DNA of 41,746 nt from Caldisericum sp. CG2_30_36_11 (GTDB lineage: Bacteria > Caldisericota > Caldisericia > Caldisericales > Caldisericaceae). The position numbers and the translations under genes were made by a program. The notes beneath the pieces were generated by a model. The model saw only the letters and a list, made by a program, of their open reading frames with translations, ran no database searches and was not told the DNA's origin. Of the stretch, positions 1 through 41,746 are shown one piece after another. Numbering within the stretch: the stretch's first letter is position 1; every line of letters begins with the position of its first letter. Location: the NCBI GenBank assembly GCA_001871575.1, contig MNXV01000023.1, positions 1 through 41,746 on the forward strand, given 5' to 3'.

Positions 1-135
1 AACGACACTGTTAAGATCTTTTACGACATTTCAGGACAAGGAGCCCCAATCTGGGAGGATGCAACCGACCTCTTTCCTTCTACCGCTTTATCTACGGAGG
101 AGAAAGAATGGGTTATGAGGAAATTAAAAATCTGA
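1..135 (+). CDS. C-terminal end of an upstream reading frame (5' partial), possibly frameshifted into the amidase ORF
   Basis: Frame 1 is open from base 1 to the TGA at 133-135 and reads NDTVKIFYDISGQGAPIWEDATDLFPSTALSTEEKEWVMRKLKI*, which has protein-like composition. It overlaps the start of the 108-803 ORF. Confidence 0.4.
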   Translation, partial: NDTVKIFYDISGQGAPIWEDATDLFPSTALSTEEKEWVMRKLKI

Positions 136-803
136 TTGAAAAACTCTACCCAGCTGGTAGCTCTTCAATTGGAGTTTCACCCACTGCGTTTTATGAGGAT
201 TGGTATGTCAGAAATAACGCAAAAATATACGCAGATGGGCATACCTCTGAGCACCCTAACAACTTTATATACTGTTGGGTATGGGACAACACTCAACAGA
301 AGTGGGTAATCGGCAGTGCTCATGCAAAACCATATAAAGACGATGGTACAAACCTTTGGAATAACTCACAATATCGTTTGCCAAAGGTAACAAAAAATGG
401 TGAAGAACATTATGTACAATTGGTCTGTTATAATTGTGCTGATTTTGTTTCTCAAGCAATGTATTACGGAGGAATGTGGGCTAACGACTACTGGAATCCT
501 TCTTATAGAGAAACAGGAGCTCCAGACGGTAGGTGGTACTGGACTTATGTCCCCCACCTTTTAGACTATATGAAAAACACGAGAGGTGATTGGGCATATA
601 GCAATTACAACAATACACAGAATGGAGATGTGATCGTATGGTCCGATAACATTCATATTGCTATGATAGATTATAATCTGTATCAGAATGGAGCTTACAC
701 AAAAAAGTATGCTGCACATACAACCGATTCAAGACAACATTATTACTCACCTGCTGCTGACTATGGCCATTACAAGGTAAGTTGCTGGAGATGGGCACCT
801 TAG
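108..803 (+). CDS. Putative amidase-domain protein (Amidase_6-like, Cys-His type); 5' end uncertain
   Basis: YNCADFVSQAMYYGGM (Cys nucleophile motif) and GDVIVWSDNIHIAMID (His motif), typical of the putative amidase domain. No signal peptide in the called ORF. Confidence 0.7.
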   Translation: MGYEEIKNLIEKLYPAGSSSIGVSPTAFYEDWYVRNNAKIYADGHTSEHPNNFIYCWVWDNTQQKWVIGSAHAKPYKDDGTNLWNNSQYRLPKVTKNGEEHYVQLVCYNCADFVSQAMYYGGMWANDYWNPSYRETGAPDGRWYWTYVPHLLDYMKNTRGDWAYSNYNNTQNGDVIVWSDNIHIAMIDYNLYQNGAYTKKYAAHTTDSRQHYYSPAADYGHYKVSCWRWAP

Positions 804-805
804 TG

Positions 806-2059
806 ATGAAGAAGATAGTTGTTCCATTCTTAATTTTTCTATTTCTATTTACTCTGGGATGCAATAATAAGATAGAGACTCCTTCCGAAAATTCTATTCC
901 ATTTTTGACATTTGAGGTCAACGAAAAAAACCACAATGTTGAGGCATATTTAAACTACTGGGATACTGAAAAAGGGAAAATTATCCAGATGGATGATGTA
1001 GTCTATACGACCAATAAGACTCCGTATTACTCTGACGGAATGCCCGACTGGAGTGGTGTAGTTCATTATGCCTACCCTTTATCCTGGGATGGGGAAAGCT
1101 ACATTTATCTCTCCAGTCAGTATCATAAAATAAAAAACCCGCTTAATTTCAAAATTAGAATGTTTGATGATGTAAGAGGAGCTCAACCGAAAAAGGGAGT
1201 CATGTGTGATACTGCTTGTTCATATGCAAAAGACCTTCAGGTCTACCTGAAGGTCAGAAATTATCTAAAGGCTGACTATACAGCTTTTACTTTCACTGTT
1301 TTTGATGGGGAAAAAGTTACGGAGAAAGAGTTTAAAATTTCATTATACAATGATACATTCCATGGAGGTATCCCTGCAGGTCAAGCATACATATACGACA
1401 AAAATAAGAATGAGGTCAAAGCCCTTCATCTTTATTATGATAGTGTAGGAATGGGGCGGTTTCTAATCTGCACAATTAATTTAGAAAAAGGCACATACGG
1501 TTGGCATGAAGTAACCGGAATTGAGGGATGTATTCCAAATATGGGCCAGATGGATATATCTACTATAGGAAATAGTTTTTATGTACCTATATGCGGCAAT
1601 GAAGTTGGTATAGTAAATTTAGATGACTATTCTTCTGAGTTTGCTATTGACAGAGATGAGTTATTCAGGAAACTCTCTTTTTACTTACCTTCCACTCCTT
1701 CCCATATCTCTTACCCATACCCCGGAATTCAGGGTGAATACAAAGACATTCTTATCTTAGCCGGTATGTTTATCTTTGGAGGAAAAGCTGATGAGGAGCC
1801 AACCTTCGATAATTTCCGTCAAGTTTATGTAGCCTTTAACACTAAAACAAGCGAAGTTATGGGAATACTTGAGTGGAATTTGCTTACTCCTGAATTTTTT
1901 ATTGTAAGAGATAAGAATGAAAAAGAGTTATCGAAAATAGCAACTGATAAATTGGTTAAAGGAATCAGTAAAGTCCCAAGTGCTGATGACAGACTTTATA
2001 AGTATGGACATTTTCTCAATTTTGGTTTCATCAGGTTTCCACATAAAAATGGAGATTAA
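806..2059 (+). CDS. Putative lipoprotein of unknown function
   Basis: ATG at 806 (inside the called ORF 782-2059) gives MKKIVVPFLIFLFLFTLGCNNK, a signal peptide with a TLGC lipobox. Confidence 0.7.
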   Translation: MKKIVVPFLIFLFLFTLGCNNKIETPSENSIPFLTFEVNEKNHNVEAYLNYWDTEKGKIIQMDDVVYTTNKTPYYSDGMPDWSGVVHYAYPLSWDGESYIYLSSQYHKIKNPLNFKIRMFDDVRGAQPKKGVMCDTACSYAKDLQVYLKVRNYLKADYTAFTFTVFDGEKVTEKEFKISLYNDTFHGGIPAGQAYIYDKNKNEVKALHLYYDSVGMGRFLICTINLEKGTYGWHEVTGIEGCIPNMGQMDISTIGNSFYVPICGNEVGIVNLDDYSSEFAIDRDELFRKLSFYLPSTPSHISYPYPGIQGEYKDILILAGMFIFGGKADEEPTFDNFRQVYVAFNTKTSEVMGILEWNLLTPEFFIVRDKNEKELSKIATDKLVKGISKVPSADDRLYKYGHFLNFGFIRFPHKNGD

Positions 2060-2112
2060 GCTCCTTCTGAGTTACAATTATTCTTGACAGATTTGCTGAC
2101 AAACTTTTCAAC

Positions 2113-2137
2113 AAAGAGGGGGAGACCCCCTCTTTTT
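2113..2137. terminator. Bidirectional intrinsic terminator between convergent genes
   Basis: aaagaggggg-aga-ccccctcttt stem-loop with T-rich flanks, between the ends of the lipoprotein gene and hutU. Confidence 0.8.
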
Positions 2138-3787
2138 CTATTTTATCATAGGAATTTTAATTCCGCTTCTTTTTGCACAGTTTATTGCAATATCATAACC
2201 TGCGTCTGCATGCCTTGCAACTCCAATTCCAGGATCATTTGTAAGTACTCTTTCAAGCTTCCCGGCGGATTTTTCTGTGCCATCGGCAACGATTACCATG
2301 CCTGCATGCAATGAATAACCAATACCAACACCACCACCGTGATGGAATGATACCCAGGTTGCACCACTTGCAGTGTTAAGTAGTGCATTAAGCACTGGCC
2401 AATCAGCAATTGCGTCGGAGCCATCTTTCATCTTTTCAGTTTCCCTGTATGGGGAGGCAACTGAGCCAGCATCGAGATGATCGCGCCCTATAACTACGGG
2501 TGCTTTGAGCTTCCCATTCTTTACAAGGTCATTAATAATGAGGCCAAACTTTGCTCTTTCGCCGTACCCAAGCCAGCAGATCCTTGCAGGCAATCCCTGA
2601 AACTTGACTCTTTCGTGGGCAAGGTCAATCCAGTTAACAAGATGTTTATCATGGGAGAATTCTTTCTTTACAACCTCATCGAGGGTCCATATATCCTCCG
2701 GGTCTCCTGATAGAGCGGCCCATCTAAAAGGCCCCTTCCCTTCGCAGAACAGGTCTCTTATATAAGCAACAACAAAACCTTCAACTTCTTTTGCGTCTTT
2801 ATATCCATGGTCATAGGTCTGGCCATTAATATTATTTCCATATGTGAATGTCGTAACTCCCATTCTCTTGTACTGAACCATCGCCTCCATATGCTTAATC
2901 ATTGTTTCAATTGATCTTTTTTTGTAATCTTCAGGATCCCTTGTTTTTAATTCTCTTGCTTCATTAATTGTCATACCCATCGGGATGTAGGACATAATGT
3001 CGTGAGCCGAAGTCTGGTCGGTCACTATGTCAGGCCTTACACCTCTTTTTATAAGTTCGGGCAGTATCTCGCCCGTATTTCCAAGGAGACCAACAGACAG
3101 AGGCTTTCCATCTTTTTTGGCTTCTTCAATCATCTTGAGCGCTTCGTCAAGATCGTCTGTCCAGGTATCAAGATAAGCGGTATCTATTCTTCTTTTAATC
3201 TTTTCGGGATCAATTTCAACAACAAGAGCAACTCCGTGAAGCATTGTAACTGCAAGTGGCTGGGCACCACCCATCTCACCAAGACCGCCGGTCAATAAGA
3301 ATTTCCCAGAGAGATCATCCTGTCCTAAATCTTTCCTTGCTGCGGCTCCATATGTTTCGTAATCGCCCTGCAGAATCCCCTGGGTGCCTATATAAATCCA
3401 GCTTCCTGCAGTCATCTGTCCGTACATTGTGAGGCCTTTCTCCTCAAGCATATAAAAATAGTCCCAGTCAGCCCATTTGGGAACAATCACCGCATTAGAA
3501 ATAAGAACTCTGGGAGCCTCTTCAGTTGTTTTAAAAATACCCACCGGTTTCCCCGACTGGACAAGAAGCGTCTCATTATTTTCTAATTCCTGCAGACTTT
3601 TTACTATTGCATCAAAACTTTCCCAATTTCTTGCAGCTTTGCCTGTACCCCCATAGACAATAAGGTGTTCTGGATCTCCTGCAACTTCAGGGTCCAGATT
3701 ATTCATAAGCATTCTCATTGCTGCTTCCTGACCCCACCCTTTAGAGTGGAGTTCGCTCCCACGTGGAGCTTTTATTATTCTACCCAT
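2138..3787 (-). CDS. hutU: Urocanate hydratase (urocanase)
   Basis: 549 aa; full-length urocanase-like sequence ([79 protein letters not shown]). Confidence 0.95.
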
Positions 3788-3798
3788 CTTTTTTCTCC

Positions 3799-6387
3799 CT
3801 AATCCTGTGGCCTTATTATTTTTGCAATTTCCGATACTATCGACGGTATAATCGATAGCAATATAATATATGTAAACTCGGTTACAGTCGGTCTTACATT
3901 CCCAAAGAGTTTTGCAAAAGGCGTCAAATAAATTGACGTGAGCAGTAATAAAATCATTAAAGCAGTTGAATATGTCAGAAATTTGTTTGAGAATACCTTC
4001 AATTTAAAAATCGACGTTTCGAATGACCTTGCCGTGAATGATCTGAATAACTCTGAAAGAACCAGGGTAAAATATGCAATGGTTCGCGCCTCTTGAAGAG
4101 GTACTCTTCTAATGGCAATTAAAAATGCGCCAAGTGTTACCACAGTTATAGCAATGCTTTGAGTAATAATAATACCATAGTGATATTTTGTAAGAATTGG
4201 CTCGTTTTTCACTCTTGGAGGCTTGTTCATAACAGTTTTTTCACCGGGTTCCATTCCAATTGCAAGTGCAGGAAAACTATCCGTGACAAGATTAAGCCAG
4301 AGAAGTTGAAGCGGAAGAAGTGGTGGAGGGTATCCTGAAATTATCGAAATGAACATAACGAGTACCTCTGCAATGTTGCATGAAAGAAGGTAAACAATAA
4401 ATTTTCTCATATTCTCATAAATTATTCTGCCCTGGAAAACTGCATGCACAAGAGTTGCAAAATTATCATCCATAAGAACCATATCGCTTGCTTCCTTGGC
4501 AACTTCTGTCCCCGTTTTCCCCATTGAAACACCTATGTCTGACTTTTTAAGAGCAGGAGCATCATTTACTCCGTCTCCAGTCATCGCAACAATTTCCCCT
4601 TTTTTCTGAAAAGCTTCTACAATCCTTAATTTATCAAGCGGATTAATTCTTGCAAAAATGCTTACATCCTCAATAACATCGGTAAGTTTTTCATCATCCA
4701 TTTCATTCATGTCAACACTTGTTATAATTTCTCCCTCAGGGAAGCCAAGTTCTGTTGCTATTGCATAAGCGGTTACCTGATGGTCTCCTGTAATCATTAC
4801 AGGTCTTATACCGGCCTTTCTGCATTCTTCAACAGCCTTTTTCGCCTCCTCCCTTAATGGATCTTTGAGGCATACAAGTCCGAGGAAAGTCAGGTCTTTT
4901 TCAATTTCTTCGTCCTTGTCTGGAAGAGAATCGATTGTTCTTTCGGCAATTGCAAGTACTCTTAATCCATCGGATGCAAAATTTTCTACTGTTTTAAGTA
5001 TTTCTTTCTTTCTCACTTCTGTGATTGGTTCAACAACATTTTTCCCAATAAACTCTCTATCGCACAAACCTAAAATGATTTCCGATGCACCTTTGGTTAC
5101 TATAAGATATTTACCTCCAAAATGATGAGCAGTTGTCATTCTTTTACTTTCTGAAGTAAAAGGTATTTCATACAGCCTCTGATACTTATGTCTCAACTCT
5201 CCTATATCTCTATCATCCGCCCAATCAATGAGGGCAATTTCAGTTGGGTCACCCATTTCTTTGGTTGCATCATTACAAAGAATCATCGTCCTTTTTACTT
5301 CATCCGGCAAAGAGCTCTGAAATAAATCTTCCTCGATTTTCATTTTTTCGGTATACACCTTAACAAGTTTCATCTTGTTCTCTGTGAGAGTACCTGTTTT
5401 ATCTGTGCATATATAAGTTACTGCGCCAAGCGTCTCAACTGCAGGTAAATTTTTAACGACAGCATTTCTGTGGGCCATTTCAAGTACGCCTAAGGCAAGG
5501 ACTATGGTAACCACTGCTGGAAGACCTTCAGGAATTGCAGCCACTGCAAGACTTATGCTTATCAAAAGCATCTCCTGCAGAGGCATGCCTCTAAATAATC
5601 CTGCTATAAATACAACTGCACAAACAGCAACAAACACAATTCCTAAAATTTTCCCAAGATAATTGAGTTCTAATTCGAGAGGTGTTTTTTCCTTTTTTGC
5701 CTCCCTTATTTGAGTTGCAATCTTCCCTAATCTTGTATTCAATCCTGTCTCTGTAACATATACTTTCGCTTTTCCTTTTGTCACTACAGTACCCATAAAA
5801 GCCATATTGTCTTCTTTTATTTCACTTTCATTTTTAAAGAGAGACTTAGCAACTGAAACAGACTCACCGGTCAAGGTTGATTCATCGACAGTTAGACCAA
5901 TCACCCCAATGATAATTCCATCACAACTTATTTTATCACCGGCTTCAAGCAAAAGAATATCCCCAGGCACCACTTCCTCGGAAGAAATGATCTGGATTGT
6001 GCCATCCCTTACAACCTTACTTTGAGGATTTGAAAGCTTTTTTACTGCCTCAAGAGCTTTTTCGGCACGCCTCTCCTGCGTTACACCAAGTACTGCATTA
6101 AGAATTGTTATCCCTAATATTGCAAGGGTATCCATTACTTCTCCAAAAAATGCTGAGATAATAGCTGCAATAAGAAGAATTATTATCAGAAGACTTTTGA
6201 ACTGATCAATAAACTGCATAAATAAAGAGATTTTAGGCGGCTCGGGAAGTTTGTTAGGCCCGTATTCTTCCAATTTCCTTTTTACCAGATCACTACTCAA
6301 GCCCTTTGCAGGATCTACACCTAAAACATATTTTTCCACTTTTCCTCCGATTTCTCCGTGTAAATTAACCGTACCTCTTGCCATCAA
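3799..6387 (-). CDS. Cation-transporting P-type ATPase, calcium/SERCA-type
   Basis: [43 protein letters not shown]; cation-ATPase N- and C-terminal domains. Confidence 0.93.
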
Positions 6388-6522
6388 ATTATCTCCTTAA
6401 AATATTATAATTAACAAAGCGGTTTTACAAATATAATTTAAGCCTTTGTAACTTATATTGGAAATATCCACTTCAAATCGCTGGTTAAGATAGAAAAACA
6501 TCTAATGGATACAATTGAAAAT

Positions 6523-6796
6523 GGCCGTGCGTCTGCATTCGACTGTAAATCCCTAGCTGTACAATTCCCGAAAAGCTCCAGTGAGATTTACCTTCACCAT
6601 ATAACAAATTTGCTTACCGCTGCTTCCTTCCGGACCTGGCGGGATTTGCAAACTGTTATCGTGAAGGGTCCCACCTTCAACGTTTTTCAAAAATTGCCAT
6701 TTCTAAAGATCTGCCAGCCTCATAACAGATTATCAGCCCTGGTGTAGCAGATTCCAGGTTACAGGGCACTGCTATCTCCCCGCTTTAGCACAGCCA
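6523..6796 (-). ncRNA. ffs: Bacterial large signal recognition particle RNA (4.5S/scRNA with Alu domain)
   Basis: Minus strand contains the S-domain core GCCAGGTCCGGAAGGAAGCAGCGGTAAGC and the Alu-domain signature GCTAAAGCGGGGAGATAGCAGTGCCCTGTAACCTGGAATCTGCTACACCAGGGCTG. The ends pair (GGCTGTGC / GCACGGCC). Ends estimated. Confidence 0.93.
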
Positions 6797-6800
6797 TAAT

Positions 6801-6806
6801 ATTATA
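6801..6806 (-). promoter_or_regulatory. Putative -10 box (TATAAT) for the SRP RNA
   Basis: Perfect TATAAT on the minus strand a few bases upstream of the predicted RNA 5' end; no strong -35 seen. Confidence 0.45.
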
Positions 6807-6865
6807 ACAGATTTTGAGATCAATGTATTATATCGAGGTCTCTCTAAAAAATGGTGAAATATTCG

Positions 6866-6899
6866 TAGGAAAAGAGCAATCATAGGAAAAGAGCAATGA
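6866..6899. repeat. 17-bp tandem duplication
   Basis: taggaaaagagcaatca followed directly by taggaaaagagcaatga. Confidence 0.8.
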
Positions 6900-7007
6900 A
6901 TACAGAGGAATAAACGCAATCTTCTCAATCCGCACTTCTTAGCGGATTTATACAAAGAAGTAAGAATAATCCACTGAAAAGGATTGCGGATTACAAAGAA
7001 ATAAAAA

Positions 7008-7154
7008 TGTCATGCTGGTGGACGTTTAGTCCTAAACTCGTTTCAGGATTGTTTCAGAATCTCTCCACTGGTAAACATTTAGACCCTGAAATGAATTCAG
7101 GGTGACAAAATAGGAGTTTTTGATTCAGGGCAGGGTGACAAAATAAGAATTTTT
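7008..7154. repeat. Palindromic intergenic repeat-like element
   Basis: TGTCATGCTG near the left end, CAGGGTGACA near the right, internal perfect stem ACCCTGAA-atgaa-TTCAGGGT (7083-7103), and an imperfect ~33-bp-period direct repeat cagggtgacaaaata(g/a)ga(g/a)ttttt (7098-7121 and 7131-7154). Confidence 0.6.
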
Positions 7155-7202
7155 CAGAGAACTTATATCATTAAACGTTCAACATATTAAGACCGAGAAA
7201 TA

Positions 7203-8162
7203 TCAGGGCAATTTTAAAAGCGGAAAAGAGTATTCACTTGTTTTTCCCTTAAAAACTTCTATTTCAGTTGAATATTCAAGGTAGCCCTCTTTTACTATCC
7301 TTAAAGAATATATACCTGGCGAAAGATTTGCTTCTGCGTAAGGAGTTCCGCCTTTATTTTTTCCATTAATAAAAACCGTTGCTCCTTCTGGGTCACTATC
7401 AATCATCAAGAAAGTTTCCGCCTTTGTTAAAGCAAGGTCTCTTTTAACACTATCGCCCTTTGCTATAACAATCCCTTCACTATAGGTAGTATATCCATCT
7501 TTTATAACTTCGATTTGATAGTCCCCGGGTTCAACATTATCTATAACAAATGGAGTGGTACCCTTTTCTTCGCCATTGATTATTACCCTTGCTTTATCCG
7601 GAATAGAATTTATAGTTATTGATGCGGTACTTGGAACCAGGGATGCGTCCAACACTACAATATTACCAGTAATAGAATTTATTTCGTCAGTTTCGCTTAT
7701 TTCTTTGGTCCATTTAGCGTAGTTTTCCAATTTAACTTCTATAAAATGTTTCGCGATAATCAAATCGTCTATCTCAACAGGGGTCAGTCCCTTGTTGACT
7801 CCATCCACATAAACTTCCGCATTAGCAGGAGAAGAGTTCACCTGCAAAGTGAATGTTGCATGTTCAAGAGCAACCATTACAACTCTCCTCCGATTATTTC
7901 TATCAAGCGCAACCTGTCTTATTTCCTCTTTATAGCCGTCCATCACAATCTTTAATTCATAATCCCCGTATTTAAGGTTTTTTATTGTGAGAGGCGTCGA
8001 CCCTTCTAATTCACCGTTTAGATATACCTCGCATTCTTTTGGAAATGAATCAACAGCAATTTCACCAGTTGAACTCAAAATAGTTCGCAGGAAAAAATAA
8101 ATAGCTAAAAGAATTATTAAAATTATAATGAATAAGGCTAGTCTTTTTGGCTTTCTATCCAC
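7203..8162 (-). CDS. Membrane-anchored protein with four PEGA repeats
   Basis: N-terminal TM segment, then four units with the pattern VxINGxxKGxTPxxxxxxxPGxYxxxVxxxGY. Confidence 0.88.
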   Translation of the reverse strand: MDRKPKRLALFIIILIILLAIYFFLRTILSSTGEIAVDSFPKECEVYLNGELEGSTPLTIKNLKYGDYELKIVMDGYKEEIRQVALDRNNRRRVVMVALEHATFTLQVNSSPANAEVYVDGVNKGLTPVEIDDLIIAKHFIEVKLENYAKWTKEISETDEINSITGNIVVLDASLVPSTASITINSIPDKARVIINGEEKGTTPFVIDNVEPGDYQIEVIKDGYTTYSEGIVIAKGDSVKRDLALTKAETFLMIDSDPEGATVFINGKNKGGTPYAEANLSPGIYSLRIVKEGYLEYSTEIEVFKGKTSEYSFPLLKLP

Positions 8163-8764
8163 TCTTTTCTCCGAATCAAGAAGTTCTCCCAGATCTCATC
8201 TGAAACTATATCTAAATCCATCTCACCTTTTATTACGACAAATCTTCTATCTCTCTTAGAGAGTTCGATATAGCCTTCCCTCACTCTTCTCAAAAACTCT
8301 AATCCTCCATTTTCAATTCTGTCAGTTTTTTTCAGTCTCCTTAGTCCAACTTCGGGCTCTACATCAACAATAAAAGTTAAATCAGGTTTCAGTCCTTGAG
8401 TAATAAAACTATGCACATAATTTATAAAATCAAAACTAACCCCTCTTCCGAAACCTTGATAAGCAACAGATGAGTCAAGAAACCTATCAGATATAACTAT
8501 AATTCCATTATTTATAGACGGTCTAATTAAAGATTTTATATGTTCATTTCTATCGGCAGCAAACAAAAGAAATTCAGTCACATTGTCCATATCCTTATTT
8601 AAAAGAACTTCTCTTACAATACTGCCTACGGTTGTGCCACCTGGTTCTCCGGTAAGCACCACCCCTACGCCACAATGTATTGCAATTTTTTCTTTTAAGA
8701 TTAACGCTTGTGTGCTTTTCCCACAGCCATCTATGCCCTCAATTGTTATAAACATTTCTCTCAT
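8138..8764 (-). CDS. tmk: Thymidylate kinase
   Basis: FITIEGIDGCGKSTQ P-loop, TGEPGGT, DRFLDSSVAYQGFGRG. Confidence 0.95.
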   Translation of the reverse strand: MREMFITIEGIDGCGKSTQALILKEKIAIHCGVGVVLTGEPGGTTVGSIVREVLLNKDMDNVTEFLLFAADRNEHIKSLIRPSINNGIIVISDRFLDSSVAYQGFGRGVSFDFINYVHSFITQGLKPDLTFIVDVEPEVGLRRLKKTDRIENGGLEFLRRVREGYIELSKRDRRFVVIKGEMDLDIVSDEIWENFLIRRKEWIESQKD

Positions 8765-8765
8765 A

Positions 8766-10250
8766 TTATTGCCCTTTTTCAGGATATATAATTATCCTTC
8801 TATTAGGTTTTAGCCCAATAATTTCACTCTTTAAACCAAATTTTGAAACAAAATTCTGTTCTTCTTGAAGTATGTCATCACTTTCTGCTGGCAATTCAAG
8901 ACGTGTTTTTTGTTCTATTACTTTGCGTATAAAACTCTCAAGTTCATCATAATTTAAGGATGACTTAAAAATTTTTTTATCTTTTACCTTTTTAATATAT
9001 TCTTTGAATCCCTTAAGCGACATTTTGTCAATAGTATCGATCTTTATACCTATCCTCTTTGCAAAATCTATAAGGTCACTTTTCCTTTCAAGAACTTTTC
9101 TGTTAGCAAGAATTATGTCAGCATTATTTAAATCTCTAACTATTTCCACTGAAGAATTCACAGAATGGATTGCTCTTTCGAGATAACTCGTATTAATACC
9201 AAGAGGAAATATTTTTATTGGTCTTTCGCTTTCTGCTTGAAAGGTTAAGTTCCCAATAATTTTCTTATCAGAAACACTTCTTGCTTCTGGATTAACAGGA
9301 AACTCCCTTAGCAATGAATCAACTGTATCAGCGACATCATGATAAATTGCATAAATTCCTCTTTCCTTTATCTCAATCAAAACATCAAAAGTCGGGGGAG
9401 ATTTCCTCTCAAGTATTGTTTTCTGAGTGCCTCTTCTAATCGCTTCTTCATCACCTAGAGTTACTGCAGTTATGCCTCCGATAAGGTCTTGAAGGGTTGG
9501 ATTTACAAGCAAATTTTCTATGTTAGTTCCATGAGCAGTAGCAATAAGTCTAACGCCTCTTTCAGCAATAGTTCTGCATGCTTTTGCTTCTTCTATTCTG
9601 CCAATTTCGTCAATAATTATTACTTCTGGAAAATGGTTTTCAACAGCCTCGATCATTACATCTTCCTGAGCCTTACCAAATGGAACTTGCATTCTCCTTG
9701 CATTGCCAATTCCTGGATGAGGAATATCCCCATCCCCTCCTATTTCATTCGAAGTATCCACTACAATAACCCTTTTGCCCATTTCCTCACTCAACACTCT
9801 TGCTGCTTCTCGTAAAAGAGTTGTTTTTCCAACTCCCGGCTTTCCTAAAAGTAGTATACTTTTATCGCCTTTAATTATATCCTTTAAAGGTTCTATGGTA
9901 CCATAGATTGCCCTTCCGACCCTACAGGTTAAACCTATAACTTCATTCTTTCTGTTAAAAATACCTGAAATCCTGTGTAAAGTTTTTTCTATCCCGGCCC
10001 TATTATCCCTATCAAAAACCCCCAATTTATAGATAATGCTTTCAATTTCTTCTTTTGATGCAGGCTCTTCTCTAAGATAGATTGTCTTATTAGGAAAACG
10101 TGCTTCCGGTTTTCTACCAAGATCAAGGACGACCTCTATTAGATTTTCGAATTCATTAATTTCCTTAATTTTCAATTTAAGTTCCAGGGGAAAAATTGAA
10201 AGAAAAGCTTCTTTTTCAAATTCAAGTTGCTCAATGTTATTTTCTTTCAT
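8766..10250 (-). CDS. AAA ATPase of the Ycf45/R3H-associated, SpoIIIAA-like family
   Basis: LLLGKPGVGKTTLLREAAR Walker A, VIIIDEIG Walker B, VVDTSNEIGGDGDIPHPGIGNARRMQVP; C-terminal nucleic-acid-binding-like region. Confidence 0.82.
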   Translation of the reverse strand: MKENNIEQLEFEKEAFLSIFPLELKLKIKEINEFENLIEVVLDLGRKPEARFPNKTIYLREEPASKEEIESIIYKLGVFDRDNRAGIEKTLHRISGIFNRKNEVIGLTCRVGRAIYGTIEPLKDIIKGDKSILLLGKPGVGKTTLLREAARVLSEEMGKRVIVVDTSNEIGGDGDIPHPGIGNARRMQVPFGKAQEDVMIEAVENHFPEVIIIDEIGRIEEAKACRTIAERGVRLIATAHGTNIENLLVNPTLQDLIGGITAVTLGDEEAIRRGTQKTILERKSPPTFDVLIEIKERGIYAIYHDVADTVDSLLREFPVNPEARSVSDKKIIGNLTFQAESERPIKIFPLGINTSYLERAIHSVNSSVEIVRDLNNADIILANRKVLERKSDLIDFAKRIGIKIDTIDKMSLKGFKEYIKKVKDKKIFKSSLNYDELESFIRKVIEQKTRLELPAESDDILQEEQNFVSKFGLKSEIIGLKPNRRIIIYPEKGQ

Positions 10251-10866
10251 TACTCAGTCTGCCCCTCCAGAAAAAATCCTCAATTTGTTTCCTTACTTCT
10301 TCGATATCTCCAAAAAGGCTGTAAATTTCATATTCGTCTGTATCGAGCGTCAAAACAGGCGCCATGTCAAAGCCTTGAATCCATTCCTCATATTTTTCAT
10401 TCAATTTCTTTATGTAGGATTTTTTAATTCCTTTTTCATACGGCCTTCCTCTTACCTTAATTCGTTCCATAAGAGTATCAACAGATGTTCTCAAATATAC
10501 AACAAAATTTGGAGGGGTTATAATATCTCGAAACTGTTCGTAAATCTTATTGTATATTTTGTACTCATCGTGAGAAAGAACAACTTTTGCAAATACTTCT
10601 GCATCTTCGTATATAGTTCTATCAAGTAAAAGTGTTCTTATGGATTTCTCGGCCCTTATTTGCATTTTTGCTCTTTCCGTTAGAAAAAACACCTGCGAAT
10701 GAAAAGCCCATTTTACGGGGTACTTATAAAATTTTTTCAAAAAAGGGTTTTTAGTTTCAGGCTCTGGCAGTATATCAAAACCCCATTTTTCTGATAGATA
10801 TTTAGAGAGAGTGGATTTCCCGGACCCAATATTACCTGCTATTGCCACAATAAATTTAGGGTTCAC
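10237..10866 (-). CDS. Deoxynucleoside kinase (dAdo/dGuo kinase-like)
   Basis: IAGNIGSGKSTLSKYL P-loop, LLLDRTIYEDAEVFA (DRS/DRT-like), VVYLRTSVDTLMERIKVRGRPYE. Confidence 0.9.
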   Translation of the reverse strand: MNPKFIVAIAGNIGSGKSTLSKYLSEKWGFDILPEPETKNPFLKKFYKYPVKWAFHSQVFFLTERAKMQIRAEKSIRTLLLDRTIYEDAEVFAKVVLSHDEYKIYNKIYEQFRDIITPPNFVVYLRTSVDTLMERIKVRGRPYEKGIKKSYIKKLNEKYEEWIQGFDMAPVLTLDTDEYEIYSLFGDIEEVRKQIEDFFWRGRLSNERK

Positions 10867-10869
10867 TGG

Positions 10870-12426
10870 CTACAACACCTGCCTTAAAGTTCTAAATGGG
10901 AGCGAAGAATGAGAGAGTAGATTTGTGTGAAAATCCTTATCTCTATATTTCTTAGAAAACTGCCTCTTAAGTTCTAAAATCTCACCAAGACCTACAAAAG
11001 CTAAAATGCTCTTGCCTTTATCAAGTATTAGTTCCTCCATAAATAAATTCTTGTTTAAAATAATTTGATCCTGTAAAATAATTTGCTCAACAGCATTTGC
11101 TTCAATTTCACGACTTAGAAGCTTGCATTGAATAAGCGCCTTTAACAAATAACAATACTCATTGTAAAGGAAAGAAAGTCCAAGCTCATTACCAAAAACC
11201 TTCTTTAAAGGATCTTTCATCTCCTGTAGCACATATAATTCCCATCCTTCTTCGAGCAATTTATTTTCAAAATTCTTAAGATATTGTTTTTCTTTTCCCT
11301 TCTTTGTCTCAACAAGTAAAGATTTGCCAGGATAGACAAATGCAGTAAGATAGTAAACTAAAAGCGGCATTGATACTTTAGTAAATGAGGTAAAAGAAAC
11401 ACAAAGGTTACGGTCAAATACCCCTGGGGTAATAATTTCAAAGGGATAATAATTTTCATAGGGTGCCTGAATACTTTCTTCACTTCTTAACGCTTTTTTG
11501 AAGTTAATTTTTAGACCTGTTTCTCCGAATGATTCTTTTCCAATATCTTTTACAGATTGGAATATAGAGTCGAACTGCTCTTGAGAAATTGATGTCTTTT
11601 CACCTAAAATGCCATTTAATGTTTCCCAAAAAGGAGCAGATATTTTTATCTCACGCGCCTTTTTAATGATAAGATCAGCGACTTTCTCTATATTGGCTTT
11701 AATATTTGCTTCTTTATCCCTCAAAACATTCATTATTTCAGGATATTTACTAATTATGCTTTTATAAAAATTGGGATTTATGTTTGTATCTAAAGAAAGG
11801 TTATTGACAATAGTTTCAATAGCAGCAAGTTCTTCTAAAGCACTACTTTTAGCCTGTTTCACGTCATCTTTCTTTTCAATATCACTTTTGGTCAAAAGGT
11901 ATCCTGTAAACTCATTTATTAATAATTTAAGAGTTTCCAATTGCCCTTTTGCAACTTTTTTTTCAAGATTATTAGAGAATTTCAAGTTTTCTTCCATTGC
12001 TCTTCTTATGTTAGAGAAATCTTTCAATCGTTCTGTAAAGCTTTTTCCACGAACGCTTAGTGAAGAATAAGAGCCAAAAGCCGGATAAATAAGTCCTTCA
12101 AAAATATTCGAAATATAAAGTGATGGACTAGTAAAATACTCAGATTCACCATCTATCATATTAAGTTCTTCAAATATTTTTCTTTCAAGGAGAAAGATTT
12201 CTAAGTTTTTATCTGAGAGTTTCCAATTCCTGAATTTTTGAATTCTTTTTCTTAAATCTCCAAGTTCATTTTTCCAGTCTAAAAGTTCAGATTTTCTCAA
12301 ACTTGATAACTTAAAATCATATCTATGTATGCCGGATTTTGTAGCATCAACAGAAAACCTGTAATAATAATCTTCTAAAAAACCCTCTAAAATGTTTTGA
12401 AATTCACTGTCCATTTTCATTTGCAT
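10870..12426 (-). CDS. DUF885-like protein with degenerate catalytic motif
   Basis: N-terminal DATKSGIHRYDFKLS, middle YPG...EEGWELYV, C-terminal FHTNLLSHSSLPFRTLRQVL resemble DUF885. The expected HExYPGHH reads AFVYPGKS. Confidence 0.6.
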   Translation of the reverse strand: MQMKMDSEFQNILEGFLEDYYYRFSVDATKSGIHRYDFKLSSLRKSELLDWKNELGDLRKRIQKFRNWKLSDKNLEIFLLERKIFEELNMIDGESEYFTSPSLYISNIFEGLIYPAFGSYSSLSVRGKSFTERLKDFSNIRRAMEENLKFSNNLEKKVAKGQLETLKLLINEFTGYLLTKSDIEKKDDVKQAKSSALEELAAIETIVNNLSLDTNINPNFYKSIISKYPEIMNVLRDKEANIKANIEKVADLIIKKAREIKISAPFWETLNGILGEKTSISQEQFDSIFQSVKDIGKESFGETGLKINFKKALRSEESIQAPYENYYPFEIITPGVFDRNLCVSFTSFTKVSMPLLVYYLTAFVYPGKSLLVETKKGKEKQYLKNFENKLLEEGWELYVLQEMKDPLKKVFGNELGLSFLYNEYCYLLKALIQCKLLSREIEANAVEQIILQDQIILNKNLFMEELILDKGKSILAFVGLGEILELKRQFSKKYRDKDFHTNLLSHSSLPFRTLRQVL

Positions 12427-13228
12427 TTATTTCTTCCACATTAATAGTATTGATTTTCAAAGTTGCCCAAAAAGTTTTATTGGGACCAACCTCAGAAAAA
12501 TCGATCTCGCTAACATTTCCATTTTTATCAATATGAATACTTGCAGTATTGGTACCACTCCATAAGATTTCAATTGTGTTTTTATCAAACTTCATTTCCA
12601 GGGGTTCGTCTGCTGGAAATGACCCTGAAATGATATCGTTTAACGGTAAAAAAACTATATTTTCATTTGCAAATTTTTGCCTGTCCTGATCTGAAAGAGG
12701 ACCTTTCAGAGGTTCACCATTTTCACTAACATACATATCATTGCCTGTGCTAATCACAGTAATCGTCTTTGTCTCGTCGCCAGAATTCTTAGTCACAAAA
12801 TAAAAATCTTTTCCGATTTTCCTAGCATCAAATTCAACCACTTCAGTTGCATTATTTTGAATAAGGTTTGTAGAAAAAGTATATTTATACTTATTTAGAT
12901 TGCCGGACCATTGTGTCACTTGATCGACAAGACCTTGATAGTTATTTTCCTCGATTTGCGTTTCTACTGTTTTTTTCAACAACCTAACAGGCAAACTTAC
13001 TATTTTATCCTTATAACCAATCCTGCTGATGTTTAAACGATTATTTAAAATTGTTCCAAGAAAAACAGATTTTCCATTTTCATCGGTATAAAAATACCCT
13101 GTTCTTGCGAAAGAGACTGGTTTACCTGTACTTATATCGATAACAGTAATTTCTGTCATGTTAAACGCTAAAAAAAACACTAAAAATAGAGCCAGTATGA
13201 AAATAATAATACCTATAAGATTTTTCAT
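12404..13228 (-). CDS. Hypothetical membrane-anchored extracytoplasmic protein
   Basis: N-terminal TM (NLIGIIIFILALFLVFFLAF), then a beta-rich soluble domain. Confidence 0.6.
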   Translation of the reverse strand: MKNLIGIIIFILALFLVFFLAFNMTEITVIDISTGKPVSFARTGYFYTDENGKSVFLGTILNNRLNISRIGYKDKIVSLPVRLLKKTVETQIEENNYQGLVDQVTQWSGNLNKYKYTFSTNLIQNNATEVVEFDARKIGKDFYFVTKNSGDETKTITVISTGNDMYVSENGEPLKGPLSDQDRQKFANENIVFLPLNDIISGSFPADEPLEMKFDKNTIEILWSGTNTASIHIDKNGNVSEIDFSEVGPNKTFWATLKINTINVEEINANENGQ

Positions 13229-14034
13229 GTGTTATCCACCAGATATTGATCCGGGACAGGCAAGTCAAGGAAAGCCTGATAATACCACCTCATAAACCTT
13301 TTATAAACATTGTCCATAGATATGTATTTAGCATTATCTGCTATCAACTTTTTTGAGTAGGCATCCAGATAATCACTCTTTTCCATATAAAGTGCGTCTT
13401 GTTTTATTGTTTCGTATTTTTCTTTATAGATTTGTTCGTTATTTTTTCCATTAGCGCCGTAGCCAGAGCCCCAATCGTTAAAATATTCCCTCACATCGCT
13501 TTCAGAAACATTTATATTCTCTGTGAGTTTATCTTTTTCCCTGGATGCAATAATTTCATTTTTCAAAATACCTCTTAGTCCCTGTTCGGTAAGACCCTTT
13601 GCTTTAAGATCATCCTTGAAATCTTTTTCTGGATCGGTACTACCCTTCGTTATATCATTCTTATAGTTTTCAAAAGCAGTTTCTATTTCATTATCAGAAG
13701 CCGAAAAACCATCTTTGACACCCATTAGATAATATAATCTTTCTGATAATACCCTGTCTTCTGCATAATCCATTATCATCCTACGCGCATTTTCAACCTT
13801 AGGATCAGAAGAAAGCGGATCATATCCCAAAAAATTTACTTTTTCAGCCTGCTTTACGGCTTCATAATAAAGCTGGCTATAGTAAATTTTCGTGCCCCTA
13901 ACAATTGCATAAACATTTTTATAACTCCAAATATAGAAAAACAACCCAGAAAAAACGATTACAAAAATTAAAACAATAATAATTGCTAAGGTTAATCTTT
14001 TACTTTTCTTTTTCTTAGCCTTTTCTTCCTTCAT
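13225..14034 (-). CDS. SurA_N-like membrane-anchored chaperone without recognisable parvulin domain
   Basis: K-rich N-terminus plus TM, then a helical SurA-N-like region (IVRGTKIYYSQLYYEAVKQA, ARRMIMDYAEDRVLSERLYYLM); no PpiC signature. Confidence 0.65.
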   Translation of the reverse strand: MKEEKAKKKKSKRLTLAIIIVLIFVIVFSGLFFYIWSYKNVYAIVRGTKIYYSQLYYEAVKQAEKVNFLGYDPLSSDPKVENARRMIMDYAEDRVLSERLYYLMGVKDGFSASDNEIETAFENYKNDITKGSTDPEKDFKDDLKAKGLTEQGLRGILKNEIIASREKDKLTENINVSESDVREYFNDWGSGYGANGKNNEQIYKEKYETIKQDALYMEKSDYLDAYSKKLIADNAKYISMDNVYKRFMRWYYQAFLDLPVPDQYLVDNT

Positions 14035-14039
14035 CTCTT

Positions 14040-15701
14040 TTAACTGCCCCCAGAAACAGGAGGAAGTGGCTCATTGTTTCCACCCTGATCTGGAGTAGAC
14101 GGAGTTTCTGTCCCGTCAGATGGAATAGGCAAAGAAGTTGGCGTTTTACCAGTCACTTTATTCCACCATGTAACAAAACTATTAATCTGTTTTCCAAAAC
14201 GATTGTTTATGAATGCTGTAAGTGACCTCCATGGATTAGTTGTTCTCACTCCATACTGCTTCTTCAAAGTTTCGGTAAAGCTTGCCTTAATCTCTTGCTG
14301 CTTCGTATTCGTTAAGTCATCTTTTGCCTTGTTATAAGTATCTTTGTTTTCAAGTGAAGCTTTAACTGCTGCTTTCTTTTCTATTAATTGTATTACAGCG
14401 TATCCATCGCTCGTTTTAATCGGCCCTGCAATTCCTCCTACGCTTAGATTCTGTGCAGCAGCAAACAGTTCAGGTTTATCAGCTTGTAAAAAAAGACCAG
14501 TTTCTCCATCTTTAGCTTTAGTTGTTTCATCCTCTGAAAACCTTTTAACTGCATCAACGAAGCTCATACCACTTTTTGTTTGAATAGCAATGCTATTTGC
14601 ACTCATCTTTGCATTATCTTCACTCTCTTGATCCCCTGCTGTATATTTAAATAAAACAAGTCTAACATTCACCTTTGCTGGTTCGTCATATTTTTCATTT
14701 GTATATTTCTCCCCAAGAATATGAATGATATGATACCCAAAATCTGTTTCTACAGGCCCTAAAATATCTCCAACTTTTACTTTCGAATCAAAACAAGTAT
14801 CTTCAAAAGGTTTCACCATCTGCCCCTTTTCAAAATAACCGAGGGCTTCATATTTTGCGACTTCTTTTCCGGTTGTAGCCTGTTCTTTATTCAAATCTTC
14901 TGCTTTTTTCTTCGTAAAGTCAGCAAAATTAAAACTTTCTTTTTGCTTGCCCTGTTCGTCAAGGATACTTTTATAAATATCCTCTGCAAGCTTTTTTGCA
15001 TCGCTTTTTTCCTTGCTCGTAGCATTTGCAGAGACTTCGATAAGCAAATGCTCTGCATCGACTTCCCATATTGAGTCCCAGTAGTTTTTGACATCGTCAT
15101 CTGTAATCTTAATTATTTTGTACTGCTCGTCGAGGGCTGCCTGCTGATAGAGCGGCCTTTCTACATAAGGTTGAAGGACTTCCTTCAGATAGTCTTTATA
15201 GGCGTCCATTGAGCCAAACCTTGCATTTACAAGGTCGTTAAATGGCTGTTCTCCGTTATCTTGAATTCCTTTATCAATAATACTTTTTATCTGCTCATCC
15301 ATATTTTTATTGTATTGATCCTGATCAATTTTAAGATTATGCTCCTTAGCATACTGAACGAGCAAAGACTCTGAAACAAGACTATCAAGAATACTATCTT
15401 CAACATTCTTTTTTGTGGAAGCATACTGGGGATCATTAAGATCCATGCCGAATTGCTGATAAAGCTGGGTATAGTAATCAAGCTGCGATTGAATATCTGT
15501 TTTCTTAATTGTCTCTTTTCCAACCTTTGCAGCAACGTCTCTTTCTACATAGTTCCAGGTACCAAGGCCAGTTAAAGTAAGAGCAAAAATCAAAATTACA
15601 AGAATCAAAATTTTAACCCATTTTGCTATCCCATGCTCTTTATTAACAGGTGCAATTAGACCTTCTTTTCGTAACTTCCTTATTTTACTCTCTTTTCCCA
15701 T
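14040..15701 (-). CDS. Membrane-anchored SurA/PrsA-like foldase with PpiC (parvulin) domains
   Basis: TM, SurA_N-like region, then AEHLLIEV...LGYFEKGQMVKPFED...GPVETDFGYHIIHILG and a second unit VRLVLFKY...GGIAGPIKTSDGYAVIQLIEK. Confidence 0.85.
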   Translation of the reverse strand: MGKESKIRKLRKEGLIAPVNKEHGIAKWVKILILVILIFALTLTGLGTWNYVERDVAAKVGKETIKKTDIQSQLDYYTQLYQQFGMDLNDPQYASTKKNVEDSILDSLVSESLLVQYAKEHNLKIDQDQYNKNMDEQIKSIIDKGIQDNGEQPFNDLVNARFGSMDAYKDYLKEVLQPYVERPLYQQAALDEQYKIIKITDDDVKNYWDSIWEVDAEHLLIEVSANATSKEKSDAKKLAEDIYKSILDEQGKQKESFNFADFTKKKAEDLNKEQATTGKEVAKYEALGYFEKGQMVKPFEDTCFDSKVKVGDILGPVETDFGYHIIHILGEKYTNEKYDEPAKVNVRLVLFKYTAGDQESEDNAKMSANSIAIQTKSGMSFVDAVKRFSEDETTKAKDGETGLFLQADKPELFAAAQNLSVGGIAGPIKTSDGYAVIQLIEKKAAVKASLENKDTYNKAKDDLTNTKQQEIKASFTETLKKQYGVRTTNPWRSLTAFINNRFGKQINSFVTWWNKVTGKTPTSLPIPSDGTETPSTPDQGGNNEPLPPVSGGS

Positions 15702-15732
15702 TATTCACCTCTTTATATTTTACAAAAATCTT

Positions 15733-16533
15733 CTATCTTTTAAAATTCCACTCTCTTGTGTTATATTTATTTGTATAAAGCTCATCGGCAATTATCTTTT
15801 CAAAGGGAAATAGCTTTGAATCTACAAGTTTTTCCTCAAGAATTTCCGACATGCCTTCCTTCAGGGAAGTTTTAACATCATGAAAAGAAATCACCTTTTC
15901 CATCTCGTCTGATAAAGACGAAATCTTAAATTTTGCCTGCTCGATGATCTTGGCTTTAAGTCTATCTTTTATCTTAAAGCAGTAGAAAATATCTTCAATA
16001 CTCACATGCAAAAGAATAGAACCGTGTTGCAATAAGCCATACTTATTCCTCATTTGCGCAGAACCTACAACCTTCCTACCGTTTATAAGTATGTCAGAAA
16101 ACGTAGGAGATGCAAAACAAGAAGGAGAAGAAATCTCACTGTCTTCGCGCTCTGAAAAATATGCATTCCCACCAAGTACACCAATCGCTCTTATTATACC
16201 AGTTGAAAGATAGTGAAATGAATCAAGTAAATTCATCTCAAGTATTTTATGAGGATAAGAAATTGTCACGCTGTATGTAAGCTCTTTATCATGGAGGACA
16301 GCCCTTCCACCTGTAGGTCTTCTTACATAACCAAAACCTTTATCCCTGCAATGCTCAATGTCTACCTCTTTTTCGGCACTTTGAAAATAGCCAATTGAAA
16401 GAGTAGGGGGGACAAACCTATAAACTCTTATAGCAGGAGGCAATCTCTTTTCACTCTGTGCAATGAGCAAGGCTTCATCGATTGCCATATTCATTGCACC
16501 ATTATTTTCACCAGTATCAATAAATCTAAACAT
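15733..16533 (-). CDS. Lipoate-protein ligase A / lipoyl (octanoyl) transferase family
   Basis: GAMNMAIDEALL, PTLSIGYFQ, VRRPTGGRAVLHDKELTYSV, KVVGSAQMRNKYGLLQHGSILL. Confidence 0.92.
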   Translation of the reverse strand: MFRFIDTGENNGAMNMAIDEALLIAQSEKRLPPAIRVYRFVPPTLSIGYFQSAEKEVDIEHCRDKGFGYVRRPTGGRAVLHDKELTYSVTISYPHKILEMNLLDSFHYLSTGIIRAIGVLGGNAYFSEREDSEISSPSCFASPTFSDILINGRKVVGSAQMRNKYGLLQHGSILLHVSIEDIFYCFKIKDRLKAKIIEQAKFKISSLSDEMEKVISFHDVKTSLKEGMSEILEEKLVDSKLFPFEKIIADELYTNKYNTREWNFKR

Positions 16534-16722
16534 ACAAGATACTATTTTATTATTTTATCGAAAAAAGTCAAACAAAAGATAGATTATTTATAAGTTGCTC
16601 TAATATATTTAACAAAAAATTAAAAAATTGTTAAGGCCTCTATAAATTTTTCTCCCACGGATCTCCTTGATACTAAGATTTCTTTTATCAAAGACATTTT
16701 GAATAGACCAAGCATTTTACAG

Positions 16723-17583
16723 TTAATTCTTTTCCCCTACATATACAAGCATCTTTGTAAAGAATTCTCGAAAAGGTGTTTTTAATAAAAATCCAACAGG
16801 CTTTTTAAGAGGAATAAGCTTGTAAAGAATTGCCTTAAACCGGCCTTGATTGCGTATAATCTCCTCAAAACGAGTAATCGTCATTTTATTGATATATGTG
16901 ATTTGTTCTCTATTATCCACTATACCAAAACGAAGATTAATTCTTTTTTCAGCTGATTTCGTTTCTAAAGTAAGTTTCTTATAAGCATTGATTAAAACGG
17001 GCTCAGGAAAAAGAAGATGAACATACGGAATCCCAATAAGATCAGTGAGATGGGCCCCATATGGATGAAAATAAGGTGGAGAATTAATAAATACTTTACC
17101 ATATGGTTTTAATACTCTATTTACCTCTTTTAAGACGACTTCAGGCTTTGAAACATGTTCAAAAACATCGTTCATTACACACATATCAAAAGAAGCATTC
17201 TGAAAAGGCATTTTTTCTGCATTAGCAACTATAAAATCTATGTCTTTTGCATTTTTGGAAGACGCAAAATCTCTTGCTTGAATAATGAACCTTTCTTCCG
17301 TATCTATCCCTATCAATCTTTTTGCTCCATTGAGCGCATAAAATGTGGTTTTCCCGCCACTACCAGCTCCGATATCAAGAATGGTTTTGCCCTGTATCTC
17401 TTTAAGCAAATCTATTTCAGGAAGGTAATAGTTATTTAACCTTTTTGACTGCTCAAATTCCCATTCTGCAAATGTTTTCTTCCCTTCATCTTCGAGATTA
17501 AATGGATGAATTGGTCTTTTAAAACATTTATTCAGCGCAATGAGAACTTCTACGCCTATGCTACTTTTGTATTCCATATTCAT
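16723..17583 (-). CDS. Class I SAM-dependent methyltransferase
   Basis: ILDIGAGSGGKT motif I, DMCVMNDVFEHVSKPEVVLKEVNRVLKPYGKV. Confidence 0.88.
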   Translation of the reverse strand: MNMEYKSSIGVEVLIALNKCFKRPIHPFNLEDEGKKTFAEWEFEQSKRLNNYYLPEIDLLKEIQGKTILDIGAGSGGKTTFYALNGAKRLIGIDTEERFIIQARDFASSKNAKDIDFIVANAEKMPFQNASFDMCVMNDVFEHVSKPEVVLKEVNRVLKPYGKVFINSPPYFHPYGAHLTDLIGIPYVHLLFPEPVLINAYKKLTLETKSAEKRINLRFGIVDNREQITYINKMTITRFEEIIRNQGRFKAILYKLIPLKKPVGFLLKTPFREFFTKMLVYVGEKN

Positions 17584-17648
17584 TTTATATCCATTCTTTT
17601 ATTAACCAACTTTAATGTACCCATCGCAATCTCATATAACTTGTTCAT
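17580..17648 (-). CDS. Possible 22-aa leader or remnant ORF coupled to the methyltransferase
   Basis: ATG at 17648 reads MNKLYEIAMGTLKLVNKRMDIK*; its TGA overlaps the methyltransferase ATG (ATGA). Confidence 0.25.
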   Translation of the reverse strand: MNKLYEIAMGTLKLVNKRMDIK

Positions 17649-17847
17649 ATCCTAGCCTGGTTTGTATATTCTTCTAATTAAATGTCATAAATGAACTCTG
17701 TTCGCATATATCTCCCCTGTCTGAATAAAATAGTTCCTCCCATTGCAAAACTCCTTTTATTATACCATTTTTATTATAACTTATTTATTATATCTTCCGT
17801 GTCTTTAATAGCGTCTCCATAAAAAATTTGGTCTATTACAATACATT

Positions 17848-17876
17848 TTGTTAAAAGAGCTCAAATTTGATAAAAT
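17848..17876 (+). promoter_or_regulatory. Putative sigma70-type promoter for the surface-polymer operon
   Basis: TTGTTA-17 bp-TAAAAT upstream of the TTG start at 17902, with aggagg-like RBS. Confidence 0.55.
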
Positions 17877-17901
17877 ATGAGAGAATTTTAGGAGGTTTAA
17901 T

Positions 17902-19194
17902 TTGAAAAGCATTTCAGTTTTTGGATTAGGTTTTGTTGGACTTCCACTCTCTCTTACCTACACATTCTATGGTGTAAAAGTGTACGGCGTAGATGTAAAT
18001 AAAGAGTATATAGAAAGGCTGAAGAAATTTGATACACATATCCTTGAAGATTATCATAGGAAAAACATAAAAGAAATTCTTAAAGAAAGCATCGAAAATA
18101 AACTTTTTGAACCAACTGATTCCGCTGAACTTGCAATGAAAAATACAAGTGAAATAATTGTAACAGTAGGCGTTCCCGTTGAAAATAGAAAAGCAATAAT
18201 GAAACCTTTTAACGCAGCGATGGAAACAATAGGAAAAAATCTTAAAAGAGGTAATCTAATCCTTATAAGGTCAACAGTTCCCCCTGGAACTACAAGAGAA
18301 GTGGCACTTCCTATACTTGAGAAAAAAAGTGAACTTAAATGTGGCAAAGATTTTTTCCTTGCTTACTCATCTGAAAGGATTGCCGAAGGACGAGCTTTTG
18401 AAGAATTTCAAACAATGCCAGTTGCTGTAGCAGGCATCAATGAAGAAAGTACTAAAAGGGGAAAAGCCCTGCTTGATCTCATAAATCCAAATGTAATTAA
18501 GGCGTCTTCTCCTGAAATTGTCGAAATTTCGAAACTCATTGAAAACAGCTCTCGAGATGTAAATATTGCACTCGTTAATGAACTTGCATCCTTAACCGAA
18601 AAAATGGGTGTTGACACAATGGAAGTAATAAATGTTGCGAATACCCACAAAAGAGTGAAATTACTTACGCCAGGTATAGGTGTTGGTGGCCATTGTATTC
18701 CTTATTCAACACACTATATATATTACGAAGCCCAAAAACTTGGATTAGAGCTTCCGCTACTCAGTACCGCAAGAGAAGTAAATGAAAATAGACCATTACA
18801 AATTGTAAATTATGTAGAAGAAGCTCTTTCAAAAATTGGCAAGTCCCTGCAAGGGACCAAATTTGCAATTACAGGCATTGCAATGAAAGATAATTCTTCA
18901 GATATATCCGAAAGTCCTGCGATGCGTATAAAAGACATTATCATCCAGAAAGGAGGAAATATTGTCTGGTATGACCCAAATGTCGAAGGAGATTTCAAGG
19001 AAAAGAAAGAAACAATAGAAGAAACACTAAAAGACTCAGAAGTACTAATAATCCCCATTAAACAAGAGCTAATTAAACTCAATGTAGATCTTCTCGGGTC
19101 TCTTATGAAAGAAAAATCAATAATTTTTGATCCAAAAGGACTGCTTGATAGGAAAGAGATTGAGAAACTGGGGTTTGTTTATATTTCAATATGA
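17902..19194 (+). CDS. Nucleotide-sugar dehydrogenase (UDP-GlcA/UDP-ManNAcA dehydrogenase family)
   Basis: SVFGLGFVGLPLSLTY Rossmann motif, STVPPGTT, GVGGHCIPY catalytic Cys; TTG start. Confidence 0.92.
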   Translation: MKSISVFGLGFVGLPLSLTYTFYGVKVYGVDVNKEYIERLKKFDTHILEDYHRKNIKEILKESIENKLFEPTDSAELAMKNTSEIIVTVGVPVENRKAIMKPFNAAMETIGKNLKRGNLILIRSTVPPGTTREVALPILEKKSELKCGKDFFLAYSSERIAEGRAFEEFQTMPVAVAGINEESTKRGKALLDLINPNVIKASSPEIVEISKLIENSSRDVNIALVNELASLTEKMGVDTMEVINVANTHKRVKLLTPGIGVGGHCIPYSTHYIYYEAQKLGLELPLLSTAREVNENRPLQIVNYVEEALSKIGKSLQGTKFAITGIAMKDNSSDISESPAMRIKDIIIQKGGNIVWYDPNVEGDFKEKKETIEETLKDSEVLIIPIKQELIKLNVDLLGSLMKEKSIIFDPKGLLDRKEIEKLGFVYISI

Positions 19195-20636
19195 GATCCT
19201 ATATTATAAATATCCCGGTTGATAACATCACACTAAAAGAAGCCGTTAAAAGAGCTGAAGAATTTACATTAGATTCAAAACCTCATTTTGCAATTGCCAT
19301 TAATCCTGAAAAAATAATAAAAGCTAATACTGACACCGAGTTATTCGAAATTATTAGAAATAGTGATCTAAATTTTATAGATGGGGTTGGCATATCCTGG
19401 GCTTTTAGAATTTTTTATCATGAAAAGATAAAAGAAAGAATAACAGGAATTGATTTGTTTTCAACTTTGCTTGAAAGCGCAGAAAAAAACAACAAAACAG
19501 TATACTTCCTTGGTTCACAAGAGGAAACAATAAACAAAGCTGTGAAGAATATAAAAGAAAAATATCCTGAACTTAAAATCACGGGTTTCCATAACGGCTA
19601 TCTTCAAACTGAAGAAGAAATAGTAAAACAAATAAAAAAGTCAAATACTGATATGCTATTTGTAGGCATGGGAAGCCCAAAGCAAGAGAAATTTATATTT
19701 AGAAACCTAAACACTCTTGGTGTACAATTTTCAGTGGGCGTTGGTGGAAGCTTCAATGTCTTTGCAGGTGAATTTAAAAGAGCTCCGTCATTGGTGCAAA
19801 AATTAGGAATGGAATGGTTCTATAGACTTATCCTTGACCCAAAGAGGTTACCGCGTATTATGAGCCTTCCTCGTTTTATACTATTGGTTATGAAAAAACC
19901 AAGAATTATAAAAAATGAGGTAAATTTCTTAAACATTAACATTTCAAATAGAGATTTTAAAGATACATTAAAAGTAACGGATAGTTTTATTAAATCAAGG
20001 AGTTTTCACCTCGTAGTAACACTGAATGGAGAAATGGCCTCAAGAGCCCTTAGAGACGAGGATTTTTTTCAAATACTACAAAAAGGTGATCTCGTGATTC
20101 CAGATGGCGTGGGCATTGTTTGGGGAGCAAGGAGATTTGGAGAAAGAATTATATATAGAATTCCTGGCATTGATTTCGCCTGGGAAACACTAAGATTGGC
20201 AGAGCAAAACAATTATAGAACTTACCTTCTAGGCGCAAAAGAAAATGTAATTAACAACGCTATTAAAAAAATAAAAGGCGAGTTCCCTAAATTAAATATA
20301 GCAGGTTACCATTCTGGCTATTTTGATAAAACTGAGGAAGAAAAAATACTCAATGAAATAAAAGAGAAAAATGTGCAAATACTATTTGTGGGAATAGGTG
20401 GAGTTAAACAAGAAAAATGGATATGGGATCATAAAGATTTAAATGTACCGCTAAACATTGGAATAGGCGGTTCTTTCGATGTCTGGAGCGGGAAAATAAG
20501 AAGAGCTCCGCGCATTATAAGAAAACTCGGCTTAGAATGGCTTTATCGTACAATTGTACAGCCATCAAGAATTTTAAGGGCTGGGAATCTTTTTATTTTT
20601 GCCTTTAAGATAATGTTCAAGAGGATAGAAAAATGA
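19191..20636 (+). CDS. Tandem (two-domain) WecG/TagA/CpsF-family glycosyltransferase
   Basis: Two consecutive ~240-aa TagA-like domains: NPEKIIKA..DGVGISWA..GMGSPKQEKF..GVGGSFNVFAGEFKRAP and NGEMASRA..DGVGIVWG..GIGGVKQEKW..GIGGSFDVWSGKIRRAP. Confidence 0.9.
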   Translation: MRSYIINIPVDNITLKEAVKRAEEFTLDSKPHFAIAINPEKIIKANTDTELFEIIRNSDLNFIDGVGISWAFRIFYHEKIKERITGIDLFSTLLESAEKNNKTVYFLGSQEETINKAVKNIKEKYPELKITGFHNGYLQTEEEIVKQIKKSNTDMLFVGMGSPKQEKFIFRNLNTLGVQFSVGVGGSFNVFAGEFKRAPSLVQKLGMEWFYRLILDPKRLPRIMSLPRFILLVMKKPRIIKNEVNFLNINISNRDFKDTLKVTDSFIKSRSFHLVVTLNGEMASRALRDEDFFQILQKGDLVIPDGVGIVWGARRFGERIIYRIPGIDFAWETLRLAEQNNYRTYLLGAKENVINNAIKKIKGEFPKLNIAGYHSGYFDKTEEEKILNEIKEKNVQILFVGIGGVKQEKWIWDHKDLNVPLNIGIGGSFDVWSGKIRRAPRIIRKLGLEWLYRTIVQPSRILRAGNLFIFAFKIMFKRIEK

Positions 20637-21649
20637 GAATATTACTTTCAGGTTACTTCGGCTTCGGCAATATAGGAGATGAAATGATACATTCTGTTAT
20701 TAGGCAACGGCTAAAAAATAAAGATTTAGAAATAGTTTCACTTGTTAAAAATCCCCGAAATGACGAAGAAATAGATAGAGCAAATTTAAAAGATGTTTAC
20801 AAAGCGATAAAATCATCGGATGTTGTAATAAGCGGGGGAGGTGGATTGCTTCAGGACAAAACAAGTTCAAAAAGTTTTTTCTATTACCTTTCTATAATAT
20901 GGCTCGCAAAAAAAATGGGAAAAAAAGCTGTTGTTTTTGCACAAGGAATAGGCCCTGTGGAGAAAAACCTTAACAAAAAACTTATGGGCAGAGTAATAAA
21001 CATGGCCGATCTTGTGACGGTTAGGGATAACAACTCAAAAGAATTACTTTTGGAATGTGATGTTACAAAACAAATAAATGTAACAGCAGACATCGCGTTC
21101 CTTTATCCTTTCGAAGAAAATGAAGAAAAAAAAGAGGAATATATTTTAATTTCTTTTGGTAAACATACAACTAATCCTCCATTGGAACTACTCGGCGAAA
21201 TTGTGAATTATATAAAAGAAAAAACAAATCAACAGGTGCTTCTTTCCACATTGTTCCCAGGGAGAGATAAGGAAATCATCGAGGGCGTTGCAAATTTAAC
21301 CGATACTAAAATTGCTGAGACCTCTTCAATTGAAAAAACTATTTCAATTTTTAGTAATAGCATTTTTGCAATAGGGACAAGATACCATTCTCTTGTTGTA
21401 TCAACTATGAAACAAATACCATCCCTGGGACTTTCTTATGACCCAAAAGTAAATTCTCTTGCTGAAGAAGTCTCCATTCCAGTTTTACCTTACAATAGCT
21501 CACTAAATTTAGATAAATTCAAAATGGTTTTCGACAAAGCATTCACAGATCGAGAAAACACAAAAATTAAACTTAAAGATAAATTTATTAAATTAAAAGA
21601 AAGGGCAGAGGAAAATTTTAAATTACTCCATGATACTATCCTCGATTAA
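20633..21649 (+). CDS. csaB: Polysaccharide pyruvyl transferase, CsaB-like
   Basis: LLSGYFGFGNIGDEMI, SGGGGLLQDKTSSKSFFYYLSI, GTRYHSLV. Confidence 0.9.
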   Translation: MRILLSGYFGFGNIGDEMIHSVIRQRLKNKDLEIVSLVKNPRNDEEIDRANLKDVYKAIKSSDVVISGGGGLLQDKTSSKSFFYYLSIIWLAKKMGKKAVVFAQGIGPVEKNLNKKLMGRVINMADLVTVRDNNSKELLLECDVTKQINVTADIAFLYPFEENEEKKEEYILISFGKHTTNPPLELLGEIVNYIKEKTNQQVLLSTLFPGRDKEIIEGVANLTDTKIAETSSIEKTISIFSNSIFAIGTRYHSLVVSTMKQIPSLGLSYDPKVNSLAEEVSIPVLPYNSSLNLDKFKMVFDKAFTDRENTKIKLKDKFIKLKERAEENFKLLHDTILD

Positions 21650-22268
21650 GCAGACTCTAATTGATTTCATTTTTCCACCACATTGCCTTGTATGTGGCAA
21701 AGAGACAGAAAGCGAAAACATCTGCGAAGATTGCAAAAGAAAAATCAAATTTATGGAATACCCCCTTATTGAACATGATGGTAGAAAATTCTTTTATTCA
21801 ATTACATATTATGAAGGCGTGATGGAAAAAATAATTAAAAAAATGAAATTCTACAGGTTAAAATCTCTTTCAAAAGACCTATCAAATATGATCTCAAATT
21901 TTATTTACAAAGAAAATATTTCTTTTGATGCTATAGGTTATGTACCTATGACAAGAAAAGAACTCCTCGAGAGAAAGTTTAACCAGACATATCTTATTGC
22001 AAAAGAAATTTCCAAAATGTACAACAAACCCTTGATTAAGGGCCTTAAAAAAATAAAAACCACAAGAAAACAAGTTGGACTTTCCAAAAAAGAAAGGGAA
22101 GAAAATTTAAAAAATGTGTTCACAATAGAAGAAAAAATCAAAGGAAACATACTTCTGATAGACGACGTTTATACAACTGGCAGCACTGCAAGAGAATTGG
22201 TAAAATCTGTATATAGAAAAACTGAAGGAAACATAATTTTTATAGCAGTCTCAAGAAAGATGAATTAG
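21630..22268 (+). CDS. ComF family protein (phosphoribosyltransferase-like with zinc finger)
   Basis: CLVCGKETESENICEDCKRKI zinc finger, and NILLIDDVYTTGSTARE PRPP-binding motif. Confidence 0.92.
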   Translation: MILSSIKQTLIDFIFPPHCLVCGKETESENICEDCKRKIKFMEYPLIEHDGRKFFYSITYYEGVMEKIIKKMKFYRLKSLSKDLSNMISNFIYKENISFDAIGYVPMTRKELLERKFNQTYLIAKEISKMYNKPLIKGLKKIKTTRKQVGLSKKEREENLKNVFTIEEKIKGNILLIDDVYTTGSTARELVKSVYRKTEGNIIFIAVSRKMN

Positions 22269-22344
22269 ACGATTATCTTTTAACATGGAACTCTCGAAAA
22301 TATTATAAAAATAATGTGGCAACTCTTGAAGGGTAAAACTAATA

Positions 22345-23589
22345 TTATTTAACAATAAACCTGCTATATTTATTAATATTTTCACTGAATCCTTCCACTT
22401 TAAGTAGCACTCCGTCAGATTGATCATCCTTTGAAATCACTCTTGCACAGGCAAAAATTTCAGGGATTAAATTAATATTGCTCATAGGAATAAAAAGTTT
22501 TACCTGCACAAAAGATTTCTCTAAGATTGATCTAATTGAAGCTTTTAATTCGTCAATTCCCTTCCCGCTTAAAGCAGAGATAAAAAGTGCATTTTTATAC
22601 TGCAATTTTAAAGTATCAAGTTTTTCTGAACTAATTTTATCAATTTTATTAAAAACAATAAGTTGCGTAATATTCTCTCCACCAAGCTCTTTTATTGTTT
22701 CCTTAACAGTATTAAGCTTTTCATTAAAATCCTGATCAGAAGCATCTACAAGAATTATTGCAATCCACGCGTCGAGTATTTCTTCAAGAGTTGAGTGAAA
22801 AGCATATATCAGAGTATGAGGAAGATCTCTTATAAAACCAATGGTGTCTATAAATATGACTTTATAATCTCCCACTACATTTCCAACACGAACAAGGGTA
22901 TCAAGAGTTGCAAAGAGCCTATTTTCAACATATGCTCCTGCATCTGTCAATCTGTTCATAAGAGTTGATTTGCCTGAATTTGTATATCCAGCAATAGCAA
23001 CAATGGGTATATTACTTCTTAACCTTCTTTTTCTCCTGGCTTCTCTTTGTTTTTTAATCGAATCAAGTTTCTCTTCAAGAATTTGGATTCTCTTCTCAAT
23101 ATACCTTTTTTTTAATTCTGTTTTCCTTTCACCGGGACCTTTTAAGCCAATCAAAGAGGCTGTTTGTTGATCAAGGTTTATATCATCATGGACAATCTCG
23201 GGCAATTTCATACGAAGCTCAGATAGCTCAACCTGTAACTTCCCCTCACCCGTCTTCGCCCTCATTGCAAAAATCATAAGTATGAGATGGGGTCTGTCAA
23301 AGCAAGGAACGCCGATTTCTTTTGAAAGATTTCTCAACTGTAAGTATCTGAGTTGAGAATCTATGAAGACATAATCAGCTTCGGCAAGCTTAACAATTTC
23401 CTTCAGTTCTTCTACTTTCCCTTTTCCAATAAAATAAGCGTAATTTACATCTCTTAAAGTTTGAGAAGTTTCAGCTACAATCTCAAAACTAAGGGTCTCG
23501 ACAAGTAATCTAAACTCATTAAAAGACTCATCTTTGATTTCTTTTTTTCCGGGATCTAATATTTCAACTAAAACTCCTTTCTTCTTCAA
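22345..23589 (-). CDS. hflX: GTPase HflX
   Basis: LKGPGERKTELKKR HflX signature, IAGYTNSGKSTLMNRLT, IDTIGFIRDLPHTLIYAFHSTLEE. Confidence 0.95.
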   Translation of the reverse strand: MKKKGVLVEILDPGKKEIKDESFNEFRLLVETLSFEIVAETSQTLRDVNYAYFIGKGKVEELKEIVKLAEADYVFIDSQLRYLQLRNLSKEIGVPCFDRPHLILMIFAMRAKTGEGKLQVELSELRMKLPEIVHDDINLDQQTASLIGLKGPGERKTELKKRYIEKRIQILEEKLDSIKKQREARRKRRLRSNIPIVAIAGYTNSGKSTLMNRLTDAGAYVENRLFATLDTLVRVGNVVGDYKVIFIDTIGFIRDLPHTLIYAFHSTLEEILDAWIAIILVDASDQDFNEKLNTVKETIKELGGENITQLIVFNKIDKISSEKLDTLKLQYKNALFISALSGKGIDELKASIRSILEKSFVQVKLFIPMSNINLIPEIFACARVISKDDQSDGVLLKVEGFSENINKYSRFIVK

Positions 23590-23942
23590 GTTCTCACTCG
23601 CTTTGGGAATACAATCAAAGAAATAATAAAACTAATCAAAGAGAGCAAGAGAGAACCTACAATAGCAGTCAAAAAAGAATCAATAGAAAAGCCTCGTACA
23701 AAAAATGCAACTACTTCGAGCAAGGCCGCGTTTATTACAAAAAGAAATATACCAAAAGTCACCAGCATAAAGGGGAGAGAAAGAAAAATAAGAAGAGGCT
23801 TAAGCATTGCATTCACAATACCAAATGCAATGCTTGTAAGAAAAATGCTCATAAAATTTTGGAAATGGAAGCCATTAATCAACCTGCTTACAATAAAAAA
23901 TGAAATAATGTTTATGCTCCAGGAAAGGAAAAATTTACGCAT
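23586..23942 (-). CDS. Four-TM YvlD/phage-holin-family membrane protein
   Basis: GIVNAMLKPLLIFLSLPFMLVTFGIFLFVINAALL. Start placed at MRKFF, inside the called ORF 23586-23972. Confidence 0.8.
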   Translation of the reverse strand: MRKFFLSWSINIISFFIVSRLINGFHFQNFMSIFLTSIAFGIVNAMLKPLLIFLSLPFMLVTFGIFLFVINAALLEVVAFFVRGFSIDSFLTAIVGSLLLSLISFIISLIVFPKRVRT

Positions 23943-25584
23943 TTTTAATTCCCCCTTTATATTTCTTTGCATGCAACTTTATGAAATATGATTTTGCAAA
24001 TCTGTGCGACTCGTCCCGTACTCTTTGTAACAATTTCAATTCCTCTGAATCCTTGCTTAATCTTACGGGTTTATCTCTCCCTTCAACAAATATTAATTCT
24101 TCTTTCTTGGCAAGAGAAGCAATATCAACTGAAAGTTCATAGAATTTTTTTACTTTTATGGCTATATCCAGTTGGCCTTTACCCCCATCTATAAGAAGGA
24201 GGTTCGGAGCTGCGTTTGAAAAATCATCGCTTTCACCAAATCTTCGAGTTAAAACCTCTTCAAGCATTCCAAAATCATTGGGACCTTTTGTATACTTTAT
24301 TTTAAAATGCCTGTATTCTTTTTTATCTGGTTTTCCATTTGCAAAAACAACCATCGATCCAGTAGCATCTACTCCAGAAACATTTGAAATATCGTAACCT
24401 TCTATTCTTATAGGAATATTACTCAACCCAAGAGTTTCTTTTAATTCCTCAAGCAGTTTTTTCTCTTTTAATTCAAGATGCCTCGAAAGATAATTCTTCA
24501 AATATTCACTTGCATTTTCTCTTGCAAGAGAAATAACATTTTTTACCGGCGTTCCTCTTGGACTTAAAATCCGTACATTACGTTTAGTTTTCTCGCTCAA
24601 AAGTTTGCCAAGTAACTTTCTACCTTTTGGAAGTTTCTCTAAATAAATTTTCTCACTTTGTGCATTAAAAGGATAAAGAAAAAGAAATCTTTCGATTAAT
24701 TCTCTCTCACTTATATCTTCGTAAATATCCATCATGAAAGGATAGCTTGAAACGACTCTTCCATCTCTAACCGATACCCTGATTACACAAGCATATGAGT
24801 TATCAATCTTTGCCGAAAATGCATCAAAAGAGATATTTTCATTCGTAACAACCCTCTGTTTTTCCAGAATTGAAAGTATGCCTTTCAATTCATCTCTGTA
24901 AATGATTGCTCTTTCAAAATCAAGCTCATTTTTTGCAGTTTCCATTTCTCTTCTAACTGTATTGACAACGGTTTTGTTTTCTCCTTTTAAAAATAATTTT
25001 AATGAATCAATCATTTTTAAGTATTCTCTCAGAGAGATTTTATGTGCGCAGGGTGCACTGCAAAGATTAAGATGATATAATAAACAAGGTAATAGTTCTC
25101 TATCGTCTCTGATTTTTATGCTGCAGTTTCTTATCGGGAATATCTTTCTTATACCTTTTATTGTTTGTTCAACCGCACCACCATGAGGAAATGGACCAAA
25201 GTATTCACCCTCCTCTCCCCTGATCCTGTAAACTTTTAAAATTCTCGGATACTTTTCACTGGTTATCTTGATATAGGGGTAGTTTTCATCATCAACAAGC
25301 CTTATATTAAAAGGTGGAAAATGCTTTTTTATAAGATTATTTTCAAGAAGCAAGGCTTCTTCCTCAGAATTTGCAACGACAAAATCAACCGTTCTAACTC
25401 TTTCTGAAAGAGCTATTGTTTTTGGATCTTTTGGCCTTATATAAGAAGTAACTCTCTTTTTTAGAGATTTTGCCTTACCAACATAAAGCACCTTCCCTCT
25501 TTCGTCCTTCATGATATAGACACCAGGAGAAGAGGGAAGGTAATGCAGGTCGTCTGGAAAATAAAGACTACTTTGCATAATCAA
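23935..25584 (-). CDS. uvrC: Excinuclease ABC subunit C lacking the C-terminal HhH domain
   Basis: LPSSPGVYIMKDERGKVLYVGKAKSLKKRV (GIY-YIG), UVR motif, EGYDISNVSG..ATGSMVVF, LLIDGGKGQL; ends shortly after DESHRFAKSYFIKLHAKKY. Confidence 0.95.
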   Translation of the reverse strand: MIMQSSLYFPDDLHYLPSSPGVYIMKDERGKVLYVGKAKSLKKRVTSYIRPKDPKTIALSERVRTVDFVVANSEEEALLLENNLIKKHFPPFNIRLVDDENYPYIKITSEKYPRILKVYRIRGEEGEYFGPFPHGGAVEQTIKGIRKIFPIRNCSIKIRDDRELLPCLLYHLNLCSAPCAHKISLREYLKMIDSLKLFLKGENKTVVNTVRREMETAKNELDFERAIIYRDELKGILSILEKQRVVTNENISFDAFSAKIDNSYACVIRVSVRDGRVVSSYPFMMDIYEDISERELIERFLFLYPFNAQSEKIYLEKLPKGRKLLGKLLSEKTKRNVRILSPRGTPVKNVISLARENASEYLKNYLSRHLELKEKKLLEELKETLGLSNIPIRIEGYDISNVSGVDATGSMVVFANGKPDKKEYRHFKIKYTKGPNDFGMLEEVLTRRFGESDDFSNAAPNLLLIDGGKGQLDIAIKVKKFYELSVDIASLAKKEELIFVEGRDKPVRLSKDSEELKLLQRVRDESHRFAKSYFIKLHAKKYKGGIKNA

Positions 25585-27124
25585 TATATCTTGTTTCTCT
25601 TACAACCGTGATTTTAATAACTCCAGGATATACAACTTCCTCCTCTATTTTTTTTGCAATATCATGGGAAATCTTATATGCAGATTCTTCACCTATTTCT
25701 TCGGGATTAACTATAATCCTGACTTCTCTTCCAGCCTGGACAACAAATGCTTTCTTTACCCCACTAATAGAAGAAGCTATTTTCTCAAGAGCCTCCATTC
25801 TCTTTATATAGGTATCGAGATTTTCTCGTCTTGCACCAGGTCTTGTGGCAGAAAGAGTATCTGCTACCTGTATAATAGCATCGAGTACGGTTTCTGGTTT
25901 AACATCGTTATGATGTGCCTTAACTGCATGGACTATTAATTCATTTTCTCCAAACTTTTTCAATATTTCGCTTCCTATAACAGCATGGGGTCCTTCTATT
26001 TCAGAAGCAGCAACTTTTCCTATATCGTGCAGTAAACCTGCCCTTGTTGCAAGAGTAACATTTTCTCCAATTTCTGAAGCAATTATATTCGCAATGTGTG
26101 CAACTTCAATAGAGTGTTGCAATAGATTCTGCCCATAGCTTGTCCTGAACTTCATTTCGCCAATGATCTTCTTGAGTTCGGTGGAAAACCCGTAAAGAGA
26201 AAGGTTCATCAAAGCATCATCGGCTTCCTTTACTATGATTTGCTCTACTTCGTTCTCTGATTCCTGAACAAATTCTTCGATTCTTGCAGGATGAATCCTG
26301 CCATCAATTATAAGTTTTTCAAGAGCCTTTCTGGCAACCTCCCTTCTCATAGGGTCAAACGATGAAAGAGTAACAGCCTCAGGAGTATCATCAATTAAAA
26401 TATCGACCCCTGTTAATGTTTCAAAAGTTCTTATGTTTCTCCCTTCCCTTCCTATTATTCTTCCTTTTAATTCATCTGAAGGCAATGGAACAACCGAAAC
26501 TGTCGTTTCAGAAACATAATTAATTGCACAGCTTTCCATTGCTTGTGAGAGAAGGACTTTTGCTTTTTCGTTTGCTTGTCCTTTCAGCTCTTCTTCCATT
26601 TGAACAATTTTTTTAGAGTATTCTTTTTCAAGTTCAGCTTCAACCCTTTTCATTACAATATTTCTTGCTTCATCCATCGTCAAACTGGCAATTCTAAGGA
26701 GCTCGCCTTCAATACTCTTCCTTTTTATTTCAAGGTCCTGCTTTAATTTTGTTAAATACTCATCTCTTTCAAAAACCTCTTTCTCTTTCCTCTCGACATT
26801 TGCCATTTTTCTGTCGAGGATCTCTTCTTTTTTAAGAAGTCTGCCTTCTGTTTCCTGAACCACTTTTTGTTTGTCTTTAAATTTTGCTTCTAATTCAACT
26901 GTTTTATCCTCGAATTCTTCTTTAAGTTGAATCCTTTGTTCCCTTTTTTCGGCCTGAACCTCTGCTTCTAATTCTTCTTTTCTTTTCTTCAAATATTCAT
27001 CAATGGAGCCAATTTTTGTTTTATTCAGATAATTTTGAAGTATTAATCCCATTATAAAACCAAAGGCAAACATAAGTATTGTTATTATTACATACATTAA
27101 GTATGGTACGTCACCTTTAAACAA
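25568..27124 (-). CDS. rny: Ribonuclease Y
   Basis: N-terminal TM and coiled coil, KH domain (GRIIGREGRNIRTFE), HD domain (GLLHDIGKVA). Confidence 0.95.
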   Translation of the reverse strand: MFKGDVPYLMYVIITILMFAFGFIMGLILQNYLNKTKIGSIDEYLKKRKEELEAEVQAEKREQRIQLKEEFEDKTVELEAKFKDKQKVVQETEGRLLKKEEILDRKMANVERKEKEVFERDEYLTKLKQDLEIKRKSIEGELLRIASLTMDEARNIVMKRVEAELEKEYSKKIVQMEEELKGQANEKAKVLLSQAMESCAINYVSETTVSVVPLPSDELKGRIIGREGRNIRTFETLTGVDILIDDTPEAVTLSSFDPMRREVARKALEKLIIDGRIHPARIEEFVQESENEVEQIIVKEADDALMNLSLYGFSTELKKIIGEMKFRTSYGQNLLQHSIEVAHIANIIASEIGENVTLATRAGLLHDIGKVAASEIEGPHAVIGSEILKKFGENELIVHAVKAHHNDVKPETVLDAIIQVADTLSATRPGARRENLDTYIKRMEALEKIASSISGVKKAFVVQAGREVRIIVNPEEIGEESAYKISHDIAKKIEEEVVYPGVIKITVVRETRYIDYAK

Positions 27125-27140
27125 AGTTCCTCACCTCCAA

Positions 27141-27602
27141 TCAAATTTTGTTTTCGGCGAGGACTTCCCGAACGATATATGACCTGAAACCTCTGCTTAA
27201 CAAATAATTATAAATTTTATCAGGGGGCTTTTTATTCAGAAAGGAAATAGCGTTTTCTTTCTCCTTTAAAGGAGTATAAACTGTATCGAGCATATTTTTA
27301 AAAATAGTTTTATCTATTCCCCTTTTAAAAAGCTCAGCTTCTACTTTCAAATAGCCAAACTTCTTCAAAAAAGCATATTTTTGAATAATTTTTTCAGCAT
27401 ATCGTTCATCAGATATTAGTCCTCTGCCTTCAAGATCTTCAACTACTCTGTTTACTGATTCAACGCTAAACTTTAACTTCAGCTTTTTCCCTATTTCATG
27501 TTTTGAATAATCTCTTATCGCAAGCAAAAAAAATGCATAATTACAAATATCTTCATTATTTTTGCTGTTCTGGCTCTTCTGTCTTTTTGAAGAACTTTTC
27601 AT
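27141..27602 (-). CDS. recX: Regulatory protein RecX
   Basis: Immediately downstream of rec[17 protein letters not shown].., [30 protein letters not shown]. Confidence 0.88.
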
Positions 27603-28581
27603 TTATCTCTTTCCCTACCTTACCAAGTAAATCTGGATTACCTTTTAATAATTCCAAAGCATTGTCCCTGCCCTGACCGAGTTTAACATCTCCGTAAGAA
27701 TAATAAGAGCCTGCTTTCTTAATAATCCCTGAATCTACTGCTACATCAAAGAGACTTGCTTCCTTTGAAATTCCTTGGCCATATATGAGATCTACAATGG
27801 CTTCTCTATAAGGAGGGGCAACTTTATTTTTAACAACTCTAATCCTGATCCTGTTTCCTTTCTGTTCATTGCCCTCTCCGCTGATAGATTCAACCCTCCT
27901 AACATCAAGTCTTACTGAAGAATAAAACTTTAATGCCCTTCCTCCTGGAGTCACTTCAGGATTCCCAAAAACGACTCCAATTTTCTCTCTTAGCTGGTTT
28001 ATAAATATCATGCATGTTTTAGATTTACTAATTGATCCACTGAGCTTCCTTAAAGCCTGCGACATAAGCCTCGCTTGAACTCCCATAAACGAATCGCCCA
28101 TGTCACCTTCAAGTTCTGTTTTTGGAACAAGTGCCGCTACCGAATCAAGCGCGCAAACGTCAATTGCGCCAGAACGAACGAACGTATCAATAATTTCAAG
28201 TGCTTGCTCAGCATAATCTGGCTGTGAAACAATCAATTCGTCTATATTAACTCCTAAATTTTTCGCGTATTCAGGGAAAAAAGCATGTTCTACATCAACA
28301 AATAAAGCTTTCCCTCCTTGTTTTTGGGCACTTGCAATAGCCTCAAGTGCAAGCGTTGTTTTTCCGCCTCCTTCTGGACCGAATATTTCAACGATTCTAC
28401 CCCTTGGGAAACCGCCAACACCAAGTGCAATATCAAGAGAAAATATACCAGTAGGTATAACCACGACGTTTAAATTTACCTTTCTATCGCCGAGGCGCAT
28501 CACTGAACCTTTCCCAAAATCCTTTTCTACTTGCGCTATGGCAAGTTTTAAAGCATTTTCTTTTTCATTCTCATTGTTCAT
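27556..28581 (-). CDS. recA: Recombinase RecA
   Basis: [61 protein letters not shown]. Confidence 0.97.
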
Positions 28582-28617
28582 CTTATCATACCTCTCTTTT
28601 TTTTCTACTATTATAAC

Positions 28618-29160
28618 TTACTTTGAAATGAATTCAAACTCAAAAATTTCTTTATAAATTGGTCCCTCGGACCTTAAAATGCTTTCAAATAAGATAATTC
28701 CAGATGCAGAAACATTTAGATTAAATTTATCAAAATTAAAACGTGAAAGGTCAGCCTGACCGTTTTTTACCCTTCCAAAAGTGATATGGGGAACATAGCT
28801 TTTCTCTCGTTGAATACCAAACCTCTCAACTGCAACGTCGACTCCCTTTATTGCTTTCTCTATAGTTTTTTCTGGATCATTAATAGAAAAGAATAAAACT
28901 CTTGCAGAAGAAATATCTGGAAAACCAGAAATACCCGAAATAGAAAAACTAAATGGATTAAAACAATTTAAAGATTCTTTAACTACGTTTTGCAATTCTT
29001 TTAGCAAGGATTCTTTAAATTCGCCAAGAAATTTAAGAGTAACATGAAGATTCTGTTTATCCACCCATTTTACATCACTAAAAAGGAGCTTTAATTTATT
29101 CTCTATTTCAAAAAGTTCATCTTCATAAGGAGTTGTCTTTAGTGCTATAAATAACCTCAT
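28618..29160 (-). CDS. thpR: RNA 2',3'-cyclic phosphodiesterase (2H family)
   Basis: Two 2H motifs HVTLKFLG and HITFGRVK. Start at MRLFIALKT within the called ORF 28618-29205. Confidence 0.9.
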   Translation of the reverse strand: MRLFIALKTTPYEDELFEIENKLKLLFSDVKWVDKQNLHVTLKFLGEFKESLLKELQNVVKESLNCFNPFSFSISGISGFPDISSARVLFFSINDPEKTIEKAIKGVDVAVERFGIQREKSYVPHITFGRVKNGQADLSRFNFDKFNLNVSASGIILFESILRSEGPIYKEIFEFEFISK

Positions 29161-30466
29161 TTTTCCCTTCTTTCTTATGGACAGCCAATTCAAAAGGAGA
29201 AGCATTTACAACTTTTCCTATAAAAATATCCCCCTGCTTTACCTTTCCATCAATATAAACAATATCGTCTATTTCAGGAGCATCGTAAATTGTTCTGCCA
29301 ATAAATTTTCTTAAATTTTTATTATAATAATCGACAATAACAGGGATTTCTTTACCTAAAAATTTTTTATTTCTTTCATAAGCAATAGCTTCTTTCAATT
29401 CCATCAATTCGTCAAATCTTCTCTTCTTTACACTAACGCTTACCTGCGAGTCAGTTTTGTAGCTTTCAACCCCAGCTTCATTAGAATATTCAAATATACC
29501 AAGATGGTCGAACTCGAACTCCCTGAGGAATGTTTTCAATTCTTTAAACTCGTCCTCTGTTTCAGAAGGAAAACCCGCTATAACTGAAGTTCTTAGAGCT
29601 ATTCCTGCTTCTTTAAACATGGTGAGTGTGGTTTCTACATCTTTTCTTGAATATCCTCTCCTCATTTTGCCTAAAATTCTGTTATTTATATGCTGAATGG
29701 GGATATCCAGGTATGGTACAACTTTTTTACTTTCCCTCATAAAATCAAGAAGTTTCAGAAGAATAGGAGAAGGATAGGCATATAAAATTCTGATCCATGA
29801 TAAGCCACTGGTATTGTCAATCCCCTGCAAAAGTTCAATGAGCCTTGGTGCTTCGTATAGATCAATGCCGTATTGTGTTGTATCTTGAGCAATAATGTCA
29901 AGCTCCTTAACAGAATCCTCTGCAAGAGATTTTGCTTCTTTGATTAAAAAGTCCATTGGCAGACTGTGCAAGTTATCTTTTATCGCAGGAATAAGGCAAA
30001 AGGCACATTGGTGACTGCAACCATCAGCTATTTTAAGATACGAATAATGAGGCAGAGTTACTTTTATACGTGGTGAAATTAATTCTTCAAATTCATCAGA
30101 TACAAATACTCCTGGTTTTTTTATAGCTTTAACTATGTCATTTATGTTATTTATGCCTGTAATGCTGTAAACATCTGGAAATTTATCAATGAGTTCTTTC
30201 TTTAAAAGTGAGGGATAACACCCGGAAACTATTATTTTTTTTATTTTTCCTTTTGATTTTTTTTCAACAAATTCTTCAATTACACTCTCTGATTCTTTTC
30301 GAGCAGATTCAAGAAAAGCACAAGTATTTATAATGATTGTATCTGCTTCATTGGCATCTAATGTCACATCAAATCCATTTAACAATAAATTCCCAAGAAT
30401 TCTTTCTGTGTCAACAAGATTTTTAGGGCACCCAAGGCTGATTATTGAAACTAAGTCCCTGCTCAA
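29123..30466 (-). CDS. rimO: Ribosomal protein S12 methylthiotransferase RimO
   Basis: SLGCPKNLVDTERILG, radical SAM CSHQCAFCLIP, C-terminal TRAM-like domain. Confidence 0.95.
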   Translation of the reverse strand: MSRDLVSIISLGCPKNLVDTERILGNLLLNGFDVTLDANEADTIIINTCAFLESARKESESVIEEFVEKKSKGKIKKIIVSGCYPSLLKKELIDKFPDVYSITGINNINDIVKAIKKPGVFVSDEFEELISPRIKVTLPHYSYLKIADGCSHQCAFCLIPAIKDNLHSLPMDFLIKEAKSLAEDSVKELDIIAQDTTQYGIDLYEAPRLIELLQGIDNTSGLSWIRILYAYPSPILLKLLDFMRESKKVVPYLDIPIQHINNRILGKMRRGYSRKDVETTLTMFKEAGIALRTSVIAGFPSETEDEFKELKTFLREFEFDHLGIFEYSNEAGVESYKTDSQVSVSVKKRRFDELMELKEAIAYERNKKFLGKEIPVIVDYYNKNLRKFIGRTIYDAPEIDDIVYIDGKVKQGDIFIGKVVNASPFELAVHKKEGKNEVIYSTKDNSL

Positions 30467-31140
30467 GGTTTGTACTCCACGTCAACTACCGTATCTGTCG
30501 CACTTACAACACCAAGGTTTGTCCCATTTTTAGTAACAAAAACATGTTTAGCATTTCCATATCTAATTTTTATATAATTTTTCCCTTTTAATTCCTTTGT
30601 TTCCCCCTGGCCAAGAAAAAACTGAGAGTAAACGCCATCAATATCTACACCTAACCAGCTCTTTTGATCAGCTTTTAAAACAAGGTCAATGCCTGATGGT
30701 TTTTGCGGCTCTACAATAGGAGGTTGCAAAGGTGTAATCTCCTCTCCCGGATTTTCTTGAGGTGAATTATTAACTTCACTTTGGGAAGGTTGTTGAGTTG
30801 GCTGAGGAGCATAGACAAACCTCTTTAATACAAAAAATAAAATAAGTAGTACGCAAATTGAAATTAAAATTATTATTAAGGTTACATTTTTTCGCTTAGG
30901 CTCTAATGGCTTTTCTTTGAATAATTCTCTATAAGATGCTAAAAGAGGCTCTGCTTCGATGCCGAGTAAGTTAGCATACTTACGGATGTAAGCAGCAATA
31001 AATCCATCGTAATAATGAAAATTATTATTCTCTATCTCTTCAAGGTAATAGGGCCTGATAAGAGTTTTATCGGCTATTTCCTCTATTGTAAGCTTTTGTT
31101 TTTCTCTTTCTTCCTTTAAAGTCTTTCCTATATCAATCAT
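30463..31140 (-). CDS. RodZ-like protein: N-terminal HTH, TM segment, C-terminal DUF4115-like domain
   Basis: IGKTLKEEREKQKLTIEEIADKTLIRPYYLEEIEN, single TM, proline-rich linker, beta-rich C-terminus. Confidence 0.85.
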   Translation of the reverse strand: MIDIGKTLKEEREKQKLTIEEIADKTLIRPYYLEEIENNNFHYYDGFIAAYIRKYANLLGIEAEPLLASYRELFKEKPLEPKRKNVTLIIILISICVLLILFFVLKRFVYAPQPTQQPSQSEVNNSPQENPGEEITPLQPPIVEPQKPSGIDLVLKADQKSWLGVDIDGVYSQFFLGQGETKELKGKNYIKIRYGNAKHVFVTKNGTNLGVVSATDTVVDVEYKP

Positions 31141-33455
31141 TCTTCGATTGCTTCCTTTACTGCCTCCTCCACATTTTCAATAAGTCTAAAATTCATCTTT
31201 TTAAAAACTTCTGCTGGTACTTCTTTAAGGTCCTTTTCATTTGCCTTAGGTAGAATTACTGTTTTAATTCCGGCCCTATATGCTCCAAGAACCTTTTCTT
31301 TGACTCCACCTATTGGCAAAACTCTACCTCTAAGTGTAATCTCGCCAGTCATAGCCACATCTCTCTTTACTGGCTTACTTTTCAAAATAGAGACAAGCGA
31401 CACAAATATTGTGATTCCAGCTGAGGGTCCTTCTTTAGGAACGGCTCCTTCTGGCACATGGATATGAATATCATATTTATCATAAAAATCAACAGGAATC
31501 GCAAGTTGGTCAGCATGGGTCCTTACATAGCTCAAAGCCGCCTGAGCGCTTTCTTTCATAACATCTCCGAGTTGGCCAGTGAGCATTAAATTGCCCTTAC
31601 CTGGCATTTTCGTAGCCTCAATGTATACTATATCGCCTCCTGCTTGCGTTACTACCATACCACAAGTAACTCCAATCATACTCTTTTTCTCTGTTTCTTC
31701 TCTTAAAAATTCAGGAGAGCCGAGATATTTATCAAGGTTTTTCTCTGTAATTCTTGCATGGACTTCGCCCTTTTGCACTTTATTTTTTGCCACCTGCCTA
31801 GCAATTTTCATTATAGAGCGTTCAAGGTTTCTTAAACCAGCTTCTCTTGTATAATCATTAATAATTTTAAGGATCGCATTATCAGAAATCTCAACATCTT
31901 CTACTCTAAGGCCATGGTTTTCTATTTGTTTAGGAATAATGAACTGCCTTGCAATATGCAGTTTCTCTTCATCAATATAACCAGGCAAGGAGATACTTTC
32001 CATTCTGTCAAGAAGAGCAGGGGGAATTGTGTCTGTAATGTTAGCAGTCGTAATAAAAAGAACCCCTGAAAGATCAAAAGGTAACTCAATATAATGATCA
32101 GAAAAAGAGTTATTTTGCTCAGGGTCGAGAGCTTCAAGAAGTGCTGCCGTTGGATCGCCCCTGAAATCTGCACCTACTTTATCAATTTCATCGAGTAGAA
32201 AAACTGGGTTTCTAACTCCTGCCTGCTTAATCCCCTGAATGATCCTTCCAGGAAGCGCGCCTACATAAGTCCTTCTATGGCCTCTTATCTCCGCTTCATC
32301 TCTTATTCCTCCCAATGATACATGAACAAATTTTCTTCCCAATGTCTCTGCGATGGCTTTTCCAAGAGATGTTTTTCCAACACCTGGAGGACCAACGAAA
32401 CATATAATGGGTCCCTTAATATCGCTTTTAAGTTTCTTTACCGCTATGAGTTCAAGTATTCTTTCCTTAATATCCTTTAAGTCATAATGATTTTTATCAA
32501 GAATTTTCTTTGCCTTGTCTACATCAACGGTATCAACAGTCGCCTTATCCCAGGGAAGAGTTGCAAGCCAATCAAGATAGTTCTGAATTACTCCACTTTC
32601 AGGACTTAGTACTGGTATTTTCTTCAATCGGTCAAATTCTTCATTTATTTTGTCCATAACATGCTTGGGGAGTTTTCTACCTTTTAACTTCTTCTTTACA
32701 TCGCTGATAATTCCCGCACCTTCACCCTCTTCTCCAAGTTCATGCTCAATTTCTTTTAATTTCTCTCTGAGAAAATACTCCTTCTGACCTTTTTCAATTC
32801 TATTTCTCACTTCATCATCTATCTTTCTGCTAAGTTCAAGAATTATATTTTCTTTTTCAAGAATCTGAATAATTATTGTAAGCTGCTCTTCGACTCTTGG
32901 TTCAGCAAGTATTCTCTGCTTATCTTCAGTGGAGACGAATAAATTCGAGGATATAATTGCAACAAGCCTCGGGGACGTGTCAACATTGGACAAACCAAGA
33001 AGGGCCTCCTGTGGAACCTTTTTGTTGAGCTCAGAATAAATAGCAAACTTATCCGAAGCAACTCTCATAAGAGCATCAAGACGGGAAGATTGTTCGAATA
33101 TGTCTTCAATCGGCTCAATCTGGACCTTCCAATGGTCACCAGAGCTATCAAATTTGCTTATCTTAACTCTTTGGATACCTTCTATAAGAATCCTGTATGA
33201 ACCATCTGGGAGCCTGAGGATCTGAATAATCTCCACACCAACTCCTACATCAAAAAGATCGCCAGGTGTTGGTTCTTCAACGAACCCGTTTTTTTGAGAA
33301 GCAACAACAATCATTTTATCGCTGGATAAAGCCTTCTCTATTGCAGCAATTGATTTCGGCCTTCCAACGAGTAAAGGCACTACCGTATAAGGGAAAACAA
33401 CTAAATTTCTTAATGGAATAAAAGGAGCTTCGCTGAGTATCCACTTTTTGTCCAT
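31137..33455 (-). CDS. lon: ATP-dependent Lon protease
   Basis: GPPGVGKTSLGKAIA, LDEIDKVGADFRGDP, catalytic PKEGPSAGITI. Confidence 0.97.
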   Translation of the reverse strand: MDKKWILSEAPFIPLRNLVVFPYTVVPLLVGRPKSIAAIEKALSSDKMIVVASQKNGFVEEPTPGDLFDVGVGVEIIQILRLPDGSYRILIEGIQRVKISKFDSSGDHWKVQIEPIEDIFEQSSRLDALMRVASDKFAIYSELNKKVPQEALLGLSNVDTSPRLVAIISSNLFVSTEDKQRILAEPRVEEQLTIIIQILEKENIILELSRKIDDEVRNRIEKGQKEYFLREKLKEIEHELGEEGEGAGIISDVKKKLKGRKLPKHVMDKINEEFDRLKKIPVLSPESGVIQNYLDWLATLPWDKATVDTVDVDKAKKILDKNHYDLKDIKERILELIAVKKLKSDIKGPIICFVGPPGVGKTSLGKAIAETLGRKFVHVSLGGIRDEAEIRGHRRTYVGALPGRIIQGIKQAGVRNPVFLLDEIDKVGADFRGDPTAALLEALDPEQNNSFSDHYIELPFDLSGVLFITTANITDTIPPALLDRMESISLPGYIDEEKLHIARQFIIPKQIENHGLRVEDVEISDNAILKIINDYTREAGLRNLERSIMKIARQVAKNKVQKGEVHARITEKNLDKYLGSPEFLREETEKKSMIGVTCGMVVTQAGGDIVYIEATKMPGKGNLMLTGQLGDVMKESAQAALSYVRTHADQLAIPVDFYDKYDIHIHVPEGAVPKEGPSAGITIFVSLVSILKSKPVKRDVAMTGEITLRGRVLPIGGVKEKVLGAYRAGIKTVILPKANEKDLKEVPAEVFKKMNFRLIENVEEAVKEAIEE

Positions 33456-33463
33456 ACAACCTC

Positions 33464-33652
33464 CTAAGCTAATTTTTTAATATAAACCTTAGAACCTGTA
33501 CTATTAATCAAAATTGGGTAAGATGTTCCCTCAAGAAAATTCTTATTTACAATACCACAGATATATACACCATCGGAACCCGTTATCAAATTGTCTGCCT
33601 CTTTATAATTCTTTCCGCAAAGAGAGCATCTTGGTTCGCCTACTTCTTTCAC
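33464..33652 (-). CDS. Minigene resembling a degenerate ClpX N-terminal zinc-binding domain (no ATPase domain)
   Basis: GTG start overlapping the clpP stop (GTGA); [39 protein letters not shown]..., compare CSFCGKS..V..LIAGP.VYICDECV of ClpX. Sits between clpP and lon. Confidence 0.65.
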
Positions 33653-34269
33653 TCTTTATTTCCTCCAATCTCAAGTGAGCGTGAAATAATCTGGTCAATA
33701 AGTCCATACTCTTTTGCTTCTTCAGGAGACATATAAAAATCTCTCTCAGTATCTTCCTGAATCTTTTTAATAGGTTGCCCTGTAAGAAGAGCAAGGATCT
33801 CGCTGCCTATTTTTTTAATTCTTAAAATTTCTCTAGCCTGAATTTCTATATCGGTAGCCTGTCCCTGCGCACCTCCCCATGGCTGATGAATGAGAATACG
33901 AGAATGAGGAAGGGCATATCTTTTACCTTTCGTCCCTGCTGCAAGGATTATTGCAGCAAGCGATGCTGCCTGACCCAGACAAATTGTTGCAACCGGTGAC
34001 TTTATATACTGTATAGTATCGTAAATAGCCATACCTGGCGTAACTTCACCACCAGGACTATTTATATAAAGGTAAATATCTTGAGTGGGATCCTGCGCCT
34101 CAAGAAATAATAGTTCTGCAACTATAAGATCAGCAATCTCTCCGTTAATTTCACCTGTAAGAAAAACAATCCTATCCTTTAAAAGTCTCGAGAAGATATC
34201 ATAGCTTCTCTCTCCTTTACCTGTCGTTTCTATTATAAATGGAACAATCGGCAAATTAATCACCTCCAA
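33649..34269 (-). CDS. clpP: ATP-dependent Clp protease proteolytic subunit
   Basis: [60 protein letters not shown]. Confidence 0.96.
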
Positions 34270-35476
34270 TATTTATTATAACATTTTCTTTTAATATTAA
34301 AATTGCTTTACTTCTAAATATTTCATTCCTGATTACACGCGCCAAATCTTCTGTAAGGTTTATCTCATTTGTGTCAACTTTATGATTAAGAACAATATTC
34401 TCAAACTCCTTCCTTACCTCTTCCTCTGTTACGTTCAATTTATTTTCTTTTTTAACTTGCCTTAAAATTAGTTCTTCCTTAATTTCATTCTCAACGATTT
34501 CCCTTGCCTCGTTTTTAAAATCATCTATCGTTTTATTATCTTCTTTCATCACATCTTCTATTTTTTTACCAACCTTAATATATCTTTTCCTAAGCTCGTT
34601 TCTTCTCTCCTCAACTTCTTTTTCAACAAATTTTTGAGGTAATTCAACTTCGAGTTTCTGTGCAAGAGTCTTTAAAGCTTCTCTACCTCTATTTTCTTCA
34701 AACTGCAATTTTTTATTTTCTTTAAGTTGCTCTTCTATTTTTTCCTTCATTGCTTGTAAATTTTCGAAACCGGCATCTTTACCAAGTTCATCGTCAACTT
34801 CCGGAACTATTTTCTTCTTCACGCTGAGAATCTCGAAGTTAATTTCGGTAGTTTCGGCTTTAACCACAAAAGTGTCCCCTTTCGTTTTACCAATGACCTG
34901 GGTTTCAAAATCTCCTATAACCTTATCTTTCCCAACCTCGGCTGTAAGTGTTTGAGTTTCATGTCCTTGATAGCTGATACTTACCTCTATAATATCACCT
35001 ATTTCTATTGACCCATTTTTTGGTTGAAGCTCAATAAAAGAGTCTCTGATCTCATTAACCTTTTGATTTATCTCTTCCTCGGAAACAACCGAGTTATAGT
35101 TCAAATGTATTTTCTCGTTTAAATTTACGCTTACTTCAGGGAAAAACTCAATTTTACAAGAAAAAACTAAAATATCGTCTTCGACTTTTTCTACTTTTAA
35201 ATCTGGTTCCCCTAAAGGAGCTATCTTTTCTTTTTCTAAAACTTCGTTTAAACCTTTATCAACAAGAATTTCAACTGCTTCTTCTTGAATTTTACTTTCT
35301 CCAATATATCTGGCACCAATTTCATAAGGAGCTTTTCCTTGACGGAAGCCCGGTATTTTAGCCTTAGCAGAAAGCCTTGTGTAAGCTTCTCTTTTGGCAT
35401 TCTGTATCTCTTCAGCGTTATTTGTGTATTCCAAAAATATTTCTGAACTTTTTCGTTCCTTTATAGTATATTCCAT
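34256..35476 (-). CDS. tig: Trigger factor
   Basis: [22 protein letters not shown] ribosome-binding motif; PPIase-like and C-terminal helical regions; next to clpP. Confidence 0.93.
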
Positions 35477-35511
35477 GTTCCACCCCTTTAAATAGAAAAA
35501 TAAATATTAAA

Positions 35512-35595
35512 TGGTGCGAAGGGCGGGACTTGAACCCGCATGAGTTTCCTCACTGGATCCTAAGTCCAGCGCGTCTGCCATTCCGCCACCCTCGC
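35512..35595 (-). tRNA. tRNA-Leu (TAG)
   Basis: Class II tRNA; anticodon loop CTTAGGA; encoded CCA; GCGAGGG/CCTTCGC acceptor. Confidence 0.93.
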
Positions 35596-35614
35596 AGAAA
35601 TCTCAAATAAAAAA

Positions 35615-35690
35615 TGGTGGGTCCTGCGGGACTCGAACCCGCAACCTACGGATTAAGAGTCCGTTGCTCTACCAATTGAGCCAAGGACCC
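35615..35690 (-). tRNA. tRNA-Lys (CTT)
   Basis: Anticodon loop CTCTTAA; GGGTCCT/AGGACCC acceptor; encoded CCA. Confidence 0.94.
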
Positions 35691-35698
35691 ACCTAAAA

Positions 35699-35775
35699 TG
35701 GCGCGCCTAGCAGGATTCGAACCCGCAGCCAACGGATCCGAAGTCCGTTGCTCTATCCAATTGAGCTATAGGCGC
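35699..35775 (-). tRNA. tRNA-Arg (TCG)
   Basis: Anticodon loop CTTCGGA; GCGCCTA/TAGGCGC acceptor; encoded CCA. Confidence 0.93.
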
Positions 35776-35778
35776 ACC

Positions 35779-35855
35779 TGGTGCGCCCAACAGGATTCGA
35801 ACCTGCGACCTGCGGATTAGGAATCCACTGCTCTATCCTTCTGAGCTATGGGCGC
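35779..35855 (-). tRNA. tRNA-Arg (CCT)
   Basis: Anticodon loop TTCCTAA; GCGCCCA/TGGGCGC acceptor; encoded CCA. Confidence 0.93.
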
Positions 35856-35874
35856 TCAACAACATCAACACATA

Positions 35875-35951
35875 TGGGGTGGGTGAGGAGATTTGAACTC
35901 CCAACGGCCGGATCCACAGTCCGGTACTCTAACCATTGAGCTACACCCACC
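35875..35951 (-). tRNA. tRNA-His (GTG)
   Basis: Anticodon loop CTGTGGA; extra G-1 opposite C73; encoded CCA. Confidence 0.94.
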
Positions 35952-35954
35952 ACA

Positions 35955-36031
35955 TGGCGCGCCCAGCCGGATTCGAACCAGCGACCGACGGATTAGAAAT
36001 CCGTTGCTCTATCCTACTGAGCTATGGGCGC
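35955..36031 (-). tRNA. tRNA-Arg (TCT)
   Basis: Anticodon loop TTTCTAA; GCGCCCA/TGGGCGC acceptor; encoded CCA. Confidence 0.94.
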
Positions 36032-36033
36032 GA

Positions 36034-36110
36034 TGGTCGGGGCGAGTGGATTCGAACCACCGGTCTCATGGTCCCAAACCATGCGCGTTACCAAACTACG
36101 CCACACCCCG
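36034..36110 (-). tRNA. tRNA-Pro (TGG)
   Basis: Anticodon loop TTTGGGA; CGGGGTG/CGCCCCG acceptor; encoded CCA. Confidence 0.94.
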
Positions 36111-36120
36111 AGCATCTACT

Positions 36121-36148
36121 ATTTTATATATTCACGATAAAAAATCAA
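36121..36148 (-). promoter_or_regulatory. Putative sigma70-type promoter of the tRNA cluster
   Basis: Minus strand TTGATT-16 bp-TAAAAT just upstream of tRNA-Pro. Confidence 0.6.
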
Positions 36149-36274
36149 GTAGTTATAAGAGTTAAATTAAACTTCTCAAGTTGACATTATATCTCAATTT
36201 GAATTAATCCTAAAGATTACTTTGAAAAAATATAATCTACTGAAAAGAGTGTAGATTTACTCTCTTCTAACCTG

Positions 36275-36303
36275 TAATCTGTTCAGCAGGTTCCAACAGA
36301 TTA
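36275..36303. repeat. Perfect 9-bp inverted repeat (hairpin)
   Basis: TAATCTGTT-cagcaggttcc-AACAGATTA in a 525-bp gene-free gap. Confidence 0.6.
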
Positions 36304-36635
36304 AAACTACTTAGTACATTTCTATACTTTTTAATTAGAATTCTTTTTAAGCCATCTGTAACCAGAGGTCAATTTTAAGAAAGATAATTTTAAGCCAATT
36401 TAGATAATCATTACCCCTGAAATTTTAATTTAAGGCAGCGCATATACCATTGGATATAGATGAATACTAAATGGAATGCCGCTAATTTAAGCCGATAGAA
36501 AATTAATTACGTATAACGATATTTAAATCAGCCCGCGTAAGCTTAATTTACCTCAATATTCATTAAAAAGGATAATATTTTCTATAAAGAAATAGCTCTA
36601 AATAATCGACTGGGCCTAAGTATTTCTATTTTTAA

Positions 36636-37451
36636 CTACGGAGTCCATGCAACTATTCTTGTCCATGCTGATTCCATTTCAATCCCCTTAACGTTAAAGG
36701 CACCCATATAAACTCTCTTATTACTGAGTTTATCTATATCACCGCCAAGATTTTCGGCATGAACCAATCTTCTGGGAAACAATTTTAAATGCATAATTTG
36801 ATAATAAACTTCTGGAGGGAACATTTCGTCCCAACTCTTTCCGTATTTTTCCTTAAGCCTCTTATCAGCTTCCTTGAAGAGACCTGGATGCCAGTTTCTC
36901 AAAATCGTATTCATCGGATGATCTGCACTTCCGCAATCAACACCAATCCACTTAAATTTCATAGAAAGAGCCCAATCTGGGAAATCAGGACTTGGTCCAG
37001 GGTGTTTAACCATATATCTTATTTCATCTACCCCCTGCTCATACCATGCGTACTTATGATAGCCAGTATTAATAATAAGGATATCTCCCTTTTTTATATC
37101 TACTTTCTTCATAAGCATTTCCGGAGTATATAAACCGTAATCCTCGACCTCATCAGAAATGTCAACCACTGCACCAGGGCCTACCCACTCTTCAAGTGGT
37201 ACCTGTCCTACTGCTCTTCCTGCACCATAAAAGTGAATCTCACCATCCATATGTGTTCCAACATGGTTACTTGAGGTAATAATTTGACCATTAGCTCCCT
37301 GTCCCATATGGGCACCAGCAATTCTTTTAAAATACTGAAGCCCAAGAGGCATGTAACTTGGCCATGGAGGTGTATGAATACTTAAGGGCTGAGTTAAATC
37401 ATACATCTTTACTTCTTCTGTCATAAACTTTATAAATTCTTCGCTTGTCAT
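36636..37451 (-). CDS. Cyclase-family metal-dependent hydrolase (kynurenine-formamidase-like)
   Basis: SNHVGTHMDGEIHFYGAGRAVGQVPLEEWVGPGAVVDIS matches the HxGTHxDxPxHF metal-binding signature. Confidence 0.88.
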   Translation of the reverse strand: MTSEEFIKFMTEEVKMYDLTQPLSIHTPPWPSYMPLGLQYFKRIAGAHMGQGANGQIITSSNHVGTHMDGEIHFYGAGRAVGQVPLEEWVGPGAVVDISDEVEDYGLYTPEMLMKKVDIKKGDILIINTGYHKYAWYEQGVDEIRYMVKHPGPSPDFPDWALSMKFKWIGVDCGSADHPMNTILRNWHPGLFKEADKRLKEKYGKSWDEMFPPEVYYQIMHLKLFPRRLVHAENLGGDIDKLSNKRVYMGAFNVKGIEMESAWTRIVAWTP

Positions 37452-37609
37452 AATATCCTCCCCTGAATAATTTTATTATTCTACTTAAATAAAAGTTAGA
37501 AGCAGGAAACAATTTAATACCTTATAGAATGCTACTTCCTAAAACTAAAGAGATGTCTTAAGTCAGTTAAGTATAGCATAGAGTAAAAATAAGAAAGTAA
37601 TTCACCCTT

Positions 37610-37789
37610 CTATTTATTCCCCAACAATTTTTTTAATGCGTCCAAAGTTTCTTCATCTTCAGTGGCAGGCGGTTTCCAATCGATCTGAATGGTTTTAACT
37701 CCTTCCTTATCAAGGCTTTCCTTGAATGAAAGTAAACCAATGTTAATAACCTTTAATTCCTTTTTAAAAAGTTCGTTTGCCAACATCAT
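37610..37789 (-). CDS. Small fdrA-domain-type protein (59 aa), missed by the ORF track
   Basis: MMLANELFKKELKVINIGLLSFKESLDKEGVKTIQIDWKPPATEDEETLDALKKLLGNK*; start overlaps the FdrA stop (TAATG). Confidence 0.8.
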   Translation of the reverse strand: MMLANELFKKELKVINIGLLSFKESLDKEGVKTIQIDWKPPATEDEETLDALKKLLGNK

Positions 37790-39342
37790 TAACCTCCAAT
37801 ACTCTTTAAAATATATCCGGCTAATCTCGTTGCTGAAGCATTCCTTTCAAATACCACTGCACCAGCATCCTTAAGCATGCTTATAAGTTTTGCTTTATCC
37901 TGAGGATCTTTATCTGTTCCAGTAACAGTTGCAATAATAATTGCATTGCTTATTTCTCTTGCTTTTTTAATTACAGGTGTCAGCTCTTCAGCAGGATTAG
38001 GATTGGTACCATAACCTATAACAACATCAAGATAAATAATTGCAACGGTCGGATCATTTGCTTCGTTAAGTATTCGTTTATTTCTCAATTCAAAATCAAT
38101 CTGTGGATGAGGTCTTCCAACTGTAAATTCATCCTCGCCAAGATCAACTGCAGTATGTCCGACACTTTTCCAGGAATCTTCAAGTTTAAGAGAAGGATCA
38201 AGCGGAGCGTTAGAATTTATACCTCCTAAAATATCCTTCAGGAGAACCTGGGTTTCATAGACAAGGGTCCCTCCCTGGAACAAGCCTCTAAAATACTTCT
38301 GCTCTCCTGTTAATTTCCTTGCAAGTTGTGAAGCCAATTCTTTTAATTCACCATCTTTACGACCAATCTCTTTCTCAAAGTCTTCCATAGAAATACCCTT
38401 AGAAATACTAACTGCAAGAAGTGAGGCATGTTCAAGGTCTTTTGCTGGAATTGCACCAATCTTTTTAACTAATTCAGGGTCTGCTCCAAGGAAAGCAGCA
38501 ACAACTGGCTTATCGGTCTTCTTGAGAATTTCACCTATTTTTTCAAGAACTTCCGGGTGTGGTGGCTTGGAAACAAGTGTAATGACCTTTGTTTCAGGAT
38601 CATCAATAAGAGCTTCAAGCCCGGTAAGGAAAGACATGCCTTGATAATCCTTCTTGACATCTATCCCACCTGTACCAATACCCTGTGAAATACCGCCACC
38701 TGCATTTGAAATGATACAGCTAACTTCCTGAAGTCCTGTACCTGCAGCAGAAACAATTCCAATATCACCTCTATTAACTACATTCGCAAAACCAAGCGGT
38801 GCACCATTTATGATGGCTGTACCACAGTCAGGACCCATCACAAGAAGGCCATGTTCTCTTCCATATTTTTTTACCTCAAACGCTTTATCTTTTGGAACAT
38901 TATCCGAGAAGATCATCACATGCAGACCATGCTCTAAAGCTTTCATTGCTTCTCTTGCTGCATACCTACCTGCAACCGATACAATAACCATATTTGCATC
39001 GGGTAAAATTTCTAAAGCTCCTTCAAGACTCTTGGGCATATATTCTTCAGATTCCCGAGACCCCAGGTTTTTAGTTTTCAGAAGTTCTTCTACCTTCTGA
39101 ATCGCTGTAATGGCTAATAATTCATCTTTTGCCTTTACCGCAATAAGCAAATCTGATTCTGATGCTCCTTTAAATTCCTCTATTAATAGTCCGGAGGATT
39201 CGAGAATTGACTTATTCTCTTTTGTGCCAATCATCAAAGCTGCATCTTCAACGCCATTAAGTTTTGTTGCTTCTCGAGCAACCAACATAAGGGCTACAGA
39301 ATCATAATATTCGCCCTTTTTAATAACTCCTTTCACTGCCAT
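37789..39342 (-). CDS. fdrA: FdrA/AllF family protein (acyl-CoA synthetase-like fold)
   Basis: YDSVALMLVAREATKLNGVEDAALMIGTKENK, VMGPDCGTAIINGAPLGFANVVNRGDIGIVSAAGTGLQEV, YLDVVIGYGTNPNPAEEL. Confidence 0.9.
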   Translation of the reverse strand: MAVKGVIKKGEYYDSVALMLVAREATKLNGVEDAALMIGTKENKSILESSGLLIEEFKGASESDLLIAVKAKDELLAITAIQKVEELLKTKNLGSRESEEYMPKSLEGALEILPDANMVIVSVAGRYAAREAMKALEHGLHVMIFSDNVPKDKAFEVKKYGREHGLLVMGPDCGTAIINGAPLGFANVVNRGDIGIVSAAGTGLQEVSCIISNAGGGISQGIGTGGIDVKKDYQGMSFLTGLEALIDDPETKVITLVSKPPHPEVLEKIGEILKKTDKPVVAAFLGADPELVKKIGAIPAKDLEHASLLAVSISKGISMEDFEKEIGRKDGELKELASQLARKLTGEQKYFRGLFQGGTLVYETQVLLKDILGGINSNAPLDPSLKLEDSWKSVGHTAVDLGEDEFTVGRPHPQIDFELRNKRILNEANDPTVAIIYLDVVIGYGTNPNPAEELTPVIKKAREISNAIIIATVTGTDKDPQDKAKLISMLKDAGAVVFERNASATRLAGYILKSIGG

Positions 39343-40196
39343 AACAAACCTCCTTCTAAAAATTTTTTCAAACTAATAATAAAACCAGTTAAAATATCTG
39401 CACCCGATGTTTCTCCGAAATTAAGTATTCTACGAGTAACAGATTCAACATTTTTCCCATCAGACAAAATAGCCAATAAATAATCTTTAAAATATTCATA
39501 AAAACGACCAACTGAAGAATAATAGATAAATGTATTGCTTAATACATTGCCATTTGAAGATTGAAGATAAAATTTCTCTCTTATATTTACGGTTTTCACC
39601 CCGGAAAGTTGTTCGAAAATATAAAGAGCAATGACTATTCCATTAATAATATCGTCTCCCTGGGGCGTTAAACCAAAACCAACGCCCTTTAATTCATTAA
39701 CCGCATCAAAATAACCATTCATCAAAGCTTTAAAAGTGATTTTAATTTTTTCCTTTAAATTTCTTTCGAACAGTGTTTTAAAAAACTTCTCTCTACCGTC
39801 ATCTAAAAGAAATGCACTGCTGAACTGAGGAGCTTCTTCTACAACAACTTTCTCTGAAATTTGTAAATTGCACATAAATTCGCCCCTGTTCAAACTTGAT
39901 ATGAAAATCTCTGAATCATACTTCTCTGCTCCACTAAAACCAATCCCATAATCGTCTAAATACAAAATCTTATCATGCCAATTTATATATTTAAACTGGC
40001 GGAAGTCATCAATATCTACCACAATGTTATTAGGTCCTCTTCCTACAGCAGGCGCAACAATAGAGATAATTCGGGATGAAACTAACAAATTAATTACATT
40101 CCTGAAGGTAGAGTGAATCCTGATTTGTTTCCAATCACTATTCAGATTTATACAATCACCAAAGGATTTAACCATCAAAGCTATTTTTTGCATCAT
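39333..40196 (-). CDS. DUF2877 (AllH-like) protein; start revised to the internal Met
   Basis: GVGFGLTPQGDDIINGIVIAL signature and SNTFIYYSSVGRFYEYFKDYLLAI. The called start at 40295 overlaps a terminator and the upstream CDS; MMQKIALM (40196) is preferred. Confidence 0.75.
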   Translation of the reverse strand: MMQKIALMVKSFGDCINLNSDWKQIRIHSTFRNVINLLVSSRIISIVAPAVGRGPNNIVVDIDDFRQFKYINWHDKILYLDDYGIGFSGAEKYDSEIFISSLNRGEFMCNLQISEKVVVEEAPQFSSAFLLDDGREKFFKTLFERNLKEKIKITFKALMNGYFDAVNELKGVGFGLTPQGDDIINGIVIALYIFEQLSGVKTVNIREKFYLQSSNGNVLSNTFIYYSSVGRFYEYFKDYLLAILSDGKNVESVTRRILNFGETSGADILTGFIISLKKFLEGGLLWQ

Positions 40197-40216
40197 TTTT
40201 ATCTTCTCTTCAGTAA

Positions 40217-40245
40217 AAATAAAACCCCCAGGATAATTTTGGGGG
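40217..40245 (-). terminator. Intrinsic terminator downstream of the 40267-40992 gene
   Basis: Minus strand CCCCCA-aaattatcc-TGGGGG followed by TTTTATTTTT. Confidence 0.8.
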
Positions 40246-40266
40246 ATTAAAGAATATTTAATTAAA

Positions 40267-40992
40267 TTATTCTTCAAGTCCTTCTGGGACTTCAAAGTGC
40301 TCTGCTGCCTTCAGCATATCTTCCGGAACCGGACTTATAAGGCCAGAGCCAATATAGTCCTCGAGATATTTCTTTACTGTGGTGTTCCAGTATTCTTTTG
40401 TTACATAGTAAACCCTTGCTCCACCAAGTTCATGTTGAACATCAGGCCACGGATAAGATGGTTGAGCCATTCCTATTCCCCATCTCTTCCATCCGTTGTA
40501 ACTTTCATAAGTAGCCCAGAATTCTTTTTGCCCGAGAATTTCAAAAGCATAATAGCACTTTGCATAATACATTACAGCACCAGCCTTCATGCCTCTCATA
40601 AATGCAAGTGTGTGCAAACTGATGTTTATATCCTCATCCATAAGTCTTCCATTTGCAAATGCTGCAAGTTTACCATCTACTACACCAACAAAATTGTAAG
40701 GGTCCTTTAATCTATTTCTTAACCAGCCAAGAAGTTCTGCATAAACTCTTGCGCCCACGATGTCATAAAAATCATGGTCAATGTCTAAAAGATTTTTTAC
40801 AGTAGGAAGTAAAAGGGGAATTTCATCTTTCCTCATTTCCCTGATAACCATCTTCTTCCCGTTTGGAAGTTCAATAAACATTGGACTCCATGGCGGGAGA
40901 ATCATCGGCGAACCGCTTAATATAGGTTCAATTTCTTCTACTTTGAAGACAATTTCGGATTGTGAAACTTTAACTGGCGGTTGTTTTTTCAT
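40267..40992 (-). CDS. Uncharacterised protein, possibly GNAT-fold; paralog of the gene at 41152
   Basis: 241 aa; shares YDIVGARV[YF]AELL, NISLHT, AGAV.YYAK..YAFE, EFWAT.ESYNGW, SYPWP..QHELGGA with the 41152 ORF. Confidence 0.75.
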   Translation of the reverse strand: MKKQPPVKVSQSEIVFKVEEIEPILSGSPMILPPWSPMFIELPNGKKMVIREMRKDEIPLLLPTVKNLLDIDHDFYDIVGARVYAELLGWLRNRLKDPYNFVGVVDGKLAAFANGRLMDEDINISLHTLAFMRGMKAGAVMYYAKCYYAFEILGQKEFWATYESYNGWKRWGIGMAQPSYPWPDVQHELGGARVYYVTKEYWNTTVKKYLEDYIGSGLISPVPEDMLKAAEHFEVPEGLEE

Positions 40993-41023
40993 TGTACTAC
41001 CTCCCTTTCAAAAAGATGTCTTA

Positions 41024-41052
41024 ATTTTATCAAAAAATCTTTATTAAGTCAA
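41024..41052 (-). promoter_or_regulatory. Putative sigma70-type promoter for the 40267-40992 gene
   Basis: Minus strand TTGACT-17 bp-TAAAAT. Confidence 0.65.
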
Positions 41053-41090
41053 TAGAGCGAATTGAAATTAAATTTTAGGTAAATAACTTA

Positions 41091-41118
41091 TTGACACCGC
41101 AGTTTTAACAGATATAAT
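41091..41118 (+). promoter_or_regulatory. Putative consensus sigma70-type promoter for the 41152 gene
   Basis: TTGACA-16 bp-TATAAT followed by aaggagg RBS and ATG at 41152. Confidence 0.78.
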
Positions 41119-41151
41119 ATAATCAAATTTTATTAAATATAAGGAGGCATT

Positions 41152-41746
41152 ATGAAAAAGCAAATTCCTGTAAAACTCAGGAAAAGCGAGTACAAATTCG
41201 ATGCAGAATGGCTGGAAGGATTGCTGCAAGCCCCTATTAGAGTCCCTGAACTTAAACCCATGTGGTCCGAGATTTTAGACAAACAAGGAAACAAGCATGA
41301 TGTTCTTATTCGTCCAATCAAGGAAGAAGAAATCGACCCGGTGCTTGGTATTCTTCAAAAATTTCTATTCGCCGAATATGACTACTATGATATTGTCGGG
41401 GCAAGAGTATTTGCAGAACTACTTGCCATTAAAAGAAAGAGAATGAAAGACGAATACTTTTTCTTAGGATTAGAAAACGGAGTTCCCGTAGGTATTGCAA
41501 ACGGAAGGATCCTAAATGAAAAAGTAAACATCAGCCTGCATACCATGGCCTTTTTAAGACAAGTTAATGCTGGCGCTGTCCTTTATTATGCAAAGGCGTG
41601 GTATGCTTTTGAGCTATGCAAAAATGAAGAGTTCTGGGCAACATTTGAAAGTTATAATGGCTGGGTGCTTGGTGGACTTCGCATGGCAATGCATAGCTAC
41701 CCCTGGCCAGAATATCAACACGAACTAGGCGGTGCTACCGTTTTTT
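41152..41746 (+). CDS. Uncharacterised protein, 3' partial at the window end; divergent paralog of 40267-40992
   Basis: Open from ATG 41152 to the window end (198 codons): MKKQIPVKLRKSEYKFDAEW...YYDIVGARVFAELL...NISLHTMAFLRQVNAGAVLYYAKAWYAFE...ESYNGW...SYPWPEYQHELGGATVF. Confidence 0.85.
   Translation, partial: MKKQIPVKLRKSEYKFDAEWLEGLLQAPIRVPELKPMWSEILDKQGNKHDVLIRPIKEEEIDPVLGILQKFLFAEYDYYDIVGARVFAELLAIKRKRMKDEYFFLGLENGVPVGIANGRILNEKVNISLHTMAFLRQVNAGAVLYYAKAWYAFELCKNEEFWATFESYNGWVLGGLRMAMHSYPWPEYQHELGGATVF

Follow-up and report, generated by a model that had tools for sequence, protein, structure and literature searches.

A conserved, unstudied gene island in Caldisericum, cut in half and probably for nucleobase breakdown

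The window, a stretch of 41,746 nucleotides, is the entire contig C64 of a Caldisericota MAG that is 90.5% complete. Toward its end, genes for a GNAT-like protein (GNATL1), AllH, FdrA, a 59-aa linker domain and a cyclase-family hydrolase follow one another on the minus strand, and a second GNAT-like gene (GNATL2) runs on the plus strand into the contig end. The list of ORFs of the window confirmed all ORF coordinates given in the original prediction. When other genomes were compared, the arrangement turned out not to be unique to this genome: the gene order was kept in many genomes, and therefore the locus is not a chance assembly of genes. The FdrA, AllH, cyclase-family hydrolase and GNAT-fold genes are real and conserved, and the island that they belong to spans Caldisericota and several other phyla.

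The FdrA gene (37789..39342, minus strand) encodes 517 aa. Its product scored 487.5 bits on the NCBIfam model NF004760 'FdrA' against a cut-off of 433, matched PF00549 in the Pfam profile search, and had 3dmy, 'Protein fdrA', as its best solved relative (E=3e-81). By NF004760 and 3dmy it corresponds to the AllF subunit of the AllFGH oxamic transcarbamylase. The gene upstream (39333..40295, minus strand) matched PF11392 (DUF2877) with 67.2 bits against a cut-off of 25, which identifies it as the AllH subunit. AllH is annotated with 320 aa from a TTG; as most relatives have 270-302 aa, its real start is probably some 30 codons further downstream. Together, AllF, AllG and AllH constitute the oxamic transcarbamylase of E. 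coli, which is accompanied by the carbamate kinase AllK (Kim and Kim 2024, PMC11326118). The recognition of this complex as a new transcarbamylase type dates only from 2024 and concerned oxamate alone. The NCBIfam name of FdrA suggests instead an acyl-CoA synthetase, in which case the island would activate a carboxylic acid. FdrA has a Ligase_CoA domain and similarity to succinyl-CoA synthetase, and thiolase-like and decarboxylase genes are neighbours in some lineages. This reading is nevertheless highly improbable, since the biochemical activity of E. coli AllFGH is that of a transcarbamylase (PMC11326118) and FdrA is consistently tied to AllG and a ring-opening hydrolase.

The 59-aa ORF (37610..37789, minus strand), which overlaps the FdrA stop, aligned to residues 508-554 of the 555-residue model NF004760 (E=1.9e-6). 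Against eight relatives, dN was about 0.2-0.3 and dS ranged from 1.8 to saturated. This strong purifying selection indicated that the ORF encodes a real protein. The grouping of FdrA, a separate fdrA-domain ORF and DUF2877 made in the original prediction was upheld. When stand-alone, AllG-N-terminal and fused versions were aligned, the equivalents of the domain lay at the C-terminal end of E. coli FdrA and at the N-terminus of the 475-aa AllG of relatives; in Caldisericum exile, too, the domain is part of AllG. Judged from these alignments, the ORF is an FdrA/AllG linker domain that has become detached, and '59-aa fdrA-domain' ORFs can be explained as a linker that moves between AllF and AllG.

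The next gene (36636..37451, minus strand) encodes a metal-dependent amidohydrolase of 271 aa. It had been called cyclase-family and formamidase-like, and it matched PF04199 with 114 bits and had kynurenine formamidases as solved relatives. The gene lies outside the interval 37610-40992 to which the original prediction referred. It is the most conserved gene of the island, with 82-88% identity to the closest relatives. Its metal motif, HVGTHMDGEIH, was counted as a match to the family motif HxG[T/A]HxDxPxH. With isatin hydrolase and bacterial kynurenine formamidase it shares the fold family and the HxGTHxD...H motif (PMC6117287), but Glu replaces the Pro of the motif, and the GLQC/GLAS signature of isatin hydrolase was not found in the 271 aa. 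We propose that it is the ring-opening enzyme. Between the cyclase and the linker domain lies an AT-rich gap of 158 bp (37452..37609, minus strand), which occupies the position of the AllG core in most relatives. Three-frame translation of the gap gave stops in every frame and no recognisable AllG remnant, and a ribosome-binding-like GGGGAGG closes it just before the cyclase.

The first gene of the operon (40267..40992, minus strand) encodes GNATL1, of 241 aa, which had no match in NCBIfam or Pfam (none at E<=0.1 in the latter). With its AlphaFold model (pLDDT 79.3), the top Foldseek matches were acetyltransferase-type structures, with a best E of 1.4e-5 and query-normalised TM-scores of only about 0.3-0.5. 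A GNAT fold is thus predicted, in agreement with the earlier description of this protein as possibly GNAT-like. Across a divergent intergenic region of 159 bp (40993..41151), we found a gene absent from the original prediction, GNATL2 (41152..41745, plus strand), which is 50% identical to GNATL1 and is cut by the contig end after at least 198 aa. The alignment of GNATL proteins contained about 50 invariant residues, YPxPxxQHELGG among them. The acyl-CoA pyrophosphate loop R/QxxGxG/A was not found; most members carry RGx[KR]xGA. GNATL is an undescribed family with a predicted GNAT fold, and our guess is that its members might act as N-acyltransferases or as ligand-binding helpers of the pathway. 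ORFs of 515 aa, linked to the family by a fused ORF (L017, 743 aa), were rejected as members; they are methylmalonyl-CoA decarboxylase alpha-like carboxyltransferases. A GNAT-like gene was also present in the L016, L020 and L019 genomes, where its neighbours were uninformative.

The locus had been described as a system with no DUF1116 (AllG) gene. Indeed, none was found in the window or in the remainder of the MAG, but absence from the system itself is very probably wrong, as a search of the phylum's 23 other FdrA-positive genomes found AllG in every one. In the genus g9 (G013, G015, G017), the FdrA locus lacks AllG in the same way, and AllG is located at a second locus beside GNATL2. In close kin, this second locus comprises a GNAT paralogue, a molybdenum hydroxylase, a double cyclase, AllG and an NCS2 permease. 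In the tree, GNATL2 of the window fell within the clade of this g9 type, as sister to the GNATL2 of G018 (81% identity, support 99/99), which precedes a double cyclase and AllG at a distance of 1.7 kb from AllG. Within the family, AllG was found in 14 of the 15 GNATL-positive genomes, this MAG being the sole exception, and in none of the three GNATL-negative ones; the undescribed GNAT-fold family tracks AllG in most genomes tested.

AllG, the double cyclase, the island-type hydroxylase and the NCS2 permease were all undetected together in the MAG. The search for the double cyclase returned only the window's own cyclase, and that for the permease gave no match. XDH-like genes at C60 and C71 had 36-43% identity and other neighbours, and were not of the island type. 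A true loss of AllG, with FdrA, AllH, the 59-aa domain and the cyclase acting without it on another substrate, would agree with the failure to find AllG in a MAG of this completeness and with the clean 158-bp gap at the usual AllG site. However, relatives with the same local gap have AllG at the second locus, and here that locus is missing as one block where a contig breaks off. With AllG retained in 23/23 relatives and GNATL2 as the last gene of the contig, we rejected an AllG-free system as the likeliest reading and consider such a loss very unlikely. The lack of AllG very probably reflects an assembly gap, and the most likely position of the gene is immediately beyond the broken contig end, after GNATL2. 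The relatives thus predict what the original prediction had named as evidence against itself, a DUF1116 gene just outside the window.

Compared with E. coli AllFGH, the island has homologous AllF, AllH and, in relatives, AllG, and its 59-aa domain corresponds to the end of E. coli AllF. It differs in that the linker domain either stands alone or is part of AllG, and in that it adds an XDH-type molybdenum hydroxylase, a cyclase-family hydrolase, an NCS2 permease and a GNAT-fold protein, whereas AllK is missing from the operon. A search of the genome for carbamate kinase, suggested in the original prediction, gave a 361-aa homologue outside the island, at C67 between two carbamoyltransferase-family genes; it scored 276.8 bits on TIGR00746, below the equivalog cut-off of 358. 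AllD, which makes oxalurate in E. coli, scored above the cut-off in none of the 54 genomes of the phylum, this MAG included, and gave no match whatever in 21 of 24 FdrA-positive genomes. Since there was no AllD match above threshold, the substrate is probably not allantoin-derived oxalurate. A classical oxamic transcarbamylase, which would convert this oxalurate to oxamate and carbamoyl phosphate, would suit the homologous subunits, the activity in E. coli (PMC11326118) and an allantoinase-like gene in G013, but is unlikely with these AllD results and with a hydroxylase, a cyclase and a permease as partners in place of allantoin genes. The suggestion of a variant, AllFGH-type carbamoyl-transfer pathway that probably has a different substrate is supported. 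In these deep-branching anaerobes, AllFGH occurs without AllD and in association with a hydrolase for ring opening and a permease for nucleobases. Among the papers covered by a literature search for FdrA/DUF1116 combined with cyclase and XDH, none was relevant.

We regard the region as half of a conserved, unstudied gene island, which probably breaks down nucleobases and captures part of the energy as carbamoyl phosphate. The explanation that we favour, and consider fairly probable, is that GNATL1-AllH-FdrA-59aa linker-cyclase forms the first half of a two-part AllFGH island for nucleobase catabolism, with uracil as the likeliest starting point. The AllG core would have moved to the second half, which would consist of GNATL2, the XDH-type molybdenum hydroxylase, the double cyclase, AllG and the NCS2 permease; this half would start with GNATL2 in the last 594 bases of the contig, the rest being lost to the assembly gap. 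The 159-bp intergenic region presumably holds promoters for both halves. What the sequences show is which genes are present and in what order, their conservation and rearrangement, the linker domain and, as a prediction, the GNAT fold; where AllG lies, the transfer of a carbamoyl group, the identity of the substrate and every catalytic step are inferred. The permease would import a nucleobase, the hydroxylase would oxidise it, and the metal-dependent cyclase-family hydrolase would convert the cyclic amide by ring opening into an acyl-urea. Next, the carbamoyl group would be transferred to phosphate by the FdrA/59aa/AllG/AllH complex, and the carbamate kinase encoded elsewhere would make ATP from the carbamoyl phosphate. 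The likeliest route would run from uracil through barbiturate and ureidomalonate to carbamoyl phosphate and malonamate; ureidomalonate is oxalurate's CH2 homologue. Such an island points to a wider AllFGH substrate class and to phosphorolytic ATP harvest from nucleobases, and Caldisericum, a cultured genus, offers a target for assays.

A pyrimidine substrate was favoured because of a uridine phosphorylase, a cytosine-deaminase-like gene and a Na+-pumping decarboxylase in related loci. In L018 and L130, the uridine phosphorylase (above cut-off) and the cytosine-deaminase-like gene lie beside the cyclase. In two Spirochaetota loci (L127, L128), the operon contains hydroxylase, Na+-pumping decarboxylase, FdrA, AllG and cyclase; only there is the decarboxylase within the operon; G013 and G015 have it just alongside. 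The proposed intermediates are those of the oxidative pyrimidine pathway, in which uracil is converted through barbiturate and ureidomalonate to urea and malonate, with barbiturase and ureidomalonase as hydrolases (cited in PMC4051656). There, barbiturase belongs to the Toblerone-fold family, whereas in the island the cyclase-family hydrolase and phosphorolysis would replace both hydrolases. Neither a malonamate amidase nor a ureidomalonate enzyme was identified. We tentatively suggest, as a possibility, an anaerobic, energy-conserving oxidative pyrimidine pathway of molybdenum hydroxylase, cyclase and AllFGH with a dedicated GNAT-fold family, in which the malonyl group would be decarboxylated by the Na+-pumping decarboxylase in some lineages.

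The permease scored higher on xanthine than on uracil models and closest to pbuX, all below cut-off, and this weighs against the pyrimidine route. With the same anatomy, the cyclase could open xanthine or urate, giving a ureido-imidazole carboxylate or a similar product whose ureido group AllFGH would phosphorolyse. The XDH-type subunits in the island would suit such a substrate, and so would purine/ureide genes outside it, namely YgeY (G003), the allantoinase-like gene of G013, 8-oxoguanine deaminase, and OTC-family and carbamate kinase genes. There is also a parallel in YgeW, which splits a urate-derived ureido group with phosphate (PMC12507026). The reductive urate pathway (XdhD, YgfK, SsnA, HyuA, YgeW, YqeA, YgeY, YgeX) likewise combines an XDH-type enzyme, ring opening and phosphorolytic cleavage of a ureido group that yields carbamoyl phosphate and ATP (PMC12507026), but uses SsnA/HyuA and YgeW where the island has cyclase and AllFGH. 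YgeY- and OTC-like genes are located in other parts of these genomes. On the other hand, oxalurate, the substrate known for AllFGH, is an acyl-urea, with the urea on a carbonyl, unlike an aryl-urea, and the uridine phosphorylase and cytosine-deaminase-like neighbours indicate pyrimidines. The hydroxylase scored below the xanthine dehydrogenase cut-offs and every other NCBIfam substrate cut-off, and a substrate call from these models was dropped. We consider a purine substrate rather doubtful.

AllFGH outside enterobacteria is also found in the allFGHK clusters of comammox and ammonia-oxidising archaea, near nucleoside transporter genes. Those clusters occur with biuret/triuret hydrolases, and the portion of the report considered describes no cyclase, molybdenum hydroxylase or GNAT-like gene with them (PMC12625717).

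The contig (C64) lies complete in the window, and its source genome comprises 1.22 Mb in 95 contigs with an estimated completeness of 90.5%; its relatives are Caldisericota, one of them a single contig of 1,558,103 bp. All ORFs named in the original prediction, which had proposed an FdrA/AllH cluster without AllG, were present. On the minus strand, leftwards from 40992, the order was a 241-aa GNAT-like protein (GNATL, 40267-40992), AllH (DUF2877), FdrA (AllF), a 59-aa ORF, a 158-bp gap, and a 271-aa cyclase-family protein. Both FdrA and AllH passed curated cut-offs in the profile search. The first four ORFs are linked by overlaps, suggesting that they form one translationally coupled operon. 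The 241-aa gene has a second copy (GNATL2), absent from the prediction, which lies in divergent orientation at 41152-41745 and is interrupted by the contig end.

A search of the MAG contigs gave no match to AllG (DUF1116), and the NCS2 permease, the double cyclase, and the island-type molybdenum hydroxylase were not detected in the MAG either. To that extent the predicted absence of AllG stood. However, AllG was present in 23/23 other FdrA-positive genomes of the phylum, and the genes of the second locus are jointly missing where the contig breaks off. The usual order in relatives is GNATL, AllH, FdrA, AllG, cyclase, three XDH-type subunits, and NCS2 permease, with AllG as 475 aa or as 59 aa plus about 414 aa. 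In genus g9 (with G013, G015, and G017), the FdrA locus resembles that of the window, without AllG, and a second locus contains GNATL2, hydroxylase subunits, a double cyclase, a 414-aa AllG core, two small genes, and the permease (L052, L053, L056); L054 keeps this order up to the end of its contig. The order in G018 is GNATL2, double cyclase, and AllG (L078). In G019, G020, and G022, the operon that holds the first cyclase also includes AllG, downstream of that gene. The truncated gene of the window clustered with GNATL2 proteins, its sister being the G018 copy (81% identity). We infer that the absence of AllG very probably reflects an assembly gap after GNATL2, because one gap there accounts for all four absences, whereas real loss would have to explain each.

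The FdrA model has 555 aa; the 59-aa ORF matched its final 47 residues, while the match of the window FdrA (517 aa) is limited to positions 3-494. In relatives with a 475-aa AllG, the N-terminus of that protein matched the same model positions as the ORF and aligned with it. Two genomes encode FdrA, this domain, and AllG as a single fused protein of 1,039-1,054 aa. These three results indicate, at the sequence level, that the 59-aa ORF is the linker domain of the FdrA/AllG junction, which can be located on FdrA (E. coli), on AllG, inside a fusion, or stand-alone. The ORF is under purifying selection, with pN of 0.18-0.24 and pS of 0.68-0.87 in comparisons with the window. Separately, FdrA of G016, and of this genome only, was in two pieces with a TGA (L045:6623-8190), either an assembly error or a pseudogene.

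The alignment of the GNAT-like family (17 members) contained about 50 invariant columns. The structural model (pLDDT 79) matched GNAT-fold structures, although the TM-scores over the query were only about 0.3-0.5. The acyl-CoA loop is atypical, RGx[KR]xGA in most members versus RxxGxG, so that acyltransfer cannot be taken for granted. In the family of the window genome, AllG was found in 14/15 GNATL-positive genomes, this MAG being the exception, versus 0/3 GNATL-negative ones. It was also found in 11 of 13 further GNATL genomes; identical contig coordinates indicate that 3 of those 11 are same-phylum genomes already counted, leaving 8/10 outside the phylum. The control search matched AllG in 1/14 well-known genomes. 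In Thermotogaceae (L014), the order is hydroxylase, permease, AllH-like, FdrA, AllG, cyclase, and GNATL.

The cyclase is the most conserved island gene (82-88% identity to its closest relatives). Its HVGTHMDGEIH sequence corresponds closely to the metal motif found in isatin hydrolase (a cyclic amidohydrolase) and in bacterial kynurenine formamidase. At the second locus, the double cyclase (545 aa) retains this motif in its second half. Its first half is probably non-catalytic, making the protein half pseudo-enzyme, because the metal-binding His and Asp are lost there in every copy seen (L053:14744-16381, L052, L054, L056, L078-L081, L090).

Barbiturate opening yields ureidomalonate, an acyl-urea one CH2 longer than oxalurate. 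In E. coli, oxalurate is made by AllD, and the joint action of AllF, AllG, and AllH on oxalurate plus phosphate yields oxamate and carbamoyl phosphate (PMC11326118). AllD had no match in 21/24 FdrA-positive genomes and none above cut-off in any of the 24. In its place, the island provides a permease of the nucleobase type together with a molybdenum hydroxylase and a proposed ring-opening hydrolase. In two loci (L018, L130), cyclase and AllG have as neighbours a cytosine-deaminase-like gene and a uridine phosphorylase that scores above the equivalog cut-off, and both G002 and the L016 genome have Bmp nucleoside-type uptake genes nearby. In two Spirochaetota loci, hydroxylase, FdrA, AllG, and cyclase share one operon with a Na+-translocating biotin-dependent decarboxylase (MmdA-like, biotin carrier, and beta subunit; L127:3741-7264, L128:10054-13634), which would suit a residual malonyl group. 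Possibly the substrate is instead a purine, as the subunits of XDH type and the permease's xanthine-like score would allow; the proposed pyrimidine route would run through the acyl-urea. A carbamate kinase search of the genome, as the prediction had advised, found a 361-aa homologue on contig C67 flanked by two OTC-family carbamoyltransferases (L105:5213-8405; 37% identical to one another), none of the three reaching its equivalog cut-off. Related clusters occur in relatives, some also carrying YgeY (G003) or an allantoinase-like gene (G013).

AllFGH is known from the E. coli allantoin pathway and adjoins biuret genes in nitrifiers (PMC12625717), according to the portions of these sources available. 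No description of this island emerged from our literature search, which paired FdrA or DUF1116 with either cyclase-family protein or xanthine dehydrogenase. Support is strongest for the anatomy, for the explanation of the linker domain, and for the position predicted for AllG, and weakest for the substrate.

Contig C60 (L103, 3-1893) carries the C-terminal piece of another XDH-type subunit, then an 8-oxoguanine deaminase-like gene above cut-off, and is a second purine-related locus of this genome. The f2 form of the island has a HutP-like antiterminator (PF09021, E=7e-32), possibly a ligand-dependent regulator, adjoining AllH (L080:1596-2045, L077, L079, L081). Elsewhere in the window, the sole ORF between clpP and lon (33464-33652, minus strand, 62 aa) carries a ClpX C4 zinc finger (PF06689, E=2e-9), with no ClpX ATPase part between these genes. 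A seven-tRNA gene array (Leu, Lys, Arg x3, His, Pro) occupies 35512-36110 of the minus strand, and the ORFs that overlap it on the plus strand (35781-36184; 52-90 aa) were rejected as spurious antisense ORFs.
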